Part shown: positions 1-64,000 of the stretch, in pieces
Position numbering within the stretch: the stretch's first letter is position 1
How the letters are laid out: every line of letters starts with the position of its first letter
NCBI RefSeq assembly: GCF_003439925.1
Contig: NZ_QQRR01000001.1
Coordinates: forward strand, 124,001 to 188,000
DNA: 64,000 nt
Source: Haloprofundus halophilus
GTDB lineage: Archaea; Halobacteriota; Halobacteria; Halobacteriales; Haloferacaceae
Direction of reading: 5' to 3'
Position numbers and translations under genes: made by a program
Notes under the pieces: generated by a model
What the model was told of the DNA's origin: nothing
The model's database searches: none
The model's input: the letters and a program-made list of their open reading frames with translations, nothing else

Positions 1-1
1 C

Positions 2-124
2 GACCGGGGTATCGTCAAGTATCTTCGCGGCGACGTCGCAACCGACATCATCGATACGTACACCCACAACTGGGGGGGACAGGTTCGGGAGACGTACGAG
101 TCGAACATCTACTCGATACTCTGA
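2..124 (+). CDS. C-terminal fragment of an unidentified protein (5' end outside window)
   Basis: An open frame runs in from the left edge and ends at TGA 122-124, leaving 40 residues that finish in ESNIYSIL. The fragment is moderately hydrophilic with several aromatic residues and no recognisable motif or membrane segment. I cannot name the family. It is followed by about 330 bp without a convincing gene. Codon usage (GC-rich third positions) fits the rest of the window, so it is probably a real gene end and not read-through. Confidence 0.55.
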   Translation, partial: DRGIVKYLRGDVATDIIDTYTHNWGGQVRETYESNIYSIL

Positions 125-452
125 GTCGTCGGCCTCTGTACCGCGTTCGGGAAGACCGGATCAGTACACCGCCTCGGATGGCTTTTCGGAGGACACTCCC
201 GACAGCCGCCCGTAAAGATATCTGTCTATCTTTCCAGAGAGATTTCCATATTCGTTCTCACGCGGTACCCGACCCGATGTCCGGGTGACGGAGAACTCCG
301 GTAGCAGTCCGCTGAGGGTGTCACGCGGCAACTCGTCTGAGAGCGCCAGTTCCGACGAGCGGCGGGACGTTACCGAACTCTCCGAACTCGCGGTCCGTCG
401 TTACGACGCCATGTATATCCCATATCGCTATACCCAAACTACGCCGACACCG
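125..452. other. Intergenic stretch with no gene seen
   Basis: Both strands were read. There is no frame with a plausible start and haloarchaeal coding bias. An AT-richer patch near 411-440 could carry promoter elements, but no gene starts beside it: the flanking gene on the right is on the minus strand and ends here. It is probably the 3' flank of two convergent genes. Confidence 0.5.
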
Positions 453-1157
453 TCACGCCGGATTCACTTCTTCGACCAACGTCGGAGAGTCGTTCGCGGG
501 GCTGTTCACCCGCGTCGAGACCGGATACGCACGCATCTCGGCTTCGGGATAGGGGTCCAAGAGCGTCGACGCGGTGTCGGCGTCGGCGGAGAGCCACTTC
601 TCTTCTTCCTCGAGCGAGAGGACGACGGCCATTCGGTCGTGAAGCGGCGATACGACGCCGTTGGGCTCTGTCGTGATGATTGCGAACGTCTCTATCGGCT
701 CAGGGTCACCCGCCCCGTCGTCGGTGAACTCGTCGAGTCCGGTCTGGGCCTCCGGCGGCGTCCACCGCTCCCAGATACCGGCCATGGCGAACGGGCGGTC
801 GTCCTCGAACGCCACTCGGTACGGCTGTTTGCCGTCGCCGTTCTCGCGCGGGGTCCACTCGTAGAAGCCGTCGGCGGGCACGAGACAGCGACGCCGCTCG
901 AACGCGTCGCGGAAACTCCGCTTCTCGGCGACGCTCTCGGCGCGGGCGTTGATGAACGACTTCGAACGCGACTCCGCCCACTCGGGGATGAACCCCCACT
1001 GGACGAACCGCAGGGTGTCGGGCGCGTCGTTCGTGACGACCGGCAGTCGCTGGCCCGGAGCGCAGTTGTACCGCGCTTTCAGCGGGCGCTCGGCGGTCAC
1101 CTCGAATCGCTCTTCGAGTTCGGGTTGCGGGGTGAAGAGGGTGTAGCGGCCACACAT
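453..1157 (-). CDS. SRAP domain protein (YedK/HMCES family)
   Basis: This 234-aa protein matches the SOS-response-associated peptidase family, which in E. coli YedK and human HMCES forms a thiazolidine DNA-protein crosslink with abasic sites in single-stranded DNA. The essential catalytic Cys2 directly follows the initiator Met (MCGRYTLF). Other family marks are NCAPGQ at 31-36, N70 in INARAE, RCLVPADGFYEW at 90-101 and HDRM near 173, which together make up the conserved Cys/Asn/Glu/His active site. Length is normal for the family. Cys2 requires the ATG at 1157 to be the true start. It is divergent from the exonuclease-like gene at 1255, sharing a 97-bp promoter region. Confidence 0.93.
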   Translation of the reverse strand: MCGRYTLFTPQPELEERFEVTAERPLKARYNCAPGQRLPVVTNDAPDTLRFVQWGFIPEWAESRSKSFINARAESVAEKRSFRDAFERRRCLVPADGFYEWTPRENGDGKQPYRVAFEDDRPFAMAGIWERWTPPEAQTGLDEFTDDGAGDPEPIETFAIITTEPNGVVSPLHDRMAVVLSLEEEEKWLSADADTASTLLDPYPEAEMRAYPVSTRVNSPANDSPTLVEEVNPA

Positions 1158-1254
1158 ACTCGAGAGGAGGACGCCGAGCGAGTTAGGTCGTCGGTCCGTC
1201 CGCTCTCCGTGACGGTGCGACGGGTTTAGGTTTCCCCGTCACCGTCGTACTGGC

Positions 1255-2001
1255 GTGCGAATCGAGAACAGTTTCATCCCCGTTCGCGGCGTCGGCGAGA
1301 AAACCGAGCGTCGACTGTGGGAGTCGGGTGTCACTCACTGGGACGAGTTCGAGCCGTCGGCCGTCGGCGAGACGACCGCGGACCGAATCGAGACGTTCAT
1401 CGACGAAGCGACCGACCGCCTCGACGCCGGCGACTCGCGCTACTTCGACGCTGCCCTCCCGAGCAGCGCGCGCTGGCGGCTGTACGAGAACTTCCGCGAC
1501 GACGCCTGTTTCTTCGACATCGAGACGACCGGTCTCGACGCCTCCTACGCCGACGTGACGACGGTGAGTCTCTGCCGCGGCGGCGAGACGACGACGCTCG
1601 TCCGCGGGCAGGACCTCTCCGCGGAGACGCTACGCGAACACCTCGCGGAGGTGCCGCTTCTCGTCTCGTTCAACGGCATCCGCTTCGACGCGCCCTTCTT
1701 AGAGGAGTCGTTCGGCATCGACGTCGATGCACCGCACCTCGACCTGATGTACCCGTGTAAGACGCTCGGTCTCTCGGGCGGCCTCAAGCAGATCGAGAGA
1801 GACGTCGGTATCGACCGCGACCGACCGGACCTCTCGGGTCGCGACGCGGTTCGTCTCTGGCGGCAGTACGAACGCGGCGACGACGACGCCCTCGACACGC
1901 TGGTCTCGTACAACCGCGACGACACGGAGAACCTCCGGGCGTTGGCCGACGACGTTTCCACCCGTCTCCACGAGAACGTCTTCGCGGACGTCCTGTCGTA
2001 G
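1255..2001 (+). CDS. RNase H-fold 3'-5' exonuclease-like protein (YprB type)
   Basis: The 248-aa product has an N-terminal helix-hairpin-helix-like stretch (VRGVGEKTERRLWESG, about 10-25) followed by a DEDD-type exonuclease fold: FFDIETTGLD at about 86-95 supplies the first Asp/Glu pair, LVSFNGIRFDAPFL the second motif, and YNRDDTENL near the C-terminus the last. This fits the YprB-like ribonuclease H-fold family; the substrate is unknown. GTG at 1255 is chosen because a TATA-like TTTAGG (1225-1230) lies about 28 bp upstream, as for leaderless haloarchaeal transcripts. Its divergent partner is the abasic-site shield protein SRAP, so a DNA-repair role is a reasonable inference. Confidence 0.85.
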   Translation: MRIENSFIPVRGVGEKTERRLWESGVTHWDEFEPSAVGETTADRIETFIDEATDRLDAGDSRYFDAALPSSARWRLYENFRDDACFFDIETTGLDASYADVTTVSLCRGGETTTLVRGQDLSAETLREHLAEVPLLVSFNGIRFDAPFLEESFGIDVDAPHLDLMYPCKTLGLSGGLKQIERDVGIDRDRPDLSGRDAVRLWRQYERGDDDALDTLVSYNRDDTENLRALADDVSTRLHENVFADVLS

Positions 2002-2022
2002 TAGTCGAAACGGAGCGCTCGT

Positions 2023-2724
2023 TTAGCTCGCGGGGGAACGCTCCTGTTCGGGCCGGCCGTCGCTCGCTCGCTTGCGCTCGTCGACAGGAGAGAGCGCGTT
2101 CTCGACCAGCGTCTTCACCGCTCGGCGGAACCGCTCGGACGCCGCGTTCCCGGAGATTCCCAGTTCGTCGGCGAGTTCCGACAGCGACTGTTCGCGCGGG
2201 ATTTCGAGATAGCCGCTCGACACCGCCGCGAGGAGCGTCTCGCGCTGTTCGTCCGTCAGTCCGTACTCGTCGACCGACGCGGTCTCGCGCTCCTCGAAGA
2301 GTCGGTGAAACTCGAAGTCGACGTCGCGCTCGCGGCAGAACGCGTGACAGCGGGCGAACGACTCCCGGTCGGGGAACTCCGCGCGGAACTGCCATCCGTC
2401 GTGCGTCGCCGTGAGTTCGTGGATGACGCCCCCCTCCTCGACGACCAGCGGATAGATGCTCGTCGCGAGTCCTTCGCCGCGTAGTTCCGTCTGATAGAGC
2501 CGTCTGGAGCCGGCGGTGGCGACCACCGACAGCGACTCGACGGTCGGGTCCTCCTCGGCCGCCCGCTCGAACGTCTCGAACTCGTCGCTCTCGGCCCAGA
2601 CGAGGAGCCGGACGCGGTCGCCGTCGACGGCGTCGGACCGTTCCCAGACGATCTTCGTTCCCGGTTCCCGCTGCAACGCCCGGCGCAGTATCGGATGGTC
2701 GAGGGTAAACTCGACGACGATCAC
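2023..2724 (-). CDS. Bat-type HTH_10 transcriptional regulator
   Basis: The 233-aa protein (start MIVVEFTLDHPILRRAL) has the two-part layout of haloarchaeal bacterio-opsin-activator-like regulators: an N-terminal Bat GAF/HTH-associated beta domain of about 150 residues and a C-terminal HTH_10 domain (LTDEQRETLLAAVSSGYLEIPRE followed by LSELADELGISGNAASERFRRAVKTL, about 175-225). GTG at 2724 is preferred over the TTG at 2739 because family members begin with this sequence. It lacks PAS or receiver domains, so its input signal is unknown. It is divergent from a DUF7344 gene, an arrangement repeated at 14.7-17.9 kb. Confidence 0.88.
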   Translation of the reverse strand: MIVVEFTLDHPILRRALQREPGTKIVWERSDAVDGDRVRLLVWAESDEFETFERAAEEDPTVESLSVVATAGSRRLYQTELRGEGLATSIYPLVVEEGGVIHELTATHDGWQFRAEFPDRESFARCHAFCRERDVDFEFHRLFEERETASVDEYGLTDEQRETLLAAVSSGYLEIPREQSLSELADELGISGNAASERFRRAVKTLVENALSPVDERKRASDGRPEQERSPAS

Positions 2725-2836
2725 CGCACTGCCCTCCAATCGCTCGACATCGATACCAGAGAACAGTCATCCGTATATAAGATGCGGGAAAATGCACGCT
2801 GTTACCTCATTGTGTGCGAGGGAGTAGCTACGCGCA

Positions 2837-3187
2837 GTGTTTGGCGAAGACTTCGACTCGACCTCGACCGACGTTCTCTTCGACCTGCTCTCCGACGTCC
2901 GCCGCCGACAGCTCTGGGAGTGTCTCGATTCGACGACGGCCGACGTTCTCTCGGTCGACGAACTCGCACGTCTCATCGAAGAGCGAGAGCCACAGACGAA
3001 CGACGCGGAATCACCGCAGGCCGACCGTCTCGCCCACAACCTGTACCACGTCCATCTCCCGAAGTTCGACGAGGCGGGGCTCGTCGCGTTCGACGCCGAC
3101 GAACTGACGGTTCGGCCCGGGTCTATTCCGTCGTTAGAAACGCTGTTCGACGCGGAGAACATGGTTCCAGTCGCCGAGAGCGACTGA
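2837..3187 (+). CDS. DUF7344 winged-helix protein
   Basis: This 116-aa protein has the DUF7344 pattern: an N-terminal LFDLLSDVRRRQLWECL helix, a variable acidic loop, then RLAHNLYHVHLPKFDEAGLV and a short beta wing (FDADELTVRPG). Proteins of this haloarchaeal family are predicted DNA-binding winged helices; their targets are generally unknown. GTG 2837 is the first start in frame. A TATA-like TATATAAG at 2773-2780 lies within the shared divergent region with the Bat-type gene. The distance to this start (about 57 bp) is longer than for a leaderless transcript, so the true start or promoter remains open. Confidence 0.8.
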   Translation: MFGEDFDSTSTDVLFDLLSDVRRRQLWECLDSTTADVLSVDELARLIEEREPQTNDAESPQADRLAHNLYHVHLPKFDEAGLVAFDADELTVRPGSIPSLETLFDAENMVPVAESD

Positions 3188-3249
3188 CCGGGTCGCTCCC
3201 GATCACACAGATTCGAGGAGAGAGCACACGACCGAAATCGTGGGAGCAG

Positions 3250-3447
3250 TCACGCGAGAATGTCGCCGATGCGTCGCGCCTCGCCGCTTAGCTCGGGCTG
3301 TTTCTCGACGATTTTGAGCACTTCGTGGTCGGTTACGTCGGGGTAGGACTTCTGCGTCGCGTCCTCGATGAGTTTCTTTTCGAGGCGGAACTCGGTGCCG
3401 TCGTAGACGACGTCGACGCCTTCTTCGTCGAAAGAGAGAACGGTCAT
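3250..3447 (-). CDS. DUF5800-like small acidic protein
   Basis: The start is set at the ATG of MTVLSFDEEGVDVVYDG, giving 65 residues; a longer frame to 3540 adds 31 residues rich in Arg/Thr that look non-coding. The protein is acidic with a beta-rich start and a helical end (HEVLKIVEKQPELSGEARRIGDIL). It resembles small haloarchaeal proteins annotated as DUF5800, from memory and not from a search. No catalytic motif is visible. It is divergent from the bactofilin-like gene. Confidence 0.75.
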   Translation of the reverse strand: MTVLSFDEEGVDVVYDGTEFRLEKKLIEDATQKSYPDVTDHEVLKIVEKQPELSGEARRIGDILA

Positions 3448-3511
3448 ACCCGCCGTTGGCCACCGCAACGTAAAAACGTGGCTCGTTGTCCGCCGGGCGT
3501 CTTGCGGACGG

Positions 3512-3519
3512 TTTATTAT
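3512..3519 (+). promoter_or_regulatory. TATA-like box for the bactofilin-like gene
   Basis: TTTATTAT lies 23-30 bp before the GTG at 3542, the usual spacing for a leaderless haloarchaeal transcript. This is the main reason for choosing that start over GTG 3533 or TTG 3530. Confidence 0.5.
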
Positions 3520-3541
3520 CCCTGACGTTTTGGTGCGCACT

Positions 3542-4396
3542 GTGCCACCCGGTCAGGACCCGCTCGACGCCCTCCGCATCCCCGACGGGACGACCGTCGA
3601 GGAACACGACCTGGTCACCGACGGCGACGTCATCGTCGGGAGCCAAGCCACCGTCGACTTCGGCGTCCGCGGCCGGAACCTCGCAGCGGGCGAGCGCGTC
3701 ACCTTCGGCGGCGACATCGAAGCCGACGGCGACTGCCGCCTCGACATGTGGTGCGACGTCGCCGGCAACGTCCTCGTCGGCGACGACGCCTACCTCGGCG
3801 AGCGCGTCCACATCGGCGGCCGCCTGATGGTCTCCGGCGACCTCGACATCGGCGACGACGTCGAGATAGAGGAAGGGTTCGAGGCCAGCGGCTGGATCGT
3901 CATCCGCAACCCGGTGCCGACGCTCGTCTTCTACTTCATCGTCCTCTCGCAGCTCCTGAAACTCGGCGAGCGCGACGCGGCCAACGAACTCGCGGCGGCG
4001 ATGGCCGACGGCGACGAACAGCGCGACCCGCTCGTCGTCCCGCGCGGCGGCCACGTCTCCGACGACGCGTGGCGCGTCTCGACGCCCGCCCGCATCGGCG
4101 GCGACTGCCGACTCCACGGCAACGTCCGCGCGGAGTCCATCCAGGTGGGCGAACGGAACAACATCTTCGGCAGTCTGCGCGCCCGCGAGGACATCTTCGT
4201 CGGCTCGGGGACTCGGGTCCACGGCGACGTGACGACCCGGTCGGGAACCGTACACGTCGCCGACGACGCGCGCATCCTCGGCGACGTCGTGTGTTCCGAC
4301 CTCGTCGTCCACGAGGGTGCGACCGTCGACGGGTCGATGCGCGCCCGCGGTGAGGTGCGGTTGGTTCGCACCGACATGACGCGCGAGATCGAGTAG
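3542..4396 (+). CDS. Bactofilin-like polymer-forming protein
   Basis: The 284-aa protein (VPPGQDPLDAL start) consists mostly of short Gly/Asp/Val-rich beta turns such as GDVIVGSQATVDFGV, GDCRLDMWCDVAGNVLVGDDAYLGERVHIGG and GDLDIGDDVEIEEG. This is the right-handed beta-helix pattern of polymer-forming cytoskeletal proteins (bactofilins). The beta-helix is split by a hydrophobic-helical insertion (PTLVFYFIVLSQLLKLGE, about 120-137) and a linker; a second beta-helix block follows to the C-terminus. The insertion may touch the membrane. Two bactofilin-like halves in one chain is common among haloarchaeal homologues. A cytoskeletal or envelope scaffold role is inferred. Confidence 0.8.
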   Translation: MPPGQDPLDALRIPDGTTVEEHDLVTDGDVIVGSQATVDFGVRGRNLAAGERVTFGGDIEADGDCRLDMWCDVAGNVLVGDDAYLGERVHIGGRLMVSGDLDIGDDVEIEEGFEASGWIVIRNPVPTLVFYFIVLSQLLKLGERDAANELAAAMADGDEQRDPLVVPRGGHVSDDAWRVSTPARIGGDCRLHGNVRAESIQVGERNNIFGSLRAREDIFVGSGTRVHGDVTTRSGTVHVADDARILGDVVCSDLVVHEGATVDGSMRARGEVRLVRTDMTREIE

Positions 4397-4443
4397 CCTC
4401 CTCTAACCGAAAGGAAATTCCCCGCGACTGCGGAAGGGAGGGT

Positions 4444-5619
4444 ATGCTCACCATCGCGCTCGCGGGGAAGCCGAACGCGGGCAAGTCGACGTTCTACACC
4501 GCGGCCACGATGGCTGACGTGGACGTGGCGAACTACCCCTTCACGACCATCGACGCCAACCGCGGCGTCACGTACGCGCGCACGGAGTGCCCCTGTCTGG
4601 AACGCGACGAGCGCTGCGGCAACTGCGAGGGCGGAAAGCGCTACGTCCCCGTCGAACTGCTCGACGTGGCCGGACTCGTTCCCGGCGCGCACGAGGGGAA
4701 AGGACTCGGCAACCAGTTTCTCGACGAACTGACGAACGCCGACGTCATCGTCAACGTCGTCGACGCCTCCGGCGGCACCGACGAGGAGGGCGAACCCGTC
4801 GAAGTCGGGACGTACGACCCCCTCGACGAGGTCGACTTCATCGAGGAGGAGATGGACCAGTGGCTCGCGGGCATCGTCGAGCGCAACTGGGAGTCCATCG
4901 AGCGCAAATCCCGCTCTCCCGACTTCGACATCGACGACGCGCTCGCCGACCTGCTCACCGGGTTCGGCGCGTCGGAGTACGAAGTCGCCGCCAGCCTGCG
5001 CGAACTCGACTACCCGGCGGACCCGATGCAGTGGAGCGACGAGCACCGCGAGGCGCTGGCCCGGGACGTGCGCGCGCGGACGAAGCCTATCGTGCTCGTC
5101 GCCAACAAAGTCGACATCGCGCCCGAGGAGAACATCCGCCGACTGCGCGAGACGGAGAAACTCGTCATTCCGGCCACCGCCGACGGCGAGCTCGCGCTCC
5201 GTCGAGCGGCGGAGGCGGGAATCGTCGACTACGACCCCGGCGACGAGGACTTCGAACTCGTCGGCGACGTGAACGACGCCCAGCGGAGAGGGCTCGAACA
5301 GATTCGCGACGTGATGGCCGAGTACGGCGGCACCGGCGTCCAGCAGGCGATAAACGCGGCGGTGTACGACTTACTCGACCACCTCACGGCGTACCCGGTC
5401 CAGAACGAGTCGAAGTGGACCGACGGACAGGGGAACGTGTTGCCCGATGCGTTTCTCTTACCTCGGGGGTCGACGCCCGCGGACCTGGCCTACGCCGTCC
5501 ACTCCGACATCGGTGACGGCTATCTCCACGCGGTCGACGCCAAATCGAAGCGACGCATCTCGGACTCCTACGAACTGGAGGAGGGCGACGTCATCAAAAT
5601 CGTGAGCACGGCGACATAG
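4444..5619 (+). CDS. YchF/Obg-family GTP/ATP-binding protein with TGS domain
   Basis: The 391-aa protein has a G1 loop GKPNAGKST (8-16), a G3 DVAG at 74-77, an NKVD box near 221 and a C-terminal TGS domain (YAVHSDIGDGYLHAVDAK to the end). YchF proteins bind the ribosome and prefer ATP. A four-cysteine insertion (CPC at 49-51, CGNC at 58-61) follows the switch I region; it is typical of the archaeal/eukaryotic Ygr210-like branch and could bind zinc. A purine-rich GGGAGGG just before the ATG may act as a ribosome-binding site. Confidence 0.92.
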   Translation: MLTIALAGKPNAGKSTFYTAATMADVDVANYPFTTIDANRGVTYARTECPCLERDERCGNCEGGKRYVPVELLDVAGLVPGAHEGKGLGNQFLDELTNADVIVNVVDASGGTDEEGEPVEVGTYDPLDEVDFIEEEMDQWLAGIVERNWESIERKSRSPDFDIDDALADLLTGFGASEYEVAASLRELDYPADPMQWSDEHREALARDVRARTKPIVLVANKVDIAPEENIRRLRETEKLVIPATADGELALRRAAEAGIVDYDPGDEDFELVGDVNDAQRRGLEQIRDVMAEYGGTGVQQAINAAVYDLLDHLTAYPVQNESKWTDGQGNVLPDAFLLPRGSTPADLAYAVHSDIGDGYLHAVDAKSKRRISDSYELEEGDVIKIVSTAT

Positions 5620-5712
5620 CGGCGAATCGGCGACCGTCCCGAGGGACAGACCGCACGCACCGACGCTCCGCTCTCGACTACGACGCTCGAAAAATCCGCT
5701 GGAGCCGCGTGT

Positions 5713-6033
5713 TCAGTCGGCGCTGCTGCCGACGGTGTTGTCGCTTCGTGCGTCCGACGCGCGACTGTGCTGGCGTCGCTCCCACGCCCAGCGCTGGCGG
5801 ATAGCGCGACGGCCCTCTTCGGTCAGCTCGTAGTAGTTCGTCCGCTGGTCGAGCGTGCCCTTCTCGACGAGTCCCGCTTCGACGAGGATGTCGAGGTTCG
5901 GGTACAGACGACCGTTGTTGACCTCGCCGCCGAGGTACTCTTCGATGTGGGCTTTGATGTCCTGCCCCGAGGGGTGGTCGTGTCCCGCACAGACGAACAG
6001 CAAGTCTCGTTGGAAGCCAGTTAGGTCGTTCAC
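5713..6033 (-). CDS. PadR family transcriptional regulator
   Basis: From the GTG at 6033 the product is 106 aa and begins VNDLTGFQRDLLFVCAG, the usual start of haloarchaeal PadR proteins. A TTG 48 bp upstream would add an atypical Ser/Ile-rich leader and is rejected. The winged helix runs through HPSGQDIKAHIEEYLGGEVNNGRLYPNLD and LVEAGLVEKGTLDQRTNYYELTEEGRRAI. The tail is basic then polar. PadR proteins usually repress a nearby membrane or transporter gene in response to small molecules; the small membrane protein at 6237 is co-oriented just upstream. A TATA-like GATAACTA lies about 30 bp before the GTG. Confidence 0.88.
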   Translation of the reverse strand: MNDLTGFQRDLLFVCAGHDHPSGQDIKAHIEEYLGGEVNNGRLYPNLDILVEAGLVEKGTLDQRTNYYELTEEGRRAIRQRWAWERRQHSRASDARSDNTVGSSAD

Positions 6034-6142
6034 ATCAAAGCGGAGGACACTCAGGATGTTAGTTATCGAGCTGCTAAGCAATAGAACATGAATTTCACCG
6101 CGAGGTTAGTAGTTGCTTGTCGTCGCTCCCGGCGGTCAGTCG

Positions 6143-6172
6143 CGGACCGTTTCGGACCGTTTCGGACCGTTG
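6143..6172. repeat. Three tandem 10-bp repeats upstream of the PadR gene
   Basis: CGGACCGTTT occurs at 6143-6152 and 6153-6162, and CGGACCGTTG at 6163-6172, so 29 of 30 bases match. The period is about one DNA helical turn, and each unit contains the mini-palindrome CGG-A-CCG. The array sits in the gap between the small membrane protein gene and the PadR gene, about 110-140 bp before the PadR start. Confidence 0.8.
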
Positions 6173-6236
6173 CAACACGACGCAGTCGTGCGGTTTCGTC
6201 CGTTCATACGCTCCTCCTAAACCGGTGTCGTATCGC

Positions 6237-6452
6237 CTACACGAACCGCGGGTCCCCCGTCGCTGCGATGCGGAGCAACACGGCCGAGAAGATGACGACC
6301 CAGCAGGCGAAGAAGACGACGGCGATGGTTCCGAGATACTCGACGTCGGTGCCGCCGACCTGCAGCTCTTTGAGCTGCCAGAGATACACCGTCGTCTCGA
6401 CGCCCATCACGACGAGAAGCACCGCGACGACTCTAATCGCCCTCGTCGACAC
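6237..6452 (-). CDS. Small two-helix membrane protein
   Basis: The 71-aa protein starts at GTG 6452 and has two hydrophobic stretches, about residues 8-24 (VVAVLLVVMGVETTVYL) and 43-63 (IAVVFFACWVVIFSAVLL), joined by a short polar loop. There is no signal sequence or motif I can place. It is co-directional with the PadR gene downstream, which suggests a regulator-membrane protein pair. Family unknown. Confidence 0.7.
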   Translation of the reverse strand: MSTRAIRVVAVLLVVMGVETTVYLWQLKELQVGGTDVEYLGTIAVVFFACWVVIFSAVLLRIAATGDPRFV

Positions 6453-6727
6453 CGTCTTCCCTCCGTCCGTCGCGGAACGAGCCCGAATATCTGAAACTCA
6501 GTTTCGAAGACACTTTCGTGACGCTACCTCGCCGGGGGCGTAGATATAGATACTGCTCGTACGCCGGCAGGTTTCGACGGGATATGAACTTCTCTGCGAC
6601 GCGACGGGAACGGACTCCTCGACGGGGACGGATTCCTCGACGAGACGACGGACGAAGATGAGACGACGGGCGAAGACGGGAAGGAGTGGACCGACGTTTC
6701 AAGTATCTCCTCGCTGGTTGGTAACCT

Positions 6728-6907
6728 ATGTACAGGGCGATCCTCCCCGACGGCGATATGGAGTGTGCAGAGTACGAACACGGCGACTACGGTGTCGACA
6801 TCTTCACCGACGACGAGGAGTTCATCGCCTTCATCCCGTACGCGAACCTCGTCGCGCTCATCAACGAAGAGGTCCAGCTCGGCGACGAACCGTCCATCGC
6901 GGACTGA
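6728..6907 (+). CDS. Conserved-looking 59-aa acidic protein
   Basis: ATG 6728 to TGA 6907 encodes 59 residues beginning MYRAILPDGDMECAEYEHGDYGVDI and ending GDEPSIAD. It is acidic with alternating hydrophobic residues (FIAFIPYANLVALIN) and clear haloarchaeal codon bias, so I take it as a real gene even though it is very short. I recall similar short haloarchaeal hypotheticals but cannot name a family. It is convergent with the UbiA gene, 30 bp away. Confidence 0.72.
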   Translation: MYRAILPDGDMECAEYEHGDYGVDIFTDDEEFIAFIPYANLVALINEEVQLGDEPSIAD

Positions 6908-6937
6908 ACGGTCGACGGCCGACGGGCGGACCCTTCC

Positions 6938-7792
6938 TCACGAGAACGGTCGATACCAGACCGCGACGACGAGAAGCGCCAGGAAGACGTACGCCCCGCG
7001 AACTAGGAGCATCGTCGCCAGCGCCGGGTCCGTCGTCCGCGCGGAGACGGCGACGACGATGCCCAACGCCGCGGCCGCGAGAACCGCCCCGGTCGGGAAC
7101 ACGCCGACCAGCGCGAAGACGGCGACGAGACTCAGTCCCGCGACGAGGAACCCGTAAGCGAGCCGACGCGCGTCGCGTCGGCCGAACAGCACCGCGACGG
7201 TCTGTTTGTCGATGGAGCGGTCGTACGCGTAATCCTTCGAGTCGTCGATGATCTTCACCCCCGTGAGAATCACGAGAAACACGAGCGCGAACGCGAGCGG
7301 CGTCGCCGCGAACGACTCCGTCTGAACGTAGTAACCGCCGAGAATCGCCAGCGAGATGCCCGTCGGATAGCCGAGCGTCGTCGTCGCCGCGCGCATGTCT
7401 AACTGCGGCGCGTGGAGGTAGCCGATGACCCAGCAGGGAAGCGTCACCGCGGCGGCGGCGGGGCCGACGAGCGCCCAGAGCGCGGCGAGGCAGGCGACGA
7501 ATCCGAGCGTCGCGCCGACGAGCGCGAGTCGGCAGCCGCCGACCGACAGCGGGTGGTCGTCGTCCTCGCCGCGGAGGTGGAAGTCGACGTAGCCGTCCTT
7601 GACGTGGGCCGTGTAGACGGCGAAGAACACCGCGAGCGCGTGGACCGCTCCGACCGCAGGCGAGAACGACCCGGCGAGAACGCTGCCGAACCACGACGCG
7701 GCGACGGGCGGCAGCATGAACACCGGGTGCACCTGCGACCCGAACGCCCGAAGCGCCGCCATCGGTCCGGTTCCGTGTCGTGCGACTCCCAT
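6938..7792 (-). CDS. UbiA-family prenyltransferase
   Basis: This 284-aa integral membrane protein has seven to nine hydrophobic helices and two Asp-rich motifs: KDGYVDFHLRGEDDD (65-79) after the second helix and DDSKDYAYDRSIDKQ (183-197) after the sixth. These bind Mg2+ and the prenyl diphosphate in UbiA enzymes. The first motif departs from the canonical NxxxD, as in some archaeal members. Substrate (quinone, lipid or other acceptor) cannot be told from sequence. The start MGVARHGTGP could instead be Met11. Confidence 0.85.
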   Translation of the reverse strand: MGVARHGTGPMAALRAFGSQVHPVFMLPPVAASWFGSVLAGSFSPAVGAVHALAVFFAVYTAHVKDGYVDFHLRGEDDDHPLSVGGCRLALVGATLGFVACLAALWALVGPAAAAVTLPCWVIGYLHAPQLDMRAATTTLGYPTGISLAILGGYYVQTESFAATPLAFALVFLVILTGVKIIDDSKDYAYDRSIDKQTVAVLFGRRDARRLAYGFLVAGLSLVAVFALVGVFPTGAVLAAAALGIVVAVSARTTDPALATMLLVRGAYVFLALLVVAVWYRPFS

Positions 7793-7864
7793 GGGCTAGT
7801 TGCCAGCGAACGAGGGGATAAATCCTGTCCGCGACGAACCGCATCCGCGCCGAGAGCGTCCCGC

Positions 7865-8986
7865 TCAGCGGACGGCGCGGGCGGCCTCGGTCATGATCTC
7901 GATGGCCTCTTTCAGTTCCTCCGTCCCCGTCGCGTACGAGAGGCGCGCGTAGCCCGCGCCGTGCTCGCCGAAGGCGTCGCCGGGGACGACGATGACGCCC
8001 CGCGAGAGCACTTCGTCGACCCACCCGTCGGGAACCTTGGGCATCGCGTAGAACGCGCCGCCGGGCGTCGGCACCTCCAGACCAGCGTCGGTGAGACCGT
8101 CGACGACGAGGTCGCGTCGCTCGCGGAACGAGGCGGTCATCTCGTCGACGACGTGGCGCGGCCCCGACAGCGCCGCCTCGGCAGCGTACTGCGCCGGTGC
8201 GCTCGCACACGCCTGGACGTACTGGTGGACGCGCAGCATCCGCTCGACGCGGCGCTCGGAGCCGTACACCCAGCCGAGCCGCCACCCCGTCATCGAGAAC
8301 AGTTTCGAGGCGGAGTTGACGACGACGACGTTGTCGGTCTCGGCGTACTCGATCGGCGAGTGAAACTCGCCGTCGAAGACGGTGTACTCGTACACCTCGT
8401 CGGAGATACAGAGCACGTCGTGTTCGTCGGCGATGCGGGCGAACTCCCGAATATCCTCCTCGGGAGACACCGCTCCGGTGGGGTTGCCGGGGCTGTTGAC
8501 GACGAACGCCGCCGTGTCCTCGGTGATGGCGTCTTCGACCGCCGCGGGCGAGAGCGTCAGGTCCTCGCGGAGCGGTACGGGGACGGGTTCGCCGCCCGCG
8601 AGTTTCGTCAGCGCGTCGTAGGAGACGAAGCCGGGGTCGGGAATGAGGACCTCTTGGCCGTCGTCGACGTGCGCCTCCATGGCGATGTGCAGCGCCTCGC
8701 TGCCGCCCGCGGTGGCGATTATCTGTTCGGGCGAGAGGCTCACCCCTTGGTCGGCCTCGTGTTTGGCGGCGATAGCCTCCCGGAGCGGGAGAATCCCCTT
8801 GTTTCCGGTGTAGCCGTCGGCCTTCCCGGATTCGATGGCGTCGACGGCGGCCGCCCGCGCGTGTTCGGGCGTCGGGAAGTCGGGTTGGCCGATGCCGAGG
8901 TTGATAGCGTCCTCGCCGGCCGCCTCGAACACCTTCCGGATGCCGCTGATAGAGATTCGCTCGACTCGCTCGGAGAACTCCGTCAT
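7865..8986 (-). CDS. PLP-dependent class I/II aminotransferase
   Basis: The 373-aa protein (MTEFSERVERISISGIRKVF start) is a fold-type I aminotransferase. Visible motifs are INLGIGQPDF (28-37), NSPGNPTG (164-171), SDEVYEY (195-201) and SASKLFSMTGWRLGW (225-239), with the Schiff-base lysine at 228. The Arg that binds the substrate carboxylate is expected near ARLSYAT close to the C-terminus. Substrate is likely an amino acid with broad or aspartate-like specificity. A longer frame adds 32 unlikely residues and was not used. Confidence 0.92.
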   Translation of the reverse strand: MTEFSERVERISISGIRKVFEAAGEDAINLGIGQPDFPTPEHARAAAVDAIESGKADGYTGNKGILPLREAIAAKHEADQGVSLSPEQIIATAGGSEALHIAMEAHVDDGQEVLIPDPGFVSYDALTKLAGGEPVPVPLREDLTLSPAAVEDAITEDTAAFVVNSPGNPTGAVSPEEDIREFARIADEHDVLCISDEVYEYTVFDGEFHSPIEYAETDNVVVVNSASKLFSMTGWRLGWVYGSERRVERMLRVHQYVQACASAPAQYAAEAALSGPRHVVDEMTASFRERRDLVVDGLTDAGLEVPTPGGAFYAMPKVPDGWVDEVLSRGVIVVPGDAFGEHGAGYARLSYATGTEELKEAIEIMTEAARAVR

Positions 8987-9111
8987 GCACCTATCCGTGT
9001 GTGCCGCCAGCATAGTTCTTGCTTCCGCGGAAGGACGGGCGTCGCTGGGGCGGCCAGCGGTGACTCTGGGGCGTCGAACCATCGAGTTATAACCGGGAAA
9101 ACGGGTCGAAC

Positions 9112-10719
9112 TCAGTTGTTGCGAACGACGTTGCCGTTCGAACCGTTGCGGACGAGTATCTCGCGGCCGCCGTTGTCGCGCACGTCGTTGTTCTCGACGA
9201 GGTTGTCGTCGGAGTTGCTGAGTTCGATGCCCTCGTCGTCGTTGCTCGCGACCTCATTGTCGACGAGTTCGTTCTCGTCTGCGCGGAGGAGGTAGACGCC
9301 GTCGTCACCGTTGTCGCGGACGACGTTCCCGAAGAGGTCGTTCCCACCGGACCCGCGCAGGAAGAACCCGTCGTCGTCGTTGCCGGTGACGACGTTGTCG
9401 ACGAACTGGTTCCCGTCGCTCTCGCCCGCTCCGATACCGTCGTCGCGGTTGTTCGTGACCTGGTTGCGTTCGACGGTCGCGCCGTCGGTGTTCGTGAGTC
9501 CGATACCGTCGTTGCGGTTCGCGTCGACGACGTTCTCGACGACGGTCGTGCCGGGGGCAGCGACGACGTTGATGCCGTTGACGCCGTTGCCGACGAGTTC
9601 GTTGCCGTCGAGAGTCGTTCCCTCGGCACCGCGGACGAAGACGCCGTCACCGCCGTTGCTGCGGACGGTGTTCTCCGAGACTTCGATGTCGAGGGCGCCT
9701 TCGCCGAGGCTGATACCGTCGTCACCGTTGTTCTCGACGAGGTTCGAGCGGAGGACGTTACGCTCGGCGGAGCCGAAATCTTCGAACTCGGCCTGAACAC
9801 TGATTCCGTCGTTGCCGTTTCCGCTGACGACGTTGCGCTCGACGACGTTGTCGGCGGTGTGTGACGAGATGAAAATCCCGTTGACGCCGTTACCGACGAC
9901 GTGGTTGTCGCGAACGACGTTCTCGGTCGAGTCACCGAAGTCGACGTCACCGACGAGGTACACGCCGTGTCGGTCGTTGTTCTCGATGGTGTTGTTCTCG
10001 ACGATCAGGTCTCCGTAAATCGACCAGATGAGAACGCCGAACTCGTTGTCCTCGATTACGTTGCCCGAAACCTCGATTTCGGAGCCGACGTTCACCGAGA
10101 GGCCGAACCGGTCGTTCCCGGCGATTCTGCTCCCGACGACGACCGAATCGACGGTCTCGAAGAGTTCGACGCCGAACTCGTTGGACACGACTTCGGTCGA
10201 TTCCACGACGAACGTCCCGGACGACCCGGAAATTCCGATAAAGTCGTTATCGCGAACGACGCTCTCCCGGACGGTTACGTCGCTTCCCAGCGCGTAGATT
10301 CCTACTCGATTACTCTCGGTGACGACGTTCTCGAGAGTCACTCGACTATCGAAGAGAACCTCGATACCGGTGTCCCAGTCGGAGACGACGACGTCGCGGA
10401 TGGTGACATCGTCGGCGGGGTCGAAACTCCCCCCGACGCTGATACCGGTGTTCCCCTCACGCATATCGCTTCGCCCATCGACGACGTAACCGTCGCCGTC
10501 GAAGACGACATCACCGGATTCGATGACGATACACGCCTCTCCATCCGCGGTCGCGTCCCTGATATCACCCGTTAGTACATACCGTCCCGGTTCCGAAATC
10601 ACGGTACACTCGTCGAGCGGCGTCGCCGTCTGCCCCGCGACGACGCCGACGAATCCGCCGAGTGTCGAGAGGACGAGTAGCATCACGACGGCAGACACAC
10701 TTACTTCACGAATATTCAT
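9112..10719 (-). CDS. Exported parallel beta-helix (NosD/PbH1) surface protein
   Basis: The 535-aa protein begins with a signal peptide (hydrophobic VVMLLVLSTLGGFVGVVAG, cleaved near residue 30). It then shows about 18-20 parallel beta-helix repeats built on ENxVxxNxxDGIxL-type coils rich in Asn, Asp and Gly. Such NosD-like folds bind carbohydrate or act as surface scaffolds. There is no C-terminal anchor (no PGF or membrane segment); the protein stops in VRNGSNGNVVRNN, so it is either secreted or complexed. Several N-x-S/T sites could be N-glycosylated. The repeat makes the DNA itself locally repetitive. Confidence 0.85.
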   Translation of the reverse strand: MNIREVSVSAVVMLLVLSTLGGFVGVVAGQTATPLDECTVISEPGRYVLTGDIRDATADGEACIVIESGDVVFDGDGYVVDGRSDMREGNTGISVGGSFDPADDVTIRDVVVSDWDTGIEVLFDSRVTLENVVTESNRVGIYALGSDVTVRESVVRDNDFIGISGSSGTFVVESTEVVSNEFGVELFETVDSVVVGSRIAGNDRFGLSVNVGSEIEVSGNVIEDNEFGVLIWSIYGDLIVENNTIENNDRHGVYLVGDVDFGDSTENVVRDNHVVGNGVNGIFISSHTADNVVERNVVSGNGNDGISVQAEFEDFGSAERNVLRSNLVENNGDDGISLGEGALDIEVSENTVRSNGGDGVFVRGAEGTTLDGNELVGNGVNGINVVAAPGTTVVENVVDANRNDGIGLTNTDGATVERNQVTNNRDDGIGAGESDGNQFVDNVVTGNDDDGFFLRGSGGNDLFGNVVRDNGDDGVYLLRADENELVDNEVASNDDEGIELSNSDDNLVENNDVRDNGGREILVRNGSNGNVVRNN

Positions 10720-10815
10720 GTTACTAATGACGGCGGTTCAGGAGATAACAGTATTTCACGAATTCAGGACGATTGAAACGGCGAGAGACGGTGTTTGACC
10801 CGTCTCTCCCGGTCG

Positions 10816-10968
10816 TTAGCCTTCGTACTCGTCCCTGAAGTCTTCGACGTGCGACCGGAGCAGTCCTAACGCGGCGTCGGCGTCCATGTAGCCCTGTTCG
10901 TACTCGCCGAGGACGGTGTCGGCGTCGTCGAGGAACGTTTCGACTGCGGTTTCGAGTTCGTCTGCCAT
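10816..10968 (-). CDS. 50-aa acidic helical protein
   Basis: ATG 10968 to TAA 10816 encodes MADELETAVETFLDDADTVL and 30 more residues ending FRDEYEG. The sequence is amphipathic, acidic and helical, with good codon bias. No domain is recognised. It ends near the 5' side of the beta-helix gene on the same strand, with a gap of about 95 bp, and is divergent from the XPB helicase gene. Confidence 0.68.
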   Translation of the reverse strand: MADELETAVETFLDDADTVLGEYEQGYMDADAALGLLRSHVEDFRDEYEG

Positions 10969-11042
10969 ACTCGCCCCGTCGACTCGGAGCCTCTTGTCTC
11001 ATCGGGTCCGCGTCCCCGAGGGACCGATAGCTCTCCGGAGCG

Positions 11043-11050
11043 CCTTTAAT
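11043..11050 (+). promoter_or_regulatory. TATA-like box for the XPB helicase gene
   Basis: CCTTTAAT is centred about 27 bp before the GTG at 11074, consistent with a leaderless transcript. Confidence 0.5.
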
Positions 11051-11073
11051 CTCCACCCGCAAATCTCGGAGTA

Positions 11074-12420
11074 GTGACGGTCACACTGCGCTACGAGGAC
11101 GGCACCATCCGTATCGACGCCGAGGGCGGCGACTCGGTGCCGTCGCTTCCGTTCGTCGAGGACGACCCGCGAAGCGGCGTCGCCCGTACGCCCGCCTATC
11201 GATACGCACAACTGCGGCGCGTTCTCGACGAGTGCGGCGCCGACTACGACGACCGGGTGCTACCCGACACCACCGTGGACCTCTCGACGACGTACGACCT
11301 CCGGGAGTACCAGCGCGACGCGCTGGAGGCGTGGTTGTCGAACAGTCGGCGCGGCATCCTGGAACTACCCACCGGGAGCGGGAAAACCGTCGTCGCCATC
11401 GCCGCGATGGTCGAACTCGGCGTGCCGACGCTCGTCGTCGTTCCGACCATCGACCTGCTCGAACAGTGGCGGCGCGAACTCGAAACGGAGTTTCAGATTC
11501 CTATCGGTCAGTTCGGCGGCGGCGAGCAGAAGCGAGAAAAAATCACCGTCTCGACGTACGACTCCGCCTACTTGCGCGCCGACGATATCGGCGGCGAGTT
11601 CGGCTTCGTCGTCTTCGACGAGGTCCACCACCTCGGCGGCGAGGGGTACCGCGACATCGGTCGCCTCCTCGCCGCGCCCGCCCGGATGGGTCTCACGGCG
11701 ACGTTCGAGCGACCCGACGGCGCGCACGAGATCGTCGAGGAGTTGGTCGGCAGCAGGGTGTACGACGTCTCCGTCGACGAGTTGGCTGGCGACCACCTCG
11801 CCGACTACGCGATTCGCCGCGTCGAAGTCGAACTCACCGAGGAGGAGCGCGAACGCTACGAAGCGGCCCAGGGGACGTTCGTCGACTACCTCCGGACGGC
11901 GAACATCACGTTCCGAAGCGGCAGCGACTACCAGCGACTCGTGAAGCGCTCGGGGAACGACCCGCGCGCCCGCGAGGCGCTGCTCGCGAAGCAGCGCGCC
12001 CGCGACATCATGATGAACGCCGACGAGAAGGTGCGAGAACTCGGTCGCATCCTGGACCGCCACCGCGAGGACCGCGTCATCGTCTTCACCGCCCACACCG
12101 ACCTCGTCTACCGGCTCTCCGAGCGGTTTCTGCTCCCCGCAATCACGAACGAGACGGGCGCGCCCGAACGCCGAGAGATTCTGAAGCGGTTCCGCGACGG
12201 CACCTACTCCCGAGTCGTCACGGCGAACGTGTTGGACGAGGGCGTCGACGTCCCCGACGCGAACGTCGCCGTCGTGCTCTCGGGCAGCGGGAGCGAACGC
12301 GAGTTCACGCAGCGACTCGGACGGATTCTACGCCCGAAGGAAGACGGACAGACGGCGACGCTGTACGAACTCGTGAGCGCCGAAACCGCCGAAGAACGGG
12401 TGGCGGCGCGGCGGCGGTAG
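11074..12420 (+). CDS. rad25: XPB/Rad25-family DNA helicase
   Basis: The 448-aa superfamily 2 helicase has Walker A LPTGSGKT (98-105), DEVH at 182-185 (the DExH box), GLTATFERPDG as motif III, and QRLGRILRP as motif VI near 415. The N-terminal 70 residues match the short DRD-like region of archaeal XPB, which lacks the long eukaryotic N-terminus. Archaeal XPB unwinds damaged DNA together with the nuclease Bax1, encoded 550 bp downstream here. GTG start is supported by the TATA-like box at 11043. Nucleotide excision repair is the likely role, alongside haloarchaeal UvrABC. Confidence 0.93.
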   Translation: MTVTLRYEDGTIRIDAEGGDSVPSLPFVEDDPRSGVARTPAYRYAQLRRVLDECGADYDDRVLPDTTVDLSTTYDLREYQRDALEAWLSNSRRGILELPTGSGKTVVAIAAMVELGVPTLVVVPTIDLLEQWRRELETEFQIPIGQFGGGEQKREKITVSTYDSAYLRADDIGGEFGFVVFDEVHHLGGEGYRDIGRLLAAPARMGLTATFERPDGAHEIVEELVGSRVYDVSVDELAGDHLADYAIRRVEVELTEEERERYEAAQGTFVDYLRTANITFRSGSDYQRLVKRSGNDPRAREALLAKQRARDIMMNADEKVRELGRILDRHREDRVIVFTAHTDLVYRLSERFLLPAITNETGAPERREILKRFRDGTYSRVVTANVLDEGVDVPDANVAVVLSGSGSEREFTQRLGRILRPKEDGQTATLYELVSAETAEERVAARRR

Positions 12421-12428
12421 TCGAGGAG

Positions 12429-12836
12429 TCAGTCGGACCCGGCCGCTTCGACGGTCACCTGTAACTGTCCGTTTCGCCGGAACGTCTCGAACGACACCGG
12501 AACGACCGTCTCGAACTCGGCGGTCGAATCGCCCGGAACCGTCACTTCCGCCGTCCCGACGGTCTCCTCGTCGTCGACGGTGACGCGAACGCGCACGACG
12601 CCGGTTCGTTCCTCCGGGCTTCGGTTGTCGACGGTGCCGAACGCCCGCAGTTGGTCGTCGTCGGTTCCCTCGTAGTCGAACGTCTCGATGGAGAGGTGGT
12701 CCGGTTCGGGCGTCTCGCCGGGTTCGCTCGCCGGTGCTTCGGGGGGCCCGCGCGGACCCGTCGCCCGCGGGAGCGAGGAGAGACAGCCCGCTGACAGCGC
12801 CGGGAGGAGCGCAGTGACGAACGTCCGTCGCTTCAT
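12429..12836 (-). CDS. Haloarchaeal lipoprotein
   Basis: The 135-aa product begins MKRRTFVTALLPALSAGC: a twin-arginine motif followed by a lipobox ending in Cys18, so it is expected to be exported through Tat and lipid-anchored. The mature part starts with a Pro/Glu-rich linker and ends in an all-beta domain like FxLYD modules (RTGVVRVRVTVDDEET, PGDSTAEFETVVPVSFE). It lies antisense between the XPB and Bax1 genes, ending 8 bp after XPB. Function unknown. Confidence 0.82.
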   Translation of the reverse strand: MKRRTFVTALLPALSAGCLSSLPRATGPRGPPEAPASEPGETPEPDHLSIETFDYEGTDDDQLRAFGTVDNRSPEERTGVVRVRVTVDDEETVGTAEVTVPGDSTAEFETVVPVSFETFRRNGQLQVTVEAAGSD

Positions 12837-12939
12837 AGCCGAGCGTCTGCACGGGCCCGTATGAGCCTTGTCCTCCGTCGGCGTCGCCCTCGCCGTCGAC
12901 GCCGTCCGCCCGAACCCGGCAGTTCGAACCCCGCGGCGC

Positions 12940-12946
12940 TTTTATC
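12940..12946 (+). promoter_or_regulatory. TATA-like box for the Bax1 gene
   Basis: TTTTATC lies 22-28 bp before the GTG at 12968. It means Bax1 has its own promoter and is not dependent on read-through from XPB. Confidence 0.5.
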
Positions 12947-12967
12947 ACTCGACACGAAACGACGCCC

Positions 12968-14473
12968 GTGTTGACGAAAGACCTCCTCCGGGTGTCGCGC
13001 CGCGGCGGTGGCTACCGCCCCCAGTTCGTCGACTCGTCGCGTCGTCCCCTGGCGGCGACGGTGCTCGGCACGTACGAGGAGCACGTCGGCGAGCGTCGGG
13101 GGACGCTCACGGCGGCGCTGGACGACCTCGAAGCCGAGTCGGACGACTTCAAACTCGTCCGCGGATTCGCGGCGCTGGCCGAGCGGGAGGCGACGTTCGA
13201 AACCGACGCGGCGTTGCCGCCCGAGCGAACCCGCCGCGTCGTCTTCGAGAGCGCCGAAGCCGTCGGCGGCGTCGCCACCGACGAGGAACGAGCGGCGGCG
13301 CTCGACGCCGCGGCGGACAGGCTGGGCGTCGCCACCGGCGCGCTCGAAACGTCGCTGTACGCCGACCGGGACGTGAACCAGCGACTCGCGGCGTTCGATT
13401 CGCGGTGGTCGCCCGACGAACTGCTCGCTCAGTACAACCTCTCGCTCGCGCAAACGGCGCTCTTCGACGCCACCGAAGTCAGGGTTCGGAGTTCGGACCC
13501 GAAGGCGCTCGTCTCGGCGGTGAAGCGACTCCGGCTGATGTACGAGATTCATAGGACCGAGCGGGGCAGAGAGGTCGTCGTCACCGGTCCCGACGCGCTG
13601 TTTCGGCGCACTCGCCGCTACGGGACGGGCTTCGCTCGCTTGCTTCGGACGGTCGCTAGGTCGACCGACTGGTCGCTCACGGCGACCATCGACGACCGGG
13701 GGACCGACCGCGAGCTGACGCTCACGGACGCGGACGTGTCGGTTCCGGGCGTCGAACCGGTCGCCGAGCCGACGTACGACAGCGGCGTCGAATCCGACTT
13801 CGCCGCTCGCTTCGCTTCCTTGGACCTCGACTGGGCGCTCGTCCGCGAACCCGAACCGCTCGAAACGGGCTATCGCGTGATGATTCCCGACTTCGCGTTC
13901 GACTACAAGTTCGCCGACTTCCGGATTTACTTCGAGATTATGGGCTTCTGGACGCCCGAATACGTCGAGAAGAAGCTCTCGCAGCTGGAGGGAGTCGAGG
14001 GAGTCGAGATGCTCGTCGCCGTCGACGAGAGTCTCGGCGTCAGCGAGGAGATCGAGGCGCGCGACCACCGGGCGATTCCGTACTCTGGTTCGGTGCGGTT
14101 GAAGGACGTTCGCGACGCGCTCAGGAGCTACGAAGAGCAGTTGGTGACGGAATCGGCCTCGGACCTTCCCGCCGAGTTGCGGCCCGACGCCGACGTCACC
14201 TCCTTCGAGGCGCTGGCGGAAGCGCACGGCGTGAGCGAGGCTGCCCTCGAAGACGTCGAGTTCCCCGACCACCGGCGCGTCGGCCGAACGCTGATTCGCT
14301 CGGAACTGTTGGAGGAACTCGCGGCGGCGCTCGAACCGGGGATGTCGCTCGAAGACGCCGAGGCGCTGTTGTCGAGCAGGGGCGTCACCGACTCCAGTTC
14401 GGTGCTTTCGGAGGCCGGGTACGAAGTGGCCTGGGAGGGGCTCAGCGGCGGGACGCTTCGGCGAAAGGAGTGA
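12968..14473 (+). CDS. bax1: Bax1 nuclease, XPB partner (DUF790)
   Basis: The 501-aa protein starts at GTG (LTKDLLRVSRRGGGYRPQFV) and matches DUF790 across its length. The C-terminal nuclease core holds FDYKFADFRIYFEIMGFWTP (about 310-329), whose Asp/Glu residues are the metal-binding active site, and the EYVEKKLSQL helix. Archaeal Bax1 is a structure-specific endonuclease that forms a complex with XPB and cuts 3' to the bubble. The middle part carries a VRSSDPKALVSAVKRLRLMYEI stretch typical of the family. Its partner is the XPB gene at 11074. Confidence 0.92.
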   Translation: MLTKDLLRVSRRGGGYRPQFVDSSRRPLAATVLGTYEEHVGERRGTLTAALDDLEAESDDFKLVRGFAALAEREATFETDAALPPERTRRVVFESAEAVGGVATDEERAAALDAAADRLGVATGALETSLYADRDVNQRLAAFDSRWSPDELLAQYNLSLAQTALFDATEVRVRSSDPKALVSAVKRLRLMYEIHRTERGREVVVTGPDALFRRTRRYGTGFARLLRTVARSTDWSLTATIDDRGTDRELTLTDADVSVPGVEPVAEPTYDSGVESDFAARFASLDLDWALVREPEPLETGYRVMIPDFAFDYKFADFRIYFEIMGFWTPEYVEKKLSQLEGVEGVEMLVAVDESLGVSEEIEARDHRAIPYSGSVRLKDVRDALRSYEEQLVTESASDLPAELRPDADVTSFEALAEAHGVSEAALEDVEFPDHRRVGRTLIRSELLEELAAALEPGMSLEDAEALLSSRGVTDSSSVLSEAGYEVAWEGLSGGTLRRKE

Positions 14474-14674
14474 AAACGACCGGACGCGGTGGGTGAAGAG
14501 GACGTCGGGCACCTGCTTCAAACGTCCCCGTAGCGGTTTCGGATGGCCCCGGAACAGGCGCGGAGAGACCCCGCGAGCGCGCCACCGTTACTATCGAGTT
14601 CGAGGCGTACGTCGTGAGTCAGACTCGGCGCACCGACTCGGCGAAGTCGTCGTCGAGCCACCGAGCAGAATGCG

Positions 14675-15013
14675 CTACGTCGTCCGAGAGTCGGAGCGAC
14701 GAGGGCAGAACTCGACCGATTTCACGTCCGGGTCGTAGTCGATGACGCCGAGATTGGCCATCATCGGGAGGTGAGCGTGGTGGAGCCGGAGCGCTATCCG
14801 GTCGATGGCCTCGTCGTCAGCCGTCCCCATCCCCTCCGCTCTCGCTGCGATCGCCGCCGCCAACTCCTCGAGGTCGACAGGGGGATTTCTGCTCTCGAGG
14901 ACGTCGAGCGCGGTTCGACGCTGCTTCGAGGCGTGCAGTCGGTGATACTCGGTCGCAGTCAACTCGGTTGCCCTCGACCGCTTCAGTGCAAATTTGTGCG
15001 AATATTGAGTCAT
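14675..15013 (-). CDS. DUF7344 winged-helix protein
   Basis: This 112-aa protein shows the same pattern as the gene at 2837: ASKQRRTALDVLESR, a DLEELAAAIAAR helix, then IALRLHHAHLPMMANLGVID and a short beta wing (YDPDVKSVEFC). I assign it to DUF7344. It is divergent from the PAS-GAF-Bat regulator at 15267, separated by 254 bp, echoing the pair at 2-3.2 kb. The likely role is DNA binding; the target is not known. Confidence 0.82.
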   Translation of the reverse strand: MTQYSHKFALKRSRATELTATEYHRLHASKQRRTALDVLESRNPPVDLEELAAAIAARAEGMGTADDEAIDRIALRLHHAHLPMMANLGVIDYDPDVKSVEFCPRRSDSRTT

Positions 15014-15266
15014 ATGAGAGTTAGTCTCCGTTCTCTCGGCTATCTCGACGGTCGTGCTTTCGCCAAGGGGTCGCGCACGCGTAAGACTGCACTAAAACTG
15101 AGTAGGTCCGGTCGAGTCAGACTTCCTCAAAATAGCCCCGTGCGTCCTCACATCCGCCTCGCGGACGCGGGGACGGGAGTAGTTTTCGGGCTCGCTCACC
15201 GTCGTCTACACTCGTTTGACTCCATCGGCGGAGGGTTGATGAGTGCGAACCGCCTGGTACAGCGTA

Positions 15267-17852
15267 ATGCCCGATTCGCTGACCGAGAGCCTTCGGGAGA
15301 CGCTCGACCTCTTCGACGGCTCCGGGGAACCGCGGACGACGCCCGAGGTGGCGGACCTCCTCGACCTCGGTCGTCGGAGTACGTACGAACGCCTGGAACG
15401 GCTCGTCGAGCACGGCGAACTCGAAACCAAGAAGGTCGGAGCGAACGCGCGCGTGTGGTGGCTGCCGCCATCGGCGTCGGTCGATCACTCTCTCGACACT
15501 CGGCGGGACCACGAGCGGTTCGCGTCTCTCGTCGAGGCGGTCGAAGCGTACGCCATCTTCGTACTCGACCCGGAGGGACGCGTCCGAACCTGGAACCGAG
15601 GCGCCGCGCGAATCGAGGGGTACGACGCCCACGAGGTCGTCGGCGAACACGTTTCGACGTTTTACACCGAGACGGAACGGGACGCGCGAGTCCCCGAAGA
15701 ACACCTGTCCATCGCCGCCGAAACGGGTCTCCTCGAAGACGACGGATGGCGCGTCCGGTCCGACGGCTCGCGCTTCTGGGCGAGCGTTACGATTGCGGCC
15801 GTCAGGGACGACGGCGGCGAACTCGAGGGCTACGTGACGGTCGTTCGGGAGACGACCGGCCGCGAGGAGCGCGAGGTCGAAAAGTCCGAGCAGCGTTACC
15901 GCACCCTCGCGGAAAACTTTCCGAACGGAGCGGTCGCGCTCCTCGACGAGGAGTTGCGGCACACGCTCGTCGAGGGACGGGGTTTCGAGAAGCTCGACTT
16001 TAGCGCCGCTGATCTCCGGCGTAAACGGGTACAGGACGTGTACTCCGAAGAGCTCTTAGAGGTCGTCGAACCGAACTACCGCGCCGCACTCGAAGGCGAG
16101 TCAAACTCGTTCGAGTTGGAGGTCCAGGGGCGGACGTTCGCGTTCCAAACGCTCCCGTTGACCACCGACGACGGCGACGTGTTCGCGGCCATGGCGACGA
16201 GCCAGGACGTCACCGAACGGAAAGAGTACGAACAGACCATCCGCGACGCCAAATCCCGACTACAGGCTGCAACCGAGGCCGGCGCGGTCGGTACCTTCGA
16301 GTGGTACATCCCCGAAGACAGGGTAGTCGTGGGGCCCTCGTTCGCCGACCAGTTCGGCGTCGACCCCGACCTGGCCCAAGAGGGTGTGTCGTCCGACCTA
16401 TTCGTCGCGGCCATCCACGAGGACGACCGTGAGCGAATCGTGCGAAAAGTAGAGGAGGCGGTTGCATCCTGCGGGGAGCACAAAGAGGAGTACCGCGTCC
16501 GGAACGCCGACGGCGAACTCCGATGGGTGGCTGCTCGCGGTCACGTCGAGTGCGACGACGACGGCGACCCCGTCGTCTTCCTCGGCGCACTCGTCGACAT
16601 CACGGAACGGAAACAGGCCGAGATAGCCCTCGAAAAGCAGAGACACCAACTCGCCGCGCTGAACGACCTCAACGCCATCATCCGTGATATCACGGACACG
16701 GTCATCGACCAGCCCACTCGCGAGAAAATCGAGGCGACCGTCTGTGAGCGCCTCGCCGACGTGGACTCGTACGAATTCGCCTGGATCGGCGACGTCGACG
16801 CCGCTTCCCAGGCGGTGAAAGTGCGAGCCGAAGCCGGCGTGGAGGGGTATCTCGACGAGGTTCCGATCTCCGTGGACCCGGACGACTCGACGGGGCGAGG
16901 GCCGGCCGGGAAAGCCGTCAGAACGGGGGAGATACGGGTTCTCCAAGACGCCCTGTCGGACCCCGACTTCGAGCCCTGGCGCCACTTCGCCGAGCAGTAC
17001 GGCTACCGCTCGTGCGCCGCGATTCCGCTCGTCCACGACGGAAACCTGTACGGACTGCTCGCGATATACGCGGACCGCCCGAAAGCGTTCGACGGTCAGG
17101 AGCGCGAGGTGATCGCTCAACTCGGCGAAGTCGTCGGTCACGCTATCGCGGCTATCGAGCGCAAACAGGCGCTGATGAGCGACGAGATCACCGAGATACA
17201 GTTTATCATCCCGTCTATCCTCGAGACCTTCGGAGTCGATTTCGACGTCGATGGGACGATCACGTTCGAACAGACCACAACAATCGGCGACGACGATTTC
17301 CTCCAGTACGGAACCGTCGACGCGACGGCCATCGACGTCGTGAAGGGGCTCACCGAACAGATTCCTCACTTCACGGATATGACGGTCGTCGACCGAGAAA
17401 CCGACACGAACTGGTTCGAACTACAGGTCTCCGAGCCACCTGTCGTGTCGGCCGTCGCGTCTCACGGCGGTCACGTGAAGCAGATGAAGGTCGAAGACGG
17501 CGACTGCCACATGACGATCCACCTCCCCACCAGCGTCGCCGCTCGAAGCATCATCGACACGGTTCGAGGGACCTATCCGACGGCGAAGATGGCCTCACGC
17601 CGACAGATTACGCGGGACGACGACAGTCTCGAAAGGGTCCATCGGTTGGTGACCGAAGACTTGACCGAACGTCAACGAACCGCACTCGAGGCGGCCGTCT
17701 ACGCGGGATATTTCGCGTGGCCGCGCGAGAGAACCGGCGAACGTATCGCCGAGTCGATCGGCATCGCGTCTCCGACGTTCCACCAGCACCTCCGGAAGGC
17801 TCAGCAGAAAGTGTTCGGGTCGCTGTTTGCGACACCGGCATCGGGTCAGTAG
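15267..17852 (+). CDS. PAS-GAF sensor with Bat-type HTH_10 output
   Basis: The 861-aa cytosolic protein starts with a winged helix (residues 1-65; PEVADLLDLGRRSTYERLERLVEHGEL). Three PAS modules follow at roughly 72-200, 205-320 and 325-455, two of them ending in the DVTERK or DITERK marker that precedes the next helix. Then come a GAF domain (about 475-630, CAAIPLVHDGNLYGLLAIYAD), the Bat GAF/HTH-associated domain (about 640-790) and HTH_10 (LTERQRTALEAAVYAGYFAWPRE to the end). No kinase or receiver domain is present, so this is a one-component regulator in the style of Bat, which senses oxygen and light. No haem or flavin ligand can be assigned. ATG 15267 is chosen over an upstream start. 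Confidence 0.9.
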   Translation: MPDSLTESLRETLDLFDGSGEPRTTPEVADLLDLGRRSTYERLERLVEHGELETKKVGANARVWWLPPSASVDHSLDTRRDHERFASLVEAVEAYAIFVLDPEGRVRTWNRGAARIEGYDAHEVVGEHVSTFYTETERDARVPEEHLSIAAETGLLEDDGWRVRSDGSRFWASVTIAAVRDDGGELEGYVTVVRETTGREEREVEKSEQRYRTLAENFPNGAVALLDEELRHTLVEGRGFEKLDFSAADLRRKRVQDVYSEELLEVVEPNYRAALEGESNSFELEVQGRTFAFQTLPLTTDDGDVFAAMATSQDVTERKEYEQTIRDAKSRLQAATEAGAVGTFEWYIPEDRVVVGPSFADQFGVDPDLAQEGVSSDLFVAAIHEDDRERIVRKVEEAVASCGEHKEEYRVRNADGELRWVAARGHVECDDDGDPVVFLGALVDITERKQAEIALEKQRHQLAALNDLNAIIRDITDTVIDQPTREKIEATVCERLADVDSYEFAWIGDVDAASQAVKVRAEAGVEGYLDEVPISVDPDDSTGRGPAGKAVRTGEIRVLQDALSDPDFEPWRHFAEQYGYRSCAAIPLVHDGNLYGLLAIYADRPKAFDGQEREVIAQLGEVVGHAIAAIERKQALMSDEITEIQFIIPSILETFGVDFDVDGTITFEQTTTIGDDDFLQYGTVDATAIDVVKGLTEQIPHFTDMTVVDRETDTNWFELQVSEPPVVSAVASHGGHVKQMKVEDGDCHMTIHLPTSVAARSIIDTVRGTYPTAKMASRRQITRDDDSLERVHRLVTEDLTERQRTALEAAVYAGYFAWPRERTGERIAESIGIASPTFHQHLRKAQQKVFGSLFATPASGQ

Positions 17853-17968
17853 TCGTCTGGAAGTGCGGAGGCTAATCCGCCTCTCGGACCGCGGGGGCGT
17901 CGCCGGGCCGCTCGCGGTTGACAACCAACCGATAAAAAGCACTTACCGCTCGCCTGCGTTCCGACGAT

Positions 17969-18691
17969 ATGACCGACTCAGCGGGACCAGCGCCGACCGA
18001 GAACGCTCGACGCGGCGAACTGATTCCGTGCACCTTCGGGGGTGACGACGCCGAGTACGAGGGGGAGATACAACCGTGGGCCGGTCGGACCGGCGGCCTC
18101 TACGTCGCGTGGCGGGTCGGACCGGTGGCGGGTCGACTGGGAACGTACCGCGCTGCGCACGACGAACTCCGGTTCGGCTACGGGGCGTTCCCGGAACAGC
18201 CTGAAACGCGACGATACGCTGCGGCGCTCTCCGACGCCGTCTCGGGGCGACTTCGGTCAGAGCTCGACGCGCTCACCGAGCCTATGCTGTCGCCGCACCT
18301 CGGCGCGATACCCACCGTCTTCGACAGCGAGGTGTTTCTGGCCCCGCCGGACGCCGCCGATACCGGCGAGATTCACCACCACGAACTGGTCGGCCGGAAG
18401 GGGCAGTTCCGAGGCTGGTTCCAGCCGTGGCGACCGCCGAACGGCGGTGCGGTGTACGTCGCGTGGCGTCTCGACAGCCAGGACCACGACACGTACCCGT
18501 TCGAGGCGACGGGTCACCGTTTCGGCGTCTTCTACGACGACGCCGTCTGGCTGGGTTCGGTGTTCGACGCGGTGTCGCTGTTCCGCGTCGCCTCCGGCAG
18601 AACTGGTGCGCTCGCCAGCCTCGGCGACGACGTGGAGGCACTGTACGGCGACGTTCCGGAGCGGCGTTTCACGGCGACCGAGCGCGAGTAA
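17969..18691 (+). CDS. Hypothetical protein with an internal two-fold repeat
   Basis: The 240-aa protein contains two related halves. The first has IQPWAGRTGGLYVAWRVG (about 33-50) and LRFGYGAF; the second has FQPWRPPNGGAVYVAWRLD (about 150-168) and HRFGVFYDDAVW. The shared core is QPW, a Gly-Gly turn and YVAWR, followed by FG plus aromatics. There is no signal peptide or membrane segment. I do not recognise the family. The duplication suggests a pseudo-symmetric beta fold, possibly a binding domain. A TATA-like GATAAAAAG at 17931-17939 supports the ATG start. Confidence 0.8.
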   Translation: MTDSAGPAPTENARRGELIPCTFGGDDAEYEGEIQPWAGRTGGLYVAWRVGPVAGRLGTYRAAHDELRFGYGAFPEQPETRRYAAALSDAVSGRLRSELDALTEPMLSPHLGAIPTVFDSEVFLAPPDAADTGEIHHHELVGRKGQFRGWFQPWRPPNGGAVYVAWRLDSQDHDTYPFEATGHRFGVFYDDAVWLGSVFDAVSLFRVASGRTGALASLGDDVEALYGDVPERRFTATERE

Positions 18692-18725
18692 CCGAGCGAG
18701 AGTCGTTCAGTCTGAGCGAAATCGT

Positions 18726-19283
18726 TCAGTCCAGCACCGGCAGCGACTCCTGTCGACCCTTCGGCACCGTCGACCGAAGTTCGCCGTAGAGATACAGGCC
18801 GACCCCCATCGGTTCGCGCTCGCCGACGAGTTCGTGAGCGACGACGAGATAACCCCAGTCGCCGTCCCACTCCACTTCCTGGTCCTCACCGGCGGCGAAC
18901 CGCTTTGCTGTCTCGCCCGAGAGTTCGACGACGTTTCTGTTCGCCTTCTTTCCGAAGCGCTGGACGGCGTTCGTCGTCGGCTTCCAGTGCTCTTGACGTG
19001 TCCGGAGGAACGACATCCCGAGACCCTCGATGCGTATCGGGTCGACGGTGTCGCCGTGGAACGCCCAGATTTTGCCTTTGCCTTTCTCCCAGAACGTGAA
19101 GCCGTCGAACGTCTCCGGGGGGATGCCGAAGCGCTCCTCCCACCAGCCGACGACCTCCTCGCGGGTCGCCCGGCCCGGGACTTCGCGCTCGTCGTCGGTG
19201 GCGGGGAGGCGGTCGAACCGCTGGCCGGAGTTCGTCGGCGCGTCCGAACCCTCATCGTCGACCCCGTCCGCACCGTCGCTCAC
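18726..19283 (-). CDS. PUA-like RNA-binding partner of the NOP2/Sun methyltransferase
   Basis: GTG 19283 overlaps the stop of the upstream methyltransferase gene in a GTGA (19280-19283), so the two are translationally coupled. The 185-aa protein has a disordered acidic start, then EEVVGWWEERFGIPPETFDGF, GLGMSFLRTRQEHWKPTTNAVQ, NRNVVELSGETAKRF and PMGVGLYLYGELRSTVPKGR, matching the PUA-like C-terminal domain found fused to many NOP2/NSUN enzymes. Here it is a separate gene. It probably helps the methyltransferase bind rRNA or tRNA. Haloarchaeal homologues may be annotated as DUF7122; that name is from memory. Confidence 0.82.
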   Translation of the reverse strand: MSDGADGVDDEGSDAPTNSGQRFDRLPATDDEREVPGRATREEVVGWWEERFGIPPETFDGFTFWEKGKGKIWAFHGDTVDPIRIEGLGMSFLRTRQEHWKPTTNAVQRFGKKANRNVVELSGETAKRFAAGEDQEVEWDGDWGYLVVAHELVGEREPMGVGLYLYGELRSTVPKGRQESLPVLD

Positions 19284-20272
19284 GCTTCCACCTCCAGTTT
19301 CGCGCAGAAGAACCCGCCCGTGTCGTTGTGGTGTGGGTAGACGCGGTGCGCCTTCGTCACGTCGGGGTGGTACTCCTCGCCCTCCCACTCGGTGACGCCG
19401 GGCACCGCTTCGAGCGGCGAATCGAACTCGACCATCCGGCACGCTTCTTCCTCCAACGCGTGGCTGAGGATGGCCTCGTTCTCCTCGGGTGCGAAGGTGC
19501 ACGTCGAGTAGACGACGGTGCCGCCGGGTTTCGTCGCCTGAATCGCCCGCCGGAGGATTCCCTTCTGGATACCTGCGACGCTGTGGACGTGGTCCATCGT
19601 CCACTGGTCGAGCACGTCGGGGTTCTTTCGGACCGTTCCCTCACACGAACAGGGCGCGTCGACGAGTGCCCGGTCGAACGCCTCGCGGGCGGCGTCGTCG
19701 GGCGCATCGTCGCTATCGTCGTCGCTGTCGCCGTCGTCACCGTCGTATCCGTAGCCGCCGAACTGGCCGGAGCCGAACGGTTTGAGCGAGAAGTTTCGGG
19801 CGTCCTGGTTCGTCACCGCGAGGTTGGTCACGCCGAGTCGCTCGGCGTTGTGTCGGAGCGCCGAGAGGCGTCCGAGGTTGTTGTCGTTGCCGACGAGGAG
19901 TCCGGTGTCGTCCATCAGCGCGGCGAGTTGGGTCGTCTTACTGCCCGGCGCGGCGCAGGCGTCCCAGACGAACTCGCCCGGTTCGGGGTCGACGGCCAGC
20001 GCCGGCAGCGCCGACACCTCCTCTTGGCCGTGGAGCCAGCCGTGGAAGTACGGCCACGTCGTCCCCGGACTGCGGCCGTCGAGTTTCAGGATTTCGTCGT
20101 GCCAGCCGGCCGGTTCGTAGCCGACGCCCTCCTCGTCGAGCGCCTCGCGGGCGCGGGCGGGCGTGGTCTTGATGGTGTTCACGCGGACGACGGACGGAAG
20201 CGGTCGCTCGCAGGCGGCGAAGAACGCCTCCTCGTCGTCGACGAGCGGCGCGTACCGCTCCAAGGGATTCAT
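19280..20272 (-). CDS. RsmB/NOP2-family RNA cytosine-C5 methyltransferase
   Basis: The 330-aa enzyme carries the family motifs for m5C formation: VWDACAAPGSKTTQLAALM (SAM site), VGNDNN, ALVDAPCSCEGT with the proline-cysteine loop, and VVYSTCTF with the catalytic Cys. An acidic insertion (DGDDGDSDDDSDDAPDDAA) lies between the SAM strand and the catalytic loop and is probably halophile-specific. The N-terminal RNA-binding module is present, but the PUA-like domain is encoded by the overlapping downstream gene. Target is rRNA or tRNA. Confidence 0.92.
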   Translation of the reverse strand: MNPLERYAPLVDDEEAFFAACERPLPSVVRVNTIKTTPARAREALDEEGVGYEPAGWHDEILKLDGRSPGTTWPYFHGWLHGQEEVSALPALAVDPEPGEFVWDACAAPGSKTTQLAALMDDTGLLVGNDNNLGRLSALRHNAERLGVTNLAVTNQDARNFSLKPFGSGQFGGYGYDGDDGDSDDDSDDAPDDAAREAFDRALVDAPCSCEGTVRKNPDVLDQWTMDHVHSVAGIQKGILRRAIQATKPGGTVVYSTCTFAPEENEAILSHALEEEACRMVEFDSPLEAVPGVTEWEGEEYHPDVTKAHRVYPHHNDTGGFFCAKLEVEA

Positions 20273-20347
20273 GGGTCGACTTTCCCGGCGGCGCGCTTGT
20301 CGGTTTCGGAGTTGACCGGTCGTGGCGACGTTCGACGGGACGCCCTG

Positions 20348-20364
20348 CCGCCCTCGCAGGGCGG
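20348..20364. promoter_or_regulatory. Perfect 7-bp hairpin beside the PAC2 promoter
   Basis: CCGCCCT-CGC-AGGGCGG forms a 7-bp stem with a 3-nt loop and is followed at once by TTTT, like an intrinsic terminator on the plus strand. The TTTTAC at 20365-20370 is also well placed (about 27 bp before ATG 20395) to be the TATA box of the PAC2 gene, so the hairpin may instead be a DNA-level operator. Confidence 0.45.
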
Positions 20365-20394
20365 TTTTACAACGATGGCGCGCTTACCTCGCCC

Positions 20395-21138
20395 ATGGCT
20401 CGAATCAACGTGCTCGCCGACGACCTGGAGTTCGACGAACCGCTGCTCGTAGAGGGGCTTCCCGGTGTCGGACTGGTCGGGAAGATCGCCGCCGACCACC
20501 TCGTCGAGACGTTCGAGATGACTCACTACGCGAACGTCCACTGCGAGAGCATCCCGAAGGTCGCCGTCTACCGCGACGCCGACCGGAGCGTCCACCCGCC
20601 AGTCCGAATCTACGGCGACGCAGAGCGGGACCAGCTCGTCCTCCAGAGCGACGTGCCCATCTCGCCCGGCGCGGCCACCGAGTTCGCCGACTGCCTCGGC
20701 GACTGGTTCGACGAGATCAGCCTCACGCCCGTCTACATCAGCGGACTCCCCCGTGAGAAGGACGACGAACCCCCGGCGCTCTACGGCATCGGCACCGGCG
20801 ACGCCGCGTCGATGCTCGACGACGCCGGTATCGACGCCCCCTCGGAGATGGGACTCGTCTCCGGTCCGACCGGCGCGCTGCTGAGCTACGCCGTCGAGAA
20901 CGACCAGAACGCCGTCGGCCTCGTCGTCGAGTCCGACCCGCAGTTCCCGGACCCGGAGGCGGCCCGCGTCGTCGTCACCGAGGGACTCAACGCGCTCTCG
21001 GATGTGGCGGTGCCGACCGACGACCTCGTCGACCGCGCCGAGGAGATTCGAGAGGCCAAGCAGCGTCTCGCCCAGCGCCTTCAGAACGCCGAGAACGACG
21101 AGAGTTCGCAGGCGCAGCCGCTTCGGATGTATCAGTAG
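20395..21138 (+). CDS. PAC2-family proteasome assembly chaperone
   Basis: The 247-aa protein matches the PAC2/PbaB family: PLLVEGLPGVGLVGKIAADHLVE near the start, LVLQSDVPISPGAATEFAD, ISGLPREKDDEPPALYGIG, and VSGPTGALLSYAVE in the middle. Archaeal members help assemble the 20S proteasome. It ends with a coiled helical tail (VDRAEEIREAKQRLAQRLQNA) that would include a C-terminal binding motif in PbaB-type proteins. A hairpin-rich intergenic element starts 2 bp after its stop codon. Confidence 0.88.
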   Translation: MARINVLADDLEFDEPLLVEGLPGVGLVGKIAADHLVETFEMTHYANVHCESIPKVAVYRDADRSVHPPVRIYGDAERDQLVLQSDVPISPGAATEFADCLGDWFDEISLTPVYISGLPREKDDEPPALYGIGTGDAASMLDDAGIDAPSEMGLVSGPTGALLSYAVENDQNAVGLVVESDPQFPDPEAARVVVTEGLNALSDVAVPTDDLVDRAEEIREAKQRLAQRLQNAENDESSQAQPLRMYQ

Positions 21139-21139
21139 C

Positions 21140-21290
21140 GACCTTTTGCGCTGCGGGCGCGCTTCGCGTGCCCTCGGCAAAAGCTCGACCAAAAGCACAG
21201 CGTCACCCCCTCAGGCGCTCCGCGCCTTCGAGGGTTCCTCGGCCCGCTCGCTCGTTTCACTCGCTCGCGGTACGACGTCTCGTTGTGGCC
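21140..21290. repeat. Hairpin-rich intergenic element, copy A
   Basis: Directly after the PAC2 stop come, in order: ACCTTTTGCGCTGCGGG, a GC stem around CGCTTCGCG, CCCTCGGCAAAAG, ACCAAAAGCAC, the stem AGGCGC-TCC-GCGCCT (21213-21227), CCTCGGCCCGCTCGCTC and TCGCTCGCGGTAC. The same modules recur in the same order after dnaJ (26397 onward). CTTTTGC and GCAAAAG can pair to close the first stem. No coding frame is convincing. It looks like a recurrent haloarchaeal intergenic palindromic element; function unknown. Confidence 0.75.
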
Positions 21291-21493
21291 GCGGCCGCGA
21301 CTACACCGCTCCGCACAGTTCGGTCGACCAGGCTCTGTGAGAAAACCTTGACCACCGACCGTTTGGCGAAACTGTGCTGAATACAGAGGGTGGATTCATC
21401 ACGGGGAGTTCGCTTATCCCGCCCTACCAGGGCTGAACCAACTGCTAAGTAGGGCTGCGTCGCGACCGGCAGGACGGTGAGACCCCACACAAA
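21291..21493. other. Non-coding remainder with possible mobile-element relics
   Basis: This stretch passes from GC-rich (a NotI-type GCGGCCGC near 21291) to AT-richer DNA. It holds GTGCTGAATACAGAGGG (21373-21389), which I associate loosely with ends of haloarchaeal insertion sequences, and a 7-bp inverted repeat GCCCTAC/GTAGGGC at 21421-21427 and 21449-21455. There is no transposase and no target-site duplication that I can see. It is best read as decayed sequence next to a laterally acquired gene. Confidence 0.4.
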
Positions 21494-21502
21494 TTTTTAA
21501 TA
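21494..21502 (+). promoter_or_regulatory. TATA-like box for the AT-rich orphan gene
   Basis: TTTTTAATA is centred about 33 bp before ATG 21531, so the foreign-looking gene probably has its own functional promoter. Confidence 0.5.
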
Positions 21503-21530
21503 CAGAAGCCCAGATTCTCACATCAACACG

Positions 21531-22094
21531 ATGAATCTGAATCTTCCAATACTCTTCTTCTCTATCATCGGTGCCCTATTCTCTTTCTTAATTTGGCGAA
21601 GTAGCGAATCCAGAGATCTCTATTCACAGCAAGAAATTATCCGAAACGAACACCTGAACAATGAAGATAACGACCCAATAGCGATTCCGTTCTTCGCCAG
21701 CAGCACCCATCTGTCTTTGATAATTTCAATAGACTACATCAAATGTTACGAACCCAAGCCAACCCGACGCTACCGCCTCAAACGACTCATTTACGGGAGC
21801 AATGGTAATACTGCAATCAAACTATCACTCAAATGGGGCGAAATCCCCGACGAGATGTCCGAACTCAAGGGTCTAAATCTGGAACGTGCCATCAGTCGGT
21901 TGGATGACGCCGGAGAGTTTGGCGGAAAGATATTCCGTTCTGGGTTCGGTAAACAGAATATAGAGATTTTCTCAACACGACCGAGGAAGATTGTCAGAGA
22001 ACTCAATACGTTCTTCAATTTAGTCGAGGAGGCGGTCGAACAGGAGATTGAGGAACAGCAAGCTACGGTGAAGACCGAAGCGAGAGATGCGTGA
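21531..22094 (+). CDS. AT-rich orphan protein with one N-terminal membrane helix
   Basis: The 187-aa protein opens with a hydrophobic segment (residues 4-22, LNLPILFFSIIGALFSFLI), then a soluble domain with basic and acidic patches (KPTRRYRLKRLIYG; LNTFFNLVEEAVEQEIEEQQ). It is much less acidic than its neighbours. Composition is also foreign: hand counts give about 38% GC for 21541-21600 and about 52% for 21841-21900, against roughly 65-70% around it. I do not recognise the fold. Topology predicts a short outside tail and a cytosolic domain. It sits between hairpin element copy A and grpE and was probably acquired by transfer. Confidence 0.75.
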   Translation: MNLNLPILFFSIIGALFSFLIWRSSESRDLYSQQEIIRNEHLNNEDNDPIAIPFFASSTHLSLIISIDYIKCYEPKPTRRYRLKRLIYGSNGNTAIKLSLKWGEIPDEMSELKGLNLERAISRLDDAGEFGGKIFRSGFGKQNIEIFSTRPRKIVRELNTFFNLVEEAVEQEIEEQQATVKTEARDA

Positions 22095-22252
22095 CTCCGG
22101 CTCAACGCCCTTCCCAACCTATAAAATAAATTGATTCTCTTGAAATATTTCTTTGTTCGATACCGCCTATGATGAAACGGCCGATAAATAGGCTTGCTAT
22201 ACTCACCGACCACCGCTACCGCTACCCCTACCCCGCCGTTTGTTTCTGCAAT

Positions 22253-22259
22253 CCTTAAG
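22253..22259 (+). promoter_or_regulatory. TATA-like box for grpE
   Basis: CCTTAAG lies 25-31 bp before ATG 22284, in the position expected for a leaderless heat-shock transcript. Confidence 0.45.
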
Positions 22260-22283
22260 CCGAACCAGCGGCACAGTCCGACT

Positions 22284-23006
22284 ATGACCGACGACGCACC
22301 CGACGAGTCAGCGGCGGAGCGAGAAGCCGAGGAGCACACCGAGCAGTCGGTTACGGACGCGTCGGCGGCGGACGCCGAGGCGACCGAGAACGGCGCGAAC
22401 GACCCGAGCGGTGAGCGCGTCGAGAGCGACGAAAACGCGGCGGGTTCGGTCGAAGCCGAACCGACGGCCGACGATGCCGACCCCGCCGCGCGCGCGGCGG
22501 AGTACGACGACGAACTCGCCGCCGACGTGGCCGCGTTGCAGTCGCGGGTCGAGGAACTCGAAACCGAACTCGCGGAGAAGGACGAGCGCGTCGAGGAACT
22601 GGAGTCGGGCCTGCGCCGCACGCAGGCGGACTTCAAGAACTACAAGAAGCGCGCGAAGAAGAAACAGGACGACATCCGCGACCGGGCGACCGAGGACCTC
22701 GTCGCCCGTCTCGTCGGCGTCCGCGACAACCTCCTGCGCGCGCTCGACCAGGAAGAGGGTGCCGACATCCGTCCCGGCGTCGAGTCGACGCTCAAGGAGT
22801 TCGACCGCGTCCTCGACGACGAGAACGTCGAACCCATCGAACCCGACGCCGGCGAACCCGTCGACCCGCAGCGCCACGAGGTGATGATGCGCGTCGACAG
22901 CGACCACCCCGAGGGCACCGTCGCCGACGTCTACCAACCGGGTTACGAGATGGCCGAGAAGGTCATCCGTGCGGCGCAGGTGACGGTGAGCAAAGGCGAC
23001 GAGTGA
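22284..23006 (+). CDS. grpE: GrpE nucleotide exchange factor
   Basis: The 240-aa protein has a long acidic, Ala/Glu-rich N-terminal extension (about 90 residues), a coiled-coil (VAALQSRVEELETELAEKDER), then the GrpE head with DFKNYKKRAKKKQDDIRDRATEDL and the C-terminal beta wing (VMMRVDSDHPEGTVADVYQPGYEM). It releases ADP from DnaK. The extension makes it longer than the usual bacterial GrpE, a common haloarchaeal feature. It precedes dnaK by 172 bp with a separate promoter. ATG 22284 is chosen; an upstream frame is not GrpE-like. Confidence 0.95.
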   Translation: MTDDAPDESAAEREAEEHTEQSVTDASAADAEATENGANDPSGERVESDENAAGSVEAEPTADDADPAARAAEYDDELAADVAALQSRVEELETELAEKDERVEELESGLRRTQADFKNYKKRAKKKQDDIRDRATEDLVARLVGVRDNLLRALDQEEGADIRPGVESTLKEFDRVLDDENVEPIEPDAGEPVDPQRHEVMMRVDSDHPEGTVADVYQPGYEMAEKVIRAAQVTVSKGDE

Positions 23007-23144
23007 TCTCTCACGGGCGGCCGTGCGGGTCGTTCGCTCGGAAAGCGCGTCGATAAAAATCCGCCGACCTCGTCCGACGCGGCGAGACGAAATCGCACGA
23101 GGGGAGCGAGGTGTTTTCCTCGCGGTCGCCGTTTAGTCTAGTAA

Positions 23145-23152
23145 CCTTTAAC
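23145..23152 (+). promoter_or_regulatory. TATA-like box for dnaK
   Basis: CCTTTAAC is about 30 bp before ATG 23179. Just downstream, ACCGG and CCGGT (about 23151-23166) form a short inverted repeat that could bind a heat-shock regulator. Confidence 0.5.
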
Positions 23153-23178
23153 CGGCGCAAACCGGTAGTTGTCGGCAA

Positions 23179-25074
23179 ATGGCGAGTAACAAGATTCTCG
23201 GTATCGACCTCGGTACCACGAACAGCGCGTTCGCGGTGATGGAAGGTGGCGACCCCGAAATCATCGTCAACGCCGAGGGCGACCGCACGACTCCCTCCGT
23301 CGTCGCGTTCACCGACGACGAGCGACTCGTCGGCAAACCGGCGAAGAACCAGGCGATTCAGAACCCCGACCGGACGTTCCGCTCCATCAAGCGCCACATG
23401 GGCGAGGAGGAGTTCACGGTCGACGTCGACGGCGAGGAGTACACGCCCGAGCAGATCTCGGCGATGATCCTCCAGAAGATCAAGCGCGACGCCGAGGAGT
23501 ATCTCGGCGACGACGTGGAGAAGGCGGTCATCACGGTCCCCGCGTACTTCAACGACCGACAGCGCCAGGCGACGAAAGACGCCGGCGAGATCGCCGGCTT
23601 CGAAGTCGAGCGCATCATCAACGAACCGACGGCGGCGTCGATGGCGTACGGTCTCGACGACGACTCCGACCAGACGGTTCTCGTTTACGACCTCGGCGGC
23701 GGCACCTTCGACGTCTCTATCCTCGACCTCGGCGGGGGCGTCTACGAGGTCGTCGCCACCAACGGTGACAACGACCTCGGCGGCGACGACTGGGACGAGG
23801 CCATCATCGACTACCTCGCCCAGGAGTTCGAGAACGACCACGGCATCGACCTCCGCGAGGACCGACAGGCGCTGCAGCGCCTGAAGGACGCCGCGGAGGA
23901 GGCGAAGATCGAGCTCTCCTCGCGCAAGGAGACCGACATCAACCTCCCGTTCGTCACGGCGACGGATTCGGGTCCCGTCCACCTCGAACAGTCGCTCACC
24001 CGCGCGAAGTTCGAGAGCCTCACCTCCGACCTCATCGACCGGACGGTCGAACCCACCGAGCAGGCGCTCTCGGACGCCGGCTACTCGAAATCCGACATCG
24101 ACGAGGTCATCCTCGTCGGCGGGTCGACCCGGATGCCGCAGGTTCAGGAGAAAGTGAGCGACCTCGTCGGCCAGGAACCGAAGAAGAACGTCAACCCCGA
24201 CGAGGCCGTCGCGCTCGGCGCGGCCATTCAGGGCGGCGTCCTCGGCGGCGAAGTCGACGACATCGTCCTGCTCGACGTGACGCCGCTCAGCCTCGGTATC
24301 GAGGTCAAAGGAGGTCTCTTCGAGCGCCTCATCGAGAAGAACACCACGATTCCGACCGAGGAGTCGAAAATCTTCACCACGGCGGCGGACAACCAGACCT
24401 CCGTCCAGGTCCGCGTCTTCCAAGGTGAGCGCGAGATGGCGCAGAACAACGAGTTGCTCGGCGAGTTCCAGCTCACGGGCATCCCGCCCGCACCCGCCGG
24501 AACGCCGCAGATCGAGGTGACGTTCAACATCGACGAGAACGGCATCGTCAACGTCGAAGCCGAGGACAAAGGCTCCGGCAACAAGGAGGACATCACCATC
24601 GAGGGCGGCGCGGGGCTCTCCGACGAAGAGGTCGAGCGGATGCAGGAGGAAGCCGAACAGCACGCCGAGGAGGACAAGCAGCGCCGCGAGCGCATCGAGG
24701 CTCGCAACGAGGCCGAGGGCGCGGTCCAGCGCGCCGAGAAACTGCTCGACGAGAACGAGGAGAACATCGACGACGACCTCTACGCGGATATCGAGTCGGC
24801 AATCGAGGACGTCGAGGCGACGCTCGAAGACGAGGACGCCTCCACCGAGGAACTCGAAGACGCGACCGAGGACCTCTCGCAGGAACTGCAGGAGATCGGC
24901 AAGCAGATGTACCAGCAGCAGGCCCAGGCCGGACCGGGTGGCGCAGGCGGGGCCGCGGGCGGCCCCGGCGGCGCGGGTCCCGGCGGTATGGGCGACATGG
25001 GCGGCGACGAGTCGGACGACGGCGACGAGTACGTCGACGCCGACTTCGAGGACGTAGACGAGGACAACTCGTAG
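23179..25074 (+). CDS. dnaK: DnaK (Hsp70) chaperone
   Basis: The 631-aa chaperone has the phosphate-1 motif GIDLGTTNS (8-16), [13 protein letters not shown] and LVGGSTRMP in the ATPase domain, the linker before [16 protein letters not shown], a substrate-binding domain, and an alpha lid ending in a Gly-rich tail ([16 protein letters not shown]) and an acidic EDVDEDNS. All are typical of Hsp70. It works with GrpE (upstream) and DnaJ (downstream). A perfect hairpin lies 18 bp after its stop. Confidence 0.97.
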
Positions 25075-25091
25075 AGTCGTCTCATCCGCCA

Positions 25092-25114
25092 ACCAGAAAT
25101 CATAGATTTCTGGT
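25092..25114. terminator. Perfect 10-bp inverted repeat after dnaK
   Basis: ACCAGAAATC-ATA-GATTTCTGGT: a perfect 10-bp stem with a 3-nt loop, in the dnaK-dnaJ gap. It is AT-richer than its surroundings and not followed by a T tract. It may terminate or process the dnaK mRNA, or act as an operator for dnaJ. Confidence 0.5.
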
Positions 25115-25238
25115 GACGTAGACGAAGAGGGCGAGAAGTAACGACAGCAACACAGCACTCGCGCGCTGAACGACGCCGTCTCGTTCCGCGCCGAGCCATT
25201 CCGTTCAAGTAGTTCCCCCGAATAACCAGAGACAACTG

Positions 25239-26393
25239 ATGAGCGAGGACTTCTACGACGTACTCGGGGTGTCGCGCGACGCCGACGAGGACGAGATAAA
25301 ACAGGCGTACCGGAAGAAGGCCGCGGAGTACCATCCGGACGTGAGCGACGACCCAGACGCCGACGAGAAGTTCAAGAAGGTCAAGAAGGCCAAGGAGGTG
25401 CTCACCAACGACGAGAAGCGCCGGATGTACGACCAGGTGGGCCACGACCGCTTCGAGGAGGCCCAGAAACGCGGCGGCGTCGGCGGCGGGGGCGGTGGCT
25501 TCGGCGGCGGCAACCCCTTCGGCGGCGGGGGCGGCGGCGGCTTCGAAGACATCTTCAACCAGTTCTTCGGCGGCGGCGCGGGCGGCAACGGCCGCGGCCA
25601 GCAGAACCGCCCGCGGCAGGGCCGCAACCTCCGCACGAACGTGACGCTCGACCTCGAAGACGTGTACGAGGGGGTCACGAAGCAGGTGACCATCACCCGA
25701 CCCGAGCGCTGTTCGGACTGCGACGGCGAGGGCCACCCTGCCGACGCCGAGGCGCAAACCTGCCCCGAGTGCAACGGCCAAGGGCAGGTCACGCAGGTGT
25801 CGCAGACGCCGTTCGGTCGCGTCCAGCAGACGACCACGTGTCGGCGCTGCGGCGGCGAGGGCGAGCTGTACGACGAGACCTGCGCCACGTGCGGCGGTGA
25901 CGGCACCGTTCGCGAGGAGGCGACGCTCACCGTCGACGTGCCCGCCGGAATCCAGAACGGCCAAACGCTCCGGATGGAGCGCGAGGGTGCGCCCGGCGAG
26001 AATCGCGGCCCGAACGGCGACCTGCTCATCGATGTGCAGATTCGCCCGCACGACGACTTCGAGCGCGACGGCGACGACCTGCACTATCAGCACCCCATCT
26101 CGTTCCCGCAGGCGGTGTTCGGGTCGACCGTCGAGGTTCCGACGCTCGGCGGCAGCGTCGAGATGGATATCCCGGAGGGAACCCAGAGCGGCGAGACGTT
26201 CAGACTGAAGGGAAAGGGGATGCCCCGACTCCGCCGTCGCGGTGAGGGCGACCTCTACGTGCAGGTGCAGATCGTGACGCCCGAGCAGATGAACAAAGAG
26301 CAGCGCGAGGCGCTGGAAGCGTTCGCCGAGGCCGGCGGCGAGGAGGTCGACGTGAAGGAAGGCTTCTTCGAGAAGATCAAGAACTCCTTCTAG
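25239..26393 (+). CDS. dnaJ: DnaJ (Hsp40) co-chaperone
   Basis: The 384-aa type I DnaJ has a J domain with the HPD triad (EYHPDVSDDPD), a Gly/Phe-rich linker (GGGGGGFGGGNPFGGGGGGGFED), four CxxCxGxG zinc-binding motifs (CSDCDGEG, CPECNGQG, CRRCGGEG, CATCGGDG) and a C-terminal substrate domain with GKGMPRLRRRGEGDLYV. It stimulates DnaK ATPase. It stops just before hairpin element copy B. The long poly-Gly tract is stronger than usual. Confidence 0.97.
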   Translation: MSEDFYDVLGVSRDADEDEIKQAYRKKAAEYHPDVSDDPDADEKFKKVKKAKEVLTNDEKRRMYDQVGHDRFEEAQKRGGVGGGGGGFGGGNPFGGGGGGGFEDIFNQFFGGGAGGNGRGQQNRPRQGRNLRTNVTLDLEDVYEGVTKQVTITRPERCSDCDGEGHPADAEAQTCPECNGQGQVTQVSQTPFGRVQQTTTCRRCGGEGELYDETCATCGGDGTVREEATLTVDVPAGIQNGQTLRMEREGAPGENRGPNGDLLIDVQIRPHDDFERDGDDLHYQHPISFPQAVFGSTVEVPTLGGSVEMDIPEGTQSGETFRLKGKGMPRLRRRGEGDLYVQVQIVTPEQMNKEQREALEAFAEAGGEEVDVKEGFFEKIKNSF

Positions 26394-26396
26394 ACC

Positions 26397-26758
26397 GACC
26401 TTTTGCGCTGCGGGGTGGCTTCGCCACCCCTCGGCAAAAGTTCTCTTCGCGGTTCCACCGCGAAGGCTTAGCAGACGCGAAGCGTCTGCTCTCGGACCAA
26501 AAGCACCGTCAGAGCGGAGCTCTGACGAGCCCTCGTTCACTTCGTTCACGAGGACACCCGTCGCTCACTTCGAGACGGCAACGCCGTCTCTCCGTTCGCT
26601 CCTCGGCCCGCTCGCTCCCTCCGGAAGAGCCTCGCTCTTCCGTGCACCCGTTCGCTCCCTCCAGTCGCTCACGGGAATTCCGGTCGCTCGCGGTACAGAA
26701 CAGTCGTCTCGACCCCCCCGCGACCAACTTACTTGGAATTCGCCACCGAACCCTCCGT
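26397..26758. repeat. Hairpin-array intergenic element, copy B
   Basis: After the dnaJ stop the DNA holds a run of perfect inverted repeats, mostly with 3-nt loops: 26412-26430 (8 bp, loop TTC), 26445-26465 (8 bp, loop TTCCA), 26471-26489 (8 bp, GAA), 26508-26526 (8 bp, GGA), 26572-26590 (8 bp, AAC) and 26622-26642 (9 bp, CTC). Between them are the direct modules shared with copy A (ACCTTTTGCGCTGCGGG, CCTCGGCAAAAG, ACCAAAAGCAC, CCTCGGCCCGCTCGCTC, TCGCTCGCGGTAC). No coding frame fits. The next gene starts at 26759, so the element fills the whole 360-bp gap. Confidence 0.85.
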
Positions 26759-27079
26759 GTGCCCTACTCGAAGGTCAACTACCGCGACGTCGAACCGAAA
26801 GCCGACGGCATGCACTTCCTGCGCGACGCGCTCGACGCCGACAACCTCGGCGTGACGGTGCTCGACTGCGAGGCGGGCTGGTCAGGAATGGAACACGACC
26901 ACGGCGAGGAAGACCACGAGGAGATCTATCTTCTCGTCCACGGCGCGGCGACGGTCACCGTCGACGGCGTCGACGTATCGCTCGAACCCGGCGACGCCGT
27001 TCGGATTCCGCCGGATGCGACGCGGCAGATCAACGTCGGCGACGAGGACAGCACGCTCGTACTCGCGGGCGCACCGTAG
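26759..27079 (+). CDS. Cupin domain protein
   Basis: GTG 26759 (VPYSKVNYRDVEPKADGMHFL) gives a 106-aa single-cupin protein. The metal-binding pattern is visible: EHDHGEEDHEEIYLLVHG supplies His/Glu ligands of cupin motif 1, and EPGDAVRIPPDATRQI is motif 2 with its Gly-Asp turn, though the usual motif-2 His is replaced. The extra His/Asp/Glu run suggests a metal-rich site. It is 78 bp before the CobW gene and may be co-transcribed with it. Ligand and reaction unknown. Confidence 0.85.
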   Translation: MPYSKVNYRDVEPKADGMHFLRDALDADNLGVTVLDCEAGWSGMEHDHGEEDHEEIYLLVHGAATVTVDGVDVSLEPGDAVRIPPDATRQINVGDEDSTLVLAGAP

Positions 27080-27157
27080 CTACGTTCCCGACGCGGTGAG
27101 TGTCACCGTCGAGTGACGGTGCCAGAGGATACGTTACTCGGTACCGTCTCACGCGAT

Positions 27158-28378
27158 ATGAGTGACACCGACGCCGACCGAATCCCGGTCACCGTGGTCA
27201 GCGGCTACCTCGGCGCGGGGAAGACGACGCTCGTCAACCACGTCCTGCAGAACCGACGCGGCATGGAAGTCGCCGTCGTCGTCAACGACATGGGCGAGGT
27301 GAACGTCGACGCCGAACTGCTCGCCGACGCCGCGGACAGTGGTGACGGCGACAGCGACGAGGGCGTTCTCGACCTCTCGAACGGCTGTATCTGCTGCGAG
27401 TTACAGGGCGACCTGCTCGAACAAACGGCTGAACTGGCCGAGACGCGGTCGTTCGACTACCTGTTGGTCGAGTCCTCCGGAATCAGCGAACCGCTGCCCG
27501 TCGCGCGGTCGTTCGTCGAAGGCTCGCCCGAGAGCGACGTCGACCCGACCGACCACTACCGACTCGACACCACCGTCTCGGTCGTCGACGCCTACGGGTT
27601 CTGGAAGGAGTTCGACCCGACGACGCGCAAGGAGTCGGCGTCGGTGGACCGCCCGCTCGCCGACGTGTTCGTCGACCAGATCGAGTTCTGTGACGTGCTG
27701 CTGTTGAACAAGTGCGACATGGTGCCCGACGACGAACTCGACCGCATCGAGTCGGTGGTTCGTGAACTGCAACCTCGGGCGGACCTCACCCGAACGACCT
27801 ACTCGGAGGTCGACCCCGAGCGCATCCTCGGTACCGGTCGGTTCGACGTGGGAGAAGCCCGGAAGAACGTCGGCTGGAAACGGCGACTCGCCGAACACGA
27901 GCGAGGTGAGGAGACGGAGAGCCACCACGACGAAGGCAGTCACGAGCACGACGAAGGCAATCACGAGCACGACCATGGCGGTCACGAGCACGACCACGGC
28001 GGACTGACCGCCGCCGAAGCCCACGGCGTCTCGTCGTTCGTCTACGCGGACGAGACGGCGTTTCATCCGCAGCGGTTCGCGGCGTGGCTCCGAGACTGGG
28101 ACGGGAGTATCGTCCGCGCGAAGGGGTTTTTCCTCCTCGCGGGCCGCGAGGAGTCGGTGATGGGGCTGAGTCAGGCGGGGCCGTCGGTGCAGGCGGGTCC
28201 CATCGGCGACTGGGACGACGCGGACACCCCGCGGACGCGACTCGTCTTCATCGGGAGCGAGATGGACGAGACGAGACTCCGAACGGAGCTCGACGACTGT
28301 CTCGTCGACGAGCGCGAACGCGCCGAACCCGCAGCGCGCGACGACCCGTTCCCGCTAGCGACGACCGTCGACGAGTGA
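27158..28378 (+). CDS. CobW/COG0523 metallochaperone GTPase
   Basis: The 406-aa protein has Walker A SGYLGAGKTTLVNH (15-28), the metal-binding GCICCELQGD, NKCD as the guanine box, and a C-terminal CobW domain (FVYADETAFHPQRFAAWL). Between the domains is a His/Asp/Glu loop with repeated HEHDEG and HEHDHG units (about 255-285). This combination is typical of zinc (ZNG1/YeiR type) chaperones that transfer metal under low-zinc stress, but CobW cobalt and Nha iron types share it. ATG 27158 chosen. It is followed by two tiny zinc-finger genes and a zinc dehydrogenase. Confidence 0.9.
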   Translation: MSDTDADRIPVTVVSGYLGAGKTTLVNHVLQNRRGMEVAVVVNDMGEVNVDAELLADAADSGDGDSDEGVLDLSNGCICCELQGDLLEQTAELAETRSFDYLLVESSGISEPLPVARSFVEGSPESDVDPTDHYRLDTTVSVVDAYGFWKEFDPTTRKESASVDRPLADVFVDQIEFCDVLLLNKCDMVPDDELDRIESVVRELQPRADLTRTTYSEVDPERILGTGRFDVGEARKNVGWKRRLAEHERGEETESHHDEGSHEHDEGNHEHDHGGHEHDHGGLTAAEAHGVSSFVYADETAFHPQRFAAWLRDWDGSIVRAKGFFLLAGREESVMGLSQAGPSVQAGPIGDWDDADTPRTRLVFIGSEMDETRLRTELDDCLVDERERAEPAARDDPFPLATTVDE

Positions 28379-28395
28379 GGTGGCAGACCCGCCGC

Positions 28396-28548
28396 TCACG
28401 CGAACTCCTCGCGGAGTTCGTCCCACGACTCGTCGAAACCGTAGTTCGCGTTTGCCGCCTTCCGCTTCCCGATAGCGTCCTGGTAGACGGTGTCGTACTG
28501 AAGGAGCTCCGTCCATCCCTCCATCGCGTAGTTACAGTACTGGCACAT
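28396..28548 (-). CDS. Small CxxC protein
   Basis: ATG 28548 encodes 50 residues starting MCQYCNYAMEGWTELL; C2 and C5 form a CxxC knuckle at the very N-terminus. The rest is helical and mildly acidic (DAIGKRKAANANYGFDESWDELREEFA). The start is chosen because a TATA box (28577-28583) lies 30 bp upstream; a longer frame to 28614 is not needed. Only two cysteines are present, so any zinc site would need His or a partner. No family recognised. Confidence 0.72.
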   Translation of the reverse strand: MCQYCNYAMEGWTELLQYDTVYQDAIGKRKAANANYGFDESWDELREEFA

Positions 28549-28576
28549 TGTCACGATAGATACGATGCGTTCACGT

Positions 28577-28583
28577 TTATATC
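28577..28583 (-). promoter_or_regulatory. TATA-like box for the small CxxC gene
   Basis: TTTATAT on the plus strand (ATATAAA on the minus strand) is about 32 bp from ATG 28548. Confidence 0.5.
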
Positions 28584-28660
28584 TACCATCTGTGACGCTT
28601 CCGAGACGACGCAATAAGAAAATTGATAAGTGGGTGTGAGCGAGGGGCGTGTGACCAACT

Positions 28661-28783
28661 GTGATAACCGGACGTTGCGACCACTGTGACTGGTCGATGA
28701 TAACGACATCGTACTCGGAGATGGTGCGAGCGTATCAGACGCACCTCCGAGAGAACCACCACCAGACGTGGCTTCGCACCTGA
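28661..28783 (+). CDS. 40-aa C2H2-like zinc-finger protein
   Basis: GTG 28661 to TGA 28783 encodes VITGRCDHCDWSMITTSYSE then MVRAYQTHLRENHHQTWLRT. The CxxC pair (C6, C9) and the His residues in HLRENHH form a C2H2-like zinc finger of the type seen in many tiny haloarchaeal proteins. An in-frame TGA at 28652 fixes the start, and TTGATAAG at 28623-28630 is a well-placed TATA box. Too short to be noticed by most gene callers. Role unknown, perhaps RNA/DNA or protein contacts. Confidence 0.75.
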   Translation: MITGRCDHCDWSMITTSYSEMVRAYQTHLRENHHQTWLRT

Positions 28784-28808
28784 AAAAAACCGAGGTAGTG
28801 TCCGTCGA

Positions 28809-29975
28809 CTACGGCTCCAGTAGCACCTTGGTGACGCCCTCCTCGCGGCTGTCGAAGCGCTCGTACATCTCGGGCGCTTCGTCGAGGCCGACGCGATGCG
28901 AGACGACGAACGTCGGGTCGGCGCGACCCTCGATGATCATGTCCCGGAGCTGTCGGTTGTAGCGCTTGACGTTGCACTGTCCAGTGCCGAGCGCGATACC
29001 CTTCTCGAACAGTTTTCCGAAGTCGATACCGAGTCGACCCTGCGCGGCCATCTCGTCGGGCGCACCCGGGTCGGAGGGGACGTAGAGTCCCGGAATACCG
29101 AGCTTCCCGGTCGCGCGGACGGTCTGGATGAGCTGGTTGAGGACGACTGCCGGGTTCTCCCGCGCCGGGTCGTACGCGTCGTCGCTGACGTCCGTCTCGG
29201 GGTCGATAGCCTGGTAGCCGACCGCGTCGACGCCTTTGTCGACACCTTCGCCGTGGGCGTCTTTGATCTGCTCGACCGGGTCGGACTCCTCGAAGTTGAT
29301 GGGCATCGCGTCGCAGTGCTGCTCGGCGAGTTCGAGGCGACTGTCGACGCGGTCGACGACGTAGATCTCGGAGGCACCCTGAATCTTCGCGCTGTACGCC
29401 GCCATCAGCCCGACCGGACCCGCCCCGTAGACGGCGATGGACTCGCCCGGCTGGAGGTCCGCGAGTCGGGTTCCGTGCCATCCCGTCGGGAAGATGTCCG
29501 CGAGGAGCGCGAACGCGTCCTCGTGTTCGTCACCCTCCGGCAGTTTCAGCGCGTTGAAGTCGGCGTACGGTACCCGAAGCTTCTCGGCCTGTCCGCCCTT
29601 GTACGGACCCATCGCGACGTAGCCGTACGCGCCACCGGCGAATCCGGGGTTGACGTTCGTACAGAACCCCGTGTAGCCGTTCTCACAGTTCTGACAGAAA
29701 CCGCAGGCGACGTTGAACGGCATGACGACGCGGTCTCCCTCCTCCAACGTGTCGACACCCTCGCCGACTTGCTCGACGATGCCCATGTTCTCGTGCCCGA
29801 AAACGATGCCCGGGTCCGCCGACGTTCGCCCCTCGTACATGTGGAGGTCCGACCCACAGATGGCCGACGTCGTGATGTCGACGATGACATCGTTCGGGTG
29901 TTCGAGTTCCGGTTCGTCCACTTCCTCGACGGCGACCTCGTTCGGTCCTTTGTAAACCACTGCGTTCATTGACAT
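28809..29975 (-). CDS. Zinc-dependent alcohol/formaldehyde dehydrogenase
   Basis: The 388-aa MDR-superfamily enzyme has the catalytic zinc site SAICGSDLHMYEGR with GHENMG, structural zinc cysteines in CGFCQNCENGYTGFC, and a Rossmann NAD loop VYGAGPVGLMAA. Gross similarity is to glutathione-independent formaldehyde dehydrogenases (FdhA type), including the long loop around GGAYGYVAMGPYKGGQAE. It oxidises small aldehydes or alcohols with NAD(P). An imperfect inverted repeat sits upstream (30021-30042). Gene ends 26 bp from the zinc-finger ORF on the other strand. Confidence 0.9.
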   Translation of the reverse strand: MSMNAVVYKGPNEVAVEEVDEPELEHPNDVIVDITTSAICGSDLHMYEGRTSADPGIVFGHENMGIVEQVGEGVDTLEEGDRVVMPFNVACGFCQNCENGYTGFCTNVNPGFAGGAYGYVAMGPYKGGQAEKLRVPYADFNALKLPEGDEHEDAFALLADIFPTGWHGTRLADLQPGESIAVYGAGPVGLMAAYSAKIQGASEIYVVDRVDSRLELAEQHCDAMPINFEESDPVEQIKDAHGEGVDKGVDAVGYQAIDPETDVSDDAYDPARENPAVVLNQLIQTVRATGKLGIPGLYVPSDPGAPDEMAAQGRLGIDFGKLFEKGIALGTGQCNVKRYNRQLRDMIIEGRADPTFVVSHRVGLDEAPEMYERFDSREEGVTKVLLEP

Positions 29976-30020
29976 TCGTTAGAACCTCACGTGGTAACCC
30001 ATCAGACACCATCATATATC

Positions 30021-30042
30021 TAATTCAAGACAATTTGAGTTA
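30021..30042. promoter_or_regulatory. Candidate operator of the alcohol dehydrogenase gene
   Basis: TAATTCAA-GACAAT-TTGAGTTA is an inverted repeat with one mismatch in eight, about 46-67 bp before ATG 29975. A TATA-like CATATATC (30013-30020) lies between it and the start. The position fits an activator or repressor site. Confidence 0.4.
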
Positions 30043-30169
30043 CGGCCGAGATGGTAGCATCTTCCGCAGGTGAGTTGTTATCGTTTCGGTACACAATCAG
30101 TAATTCGGAACGATATCCTCGGTGCCGACGGCTCGGTGTGTTTTTCTACGGACTCGCCGTATCGCGGTC

Positions 30170-30889
30170 GTGAACGTTCTGGGAGAGATTGTCGCGCGCG
30201 ACCGGCGGTCCGACCGCTCGGCGGTCCACGTTCCGGCGGCCGACCGAACGATGAGTTACCACGACTTCTGTACGACGGCGTGGAAAGCCGGGAACGTCTT
30301 TCGACATCTCGGCCTCGCGAGCGGCCGAGGCGTCGAAGTCGAACCCGCGGAGTCGCCGGAGTCACTGCTCGCATTTTTCGGCGCGGCGTTGCTCGGGTCG
30401 CCCGTCCGATTCGAGGTCCGCGGCGACGCCGGGACGCGCCTCGTCGTCACCACCGCCGACCGGGAGACGGGGTTCGACCCCGCACCAGGCACGAAACTCG
30501 TCGTCTACGGCGGCCGCCCGACCCGTCCGGAGACGACTCACTGGGAGACGGAGGTCTGGAGCGAGAACCCGGCGATACCGCCGTACGACGTGACTCCCTC
30601 CACACCGGCGCTCGCCGCCGACGAGACGTACGCGCACGAGGAACTGCTGGAGTTCGCCGAGGGCGTCGTCGACGAGTACGCTCTGACCGACGCCTCCCGC
30701 GTCGTCGTCCGGAGTTCGCTGTCGCACCCCGGCGCCGTCGTCGCGGGCGTCGTTGCGCCGCTTCTCACCGGTGCGACGGTCGTTCTCGCCGACGCCGACG
30801 CGGGGAAGTCCGGAGAGGTTGCCGTGAGTCCGACGGACGACGCGCCGGAACCCATCGTCGTCGACCCGACGGCCGTCCTCGCTCGGTAG
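30170..30889 (+). CDS. Truncated/degenerate AMP-dependent ligase-like protein
   Basis: GTG 30170 gives 239 aa. The start (VLGEIVARDRRSDRSAVHVPAADRTMSYHDFCTTAWKAGNVFRHLGL) clearly resembles the N-terminal domain of acyl-CoA synthetases (ANL superfamily). The rest lacks the P-loop YTSGTTGxPKG, the A8 motif and the catalytic C-terminal lysine domain; a later stretch (SHPGAVVAGVVAPLLTGATVVLADAD) recalls the mid-domain but is altered. So it is probably non-catalytic, either a relic or a regulatory binding protein. Codon use looks normal and no frameshift is evident, which favours a maintained function. Confidence 0.75.
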   Translation: MNVLGEIVARDRRSDRSAVHVPAADRTMSYHDFCTTAWKAGNVFRHLGLASGRGVEVEPAESPESLLAFFGAALLGSPVRFEVRGDAGTRLVVTTADRETGFDPAPGTKLVVYGGRPTRPETTHWETEVWSENPAIPPYDVTPSTPALAADETYAHEELLEFAEGVVDEYALTDASRVVVRSSLSHPGAVVAGVVAPLLTGATVVLADADAGKSGEVAVSPTDDAPEPIVVDPTAVLAR

Positions 30890-30973
30890 CGCTCTCCTCG
30901 CTCTCGGGTCGCAACCGACTGCGTGAACTGCCGGACACCCAAACGCTACGTTCTTCGGGCGAAACCACCCGTC

Positions 30974-32329
30974 ATGACCGACGTAGCCGACCGAAAACGC
31001 CGGGCCGTCGAAGCCATCGACGCGCACGCCGACGACATCGTCACCTTCGCCGAAGACGTCGAAGCGGAACCGGAACTCGGGTTCAAAGAGACCGAGACGA
31101 CCAGAAAGGTCGTCGCCGAACTGGAGGGGATGGGGCTCGATGTCGAGGAGAACATCGCCGTCACCGGAGCGAAGGCGCGGCTGGGAACCGACGCAACCGG
31201 CGGACCGGACGATGCGGACGAGTTCGTCGTCGCCGTCCTCGGCGAACTCGACGCGCTCGTCAACCCCGCACACCCGAAAGCCAACCCCGAGACGGGGGCG
31301 TGTCACGCCTGCGGCCACCACGCCCAACTGGCGAACCTCGTCGGCGCGGCGTACGGCCTCACCGCCGCGGGCGTCGTCGACGACCTGGAGGGTGCTATCG
31401 ACTTCGTCGCCGTCCCCGCCGAAGAGTATCTCGACCTGGGTTACCGCCGGACGCTGGTCGAGAACGGTGAGGTGGAGTTCCTCGGCGGCAAGCAGGAACT
31501 CATCCGCCGCGGTCACCTCGACGATGTCGACTGCGCGATGATGATACACGCCGGGAGCGACACCCCCGAGCGCGTCGTCACGAGCGACTTCTCCTCGAAC
31601 GGCTTCGTCGGCAAGTTCGTCACCTACGAAGGGAAGGAGTCGCACGCGGGCGCCGCCCCCGAGGAGGGCGTCAACGCGCTCAACGCGGCGATGCTCGGGA
31701 TGAACGCCGTCCACGCCAACCGCGAGACGTTCGCCGACGACGACCACGTCCGCGTCCACCCCATCGTCACGAACGGCGGCGACGGCGTCAACGTCGTCCC
31801 CAGCGACGTGCGGATGGAGTCGTACGTCCGCGCGAGCACCGTCGATGCCGTCGAGGACGCCAACGGGAAGACTAATCGTGCACTGAAATCCGGCGCGATG
31901 GCCGTCGGCGCGGATGTCGAAATCGAGGACTACCCGGGTTACATGCCGCTGCGGACCGACGAGACGATGGTCTCGACGTACGACGCGAACGTCTCCGAAC
32001 TCCTGGGCGAGGACGCGCTGACGCCGGGCAAACCCCACCTCACCGGGTCGACGGACATGGGCGACGTGACGCAGATTATCCCCGGCATCCACCCCTACGT
32101 CGGCGGGTTCTCGGGGGCGGTCCACGCCCGCGACTTCGAGGTCGTCGACGCGGAGATGGCGTACGTGATTCCGGCGAAGCTGACGGCGATGCTGGCCATC
32201 GACCTCCTGGCCGACCCCGAGAAGCAGGCCGCGATTCGGGCGGCGAAAGCCGAAAAGCGGTCCGTCGAGGAGTATCTGGATATCGTACGCGGAATGCGCG
32301 AGACGGTCGTCGGCGAGTACAGCGGGTGA
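30974..32329 (+). CDS. M20-family amidohydrolase (AbgB-like)
   Basis: The 451-aa protein (ATG 30974) has the metallopeptidase M20/AbgB motifs: EPELGFKETET near the N-terminus, GACHACGHHAQ with the metal His and Cys ligands, AVPAEEYLDLG, SHAGAAPEEGVNALNA in the lid domain, and TGSTDMGDV plus GFSGAVHA near the end. It cleaves an amide bond, for example of aminobenzoyl-glutamate or an N-acyl amino acid. Length is normal. Confidence 0.9.
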   Translation: MTDVADRKRRAVEAIDAHADDIVTFAEDVEAEPELGFKETETTRKVVAELEGMGLDVEENIAVTGAKARLGTDATGGPDDADEFVVAVLGELDALVNPAHPKANPETGACHACGHHAQLANLVGAAYGLTAAGVVDDLEGAIDFVAVPAEEYLDLGYRRTLVENGEVEFLGGKQELIRRGHLDDVDCAMMIHAGSDTPERVVTSDFSSNGFVGKFVTYEGKESHAGAAPEEGVNALNAAMLGMNAVHANRETFADDDHVRVHPIVTNGGDGVNVVPSDVRMESYVRASTVDAVEDANGKTNRALKSGAMAVGADVEIEDYPGYMPLRTDETMVSTYDANVSELLGEDALTPGKPHLTGSTDMGDVTQIIPGIHPYVGGFSGAVHARDFEVVDAEMAYVIPAKLTAMLAIDLLADPEKQAAIRAAKAEKRSVEEYLDIVRGMRETVVGEYSG

Positions 32330-32331
32330 AC

Positions 32332-33126
32332 TCAGTCGGCGAAGTCGTCGGCGTCCAGCGGCCGGGCCTCGTTCCGGTACCAGCCGTGAACGTCGCGCGC
32401 CCACGTCAGCACGGCCTCGTCGTCGGTGTCGACCGAGGCCTGTAAGAGGCCGTCGTCGTCGCGCAGAAAGAGGTGGACCACGTCGTCGGCGACGGTGAGC
32501 GCGACGGGTACGTCGTCGTCGACGACGCGGAGTTCCGCGCCGGGCAGGTCGACCAACTCCCGAAGGCGTTCGCGGAGCGCGGAGTCGTCGGCGATGGCGT
32601 CGATGGCGCTCGCCGAGAAGACCCCCTCGAACGTCTGCCCCTCGTCGGCGACGCGTCGTCGAACCACGTCCATACTCTGTTCGTTGAACGCGTACGAGAC
32701 TATCTCGACGCGTTCGGCGTCGCGCAGCAGCTCCAGCACGCGCTGGACCGGGGCGTTCGGACGCGTCTGCGTCGGTGTCGTGATTGTCGCGTCTCGGAGC
32801 CGTCTGAGGTCGAACGTCATCGCCTCGGTGGGGAGCCAGTTGGCGACCTGACGGAGTTTCTGTTCGGTCTCGACGATTTCGCGGAGGTTCGAGAATCCGT
32901 CCGCGACTAACCGTCCGGTCGGCGTCGCCGCGTACTCTCGGCCCGTCGCCTCGACCCAGTTTCGCTCCTCGAAGTCCCGGAGAATGCGGCCGAGCGTCGG
33001 CTGTGACGCGCCAGTTCGCTCCTGGAGATCACGGCGCGTGTGGGGTGTTTCGGCCACCGCGTTCAACACCTCGACCCGGTTCACCGAGAGCGCGAGAAAC
33101 TCGATATCTTCGAGCGCCGATTCCAT
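32332..33126 (-). CDS. Winged-helix regulator with C-terminal sensor domain
   Basis: The 264-aa protein (MESALEDIEFLALSVNRVEVLNAV) has a MarR/ArsR-like winged helix: HTRRDLQERTGASQPTLGRILRDFEERNWVEATGREYAATPTG. The C-terminal 150 residues (VQRVLELLRDAERVEIVSYAFNEQ onward) form a mixed alpha/beta domain seen in many haloarchaeal regulators. It is convergent with and 2 bp from the amidohydrolase. Its promoter region contains an inverted repeat (33168-33182), a candidate self-regulation site. Confidence 0.85.
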   Translation of the reverse strand: MESALEDIEFLALSVNRVEVLNAVAETPHTRRDLQERTGASQPTLGRILRDFEERNWVEATGREYAATPTGRLVADGFSNLREIVETEQKLRQVANWLPTEAMTFDLRRLRDATITTPTQTRPNAPVQRVLELLRDAERVEIVSYAFNEQSMDVVRRRVADEGQTFEGVFSASAIDAIADDSALRERLRELVDLPGAELRVVDDDVPVALTVADDVVHLFLRDDDGLLQASVDTDDEAVLTWARDVHGWYRNEARPLDADDFAD

Positions 33127-33167
33127 GGGACTACGTTCGACCGACTCCCACAAGTGGCTTTCGCACT

Positions 33168-33191
33168 GTGAATATATTTCACTATATGAAA
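33168..33191. promoter_or_regulatory. Candidate operator upstream of the winged-helix regulator
   Basis: GTGAA-TATAT-TTCAC (33168-33182) and an overlapping TTTCA-CTATA-TGAAA (33177-33191) are inverted repeats with 5-bp arms, 42 bp upstream of ATG 33126. A related GTGAAAAAT is at 33223-33231. The AT-rich sequence also contains promoter elements for the divergent DMT gene. Confidence 0.45.
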
Positions 33192-33344
33192 GGCCGGCGA
33201 ACGCCACCCGAATTTCTTGCTGTGAAAAATTTACTGAATATATGTATAACCCTCGCGCCCCTCTGTACAGTCGATGACGATTCGCTTCACTTCGCCGGTC
33301 GGTCGGGCCGCCGAACTCGCGGCGTCGATGGAGGTGTCCCCGTA

Positions 33345-34340
33345 GTGGTCACCAAACGCTCGCTCGTCTTCTTCGCGCTCGCCAGCGTCTTCTTCGGGGG
33401 CGTGTTCGTCGCCGCCAAAGCCGGACTCTCGTACTTCCCGCCGCTTCTGTTCGTCGCGCTCCGCTTCGACGTCGCGGCGGCGGTACTCCTCGGCTACGTG
33501 GCGCTCACGACGGCCCGCGAGGACCTCCTCCCTTCGACGCGCGGCGATGTCGCGGGCATTCTCGCCACCGGCGTGCTCGCCATCGGCCTCGCCAACGGTC
33601 TCCTGTTCGTCGGCCAGCAGCACGTCTCCAGCGCCGTCGGCTCTATCATCTTCAGCCTCTCGCCCATCTTCACGCCGCTTCTCGCGGCGTTTCTGCTCTC
33701 CGACGAGCGACTCTCGCGCCGCGGCGGCGTCGGCGTGCTCGTCGGACTCGTCGGCGTGGCGCTCGTCGTCGGCGTCGACCCGCAAAACCTGCTCGGCGGC
33801 GGCGTCGTCGGCAAGGCCGTCGTCCTCGGCGGTGCGGCGAGCGCGGCGCTCGGCGGGGTGCTCATCCGCCGCGCCGACGGCACGCTGTCGAGCACCGTCC
33901 GAACCGCGTGGGCGCTCCCCGTGAGCGCGCTGATGGTCCACGGCATGAGCCTCGGCGCGGGCGAATCGCTCTCGGCCGTCTCGTGGACGCCCGCCGCCTT
34001 CGTCGCGCTCGTCTACGTCAGCGTGTTCGCGGGCGCTGTCGCCTACATCGCCTACTTCGACCTGCTCGACGACGTGGGCGCGATTCGCGCGAGCCTCGTC
34101 TTCTACGTCAGCCCCGTCGTCGCGACGCTCGGCGGGTGGGCGTTGTTGGGTGAGGCCATCTCGCTGTCGACCGTCGCGGGCTTCGGCGTCATCTTCGCCG
34201 GGTTCGTGATTCTCGGCTCCGAGGAGCTCGAAGGTCGGCTGCCGGAACTCGCGGCCCGATTATCGACCGGCGAACCGTCGACGGTGCTGACCGACGGCGG
34301 CCGCGACGCGGAGAGTCGGACGGGTTGCGACGCGGACTGA
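33345..34340 (+). CDS. DMT-family (EamA) transporter
   Basis: From GTG 33345 (VVTKRSLVFFALASVFFGG) the 331-aa protein has ten hydrophobic helices in two EamA repeats, with the family motifs GLANGLLFVGQQHVSSAVGSI and LLGEAISLSTVAGFGVIFAG. The C-terminus is a charged soluble tail of about 45 residues. It exports a metabolite (amino acid, drug or sugar), not identifiable from sequence. Upstream bases carry an unlikely frame not used here. Confidence 0.88.
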   Translation: MVTKRSLVFFALASVFFGGVFVAAKAGLSYFPPLLFVALRFDVAAAVLLGYVALTTAREDLLPSTRGDVAGILATGVLAIGLANGLLFVGQQHVSSAVGSIIFSLSPIFTPLLAAFLLSDERLSRRGGVGVLVGLVGVALVVGVDPQNLLGGGVVGKAVVLGGAASAALGGVLIRRADGTLSSTVRTAWALPVSALMVHGMSLGAGESLSAVSWTPAAFVALVYVSVFAGAVAYIAYFDLLDDVGAIRASLVFYVSPVVATLGGWALLGEAISLSTVAGFGVIFAGFVILGSEELEGRLPELAARLSTGEPSTVLTDGGRDAESRTGCDAD

Positions 34341-34429
34341 GCGACGATTTCGAGCGTCCGTCGAGGACTCCGGGGTAGTTATCTTCTGATGACAAATTTC
34401 TTTTACTGACGGCTGAAACGCGCGAGCGA

Positions 34430-35104
34430 ATGGTCTCCAGAAGCACGAAGACGACGCTCCTCCTCATCTTCGGAATCGGGTTGCTGTTGAACCCCGTATA
34501 CCTGTATCCGAACAACCTCGACGGCACCGGAACCGTCGTCACCTACGAGGTCGAACCGGTAGAGAACGAGACGGTCGCGGAATCGCTCGTCTACATCTCC
34601 GAGCAGACGCTCACGTGCGGAACCGAACGAGCCTGCGCGCTCGAACGTGAGGTGGCCGAACGGGGTTCGCTCGAATACAACCACACCGTCCAAGAGAGAT
34701 TCCCGGGGTGGAACCCGTTCAGTCTGAGCTACCCTAGATACACCCTCGTCGCAATCGACGGCCAGTTCTACGCGCCGGAGGTCAGAGAGGACGGCGAGCG
34801 GACGATTCTGACCCACCGCGAACTCTCGACGATGGAGGCGCTCGACCACATCGCGGTTCCGAGTGACAGGACCTCGCCGGAAGTCCGTCGGGCCGTGGAA
34901 ACCGGCTCGGTCACGGTCGTCGACCACCGAATTCCCGAGTTCGAGCGCCGCGACCCCATCGCCCACGACGGCGAGGTGTACGCCGTGACGGGGCGGAGCT
35001 ACAGTTCGGGCCCGCCCGAGAAAGTCCTCGTCTGGCGGGCGTTGTTCGTTCTGGTCGGCGTCGGGTGCGTCGCGGTCGCGTGGGATCTTCGCGGACGGGA
35101 GTAG
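34430..35104 (+). CDS. Hypothetical protein with N- and C-terminal membrane helices
   Basis: The 224-aa protein has a hydrophobic start (TLLLIFGIGLLLNPVYL, about 9-25), a 170-residue extracytoplasmic domain with two Cys (TCGTERAC) and a C-terminal helix (VWRALFVLVGVGCVAVAWDL). The two Cys could form a disulfide. Potential N-glycosylation sites are present (NETV, NHTV). No family is recognised. A TATA-like TTTTACTG lies about 30 bp before the ATG. Confidence 0.75.
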   Translation: MVSRSTKTTLLLIFGIGLLLNPVYLYPNNLDGTGTVVTYEVEPVENETVAESLVYISEQTLTCGTERACALEREVAERGSLEYNHTVQERFPGWNPFSLSYPRYTLVAIDGQFYAPEVREDGERTILTHRELSTMEALDHIAVPSDRTSPEVRRAVETGSVTVVDHRIPEFERRDPIAHDGEVYAVTGRSYSSGPPEKVLVWRALFVLVGVGCVAVAWDLRGRE

Positions 35105-35147
35105 AATCTCTCACTCCGAGCGTCGAGACCACATAGAACGGCGACTC

Positions 35148-35618
35148 CTACTGGAGACACGCCACTCCACGGCTCTTCTTCAGCACTCCGTCCGAGGAGA
35201 CACCGAACGAGAGTCGCCACTCCCGACACTGGTCCGTCCTCGTGAGCGACTCCCGTTTGGCGACCGTCTCTCCGTCGAGTGCCACCGTGACACTGTAACT
35301 ACCCGGCTCTCGGAGCGGAACCTGCTCACTGCTCCCGGCCTCCAAGACGTGGTTTTCTTCGTGAATCACTTCGCCGTACCGTTTGACGACGACGGAGAGT
35401 TCGTGCGTCGACGAATCCGAGTTTTCGAGAACGACGCTCCCCACGTCTCTGCTCCGTTCGGTGGTGGGTTCCGACGACAGCGTCGACGACGCGTTCGTCG
35501 GCTCGTCTGTACTTTCGTCTCCGGCCGCGTCCGTCCAACTGGTGCAGCCACTCAAACCGAGTGTGAGTGTGGTAGCAGTAATCTGAACCACACGACGACG
35601 TGTCAGCGGAGGGCTCAT
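35148..35618 (-). CDS. Tat-exported lipoprotein
   Basis: MSPPLTRRRVVQITATTLTL leads to LGLSGC: a twin-arginine pair (RRRVV) followed by a lipobox ending at Cys25. The mature protein has a Ser/Thr/Glu linker of about 35 residues and a small beta domain (STHELSVVVKRYGEVIHEENH, GSYSVTVALDG). Two Cys (TDQCREW, GVACLQ) are near the C-terminus. It belongs to the large set of haloarchaeal lipoproteins of unknown function. Confidence 0.8.
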   Translation of the reverse strand: MSPPLTRRRVVQITATTLTLGLSGCTSWTDAAGDESTDEPTNASSTLSSEPTTERSRDVGSVVLENSDSSTHELSVVVKRYGEVIHEENHVLEAGSSEQVPLREPGSYSVTVALDGETVAKRESLTRTDQCREWRLSFGVSSDGVLKKSRGVACLQ

Positions 35619-35702
35619 AGACGATTTCGACGACCGAGGGCGAGAGAATAAGCATTCCGTGGTCGCTCGGCGTTTCGAGCGTCCGTCGACTTCCTCACAC
35701 CC

Positions 35703-37691
35703 TCACTTCGCGGCCTTCACCTTCTCCAGCGCCTGTGGATTCTCGATACTGCTCATGTCGCCGAGGTCCTCGCCCTCGTACACCGACGCGATAGCTCTTC
35801 GAATGATTTTGCCGCTCTGGGTCTTCGGGAACTCATCGACGAACAGCACCTCGCGCGGGCGGAACGGCTTGCCCAACTCTTCGCCGACGACTTCTCTGAG
35901 TTCCGCGCGCAGGTCGTCGCTGGCGTCGACGCCGTCTTCGAGGACGACGTAGGCGACGACGGCCGTGCCTTTGGTGTCGTCGGAGACGCCGACGGCGGCG
36001 GCCTGGTTCACCGCGTCGTGGTCGATGAGCGCGCCCTCGACCTCGGCGGGGCCGACTTTCCGACCGGCGACGTTGAGCACGTCGTCGGCGCGGCCGTGGA
36101 GGAACCAGAAGCCGTCCTCGTCCTTCTGCGCCCAGTCGCCGTGGTTCCACATGTCGTCGAAGCGCGACCAGTACTCGTTCAGATAGCGCTCGTCACCGTC
36201 CCAGAGGCTCTTGGTCGTCGACGGGCAGGAGTCGCGCGCGACGAGGTAGCCCCGCTCGTTGGTGTCAGCGATGCTCTCGCCCGTCGCGTCGACGATGTCG
36301 ACGTTCATGCCGAGGCCGGGGCCGCCCAGCGTGCAGGGTTTCAGCGACTGGATGGGCATCGGCATGAGGAAACAGCCGCAAATCTCGGTCCCGCCGGAGA
36401 TGTTCACGATAGGCGCTTCGCCGCCGCCGACGTTCTCGTAGAACCACATCCACGACTCGGGGTCCCACGGTTCGCCGGTCGACCCCAACAGTCGAAGCGA
36501 GGAGAGGTCGTAGCCGTCGAGCCAGTCGTCACCGTGCTTTCGAAGCGCGCGAATCGCGGTCGGCGAGATGCCGAACACCGAGAGCTTGTGCCGGTCGATC
36601 ATCGACCAGAAGCGGTCGGGTTCGGGGTGGTCCGGCGCGCCCTCGTACATGAAGACGGTGCCGCCGAAGGCGTGGTTGCCGATGAGCGTCCACGGCCCCA
36701 TCATCCAGCCGATGTCCGACACCCAGAAGAAGCGGTCCGACGGCTTGTGGTCGAAGCCGAAGTAGATCTCCTTGGCCGTCTGCATCAGCACGCCCGCGTG
36801 GGTGTGGACGATGCCTTTCGGCTTTCCCGTCGTCCCCGACGAGTACAGCAGCATCGACTCCTGCTCGCTCGGCAGTTCCTTCGTCTCGTACTCGTCGTCG
36901 GCCTCTTCTACTGTCTCGTGCCACCACTCGTCGCGCTCCTCGTGCCACTCTATCTCCGAACCGAGTCGCTCGTAGACGACGGTGTGTTCGACGTGGCCGG
37001 CCTGCTCGATGGCCTCGTCCGCGGCGTCTTTCAGCGTCACTTCGCTCCCGCGGCGGTAGAAGCCGTCGCCCGTGAAGAGCACCGAGCACTCGCTGTCTTC
37101 GATTCGCGTCGCCGTCGCGTCGACGCCGAACCCCGAGAAGATGGGCACGGCGACGGCTCCGACCTTGAAACAGCCGTAGAGAATCGAGATGACTTCGGGC
37201 ACCATCGGCATGTACAGCCCCACGGTGTCGCCCGTCTCGATGCCGCGCGCTTCGAGAACGTTGGCGACGCGGTTGGCCTGCCGGTGGAGTTCGTGGTAGG
37301 TTATCTCGCGGACGTCGCCGGGTTCGCCCTCCCAGATGCAGGCGACCTTGTTTCGAGTCTCGGAGTCGACGGCGGCGTGTCTGTCGAGCGTGTTGTGCGC
37401 GACGTTGATGGTGCCGCCGGGGTACCAGCGGGAGAACTGCGGGCCGTCGCTGTCGTCGCGGACGGAGTCGTAGTCGTGGTAGAAGTCGATGCCCAGATAG
37501 TCGGGCAGGAGGTCCCAGAACCAGTCGACGCCCGAATCCGGTTCGCCCTCGACGTCGCCGCAGGTACGGGCGACGAGCTCCTCGTAGTCGTCGATTCCGT
37601 GCTCCTGCATGAACGCGTAGACGTTGGTCGACTCGACGAACTCCCGGGTCGGTTCGTGGACCACCTCGTCGGTGTCTGGGTGCGTGTTCAT
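35703..37691 (-). CDS. acs: AMP-forming acyl-/acetyl-CoA synthetase
   Basis: The enzyme is 662 aa from ATG 37691 (MNTHPDTDE; an ATG at 37700 adds three residues). It has the P-loop LLYSSGTTGKPKGIVHTHAG, the aromatic/acid GGTEICGCF motif, the hinge WNHGDWAQKDEDGFWFLHGR with ADDVLNVAGRKVGPAEVE, and the catalytic lysine loop PKTQSGKIIRR. These define ANL-superfamily CoA ligases. Length and the tryptophan-rich centre match acetyl/propionyl-CoA synthetases, but the acyl pocket cannot be read safely. A degenerate relative is encoded at 30170. Confidence 0.9.
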   Translation of the reverse strand: MNTHPDTDEVVHEPTREFVESTNVYAFMQEHGIDDYEELVARTCGDVEGEPDSGVDWFWDLLPDYLGIDFYHDYDSVRDDSDGPQFSRWYPGGTINVAHNTLDRHAAVDSETRNKVACIWEGEPGDVREITYHELHRQANRVANVLEARGIETGDTVGLYMPMVPEVISILYGCFKVGAVAVPIFSGFGVDATATRIEDSECSVLFTGDGFYRRGSEVTLKDAADEAIEQAGHVEHTVVYERLGSEIEWHEERDEWWHETVEEADDEYETKELPSEQESMLLYSSGTTGKPKGIVHTHAGVLMQTAKEIYFGFDHKPSDRFFWVSDIGWMMGPWTLIGNHAFGGTVFMYEGAPDHPEPDRFWSMIDRHKLSVFGISPTAIRALRKHGDDWLDGYDLSSLRLLGSTGEPWDPESWMWFYENVGGGEAPIVNISGGTEICGCFLMPMPIQSLKPCTLGGPGLGMNVDIVDATGESIADTNERGYLVARDSCPSTTKSLWDGDERYLNEYWSRFDDMWNHGDWAQKDEDGFWFLHGRADDVLNVAGRKVGPAEVEGALIDHDAVNQAAAVGVSDDTKGTAVVAYVVLEDGVDASDDLRAELREVVGEELGKPFRPREVLFVDEFPKTQSGKIIRRAIASVYEGEDLGDMSSIENPQALEKVKAAK

Positions 37692-37700
37692 CGCACCCAT

Positions 37701-38012
37701 CTTCTGCTGCCGCCGTCAAGTAGCTTGCTCACTATCGTCTGTGAACGATCGAGACCGACGACTGGCCCGCGAGAGCGCTCGACGGGATGCGTTCCGTCGA
37801 CGACCGCACGGTCGGTCCCGACGCCTCGTCGCTCCCCGCGATTCGCCAAATGTAAAAACCACGACACTCATCTGATAGTCGGCGGAAGCTGTCAGAATGG
37901 CCACTCCCGTAGTCTCTTCGGACTGTAACGAACCCCGAAGATACGGATTCACCGATACATCTCACCAATCTGTTAAGTGCTGTCCCGTGGGATACACCCT
38001 CGGTGGAGACAG
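37701..38012. other. Intergenic region before the repeat protein gene
   Basis: This 310-bp gap lies between two divergent genes. I find no gene, tRNA or strong hairpin. Near the right end, GTTAAGTG (37973-37980) is a possible TATA-like element and GGTGGAG (38001-38007) a possible ribosome-binding site before ATG 38013. Confidence 0.4.
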
Positions 38013-39509
38013 ATGTCCGACGAACCAACAACACGTGAACGAAACGTCACGACGGACCGAGACCGAATCCGAGAGTGGGCCGACGAGCGCGAGTACGCAC
38101 CCGTCTACGAGGAGCAAGACACGGGTGGGATGAACTACCGGTTCGTCCGCGAGAGCGAGATAGACGACACCCACGACCGCCGCGACTGGGACGAGTTCTT
38201 CGAGACGTTCGATTCGGAGAACGTCGCGTTCGCCTACACCGAAGGCGAGACGGAAGGCGACGCCGAACCGTGGGAGTTCGTCACCCACTCCGACGTCGCA
38301 GAGCGCGCGGCGCTCGACAACGAGGAGGTCGAGAGCGCGCTGATGGAGGGCGAGACGGTGACCACCGAGGTCACGGAGACGAAAGTCGTCGAACGGACCA
38401 TCGTCGAGCGCGACACTATCGAGAGCGACGTCGTCGACACCGAGACCATCGGCGAGACCACGGTCGACCGCGAACTCGTCAGTCGAGAGCTCGTCGAAGC
38501 GTCGTTCGTCGACGAAGAGAGCATCGAGGCGACTATCGAGGAACTGTGGTCGAACACCAACGAGATTCTCGAACGGATGATCGTCCACAGTCGCGTCGTC
38601 GACACCGAACTCGAGGAGACCGACACCGTCGAGAGCGACACGATGGAGGCGGATATCGACATCCGAGGCGTCCAAGAGACCATCGTCGAGAGCGACATCG
38701 TCGAGAGCGACGCCGTCGGGAGCGAGGTCGTCGAGGCGGGCATCGTCGAGAGCCAGGTCATCGAAGGTGACATCGTCGAGAGCGAACTGTTCCAGCGGAC
38801 CATCGTCGAAGAGGAGGTCGAGGAGCGCAAACGCGGTATCTACACCCTCTCGGAGACGGAGCTACTCGATACGAACGTCGTCGCGAGCCACGTGGTCGAG
38901 CGCGAAATCGTCGACCGCGAGTACGAGGGGATGGAGGCGGTCGAGACCCACGAGACGGCGACGACCGCCGACGCCGAGATGGCTGCGACCGCCGAAGGAA
39001 CGGAAACCGACCAACCCGAGCGAGGCGAGGGAACCGCCGCACCGACGGGAACCGAGGGGACGGCGGCCGCCGAGGAGAACCGCTCTGAAGCGGTCGAACA
39101 GACCGACACTACCGGTACCGAGGAGGCAGAGCCGTTCGGCAGCGACGCGACCGAGACGGAGGACAGCAACGAACCGTTCACGAGCGACGCGACCGAGTCG
39201 TCCGACGCGACCGAGGAACAGCGACACGAGGGCGCACAGGCCGAAAGCGACCCGAGAACCGAAGCGGACACCGAGACGCACCTCGACGAGAACGACCAGG
39301 GGAAAGACATCGTCGACGAGAGCGGCCGGGAAGTCGGCATCGTCGCCAAAGTCGAAGGCGACGTCATCCACGTCGACCCCTCGCCCAGTCTCACCGACCG
39401 GTTGAAAGCCGAACTCGACTGGGGCGACGTCGACGACGACACGTACACCCTCTCGGGCTCCGACGTTCGGGAGGTCACCAACTCCCGTGTCGTCGTCCGG
39501 GATATGTGA
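38013..39509 (+). CDS. Period-5 repeat (beta-solenoid-like) protein with PRC-barrel-like tail
   Basis: The 498-aa acidic protein has four parts. Residues 1-110 form a globular start (EWADEREYAPVYEEQDTGGM). Residues about 118-175 and 190-308 are built from five-residue units of the type xx[VIT][VI][ED], for example RTIVE, SDVVD, SDIVE, SQVIE, GDIVE. A short helical break (ELWSNTNEILERM, about 178-189) separates the blocks. Residues 312-425 are a Thr/Glu/Ala low-complexity linker. The last 70 residues (DIVDESGREVGIVAKVEGDV, DTYTLSGSDVREVTNSRVVV) resemble a PRC-barrel. No signal peptide. The period of five with beta-branched residues implies a quadrilateral beta-helix like pentapeptide-repeat proteins, though the A(D/N)LxX consensus is absent. 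Confidence 0.85.
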   Translation: MSDEPTTRERNVTTDRDRIREWADEREYAPVYEEQDTGGMNYRFVRESEIDDTHDRRDWDEFFETFDSENVAFAYTEGETEGDAEPWEFVTHSDVAERAALDNEEVESALMEGETVTTEVTETKVVERTIVERDTIESDVVDTETIGETTVDRELVSRELVEASFVDEESIEATIEELWSNTNEILERMIVHSRVVDTELEETDTVESDTMEADIDIRGVQETIVESDIVESDAVGSEVVEAGIVESQVIEGDIVESELFQRTIVEEEVEERKRGIYTLSETELLDTNVVASHVVEREIVDREYEGMEAVETHETATTADAEMAATAEGTETDQPERGEGTAAPTGTEGTAAAEENRSEAVEQTDTTGTEEAEPFGSDATETEDSNEPFTSDATESSDATEEQRHEGAQAESDPRTEADTETHLDENDQGKDIVDESGREVGIVAKVEGDVIHVDPSPSLTDRLKAELDWGDVDDDTYTLSGSDVREVTNSRVVVRDM

Positions 39510-39581
39510 AACTCGGCGCCACCGCCGCGGGCGCTGACGGCTGCGTAAATTCTTTTGCCCGCTCGGAGACTACTGGGTGAC

Positions 39582-40166
39582 ATGTACGTTCGAGACGCCA
39601 AGAACCGAGACGAGGTCTGGTTGCTCGATCACATCGAGGCGATGGACCTCGACGACGTCGCGTTTCGCTCGCGCGACTACGTCATCGCCGTCGACGAGGC
39701 GTCGAACACCCGGGCGGGATTCGGTCGGACCCGGATCCACAAACACGACGAGGGCGAGTTCTGCGAGCTCACCGGTATCGGCGTCTTGACGGAGTGGCGC
39801 GGCCAGGGCGTCGGCGCACACGTCGTCGAACGACTCGTGAAAACCGCCGGCGACGAGGGGTTCGAGCGAGTGTACTGCTTCACGAACGAGCCGAACTACC
39901 TCGTCCAGTTCGGTTTCGCCCCGGTCGAGTCGGAGTCGCTTCCCGCGACGGTCCGGGAGCGGCTCGAAGCCAAGCGCGGAGACGTGATGCCCGACGCCGT
40001 GGCGCTTCTGCTTCCCGTCGACGCGTTCGAGATGCCCGACGAGGCGCGCGAGGCGTTCAAGCGCGCCGCACCGAAGGCGGAGCAGGCGTCGGAACCCGAA
40101 GAGCGCGCCGAGGACTTCGGCATCGACCCGGAGTCGGCGACGTACAAGTACGACACCGGCCGATAG
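39582..40166 (+). CDS. GNAT-family N-acetyltransferase
   Basis: The 194-aa protein (ATG 39582) shows the acetyl-CoA loop LTEWRGQGVGAHVVERLVKTA, preceded by the ELTGIGV strand, and YCFTNEPNYLVQFGFAPVES for motif B. The C-terminal 40 residues are an acidic extension (PKAEQASEPEERAEDFGI). Substrate unknown. Confidence 0.85.
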   Translation: MYVRDAKNRDEVWLLDHIEAMDLDDVAFRSRDYVIAVDEASNTRAGFGRTRIHKHDEGEFCELTGIGVLTEWRGQGVGAHVVERLVKTAGDEGFERVYCFTNEPNYLVQFGFAPVESESLPATVRERLEAKRGDVMPDAVALLLPVDAFEMPDEAREAFKRAAPKAEQASEPEERAEDFGIDPESATYKYDTGR

Positions 40167-40183
40167 GCGGGCGGAGAACCGGC

Positions 40184-40453
40184 CTACGTCCGGTCGTCGA
40201 GGAAGTCGGTGCTGAAGACGATCCACGCGAGCACCGAACAGAAGAGAATGGGCGGGAGGATGGCGAACGCCCACAGCGGTTCGATGCCCCAGAACAGCAG
40301 CAGCACCACGTCGAAGAGTCCCAGAGCGAGAAACGGTGCGACGGCGAGGGCGGCCCGTCTCCGGTTTCGCCCGCTCTCCTCCGCTAGCGGTGTGTTCTCC
40401 TTCGGTGTCGGCGTCGACTCCGGTGAGTCGGAGTCGCTCGTCGAGGCGGCCAT
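40184..40453 (-). CDS. Small two-helix membrane protein
   Basis: The 89-aa protein has a Ser/Pro/Glu-rich start (about 30 residues), a basic patch GRNRRR, then two helices (AALAVAPFLALGLFDVVLLLFW and LWAFAILPPILFCSVLAWIVF) with a short loop. Topology predicts both ends inside. It looks like the haloarchaeal DUF3311-type small membrane proteins that sit beside sodium/solute symporters, but no symporter is adjacent here. Low confidence on family. Confidence 0.72.
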   Translation of the reverse strand: MAASTSDSDSPESTPTPKENTPLAEESGRNRRRAALAVAPFLALGLFDVVLLLFWGIEPLWAFAILPPILFCSVLAWIVFSTDFLDDRT

Positions 40454-40507
40454 ACCGAAACTCCGTGGCCGATCCTGAAAAGAGCCGCGCTCCGTTCGAC
40501 GCTTCGA

Positions 40508-40777
40508 CTACACTCGGTCGCGTTCTTCCACCCGAGAGACGAACTCCACGGCGCCGAACAGCGCACCGAGCGCTACCGTCGCCAGAACCGCGCCGTAGAG
40601 CGCCATCGGTATCGGACTCACTGGCAGCGTCGCGACGCCGAGAAGGTCGATAGACGCGCCCGCACTGTTCTCGCCGACGAACAGGCCGATGAGCGCCGCG
40701 ACGAGCACGACGACGCCACCGACGCCGAGGAGGATGCGTCGACCGCGGCCGGATTCCTTCACGTCGAGTTCGTTCAC
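40508..40777 (-). CDS. Small two-helix membrane protein
   Basis: The 89-aa protein (GTG start) has two helices: RILLGVGGVVVLVAALIGLFVG and IPMALYGAVLATVALGALFGAVEFV, followed by a charged tail. It is co-directional with the small membrane gene at 40184 (54 bp apart) and may form an operon with it. No recognised family. Confidence 0.72.
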   Translation of the reverse strand: MNELDVKESGRGRRILLGVGGVVVLVAALIGLFVGENSAGASIDLLGVATLPVSPIPMALYGAVLATVALGALFGAVEFVSRVEERDRV

Positions 40778-40904
40778 GGTCGAACTCTGTGGCGTCGGCT
40801 ATAGACTCTTTCTCACTGCGGCCGAGACGACACCGAGTCCGGTGCCGGAATCCACCGATCCGTGGCGGAGCGATTATACCCGCCGCGTGCGATGACGAAA
40901 CCCC

Positions 40905-41321
40905 ATGGTCGACGAACTCGTCGAGAAGGCGCGCGCGGTGCTCTCGAACGCTCACGTTCCGTACTCCGAGTACCGCGTCGGTGCCGCGCTCCGAACCGCC
41001 GACGGTACGGTGTTCGTCGGGTGCAACATCGAGAACGCCAACTACAGCAACAGCCTCCACGCCGAGGAGGTCGCCATCGCCGAGGCGGTGAAGAACGGCT
41101 ACCGCGAGTTCGACCGCATCGCCGTCTCCTCGGGCGTCCGCGACGGCGTCACACCCTGTGGCATGTGCCGACAGACGCTCTCCGAGTTCTGTGACGACGG
41201 GCTCGTCGTCGTCTGCGACGAGGGCGGCGAGCGGGCCACCGAGTACACCCTCGGTCAACTGCTGCCGAACACCATCTCCGAGGGGACGCTCTCGGACGCC
41301 GAACGCTCGGACGAGAGCTAA
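40905..41321 (+). CDS. cdd: Cytidine deaminase
   Basis: The 138-aa homotetrameric-type deaminase has the zinc motif LHAEEVAIAEAV (His and catalytic Glu) and VTPCGMCRQTLSEFC (two Cys ligands). It converts cytidine to uridine. It lies 260 bp before uridine phosphorylase, giving a two-step cytidine salvage/catabolism set. Length is standard. Confidence 0.95.
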   Translation: MVDELVEKARAVLSNAHVPYSEYRVGAALRTADGTVFVGCNIENANYSNSLHAEEVAIAEAVKNGYREFDRIAVSSGVRDGVTPCGMCRQTLSEFCDDGLVVVCDEGGERATEYTLGQLLPNTISEGTLSDAERSDES

Positions 41322-41335
41322 CGCGTCGTCGTTCA

Positions 41336-41340
41336 TTTTT
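41336..41340 (+). terminator. T-tract after cdd
   Basis: TTTTT begins 15 bp after the cdd stop, in the T-rich form used for archaeal termination. No stem precedes it. Confidence 0.4.
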
Positions 41341-41354
41341 CCCCGCGGAGTCCC

Positions 41355-41376
41355 GTATAAATCGAATGATTTATAC
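41355..41376. promoter_or_regulatory. Perfect 22-bp palindrome between cdd and udp
   Basis: GTATAAATC-GAAT-GATTTATAC has perfect 9-bp arms and contains TATAAAT. It is about 205 bp before the udp ATG and 34 bp after cdd. It may be an operator for the nucleoside genes or a terminator hairpin of cdd. Confidence 0.55.
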
Positions 41377-41580
41377 TGTTAACGGGTAACAAGCGACACG
41401 CCCGCGTAGCGATATCATACTATCGTCTGTCATCCCACCAGCGCGCGTCGCCGACGCCGTCCACGGTCGTCGGTGAGCCGTCGCGGGCGTTTCCGTCCAC
41501 CGAGCGACCGCGTCGTCGGACGCGCTCGTCGGGTCCCGCGCACCACCGGTTTATTTGTCGCATCGTCCCCGAGAGCGGAT

Positions 41581-42405
41581 ATGACCGACACCGACGCCAG
41601 CGAGGACCCCAACGACGAGGTCCAGTACCACATCGAAGTCGCCGAGGGCGACGTCGCCGACGCCGTGTTGCTCCCCGGGAATCCCGAGCGCGTGGACAAG
41701 ATAACCGCGCTGTGGGACGACTACGAGGAGGTCGCGTACCACCGCGAGTACCGCACGGCGACGGGCACGTACGACGACGCGCCCATCTCGGTCACGTCGA
41801 CCGGTATCGGCAGTCCCTCGGCCGCCATCGCCGTCGAGGAGCTCGCGCGCGTCGGCGTCGAGACGTACATCCGCGTCGGCTCCTGCGGCGCGATTCAACC
41901 GGAGATGGAGGTCGGCGACCTCGTCATCACCTCCGGGGCGGTGCGACAGGAGGGAACCAGCGCCGAGTACGTCCGCGAGGACTACCCGGCAGTCGCCGAC
42001 CACGAGGTCGTCTCCGCGCTCGTCGCCGCCGCGGAGCGACTCGGCTACGACTACCACGTCGGCCTGACGATGAGCGCCGACAGCTTCTACGCCGGACAGG
42101 GTCGGCCGGGTCTCGACGGCTTTCGCGCGGCGGGCAGCGAGTCGCTCGTCGAGGAACTGCGGGAGGCGAACGTGAAGAACATCGAGATGGAGGCCAGCGC
42201 GCTGTTGACCATCGCCAACGTCTACGGCCTCCGCGCGGGTGCGGTCTGCTCGGTGTACGCCAACCGCATCACCGGCGAGTTCCGAACCGAGGGCGAGTCG
42301 CGGGCGGCGGAGACGGCGAGTCTCGCCGTTTCGCTTCTCGCGCGGATGGACGAAGTCAAACGCGAGGCGGGCGTCGACCAGTGGCACGCCGGCCTCTCGC
42401 TGTAA
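41581..42405 (+). CDS. udp: Uridine phosphorylase
   Basis: The 274-aa enzyme (ATG 41581) matches nucleoside phosphorylase family 1: ADAVLLPGNPERVDKI with the phosphate loop, TSTGIGSPSAAIAVEEL, TYIRVGSCGAIQPEMEVGD and the substrate loop NIEMEASALLTIANVYG. It cleaves uridine to uracil and ribose-1-phosphate, feeding the archaeal pentose bisphosphate route. Deoxyuridine or purine activity cannot be excluded. Confidence 0.9.
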   Translation: MTDTDASEDPNDEVQYHIEVAEGDVADAVLLPGNPERVDKITALWDDYEEVAYHREYRTATGTYDDAPISVTSTGIGSPSAAIAVEELARVGVETYIRVGSCGAIQPEMEVGDLVITSGAVRQEGTSAEYVREDYPAVADHEVVSALVAAAERLGYDYHVGLTMSADSFYAGQGRPGLDGFRAAGSESLVEELREANVKNIEMEASALLTIANVYGLRAGAVCSVYANRITGEFRTEGESRAAETASLAVSLLARMDEVKREAGVDQWHAGLSL

Positions 42406-42543
42406 ACCGGCGCACCCGCCTCGTTTCCCCCGAACGGTCCCGTCACGGAATCGGGACGCACCCCAAAATTCGTTCGCTCTCGCGCGCGACGAGGCCGTTC
42501 TCGTTCCAAAGCCCCTTTATCGTATGACTCCGCAAATAGACGC

Positions 42544-43710
42544 ATGACTCAGAAGGTCGTCGTTCTCGGTGCCGGGTACGCCGGTGCCGGCGCGGTGAAA
42601 GCGTTCGAAGACGAGATCGAAGACGGCGAAGCCGAACTCACGTGGGTCTCGGAGCGAGACTACCACCTCGTGCTCCACGAGGTCCACCGGGTCATCCGCG
42701 ACCCGAGCGTCGAGTCGAAAGTCGCCGTCCCCATCGACGACGTGAAATCGCCGGAGACGGACTTCGTGAAAGGTCACGTCGAGAACGTCGACGTCGACGA
42801 ACGCGTCGTCGAACTGAGCGACGACCGGACCGTCGAGTACGACTACCTGCTCGTCGCCCTCGGCAGCGACACCGCCTTCTACGGCATCGAGGGTCTCGAA
42901 GAGTTCTCGCTGACGCTCAAGAGCCTCGACGACGCCCGCGAGATTCACGAGGAGATCAAGGCGGCCTCCGAAGACGCCTCGCGCAGCGAACCCGCGCAGG
43001 TCGTCGTCGGCGGTGCGGGCCTCTCGGGCATCCAGGCGGCGGGCGAAATCGCGGAGTTCCGCGACAAGCACCGCGCGCCCATCGAAATCGAGATCGTCGA
43101 GGGGCTCGACGAGGTGTTCCCCGGTAACGACCCCGAACTGCAGGGCGCGCTCCGCAAGCGTCTCGACATCCAGGACATCGACGTCATGACCGGCGAGTTC
43201 ATCTCGAAAGTCGACGAGGAAGCCATCTACGTCGGCGACGACACCGAACTCGACTACGACGTGTTCATCTGGACCGGCGGCATCACCGGCCAGAAGGAGG
43301 TTGCGGAGGCGAAACTCGACAAGGACGAGCGTTCGAACCGCATCTTCGCGGGCTCTGACTTCTCGACGAGCGACGAGCGCGTCTTCGCCATCGGCGACTC
43401 GGCACTCGTCGACCAGGGCAACGACAACGTCGCCCCGCCGACCGCGCAGGCGGCGTGGCAGGCGGCGGAGGTCGTCGGCGAGAACCTCGCCCGCACGATT
43501 CGCGGTCAGCCGCTGAAGACGTGGACCCACAGGGACAAGGGGACGCTCGTCTCCGTCGGCGACATGGCCGTCGCCCACGGCGTCCAGGGCGTGCCCGTCC
43601 AGACTTTCGGCGGTCCGGGCGCGAAGTTCCTCAAGAAGGCGGTCGCGACGCGCTGGATCGCCGACATCTCGTCGCCCAAGCGCGCGTTCACCGCCTGGGA
43701 CGACATGTAA
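42544..43710 (+). CDS. NAD(P)/FAD-dependent oxidoreductase (NDH-2-like)
   Basis: The 388-aa flavoprotein has the FAD-binding VVLGAGYAGAGAVKAF at the N-terminus, an NAD(P) Rossmann loop VVVGGAGLSGIQAAGEI in the middle, and VFAIGDSALVDQ near the end. The arrangement is that of type II NADH dehydrogenases, which reduce quinone without pumping protons, including a C-terminal membrane-binding amphipathic region. It might also be a sulfide:quinone reductase relative, but the Cys pair is missing. Confidence 0.88.
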   Translation: MTQKVVVLGAGYAGAGAVKAFEDEIEDGEAELTWVSERDYHLVLHEVHRVIRDPSVESKVAVPIDDVKSPETDFVKGHVENVDVDERVVELSDDRTVEYDYLLVALGSDTAFYGIEGLEEFSLTLKSLDDAREIHEEIKAASEDASRSEPAQVVVGGAGLSGIQAAGEIAEFRDKHRAPIEIEIVEGLDEVFPGNDPELQGALRKRLDIQDIDVMTGEFISKVDEEAIYVGDDTELDYDVFIWTGGITGQKEVAEAKLDKDERSNRIFAGSDFSTSDERVFAIGDSALVDQGNDNVAPPTAQAAWQAAEVVGENLARTIRGQPLKTWTHRDKGTLVSVGDMAVAHGVQGVPVQTFGGPGAKFLKKAVATRWIADISSPKRAFTAWDDM

Positions 43711-43751
43711 GAGACGGCCGCCTCGCGCGGCCCGTCCGGTCTCTCTCACTT

Positions 43752-43771
43752 TCTCTCTCTCTCTCTCTCTC
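43752..43771. repeat. (TC)10 microsatellite
   Basis: An uninterrupted 20-nt TC dinucleotide run, flanked by TTTC and CGCTTTT, in the non-coding gap after the oxidoreductase gene. Such runs are rare in haloarchaeal genomes and prone to length variation. Confidence 0.9.
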
Positions 43772-43828
43772 GCTTTTCACCTCCCGACGACGCTCGCGTG
43801 CGACCGAGCGGCTACGCGAGTCGACGCT

Positions 43829-43883
43829 GAACGCTCGCCTCGAACGCTGTGGCCGCGGAACGCTCACCTCGAACGCTGTGGCT
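43829..43883. repeat. Two-copy 29-bp tandem repeat
   Basis: GAACGCTCGCCTCGAACGCT at 43829 recurs as GAACGCTCACCTCGAACGCT at 43858. Each copy extends 26 bp with two mismatches, at a spacing of 29 bp. It lies in the gap between the oxidoreductase and the winged-helix regulator. Confidence 0.8.
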
Positions 43884-43939
43884 CCGTCGAGCGGGTCAGA
43901 GAACGAAATCCGCAAAAACGTAGAGTGTCCCCGAACCAG

Positions 43940-44473
43940 TTAGTGTTCCGGCTCCTCCGCGGGAGCGACCATGTCGTCGATGCGGAGAATGAGGATGTTG
44001 CTCGTGTCGTCCTTCCCGTCGACGGTTCCCTCGACGACGAGTTTCGATAGCGGCGTCGGGCCGACGGTGACGTTGTCGCCCTCGTGGAAGTCACGGACCG
44101 AGCCCTGGAGGTGGATCTCCGCGCGGCAGAGCTCCGGGTGGTGGACGCTCGAGAGGTCGATCTCCTCGACGTTGGCGTTCTCGACGCGCTCGCCCTCGTG
44201 GAACAGCGGGACCGTCGCGGGTTCGTCCATCTCTTGGACGTCGAGCGCCTCGTAGGCGTTCGCCGTCGGCTTGTAACCGCCCTTCGGACCCGGGACGCCC
44301 TCGACCAACTGCAGCGCCTTCAGGCTCTGCATCTGGTTGCGAATCGTCCCCGGATTGCGGTTCACCTCCGCGGCGATATCTTCGCCTTTCACTGCGTCCT
44401 CGGCCTGACGGTAGAGGTTTATCAGGGCCGTGAGTATCTGTTTCTGGCTCGGGGTGAGCTCGATAGACGACAT
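43940..44473 (-). CDS. Winged-helix (Rrf2/TrmB-like) regulator
   Basis: The 177-aa protein starts MSSIELTPSQKQILTALINL and carries a winged helix through VKGEDIAAEVNRNPGTIRNQMQSLKALQLVEGVPGPKGGYKPT. Haloarchaeal members of this type are annotated as Rrf2-family. The C-terminal 90 residues are a beta-rich domain (CRAEIHLQGSVRDFHEGDNVTV, VVEGTVDGKDDTSNILILRI), and there are no iron-sulfur cysteines. A 12-bp palindrome lies 3 bp upstream of its ATG and may be an autoregulatory site. Confidence 0.82.
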   Translation of the reverse strand: MSSIELTPSQKQILTALINLYRQAEDAVKGEDIAAEVNRNPGTIRNQMQSLKALQLVEGVPGPKGGYKPTANAYEALDVQEMDEPATVPLFHEGERVENANVEEIDLSSVHHPELCRAEIHLQGSVRDFHEGDNVTVGPTPLSKLVVEGTVDGKDDTSNILILRIDDMVAPAEEPEH

Positions 44474-44475
44474 AA

Positions 44476-44487
44476 ACGAACGTTCGT
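44476..44487. promoter_or_regulatory. 12-bp palindrome at the regulator start
   Basis: ACGAACGTTCGT is a perfect palindrome ending 2 bp before ATG 44473. The core CGAACGTTCG also occurs just before the arginase ATG at 47081. Confidence 0.4.
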
Positions 44488-44675
44488 AATTGATGTTCTT
44501 AAATTCGACGGATAACCGGTTTTTTGGTGATTATTATGGCGATGCTGTTGACTCGGTGACTGTCTCTTCAGAGAATGTCTGTTCGGTGACGTTCGACGCC
44601 TCAGTCCAACCTGAAACGTTCTGTTTCGCCTTAACGTATCGGTAGGCCTTTACCGCCACCTCTGGCCGTACACGT

Positions 44676-45593
44676 ATGCAGAATCAGCGAGTTCTCGTCA
44701 CCGGCGGGGCCGGATTCATCGGGTCGAACCTCGCGAACCACCTCGCCGTCGACAACGACGTGGTGGCCGTCGACGACCTCTATCTCGGAACCCCCGAGAA
44801 CCTCACCGACGCGGTCGAGTTCGTCGAGGGGAGCGTCCTCGACGACGACCTGCCCACCGACGTCGACGTGGTGTTTCACCTCGCGGCGCTCTCGTCGTAC
44901 GCGATGCACGAGGAGAACCCGCGTCGCGGCGCGCGCGTCAACGTCGAAGGGTTCGTCAACACCGTCGACCAGGCTCGACAGGACGGCTGTGACACCGTCG
45001 TCTACGCCTCTACGTCCTCCATCTACGGCAGTCGAACCGAACCGTCGCCCGAGTCGATGGCCGTCGAGGCGCGAACCGGCTACGAGGCGTCGAAACTCGC
45101 CCGCGAACGCTACGCGGAGTACTTCCACAACCACTACGAGCTGTCGCTCGCGGGGATGCGCTTCTTCTCTGTGTATCAGGGCTTCGGCGGCGCGGAGGAA
45201 CACAAGGGCCGGTACGCCAACACCGTCGCGCAGTTCGCACACAAAATCGCTAACGGCGAGCGGCCCGAACTGTTCGGCGACGGCTCGCAGACACGCGACT
45301 TCACCCACGTCGACGACATCGTCCGGGGACTCGAACTCGCCGCCGACCACCGGCTGCAGGGCACCTACAACCTCGGAACCGGCGAGAGCTACGACTTCAA
45401 CGAGATGGTGGCGATGATAAACGAGGTGCTCGGCACCGACGTCGAACCGGAGTACGTCGAGAACCCCCTCGACGTCTACGTCCACGACACGATGGCCGAC
45501 GCCTCGAAGATGCGCGAGGAGACGGGGTGGGAGCCGACAATCGGCTTCGAGGAGGGCGTTCGCCGCGTCTGCGAACCGTACCTCGGCGACTAA
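44676..45593 (+). CDS. NAD-dependent sugar-nucleotide epimerase/dehydratase
   Basis: The 305-aa extended-SDR enzyme has the NAD loop VTGGAGFIGSNLANHLA, the FHLAALSS strand, ASTSSIYGSR with the catalytic Ser, and YEASKLARE with the Tyr-xxx-Lys pair. It probably acts as UDP-glucose/galactose 4-epimerase or a related enzyme, supplying sugars for glycoprotein or exopolysaccharide. Its stop overlaps that of the DUF389 gene on the other strand by 4 bp. Confidence 0.9.
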   Translation: MQNQRVLVTGGAGFIGSNLANHLAVDNDVVAVDDLYLGTPENLTDAVEFVEGSVLDDDLPTDVDVVFHLAALSSYAMHEENPRRGARVNVEGFVNTVDQARQDGCDTVVYASTSSIYGSRTEPSPESMAVEARTGYEASKLARERYAEYFHNHYELSLAGMRFFSVYQGFGGAEEHKGRYANTVAQFAHKIANGERPELFGDGSQTRDFTHVDDIVRGLELAADHRLQGTYNLGTGESYDFNEMVAMINEVLGTDVEPEYVENPLDVYVHDTMADASKMREETGWEPTIGFEEGVRRVCEPYLGD

Positions 45594-46948
45594 GCGGGTA
45601 CGGGTCTCGGTCCGCGAACCGACTGACTCGACTGCCCGGCCTGTTGCCCCTCGCGGAACTCGACGGAGACGGCGACGTCACGCCCGGTCTCCTGTCGAAT
45701 CCGCTCGCGGAGCGTCTCCGCGAGATTCGGATACGACTCGTCTGCCGGCCGCAGCACGACGACGGTCACCTCCGGCGTCTGTCCGAAGTGGCGTGCCATC
45801 CCGACCTCCGTCTGCATCGACGTGAGTTCGAGTTCGTCGTACTGGTCGTCTTCCAGCACCTGCTCGACGGCGGTGTTCACGTCGTTGTCGAACCCGATCT
45901 GACCGACGAGCAGGCCGCCGGCGCCGACGAAGATACCCCCGAGCAGTAGCAGTGCGACCACCGCCCCGAGATACTGCGGGCGGTCGTCCGTCTCGGCGGA
46001 GTCACCGTTGTTGACCTCGCGGGTGTTCTCGGTCCACGAGTCGGGTCGGTAGCCGAGATACCAGAGCACGAGAAACGCCGAGACGTTGACCGCCACGGCG
46101 TTCGCGACGAGCAGCACGCCCGCGCCGAGGTAGACGCTCGGCAGGCCCCACGCCAACCCAATGCCGACGGCCGCCGCCGCCGGAATGAGCGCCGCGGCTA
46201 TCATGACGCCGACGAGCGAGACGGGCAGTGCCGTCGCGAGGCCGAACGCCCCGGCGGCCCCCGCACAGAGACCGACGAGCAGCGAGAGCAGTCCGGGAGA
46301 GATTCGCTTGCTTATCTGGCTGACCGTCGAGACGTCGAGGACGGACGTGACTATCTGACCGGACTGCAGGAGCAGTCCGAGCGCGAACGCACCGAGAATC
46401 GCCGCGCCGAAGCCGAAGAACTGCTGTGCGAACCCGATACGAATCATCCGGCGGTCGTTCAGCGAGATGCCGACGCCGGCGATGAGCGCGGAGCCGACCT
46501 GCGGCGCGATGACCATGGCGCCGACGACGACGGCGGGCGAATCCAGAAGCAGACCCGACGCCGCGACGATGGCGCTGAACATCGTCATCGAGTAGTACGT
46601 CAGCTTGCTCCGGTGCATGTCGAGCGCCTTCGCGCGAATCTCCTCGCGCGCCACCGCGTCGTCCTCCTCGACGCCGGCGACGAACCGTTCTTCGAGTTCG
46701 TGGTAGTTGCGGGTTTTCGCCGTCTCGGCGCTGGCGATGACGGTGTACTCCCGGTCGTCGACGCCCGCGTCGCGGAGCTCGTCGATGACGTAGCCGACGG
46801 CCTGCGTCGGGAGCGGGAACTCGACGAGCACCGTGTCCTCGCGCTCCGTCGCGTTCTTCGTGACGACGAAGTCGATGTTCTCTGTCTCCAAAACGTCGAC
46901 GACGTTCTGTTTGTTGGCCTCGTCGACGAGGAGTTTGATGAGCCGCAT
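45590..46948 (-). CDS. DUF389/TIGR00341 membrane protein
   Basis: The 452-aa protein has a soluble N-terminal domain of about 130 residues (RLIKLLVDEANKQNVVDVLE) resembling an ACT-like fold, then six or so hydrophobic helices (for example [44 protein letters not shown]), a further helix, and a soluble C-terminal domain. This matches the DUF389 family, whose function is unknown. A paralog lies 1.1 kb away at 48059, with arginase between them. It is divergent from the arginase gene across a 132-bp gap. Confidence 0.88.
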   Translation of the reverse strand: MRLIKLLVDEANKQNVVDVLETENIDFVVTKNATEREDTVLVEFPLPTQAVGYVIDELRDAGVDDREYTVIASAETAKTRNYHELEERFVAGVEEDDAVAREEIRAKALDMHRSKLTYYSMTMFSAIVAASGLLLDSPAVVVGAMVIAPQVGSALIAGVGISLNDRRMIRIGFAQQFFGFGAAILGAFALGLLLQSGQIVTSVLDVSTVSQISKRISPGLLSLLVGLCAGAAGAFGLATALPVSLVGVMIAAALIPAAAAVGIGLAWGLPSVYLGAGVLLVANAVAVNVSAFLVLWYLGYRPDSWTENTREVNNGDSAETDDRPQYLGAVVALLLLGGIFVGAGGLLVGQIGFDNDVNTAVEQVLEDDQYDELELTSMQTEVGMARHFGQTPEVTVVVLRPADESYPNLAETLRERIRQETGRDVAVSVEFREGQQAGQSSQSVRGPRPVPA

Positions 46949-47080
46949 CTACTCCAAGAACACGCCTTCTCGCCTTGAGCGTGGCGGACAGTCGCATACG
47001 ACGAAACGTTGTGTTCACGTCACTGTCGGGTCCGCAGGGGGAATCGGAACCACTACCCGCTCGGTCACGAACGTTCGGAT

Positions 47081-47989
47081 ATGACCCGAACGGTCCGAAT
47101 CATCGGAGCACCGACCGACTACGGGGCGAACCGACGCGGCGTCGACATGGGGCCGTCGGCGATTCGCTACGCCGGTCTCGCCGAGCAACTGGAGAACGCG
47201 GGCGTCGTCCCCGAGGACGCGGGCGACCTGCCGGTTCCGCGCGCCGAGGAGCGCGACCCGGAAGTCGACCAACCGTCGCAGGGACACGCGAAGTTCCTCC
47301 GCGAGACCGAGGAGGTCTCGACTCGCCTCGCAGACGATGTCGCCGACGCCCTCGCCGACGGCGTGACGCCGCTGGTGCTCGGCGGCGACCACTCCGTCGC
47401 CATCGGGTCGCTCGTCGGCTCCGCGCGCGACGCCGACATCGGGGCCATCTGGTTCGACGCCCACGGCGACCTGAACACGCCGACGACGACGCCCAGCGGT
47501 AACGTCCACGGGATGCCGCTGGCGGCCGGTCTCGGCATCGCCGACTTCGGCGGCGTCGAGTGGGCGAACGCGCCGGGGCTCGACCCCGAGAACGTCGCCC
47601 TCGTCGGCCTCCGCAGCCTCGACGACGCCGAACGCGAACTCATCCGCACCACCGACCTCACGGCGTTCACCATGTCCGACATCGACGAGCGCGGCATCAC
47701 CGACGTCGTCGACGACGCGCTCGACGTGGTCACCGACGGCACCGACGGCGTCCACGTCAGCCTCGACTTGGACTGGCTCGACCCCAAGGAGGCCCCCGGC
47801 GTCGGCACGCCCGTCCGCGGCGGCGTCAGCTACCGCGAAGCGCACTCGGCGCTGGAGACGGTCGCTCGGTCGGAGGCGATGCGCTCGCTCGAAGTCGTCG
47901 AGGTGAACCCCATCCTCGACGAACACAACGAGACGGCCGAGTTGGCGACGGAACTGGCCGCGAGCGCGCTCGGAAAGACGATTCTCTGA
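47081..47989 (+). CDS. rocF: Arginase/agmatinase-family ureohydrolase
   Basis: The 302-aa protein (ATG 47081) has the Mn2 site motifs GGDHSVA, WFDAHGDLNTPTTTPSGN and SLDLDWLDP, which hold the metal-binding His and Asp residues. This points to arginase (arginine to ornithine and urea), but agmatinase or formimidoylglutamase are close relatives. The SGNVHGMPL loop favours arginase. The palindrome CGAACGTTCG (47068-47077) lies just upstream. Confidence 0.9.
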   Translation: MTRTVRIIGAPTDYGANRRGVDMGPSAIRYAGLAEQLENAGVVPEDAGDLPVPRAEERDPEVDQPSQGHAKFLRETEEVSTRLADDVADALADGVTPLVLGGDHSVAIGSLVGSARDADIGAIWFDAHGDLNTPTTTPSGNVHGMPLAAGLGIADFGGVEWANAPGLDPENVALVGLRSLDDAERELIRTTDLTAFTMSDIDERGITDVVDDALDVVTDGTDGVHVSLDLDWLDPKEAPGVGTPVRGGVSYREAHSALETVARSEAMRSLEVVEVNPILDEHNETAELATELAASALGKTIL

Positions 47990-48058
47990 CGACACAGCGT
48001 CACTCACCCTGAATACACAGACACCCCGTTTTTGCGGCTCTCCGTCGCTACTTTTCAC

Positions 48059-49444
48059 GTGCGCCACGTCCACATCTTCGTCCCCGCCGAGGAGCGCCCG
48101 GCGGTCGAAGAGACGCTCTCGGAACTCGACGTCGACTACGCCGTCACGAGCGACGGCAGCGGTACCGAGGCGAAGGTTCTCTTCCAGTTTCCCGTCCCCG
48201 TCGACGGGGTTCGAGAGGTGCTCGAAGACCTTCACGACGCCGGGGTAGAGGAGGGGACCTACACCGTCGTCGGCAGCGCCGAGGCGGTGTTGACGCCGAA
48301 CGTCGACCGGCTTCAGAAGCGGTACGCGCAGGACTTCACCCCGTTGGCGGAGTTCGAACTCCAGTCGAAAGCCGAGTCGTTGAGCCGCGACGACTACTCC
48401 TACGTCTGGATGCTGTTTCTCAGCGCCATCATCGCCACGGCGGGGTTGCTCATCGACTCGCCGGCCATCGTCGTCGGGTCGATGGTCATCGCGCCCATCA
48501 TGGGGCCGATACTCACCGCGACGGTCGGCGCGACGACGAGAAACTGGGAGATGTGCGTCGCCGGCGTCCGCCAGCAGGTTCTCGGCCTCGGCGTCGCCGT
48601 CGTCGGCGCGACGGTCACCGCGTTCGCGCTGAAGGAACTCTCGCTCGTCTCGTCGACGCTCGCCCCCGCGAGCATCGAACTCGTCAGCCTCCGCCTCGCC
48701 CCCAGTTCGGTCGCCATCCTCGTCGGCGTCGCCGCCGGGGCCGCGGCGACGTTCGGCGTCACGACGAAGGGGCCGCTGTCGCTCATCGGCGTGATGGTCG
48801 CGGCGGCGCTCATCCCCGCGGCGGGCGTCACCGGCATCGGCGTCGCGTGGGGTGCGCCGCTGCTCGTGCTCGGGACGCTGTTGCTTCTGGCCGCGACGGT
48901 GCTCGCTATCGACGTCGCGATGATCGCCACGCTGTCGTTCTTGGGGTACCGCTCCAGCGTCGATAGCCTCCGCGGCTACCTGCAAAACGACGCCGTCAAC
49001 GTGCCCGCCGTCGCGCTCGCGGCGCTGGTTCTCCTCGCGGGAGTGGGCGTCGTCACGGTCGGGACGGTCCAGCAGGTGAACTACCAGCGGACGGTGAACC
49101 AGCAGGTCGAAGAGGTGCTCGGGCAGCAGCGGTACAGCGACCTGCAGGCGACGAGCGTCAGCGTCCAGTACGCCTACCCGGTCGGCTTCGCGGAGCGAGA
49201 GACGGTGACCGTCACGGTCACGCGGACGACCGACCGGTCGTACTCGTCGCTTCCGAGCGAGATACAGCGGGAGATACGCGCCGAGACGGGACAGAACCCC
49301 GTCGTCCGCGTCCGGTTCGTCGACTACTCGCAGACGAACTACTCGTCGTCGGCGTCGGCGGTCGGCGTCTCTTCGGATTCGATATCTGACTCCGCCTCTT
49401 CGCCGACGCTCGCGGCCGGAATCACGTCGACGGCGGCGACGTAG
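48059..49444 (+). CDS. DUF389/TIGR00341 membrane protein (paralog)
   Basis: GTG 48059 ([20 protein letters not shown]) gives 461 aa. Layout is as in the paralog at 45590: soluble N-domain, helices such as [34 protein letters not shown] and [22 protein letters not shown], and a C-terminal soluble tail rich in Ser/Thr ([20 protein letters not shown]). The last 35 codons overlap the 3' end of gyrA on the other strand by 106 bp (49339-49444). Function unknown. Together with the paralog it flanks arginase. Confidence 0.87.
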
Positions 49445-51849
49445 TCGCCGTCGTCTAAGTCCATCACGATGACCCCCATCGTGTTGCGACCGTACTTCGA
49501 GATGTCGTCGACGCGGGTGCGCATTATCTGGCCGTCCTCGCTCATCACGAGCAGGTGGTCGCCGGAGGCGACGGCGTCGATGGCACAGACCGTCCCGTTG
49601 CGGTCGTTGGTTTTGATGTCGATGAGACCCTTGCCGTTTCGGGACTGTTTTCGATAGTCTTCGAGGTCGCTGCGTTTCCCGTAGCCGTTCTGCGTCACCG
49701 TGAGCAACCAGTCGTGCTGGCCGGGGTCGACCGCAGCGACGCCAGCCACCACGTCGCCGTCGGTGAGGCGGATGCCGCGGACGCCGCGGGCGCTGCGACC
49801 CATCGCGCGGACTTCGTCCTCGTCGAATCGGATGCTCATGCCGCCCTCGGTGGCGACGACGAGGTCGCGGTCGCCGTCTGTCACCTCGACGTCGACGAGT
49901 TCGTCGCCGTCTTCGAGGCGGATGGCGCGGATACCCGTCGAGAGGATGTTGGCGAAGTCGTCGACGGCGGTCCGCTTGGCGTAGCCGTCGCGGGTGACCA
50001 TCGTGAGGAACTCGTCGTCGTCCATCTCGTCGGTGTTGACGACGGCCGTTATCTCCTCGTCGGCGTCGAGGTCGAGCAGATTGACCGCGGATTTCCCGCG
50101 GGCGGTCCGACCCATCTCCGGTATCTGGTACGTTTTCAGTTGGTAGACCTGCCCGTGGGTGGTGAAGACCAACAGGTAGTCGTGGGTGTTGGCGAAGAAA
50201 ACGGAGGAGACGCGGTCGCCCTCCTTCAGGTCGGTCCCGATGATACCCTTCCCGCCGCGGCCCTGCGCGCGGAAGTCGGCGGCGGGCATCCGCTTGATGT
50301 AGTCGTCCTCGGTGACGACGACGACCATGTCCTCCTGGGGGATGAGGTCCTCGCGGGTGACCGTCCCGGTGTCTTCGATGAAACTCGTCCGGCGCTCGTC
50401 GCCGTACTCCTCCTTCACGTCGCGGAGTTCGTCTTTGATGACGCCGAGCAGTTCGGACTCGTTTTCGAGAATCTCGTTGAGACGCTCGATGGTCGCCTGC
50501 ACCTCCTCGTACTCGTCTTCGATGGCCTCGGCCTCCATCGAGGTCAGCGAACCGAGCTGCATCGCGACGATGTGGTCGACCTGCGCCTCCGAGAAGTCGT
50601 ACTCCGCTATCAGCGCCTCCTTCGCGTCGTCGCGGTTCTCGGAGTCGCGGATGAGGTCGACCACGTCGTCGACGTTCTCGAGCGCGGTCAACCGACCCTC
50701 GAGGATGTGCGCGCGGTCTTCGGCCTCCTCGAGGTCGTACTCGCTGCGGCGGCGCACGACCTCGCGGCGGTGGTCGACGTACTCCTCCAGCGTCTCCTTG
50801 AGGGTGAGCACGCGGGGTTCGCCGTCGACGAGCGCGAGGTTGATGACGCCGAACGTCGATTCGAGGTGGTGTTCGAGCAACTGGTTCTTCACAACCTCGG
50901 GCATGGCGTCGCGCTTCAGTTCGACGACGATGCGGATACCGTCGCGGTCGGACTCGTCGCGCAGGTCGCGGACGCCCTCTATCTTGCCCTCGTTGACGTT
51001 GTCGGCGATGCGCTCGACGAGTCGCGCCTTGTTCTCCTGGAACGGGAGTTCGGTGATGACGATGCGCTCGTCGTCTTCGACCTCGTACTCCGCGCGGACG
51101 CGGATGCGACCGCGGCCGGTTTTGTACGCCTGGTGGACGGCGTTGCGGCCGACGATGTTGGCGCCCGTCGGGAAGTCCGGCCCCTTGACGAACTCCATCA
51201 GGTCCTCGATGGTGCAGTCGGGGTTGTCGATGAGGTGAATCGTCGCGTCGATGACCTCCGCGAGGTTGTGCGGCGGGATGTTCGTCGACATCCCGACAGC
51301 AATCCCGGAAGAGCCGTTCACGAGGAGGTTCGGGAACGATGCGGGGAGCACGTCCGGCTCCTGCAGGCGGTCGTCGTAGTTCGCGCGGTAGTCGACGGTG
51401 TCCTTCTCGATGTCCGAGAGCAGTTCCTCGGCGATGGCGGACATGCGCGCCTCCGTGTACCGCATCGCCGCCGGCGGGTCGCCGTCGACGGAACCGAAGT
51501 TGCCCTGGCCGTCGACGAGCGGGTAGCGCATGGAGAAATCCTGCGCCATCCGGGCGAGCGCGTCGTAGATGGCGGAGTCGCCGTGCGGGTGGTAATCACC
51601 CATCGTCTCGCCGACGATAGAGGAGCTCTTTCGGTGCGAGGAGCGCGCGGTGACGCCCGCCTCGTGCATCGCGTAGAGGATGCGGCGGTGGACGGGTTTG
51701 AGGCCGTCGCGGACGTCCGGGAGGGCGCGGCCCGCGATGACCGACATCGCGTAGTCGATGTACGACTGCTCCATCTCGTCTTCGATTCGTGCGGTCTTGA
51801 CGCGCGCGGCCTCCGCGTTCGCGTCCGGGTCGGGGAGTTCTGAACTCAT
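49339..51849 (-). CDS. gyrA: DNA gyrase subunit A
   Basis: The 836-aa subunit has the winged-helix/tower core with the active-site Tyr in [27 protein letters not shown], a coiled coil with [11 protein letters not shown], and a C-terminal wrapping domain with the GyrA-box sequence QGRGGKG, followed by six beta-pinwheel blades ([20 protein letters not shown]). It ends in an acidic tail ([23 protein letters not shown]). It is in an operon with gyrB (8-bp gap) and introduces negative supercoils; acquisition from bacteria is known for haloarchaeal gyrase. Confidence 0.97.
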
Positions 51850-51857
51850 GTATCAGA

Positions 51858-54217
<2,360 letters not shown>

Positions 54218-56638
54218 ATGACCTCGTTTCAGTCGACACTCGGCGACGAGGCGGGAATCGCCGACGAGCTGGCGCAGAACCAGCGGTCGATTTCCATCGC
54301 CGAGTTCTTCGAGAAGAACAAACACATGCTCGGCTTCGACAGCGGGGCCAGAGGGCTGGTCACCGCCGTCAAGGAGGCCGTCGACAACGCCCTCGACGCC
54401 ACCGAAGAAGCCGGAATCGCCCCCGACATCTACGTCGAGATCGCCGAGGCGGGCGACTACTACCGCCTCGTCGTCGAGGACAACGGACCGGGCATCACCA
54501 AAGAGCAGGTGCCGAAAGTGTTCGGGAAACTACTGTACGGCTCTCGCTTTCACGCCCGCGAGCAGTCGCGCGGGCAGCAGGGTATCGGTATCTCCGCGGC
54601 CGTCCTCTACTCACAGTTGACGAGCGGGAAACCCGCCAAAATCACCTCCCGAACCCAGGGAAGCGCCGAGGCGCAGTACTTCGAACTCGTCGTCGACACC
54701 GACAAGAACGACCCCGAGATTCGCGAGTCGCGCGAGACCTCGTGGGACCGCCCGCACGGCACGCGCATCGAACTGGAGATGGAGGCGAACATGCGCGCGC
54801 GCCAGCAACTCCACGACTACATCAAGCACACGGCGGTCGTCAACCCCCACGCGCGCTTCGAGCTCCGCGAACCCGGCCTCGACGCGCCTCTCAAGTTCGA
54901 GCGCGCGACCGACCAGCTCCCCGCCAAAACCGAGGAGATTCGCCCGCACCCCCACGGCGTCGAACTCGGCACGTTGCTGAAGATGCTCGACTCGACGGAC
55001 TCGTACTCGGTTTCGGGCTTCCTCCAGGAGGAGTTCACCCGCGTCGGACAGAAGACGGCGTCGAAGGTGCTCGACAACTTCCGCGACAACCACTTCGGCC
55101 GCGAGATGTCGTGGCCCGCCGTCGCCGACGCCGACGAACTCGAAGCCGAAATCGCCGACGCCGTCTCCGGGAAAGGTCCGGACGCGACGGCGAAGTTCGC
55201 CGGCGGCGTCGCCGACGTGCTGACCTCCCGCGAGCGGACGAGCCACTTCCAACTCGTCGACATCGTCGACAACGTCGCCGAGACGGTGCAGGAGGAGACC
55301 GGAAAGACGTTCGGCGAGACGGTTCGAGAGAACGCCGTCGGCGCCGCGTGGGCCGAACTGACCCGCCACGAGGAGACCGACGAGGGTACCGAGTCGGCGC
55401 TGGTTCCCTCGATACACGCCGCCGTCGACGAGGCGACGAGTACGCAGAAAGACGACGCGACGGTTCACGGCCTCGCAGAGCGCATCGCCCGGAAGTTCGC
55501 CGCGCTCGACGACGACAGACACCGCCTCTCGCGGAAGACGCTTCGAGCGCTCGTCGACGACGCCGCCGACGCCACCGTCGAGTACGACGACGCGACGTTC
55601 GGCGAGACGGCCCGCGAGAACGTCGTCGACGTGCTCTGGAACTCGATGCGGACGGTCCCCGACGACGCGCCGCCGGTGCGCGAGGTCGCAGACGACCGCG
55701 ACGCCGCGAGCGACCTGCTCGAAGCGATGCGCGTCACCGACATCCTCGCGCCGCCGACGGAGTGTCTCTCGCCCATCACCGCCGAACTCGTCGAGGCCGG
55801 ACTCCGGAAGGAGTACGACGCCGACTTCTACGCGGCGGCCACCCGCGACGCGGAGGTCCACGGCGGCGACCCGTTCATCGTCGAAGCCGGTATCGCCTAC
55901 GGCGGCGAACTCGCCGCAGAGGGACGCGTCGACCTGCTCCGGTTCGCCAACCGCGTCCCGCTGGTCTACCAGCGCGGCGCGTGCGCCACGACGGACGTGG
56001 TCAAAGGCATCGGCTGGCGAAACTACGGGTTGGACCAACCCGGCGGCAGCGGGATGCCGAACGGCCCCGCGGTCATCATGGTCCACGTCGCCTCGACGAA
56101 CGTCCCGTTCACGAGCGAGTCGAAGGACGCGCTGGCGAACATCCCGGCCATCGAAGACGAGATAGAGCTCGCCATCCGCGAGGCCGCCCGCGAACTGAAA
56201 TCGTACCTGAAGAAACGGCGCTCGATGCAGCAGCGCCGCCAGAAGCAGAACGTCCTCGGGAAGATTCTCCCGGAGATGGCCGACAAGGTGTCGGAGGTGA
56301 CGGGACGAGAGCGCCCGAACATCGACGGCGCGATGGCCCGCATCATGAACAACGTGAGCGTCGAACGCCGCGTCGACGGCGACGAAGTGACGCTCAGCGT
56401 CCGCAACTACTCGGATCGAAGCGAGGAGTTGGACATCACGGACATCGTCTCGGTCGAACCGCAGGGGCTCAACGGCGAGGCGAGCGTCGTCGACCTGGAC
56501 GGCGAGTGGTTCGTCCAGTGGAAACCCGCGGTTCCGTCGGGCGAGACGGCGACGCTGACCTACACGGTCGGCGCGGATGCAACGTTCGACATCGACGTCG
56601 ACGGTGTCGAGACGGAACGACTTACGGTGAACGCATAA
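54218..56638 (+). CDS. top6B: DNA topoisomerase VI subunit B
   Basis: The 806-aa subunit has a Bergerat ATP-binding fold: [26 protein letters not shown] and [12 protein letters not shown]. The transducer domain and helix-two-turns-helix follow, and the sequence is longer than in many archaea because of acidic internal insertions (about 360-510) and a C-terminal Ig-like domain ([22 protein letters not shown]). ATG 54218 is chosen; the longer upstream frame is not conserved in character. It forms a heterotetramer with subunit A, encoded next. Confidence 0.96.
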
Positions 56639-56639
56639 T

Positions 56640-57740
56640 ATGAGTTCAGACACGGAGTTACAGGAGGAGAAAGCCCGCGAGCGTCTCATCGACCTCGCGG
56701 TGGAGTTCTACGACCAGTTCGCCGGCGGGCAGATTCCGGAGATGAAACTGCCCACCCGGACGAAGAGCAACATCGAGTACGACGAGGACAGCCACGTCTG
56801 GGTGTACGGCGACCGGACGAGCACCCGCAGCGCCAACAGCGTCCGCGGCGCGCGGAAACTGCTCAAAGCCGTCTACACCATCGACTTCCTCGCCCAGCAG
56901 TTGGAGGAGGACCGCTCGTCGACGCTGCGTGAGTTGTACTACCTCTCGGAGTCGTGGGACTCCGAGGAGGCCGGCTTCAACGACCAGGACGAGTCGAACC
57001 AGCTGGTCGAGGACCTCGAAATCGTCTCGAAAGTCACCCGCGAGGACTTCCACATGCGCCCCGAGGAGTCGGGCGCGACGCTGATGGGGCCGCTCCGCAT
57101 CCGCGAGCAGACGCGGCGCGGAGAGCGCGAAATCCACTGTCAGGAGGACGTCGGCGAGGGCGGCTATCAGATCCCGAACAACCCCGACACCATCGAATTC
57201 CTCGACCACGACATCGAGTTCGTCCTCTGCGTGGAGACCGGCGGGATGCGCGACCGACTCGTCGAGAACGGCTTCGACGAGGACCACGGCGCGATGGTCG
57301 TCCACCTGAAGGGCCAACCCGCCCGCGCGACCCGCCGCATCACGAAGCGACTGCACGACGAACTCGACCTACCCGTCGTGGTGTTCACTGACGGCGACCC
57401 GTGGTCGTACCGCATCTACGGCTCCGTCGCCTACGGGTCTATCAAATCCGCGCACCTCTCTGAGTACCTCGCCACGCCCGAGGCGAAGTTCGTCGGCATC
57501 CAACCGCAGGACATCGTCGACTACGACCTGCCGACGGACCCGCTCAGCGACTCGGACATCAACGCGCTCGAAAGCGAGTTGGACGACCCGCGGTTCCAGA
57601 CGGAGTACTGGACCGAACAGATAGAGCTCCAACTCGACATCGGCAAGAAGGCCGAACAGCAGGCGCTCGCGTCCCGGGGGCTGGACTTCGTCACCGACAC
57701 CTACCTCCCCGAGCGACTCGGCGAGATGGGTATCCTGTAG
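56640..57740 (+). CDS. top6A: DNA topoisomerase VI subunit A (Spo11 family)
   Basis: The 366-aa subunit has the catalytic tyrosine in [14 protein letters not shown] (about 100-106), and the TOPRIM residues in [16 protein letters not shown] and [19 protein letters not shown]. It starts one base after the top6B stop, so the two are co-transcribed. It makes double-strand breaks with 2-nt overhangs and decatenates DNA. Confidence 0.96.
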
Positions 57741-57867
57741 GGACACGCGGCGGCCGGTCGCTTCACGGCGTCGCGTTCGACAGCGACACCGAACTCGTTT
57801 CCGGTGTCGGGAAACCGGCGACGCCGTACCGGTAGACGCTTCTACGGTTCCCGAAAAGAGTAGCTCG

Positions 57868-58773
57868 ATGAGCGGAGACGCCGAACCGGACTCTCGCTCC
57901 GAGACCGTCGGAGTTACGTTGGTCGTCGTCTCCGCGTTCGGCTTCGGCACGCTGGCGGTTCTCGGGGAGTTCGCCTTCGACGCGGGGTTGAACATCTCGT
58001 CGGTGCTCGCGCTGCGCTTCGCGCTGGCGGCGGCTCTCGTCTGGACGCTCCTCGCCGCGCGTCGACGCCGGTCCGACGCGTCCGGGCGGCTACGACTCCG
58101 CGGACGACTCCTCGCCGTCGCGGTCGGACTCGGCCTCGTCGGATACACGGGACAGAGCGCGCTGTTCTTCTGGGGGCTCGAGTATCTCACCGCCGGCGTG
58201 ACGACGCTCGTGCTCTACACGTACCCGGCGTTCGTGCTCGTGCTCTCGGCGCTGTTTCTCGGCGAACCGCTGACGCGACGGCGACTCGTCGCCCTCCCGC
58301 TCGTCCTCGGCGGGGTAGCGCTCGTCGCGGGCGTCGACCCCGCCGGCGTCGCCCCCTTCGGGGTCGCCATCGTCCTCGGGTCGGCGCTCGTCTACTCGGG
58401 CTACATCGTCGTCAGCCGGGTCGCGCTCGCGGACACCGACGGTCTCCTGCTCGCGGGGTACGTCCTCCCGGCGGCCGCGGTTTCGTTCTTCGTCTACGGG
58501 ACCGCCACCGGCTCGCTGGCGTTGCCGGCGACGACCACCGCCTGGTCGACGGTCCTCGGTATCGCCGTGCTGTCGACGGTGGTCCCCGTCGTGACGTTCT
58601 TCGGCGGTATCCGGCGAATCGGTGCGTCGCGGGCCGGTCTCGTCAGTACGGTCGAGCCGATAGTCGCCGTCGTCCTCGGCGTACTGCTGCTCGACGAACC
58701 GTTCCCGCCGGCGGCGTTCGTCGGCGGCGCGCTCGTCCTCGTCGGCGTCTGGCTCATCCACGCGGAGTCTTGA
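57868..58773 (+). CDS. DMT-family (EamA) transporter
   Basis: The 301-aa protein has ten hydrophobic helices in two EamA repeats: GTLAVLGEFAFDAGLNISSVLALRF, LTAGVTTLVLYTYPAFVLVLSALFLGEPL, VVPVVTFFGGIRRIGASRAGLVSTVEPIVAVVLGVLLLDEPF. It exports or imports an unknown metabolite. It is a distant relative of the transporter at 33345. Gene begins 127 bp after top6A. Confidence 0.88.
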   Translation: MSGDAEPDSRSETVGVTLVVVSAFGFGTLAVLGEFAFDAGLNISSVLALRFALAAALVWTLLAARRRRSDASGRLRLRGRLLAVAVGLGLVGYTGQSALFFWGLEYLTAGVTTLVLYTYPAFVLVLSALFLGEPLTRRRLVALPLVLGGVALVAGVDPAGVAPFGVAIVLGSALVYSGYIVVSRVALADTDGLLLAGYVLPAAAVSFFVYGTATGSLALPATTTAWSTVLGIAVLSTVVPVVTFFGGIRRIGASRAGLVSTVEPIVAVVLGVLLLDEPFPPAAFVGGALVLVGVWLIHAES

Positions 58774-58779
58774 CGGCTC

Positions 58780-59601
58780 TCAGGCTGTCTCGCGGAGTTC
58801 GCTCGGTTCTCGCTCGACGGCCGACGCGCCCACGTCCTCCTCGGCCGCACAGCGACGACAGTAGCTGTTCGACCCCTCCTCGTGCGTCTTCACCGGAACC
58901 CCGGCGAGGTACGTCTTCTCGGCGAACGTTCGCTTCACGCCGCCGCGGGCGCGCTCGCCGCAGACGACGCAGCGCTCGCGCTCGCCGGCGGCTTCGGTGT
59001 CGACGCTCCGGTTTCGGCCGAACGTCGTCAACGACTGCTCCCTGTCGAGTCGCTTTCGGACCGGCGGCAGCAGCCCCAGTCCCGCAGTCAGGAGCAGCAG
59101 TCCGACGAGCAGATCTCCGACGCCGAGGACGCCTATCGAAAACACGGCGAGCGACACGAACACGAGCAGAATACCGGCGACGAAGCCGCCCGCCGTCGCG
59201 AGGTCGACGCCGAACTTCGAGCGACTCTCCGACCGACCGTCGACCCACCGCTCGGTGCCGTCGGCTCTCAGTTCCGCCCGCGACGCGCCGGGCGAGTAGC
59301 GGTACCACGCGTAGACGGCGTTGCCCACACCGCCGGTAACGAGGAACAACAGGACGTGGACCGGAATCGACCCGAACCCGCGCTTCCTGACGACGACCCT
59401 GTCGCCGTAGTCCTGTTCTATCTCCCAGCCGTGGACGGTGTACTCGCGGACTCGCCGGCGGAACGGGGAGAGCGTCGCGCTCGCGGCCGACTCGGTGGAG
59501 GACGAGACGGCCGTTCCGCACCGCGAACAGAACGACGCCCCCGCCGCGAGGCGGGCACCGCAGTCCGCACAGAAGTTCGGTGTCTCCGATTCGGGGACCA
59601 T
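58780..59601 (-). CDS. Zinc-ribbon membrane protein
   Basis: The 273-aa protein starts MVPESETPNFCADCGARL: a first zinc ribbon (CADCG...CSRCG), then an YTVHGWEIEQDYGDRVVVRKRGFG region, two pairs of hydrophobic helices (IPVHVLLFLVTGGVGNAVYAW and GGFVAGILLVFVSLAVFSIGVLG, GDLLVGLLLLTAGLGLL), and a second cysteine set (CVVCGERARGG, SYCRRCAAEE) near the C-terminus. It is co-directional with the hydrolase gene and separated from it by a 24-bp tandem repeat. Confidence 0.78.
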   Translation of the reverse strand: MVPESETPNFCADCGARLAAGASFCSRCGTAVSSSTESAASATLSPFRRRVREYTVHGWEIEQDYGDRVVVRKRGFGSIPVHVLLFLVTGGVGNAVYAWYRYSPGASRAELRADGTERWVDGRSESRSKFGVDLATAGGFVAGILLVFVSLAVFSIGVLGVGDLLVGLLLLTAGLGLLPPVRKRLDREQSLTTFGRNRSVDTEAAGERERCVVCGERARGGVKRTFAEKTYLAGVPVKTHEEGSNSYCRRCAAEEDVGASAVEREPSELRETA

Positions 59602-59644
59602 GTTCGAAAATCGACACGCACGCGACAAGTAATTTACGTGACCC

Positions 59645-59716
59645 GGAACTCGGGCGGTTACGCAGTCCGGAACTCGCGCGGTTACGCGACTCGGAACTCG
59701 GGCGACTCGACTCGTC
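59645..59716. repeat. Three-copy 24-bp tandem repeat
   Basis: Units at 59645, 59669 and 59693 all begin GGAACTCGSGCG (S is G or C). The first two share GGTTACGC; the third diverges to GACTCGACTC. The array ends 2 bp before the hydrolase stop (59719) and lies upstream of the zinc-ribbon gene, so it may hold a terminator, processing site or operator. No CRISPR features. Confidence 0.8.
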
Positions 59717-59718
59717 GC

Positions 59719-60558
59719 TCAGTCGAGTTGCGCCACCGCTTCGCTTCGGTCGCGCAGGAATCGCCGTATCGTCGCGTCGGCGGTCGCCCGCCGCTCTTCG
59801 AGCGCGCCGTGTCCGACGCCGCCGAGCAGTGCGAGTCGACCGTCGGGAATCCCCGCGGCCGTCTCGCGCAGAATCTCCTCGGTGAAGAAGTGGTCGTGCG
59901 CGCCGCCGATGACGAGCGTCGGCGCGTCGACGTCGACGAGTCGCCGCCGCGTATCGTGTTCGAGACACGCACGACAGGAGACGGAGACGTCCGAGCCGAC
60001 GAGAGGGTCCGGAACCGACGCGTCGCCGACCAGCCGGAGCAGTGGCGGGTAGACCAACGAGCGATAGCCGCCGTACGTCACGGCGACGCTGTCGAGGAGA
60101 ATCTCGCGCCAGTCGCCCCGCTCGGCCCAGGAGGACCACCGCCCGAGCGTGTCGGCACCGCGTTGGCCGACGTAACAGCCGCTGACGCCGAGGACGAGAC
60201 GCCGAGTCAACTCGGGGTAGTCGGCGGCGAAGTGCTGGGCGACCAGCCCTCCCATCGAGAGACCGAGAATCGACGCCGATCCGATATCGGCCACCACCTC
60301 CGCGTAGTCGGCGGCCATGTCGCGGGTCGTGTGCCCGGCGGGCATCCCCCGCGGACGGCTGACGACCCAGACGGTGTACTCGTCGGTGTAGCGACGGTAG
60401 GCGTAGTTCGCGAGCAGTTCGGCGACTAAGCGGGATGGCTCTCTCCCCGAGAGAGGGTCGCTCAGACCCGGAAAGACGACGAGTCGGCGCGGGCCGTTAC
60501 CGACCCGGTGGTAGGGGTGTCGCCCGTCGAGATGGCCGTAGTCGATGCGATTGCGCAC
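59719..60558 (-). CDS. Alpha/beta hydrolase
   Basis: The 279-aa protein (GTG 60558) has a lid-containing alpha/beta fold with the nucleophile elbow GLSMGGLVA, an early VFPGLSD strand, and the catalytic Asp/His expected in VIGGAHDHFF and GGVGHGALEERR. Substrate unknown (ester, lactone or epoxide). It starts 6 bp after the MBL hydrolase stop, so the two are in one operon. Confidence 0.87.
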   Translation of the reverse strand: MRNRIDYGHLDGRHPYHRVGNGPRRLVVFPGLSDPLSGREPSRLVAELLANYAYRRYTDEYTVWVVSRPRGMPAGHTTRDMAADYAEVVADIGSASILGLSMGGLVAQHFAADYPELTRRLVLGVSGCYVGQRGADTLGRWSSWAERGDWREILLDSVAVTYGGYRSLVYPPLLRLVGDASVPDPLVGSDVSVSCRACLEHDTRRRLVDVDAPTLVIGGAHDHFFTEEILRETAAGIPDGRLALLGGVGHGALEERRATADATIRRFLRDRSEAVAQLD

Positions 60559-60564
60559 GGGCGT

Positions 60565-61266
60565 TCACCGCTCGTCCAGCACGACGGGGACGCCCCGCGA
60601 CGCGACGTCGGCGGCGAACGCGCGCGAGTCGGTCTCCAAGTCCTCGAACGTGTCGTAGTGGATGGGAAGGACGAGGTCGGGGTCGAGCGTCTCCGCGAGG
60701 TCGGCGGCCTCCCCGCGGTCCATCGTGAACGCGCCGCCGATGGGCGGCAGGAACAGCGACACCTCCAGTTGCTCGTGACCCTCCAGCGCGTCGGAGTCGC
60801 CCGGCCAGAAGACGGTCCGGCCGCCCACCGCGAGGAGGTAGCCGACGCCGAACCCTTCCGGGTGGTAGGGTTCGCCGTCCTCGCGGGTGTGGGGGCCGCC
60901 CGGTTCGTTGTACGCCGGGAGCGTCCACACGTCCGCGCCGTCGACCGAGAAGCGGTCCTCCTGACCGAGCGTCACCACCTCGTAGTCGAGTCGGTCGAGC
61001 GGCGTCACGTCGCGGTCCGTATCGCCGGCGTCGATACCGCCGTAAGCGACGACCGTCGCGTCCTCCTTCGCTACGCGTTCGATGGCGTCGGGGTCGTAGT
61101 GGTGAACGTGCGTGACGCAGACCAGATCACCGTCTCCGGCGTCGTAGCCGTCGAGGACGCCGTAGCGACCGGGGTCGAGGTAGGCGACGAACCCCTCGGG
61201 CGTCTCGATTCTGACCGTCGCGTACCCGAACCAATCGACGGAGAGACCGTCGTGTCGAATCGTCAT
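60565..61266 (-). CDS. MBL-fold metal-dependent hydrolase (UlaG/COG2220 type)
   Basis: The 233-aa protein has the metallo-beta-lactamase metal motif THVHHYDPDAI: HxHxxD is present, but the usual second His after Asp is replaced by Pro. Further ligands are expected in PGDSDAL and LPIHYDTF. It resembles UlaG-like lactonases or RNase Z-like lipid hydrolases. ATG 61266 is chosen. It is in an operon with the alpha/beta hydrolase, and the ligase gene is 89 bp upstream. Confidence 0.82.
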   Translation of the reverse strand: MTIRHDGLSVDWFGYATVRIETPEGFVAYLDPGRYGVLDGYDAGDGDLVCVTHVHHYDPDAIERVAKEDATVVAYGGIDAGDTDRDVTPLDRLDYEVVTLGQEDRFSVDGADVWTLPAYNEPGGPHTREDGEPYHPEGFGVGYLLAVGGRTVFWPGDSDALEGHEQLEVSLFLPPIGGAFTMDRGEAADLAETLDPDLVLPIHYDTFEDLETDSRAFAADVASRGVPVVLDER

Positions 61267-61355
61267 ACAGAGTGAGTCGAACCGCGCCGGGATAAATCTC
61301 GCACGTCTTCGCAGACGCTGTGAGTCGCTCGCCGACTCTCGTCGCGGCGCTGCGG

Positions 61356-63101
61356 TCACTGCGTCTCGGCGAGTCGTTCGACCCGCGCGAGCGCGTCGGC
61401 GTCTTCGGGCGATTTATCCTCCCGCACCGAGAGGAATCGCGGGAACCGCAGCGCGTACCCCGACGAGTACGTCGGCGACCGCTGTATCTCCTCGTAGCCG
61501 ACCTCGAACACCGTCGAGGGTCGAAGCTCCACCTCGCGGCCGTCCTGGGAGACGATTTCGGGTTCGAGGCGTTCGGTCAACTCGGCGAGTTGCTCGTCGG
61601 TGATGCCGGTGGCGACCTTCCCGAGCGTGCGGTACCGGCCGTTTTCGTCGCGCGCCGACAGCAGAAACGTCCCCAAAAACTGCGCGCGCCGACCCTCGCC
61701 CCACTCCGCGCCCGTGACGACGAGGTCGAGCGTCTCCACGTCCGGTTTGCGTTTCAGCCAGTGTCTCCCGCGGTTGCCCGGCGAGTACGTCGACTCGGGG
61801 TCTTTCAACATGATGCCTTCGTGACCCGCGTCGAGCGCGTCGGCCTCGAAGGCGGCTATCTCGTCGGCGTCGGCCGAGCGAAGCAGTGTCGAGACAGCCG
61901 CGTCGTCGTCGACGACGTCGGCGAGACGGTCGTGACGCGTCACGAGCGGTTCTTCGAGCAAGTCGTCGCCGTCGGCGTGCAGACAGTCGAAGGCGTGCAA
62001 CCTGAGCGTCACCTCCTCGCGCATCCGCGCGACGTCGTGTTTGCGACGGAACCGCCGCAGGACCTCCTGGAAGGGCAGCGGGTCGCCCTCGTCGTCGACG
62101 GCGACGACTTCACCGTCGAGAATCGCGGGCGCGTCGACGGCGCGTTCGACGAACTCGACAATCTCGGGGAGGGCATCCGTCACGTCCTCCATGTTGCGGG
62201 AGAACAGCGACACCGCAGCCGACTCGGCGTCGTTCTCGTTACCGGCGTCGTTCTCGTCGCCGGTGTCGTTGTCGCCATCACTGTCGCCGTCGTCGCCAGC
62301 GTCGTCGGCCCGGCGGTGAATCTGGACCCGCGCGCCGTCGTACTTCGTCTCGACGACGGCGTCTTCCCACTCGTCGAGAGCGTCGGTGACGGTACCGGCC
62401 TGCGCGAGCATCGCTTGCACCGGTCGGCCGACTTCCAGACCCACCTCGTTCAGGCCGTCGACGCCGTCGTCGCGGGCGATTTCGGCGACGTGACCGTAGT
62501 CGTTCGACACCTGGAGCGCACGTTCGACGCTCTCGGTGGGCACCTCGAACGCTTCCGAGATCGCGTCTCGAACCGCCCCTTCGCCGACGCCGATGCGCAT
62601 CTCCGAGAGGACGATTCGCGCGAGATAGCGCGCCTCCTCCGGGCTCGTGCGGTTGAACAGGCCGAACAGGGTGTCGACCTTCCGGTCTTGGCTCCCCGAC
62701 CCCGTCGCCGCCGCGAGCGCTCGGAGCGTCTCGTCTACTTCGGCGACGGTCAGGTCGGCCGCTCCCCCGGTCCCGAACGCGGCGAGACCCCGTTGGCCGC
62801 CGAACTCGTAACTGGCGGCGACGGCACCGATTTCGCCGGTCTCGGCGAGTTTCGACTCCACGTCCGAAGCGTCTACGTTCCGGCCGGCGGCGCGCGCGAT
62901 AGCCTCGTAACAGAGACTCGGACCGATGTCGAGCGTCGCCGACCGCCACGCGGGAAAGACGCGCCCCTGGACGAACCGCGCGACGACCGGAAGCTCCGGC
63001 CCGGCCTCCAGAAACGTCTCCGCCAACAGCGAGACGATTTCGAGGTCCGCCGACTCCGCCTCGATAGCCGCCGCCCGGTCTGCGAACGCCGCGAACTCCA
63101 T
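61356..63101 (-). CDS. ligA: ATP-dependent DNA ligase
   Basis: The 581-aa enzyme has the adenylation motif ETKYDGARVQIHR (lysine nucleophile), motif III VDAPAILDGEVVAV, motif IV/V EGIMLKD and HWLKRKPDVETLDLVV, and an OB-fold end (VEVRPSTVFEVGY). The N-terminal DNA-binding domain is present. A strongly acidic, low-complexity insertion (DDAGDDGDSDGDNDTGDEND, about 270-300) interrupts the adenylation domain after the nucleophile; this is unusual in ligases and may be a halophilic loop. It seals nicks in replication and repair. Confidence 0.95.
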   Translation of the reverse strand: MEFAAFADRAAAIEAESADLEIVSLLAETFLEAGPELPVVARFVQGRVFPAWRSATLDIGPSLCYEAIARAAGRNVDASDVESKLAETGEIGAVAASYEFGGQRGLAAFGTGGAADLTVAEVDETLRALAAATGSGSQDRKVDTLFGLFNRTSPEEARYLARIVLSEMRIGVGEGAVRDAISEAFEVPTESVERALQVSNDYGHVAEIARDDGVDGLNEVGLEVGRPVQAMLAQAGTVTDALDEWEDAVVETKYDGARVQIHRRADDAGDDGDSDGDNDTGDENDAGNENDAESAAVSLFSRNMEDVTDALPEIVEFVERAVDAPAILDGEVVAVDDEGDPLPFQEVLRRFRRKHDVARMREEVTLRLHAFDCLHADGDDLLEEPLVTRHDRLADVVDDDAAVSTLLRSADADEIAAFEADALDAGHEGIMLKDPESTYSPGNRGRHWLKRKPDVETLDLVVTGAEWGEGRRAQFLGTFLLSARDENGRYRTLGKVATGITDEQLAELTERLEPEIVSQDGREVELRPSTVFEVGYEEIQRSPTYSSGYALRFPRFLSVREDKSPEDADALARVERLAETQ

Positions 63102-63245
63102 CGCAGGGCGGTACTCGCGTCCTCGGTTTAACTGCCTCGCCTCGGCGGCGACGCGGTCGATTGAGGGGTTCGTATAAACTAGATAAACTTTACTCCGGGA
63201 GAGAGAGTGGGAGCGTTCTTATGTGGAACGCTCTTTATCACCCGT

Positions 63246-64000
63246 ATGCATCGGAGGCGGTTCCTGGCGCTCGCGAGCGGTGCACTCGTTGGCCTCGGGG
63301 GCTGTACGTCGAGCGATACGCGACCCGTCGACACGACGTCCGAACCGACGGAGACCGAAAACGGCGTCATCGACCGGCTCGCGGGTAACGACAGCGGCGG
63401 CAGTACCGACGAGGATTCCCCCGACATCGTAGTCACCTCCCACGAACTCGTCACCACCGACGACACCTACCGTCAGTCGGCGGCCGTCCTCGCGCTGATG
63501 GAGAACGTCGGACCGACGCCTTCCGGGGGCATCCGCGTGACCGCGCGCTTCTTCGACGAGGACGACAACCCGCTCGACGTCGCCACCGAGTACCTCATCG
63601 GTCTCAACCCCGGCGAGACGTGGAAGGCGTACATCCCGTACTACGACGACGGGGTGAACGTCGCATCGCACGACCTCGAAGCGGCGTTCCAGGTCGAACC
63701 GCTCCCGCGCGTTCCGGAGGGAATCGAACTCCTCGACAGCCAACTCGACACCGAGGACTCCGAGGCCGTCAAGGCCGAACTCACCGGGAGACTCCGCAAC
63801 GTCGGCGAGGAACCGTTCGAGTACCTCAAAGCCGAGGCGAAGTTCTACGCCGACGAGACGACGGTCCTCACCTCGAACTACGCGAGCACGACCAACCTCG
63901 AAACCGAAGACGAGTGGTCCTTCACGGTCACTTACCTCCCGTACGACGAAGAGTGGGCCAGCCCGATCACCGACTACGAGTTACACGTCGTCGATAGCCC
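63246..64000 (+). CDS. Tat-exported lipoprotein, 3' end outside window
   Basis: The start MHRRRFLALASGALVGLGGC is a twin-arginine leader with a lipobox ending in Cys20. After an acidic Thr/Ser linker (about 21-60) come two similar beta domains: SHELVTTDDTYRQSAAVLALMENVGPTPSGGIRV and ELTGRLRNVGEEPFEYLKAEAKFYADETTVL, typical of FxLYD-containing haloarchaeal lipoproteins. It is open to the right edge (251 codons seen). Divergent from ligA. Confidence 0.85.
   Translation, partial: MHRRRFLALASGALVGLGGCTSSDTRPVDTTSEPTETENGVIDRLAGNDSGGSTDEDSPDIVVTSHELVTTDDTYRQSAAVLALMENVGPTPSGGIRVTARFFDEDDNPLDVATEYLIGLNPGETWKAYIPYYDDGVNVASHDLEAAFQVEPLPRVPEGIELLDSQLDTEDSEAVKAELTGRLRNVGEEPFEYLKAEAKFYADETTVLTSNYASTTNLETEDEWSFTVTYLPYDEEWASPITDYELHVVDS

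Follow-up and report, generated by a model that had tools for sequence, protein, structure and literature searches.

A palindromic element behind dnaJ in Haloprofundus halophilus belongs to an order-wide set of intergenic copies and may act as a two-way T-tract terminator

In the window, as the whole stretch of 64,000 nucleotides of Haloprofundus halophilus DNA analysed here is called, the gap between dnaJ, which ends at 26393 and whose product is 91% identical to Haloprofundus marisrubri DnaJ, and a cupin gene starting near 26759 on the same strand contains a hairpin-rich element beginning 2 nt past the dnaJ stop. The first-pass annotation of this DNA had stated that no gene fits the gap, in agreement with these gene boundaries, and had described six inverted repeats, five of them with 3-nt loops; all six are present, two of them reaching one pair further than described, and the 3-nt loop is common to all six. 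The features referred to below are the following.

25239..26393, plus strand: dnaJ, the gene preceding the element (open reading frame; TAG stop at 26391-26393).
26396..26695, plus strand: the whole element, CGACC to TCGCTCGCGGTA, about 300 bp; boundaries common to 16-19 genus copies and to the orthologous dnaJ sites.
26400..26440, plus strand: stem A (fold z -4.4).
26401..26404, plus strand: TTTT tract after ACC, the proposed dnaJ terminator, from the sequence and from its position behind stops in other copies.
26412-26430, plus strand: hairpin 1, the inner part of stem A (8 bp, 3-nt loop).
26436..26439, minus strand: first A-tract, a T-tract on the minus strand, from the sequence.
26445-26465, plus strand: hairpin 2, an optional module lacking in minimal copies (9 bp, 3-nt loop).
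26470-26490, plus strand: hairpin 3, optional, travelling with hairpin 2 and likewise lacking in minimal copies (9 bp, 3-nt loop).
26493..26502, minus strand: CGGACC box and second A-tract (26499-26502; a minus-strand T-tract), TTTTGGTCC, recognised from the order-wide signature.
26507-26527, plus strand: hairpin 4, a tail module found in some copies only (9 bp, 3-nt loop).
26531..26553, plus strand: imperfect palindrome CCTCGTTCACTTCGTTCACGAGG, accompanying hairpin 4, from the sequence and the copies.
26572-26590, plus strand: hairpin 5, a tail module (8 bp, 3-nt loop).
26622-26642, plus strand: hairpin 6, a tail module (9 bp, 3-nt loop).
26647..26675, plus strand: imperfect palindrome CCCGTTCGCTCC...GTCGCTCACGGG, past hairpin 6, from the sequence.
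26682..26695, plus strand: conserved right end GGTCGCTCGCGGTA, common to the copies and the orthologous sites.
21139..21272, plus strand: a second, minimal copy in the window, beginning at the stop codon of gene 20395-21138, without hairpins 2-3 and with a different tail.

The earlier opinion that such an array is not random DNA withstood comparison with shuffled sequence: perfect 8-9 bp triloop stems number six in 26397-26700 and 14 in the whole window, while among 5,000 dinucleotide shuffles of 26397-26700 there were none in 4,950, one in 50 and more than one in none. Folding as RNA pointed the same way on both strands (z-scores against shuffles of -4.2 on the plus and -6.1 on the minus strand), with z-scores of -4.1 to -4.8 for the individual hairpins; compared with the 4227 families of Rfam, the window gave no match above the gathering score. 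A further triloop hairpin, of 10 bp (ACCAGAAATC-ATA-GATTTCTGGT), lies at 25092-25114, between dnaK and dnaJ; a search of this dnaK-dnaJ gap in the relatives checked did not find the first seven bases of the hairpin with their flank.

The six hairpins decorate a smaller core, of which the T- and A-tracts, features that the first-pass annotation does not mention, are the key parts. The backbone runs in the order ACC-TTTT, variable stem A, AAAA-nnTsnACC-AAAA, hairpin tail and TCGCTCGCGGTA; in stem A an outer helix, CTTTTGC/GCAAAAG, formed by pairing of 26400-26406 with 26434-26440, encloses an inner helix identical with hairpin 1 (GGGGTGGC-TTC-GCCACCCC, 26412-26430). Read from the gene side, the plan common to the copies consists of a stop codon, a few nt, CGACC-TTTT-GCGCTGCGGG, stem A, CCCTCGGC-AAAA-GCT, the optional hairpins 2 and 3, CTCGGACC-AAAA-GCAC, a variable hairpin tail and TCGCTCGCGGTA. 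In minimal copies, such as the one at 21139-21272, which is absent from the first-pass annotation, hairpins 2 and 3 are lacking and the sequence reads GCAAAAGCTCGACCAAAAGC.

A search of the host genome (E <= 0.001) returned 19 places including the query, that is, 18 other, partial copies, the best of 222 bp at 88% identity; a match to the element was also found in 30 of 60 relatives, and in many other genera it is query bases 115-169 alone that match. Together with the order-wide sites described below, these copies uphold the idea of a defined genetic element. The proposal that the pairing and not the sequence is kept holds for hairpin 1 only: the frame hardly varies in sequence among the 16 genus copies aligned, nor do hairpins 2, 3 and 4, whereas in the inner helix of stem A six of the seven counted pairs are altered on both sides. 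Stem A thus covaries, with a score of 0.121, where the shuffles gave 0.047 and sliding the partners no more than 0.047; this result concerns the genus copies, the cross-genus alignment of stem A being too poor for a covariance model. In hairpins 2 and 3 the loop is found both ways (GAA and TTC) on unchanged stems, as if inverted in place, the difference setting copies L002 and L116 apart from the rest of the alignment.

A strict search for perfect stems in a T-stem-A arrangement yielded few sites, and the A-tract signature AAAANNTSNACCAAAA was therefore used to follow the element through the order. The site set that it defines, biased toward copies with intact A-tracts, covers 107 of the 146 genomes of the order, with a maximum of 45 matches in one genome; the host genome has 27, compared with 0 for the reversed control, which gave 14 matches summed over all 146 genomes. 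Outside the order the signature falls to background, equal to the control level. A relaxed pattern applied to 464 kb of the host genome recovered about a dozen elements, all intergenic, with one of them counted on each strand. In the named genera Haloprofundus, Halobium, Halobellus and Halosegnis the element lies right behind dnaJ; the signature is absent from the dnaJ loci of Halorubrum and from several others that were fetched. A distant blastn against plasmid and phage records gave no match. A signature scan of IMG/VR provides no sign of a viral origin, since among the matches listed in GC-rich contigs none has ACCTTT upstream, and L308 alone loosely resembles the element.

None of the 64 signature sites examined lies inside a predicted gene, which supports the suggestion of a genome-wide intergenic repeat; the gene calls used here and below are our own, based on codon usage, and not curated annotation. 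Of the 63 sites with both neighbours known, which are not independent when they share a genome, 34 are located between convergent genes (12-19% of gaps expected), 25 between co-directional genes, including 14 sites reversed relative to the two genes, and 4, one of them following a tRNA gene, between divergent genes (23-27% of gaps); the gap and gene baseline was drawn from the host genome alone and the densities from a 400-kb sample. In about half of the sites with a co-oriented gene the T-run starts 2-10 nt past its stop; three copies immediately follow a tRNA-Pro or tRNA-Leu gene, and a fourth lies downstream of tRNA-Val. At 36 of 40 sites the first T4 past the upstream stop has an ACC-like triplet in front of it, which is also the arrangement in the element, and at 23 of 39 no other T4 intervenes between the stop of the opposing gene and the element, while genes in general have a T4 within 60 nt in only 53 of 248 cases.

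The stems are concentrated around these tracts. Perfect stems of at least 6 bp occur between the T- and A-runs in 56% of sites (8% in shuffles) and in the 50 nt past the second A-run in 41% (8%), against 11% (8%) in a control 200 nt downstream. In the 50 nt preceding the T-run the figure is 9% vs 4% in shuffles (n=23), so near to the shuffles that the T-run of the upstream gene appears to have no clear hairpin ahead of it, stem A coming after; for the opposing transcripts, the tail hairpin is often found ahead of the first T-run.

The position and the T-tracts of the element, read from sequence, point to transcription termination. In Haloferax volcanii intergenic transcripts end at T stretches, and a T5C tract placed in a reporter stopped 95% of transcripts (PMC7237163); a hairpin is not strictly needed for U-tract termination in Archaea (PMC8716108). 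The element fits this description in that a tract of at least four T lies downstream on the coding strand, T4-T6 shortly past the stop, with no clear hairpin ahead (none being required before the tract); it differs in that the tract is joined to a stem that covaries, to opposing T-tracts and to a fixed box, together with hairpin modules, and the T4 of the dnaJ copy is shorter than the T5C assayed. We consider it probable that the element is one copy of an order-wide haloarchaeal family of gene ends, consisting of bidirectional T-tract terminators with modular hairpins. According to this model, transcription of dnaJ would end as a U-tract at the ACC-TTTT a few nt past the stop, with no preceding hairpin, the GC-rich stem A following; transcripts from the opposite side would be ended by a tail hairpin together with the TTTT-GGTCC after it and a second T-tract beyond, the opposing-strand RNA 3' ends forming at TTTTGGTCC / CTTTTGCC. 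RNA 3' ends would thus be set by the T-tracts, and the stems may assist termination or protect the ends. The element is not the general terminator, since most genes are without one, and the sites reversed relative to two co-directional genes count against the model.

Two other roles, in RNA stability and at the DNA level, are possible. It may be proposed that the hairpins form a 3'-UTR element stabilising or processing the mRNA, as a barrier to 3' exonucleases or as an RNase site, and not a terminator; the strong folding on both strands, the covariation of stem A and the placement right past stop codons are all compatible with such a role, which we nevertheless regard as improbable, given that the signature is used symmetrically, with an enrichment in convergent gaps, and that the T-run precedes stem A, so that a transcript ending at the T-run would not contain the hairpins. 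The same convergent bias, with the sequence-conserved nnTsnACC box flanked by two A-tracts, might instead indicate that the element acts at the DNA level where two genes converge, for instance by binding a protein or a topoisomerase; this reading leaves unexplained a T-run within 10 nt of many stops, or directly behind tRNA genes, and appears very improbable.

The behaviour of the element at a single orthologous site can be followed in the genus, where it is found directly behind dnaJ in all five Haloprofundus genomes; the site is thus occupied in relatives by an element of the same kind, and not by the unrelated sequence that would have spoken against a defined element. The types, stems and tails differ: a T4 type with hairpins 2-3 is present in the host genome and in G001 (in which hairpins 4-6 are absent), and a T5-T6 type with another stem A and without hairpins 2-3 in G002, G003 and G004, the right flank CTCGCGGTACAG being common to the four genomes with the cupin gene downstream. 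No empty dnaJ site was seen in the five genomes, the element being replaced instead; recombination between copies would explain this replacement and may also be the way in which modules spread. The hairpins would stay paired as their sequences change, and whole modules would be swapped between copies.

Such turnover bears on the proposal that the element is a non-autonomous mobile repeat (MITE, PATE or REP-like), inserted by a transposase favouring the sequence behind stops, with any termination effect secondary. The element is indeed dispersed, mosaic, short, non-coding and palindromic, tandem copies exist, and in Haloquadratum repeats without a transposase, PATEs among them, are common (PMC3119063); the occupation of the dnaJ site in all five species and the unusually fixed placement near stop codons and tRNA ends are at odds with mobility, as are ends without obvious terminal inverted repeats, and we judge this explanation unlikely. 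The MITE and PATE readings appear to fit poorly. Inspection by eye of the two ends, CGACC... and ...GCGGTA, showed no inverted repeat in common. An IS605/PATE origin found no support, neither element nor signature lying near the one Y1 transposase gene or the seven TnpB loci of the genome. The likeness to the PATEs, MITEs and SMRs of Haloquadratum (PMC3119063) is that of short, non-coding, palindromic haloarchaeal repeats; unlike them, the element has no nearby IS605-type genes, is fixed at gene ends and, at the one orthologous site compared, is replaced and not absent.

Bacterial interspersed mosaic elements (BIME/REP) are extragenic mosaics of short palindromic units beside gene 3' ends. The element shares this extragenic, palindromic, mosaic character and the location next to gene 3' ends, but its sequence is unrelated, its core is made of T/A-tracts, and no associated REP transposase was found; membership was discarded, the single Y1 gene having no element nearby. 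With bacterial bidirectional Rho-independent terminators it has in common a stem, T-tracts for both strands and the bias toward convergent genes, whereas the polarity is reversed: in place of the order A-run, shared stem, T-run, the element has its T-run before stem A and its A-run after it, so that it was not assigned to this class, and only the minus-strand tail hairpin with its T-tract resembles the bacterial order.

The usual account of termination in Archaea is of a bare U-tract helped by proteins, in which no defined structure takes part. The odds seem to us about even that the element represents an undescribed class of structured two-way haloarchaeal terminators, marked by the reversed polarity, with a T-tract ahead of a covarying stem and opposing T-tracts past it, the fixed nnTsnACC box, cassette exchange at gene ends and species-by-species gain and loss of hairpin modules; no description of it as a family was found in the open-access literature, to which the search was confined. 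If correct, this would provide an annotatable class of haloarchaeal terminators recognisable from sequence across the order, marking the 3' ends of genes and tRNAs in many genomes, and genetic work would gain compact two-way terminators. The way in which the element is replaced at a fixed site, its stems changing in sequence yet still pairing, would also make a good case for studying small-repeat turnover.

Two minor observations concern other arrangements of repeats. The intergenic segment G000:C1:711871-711918 carries between T- and A-runs a different palindromic repeat, TTTTTAGGACGGCCTAAAAAGCC...TTTTTAGGATTGCCTAAAA, in which inspection by eye shows no kinship to the element. Tandem duplication of the element, with a period of 96-103 bp, is seen at some convergent sites (L176, L178, G000:C1:562372-562512 and 720969-721132), the unit taking in 35-87 nt adjoining the element on the side of the converging gene, apparently the 3' end of that gene; pairs and triplets of the element at similar spacing also occur in other genera.
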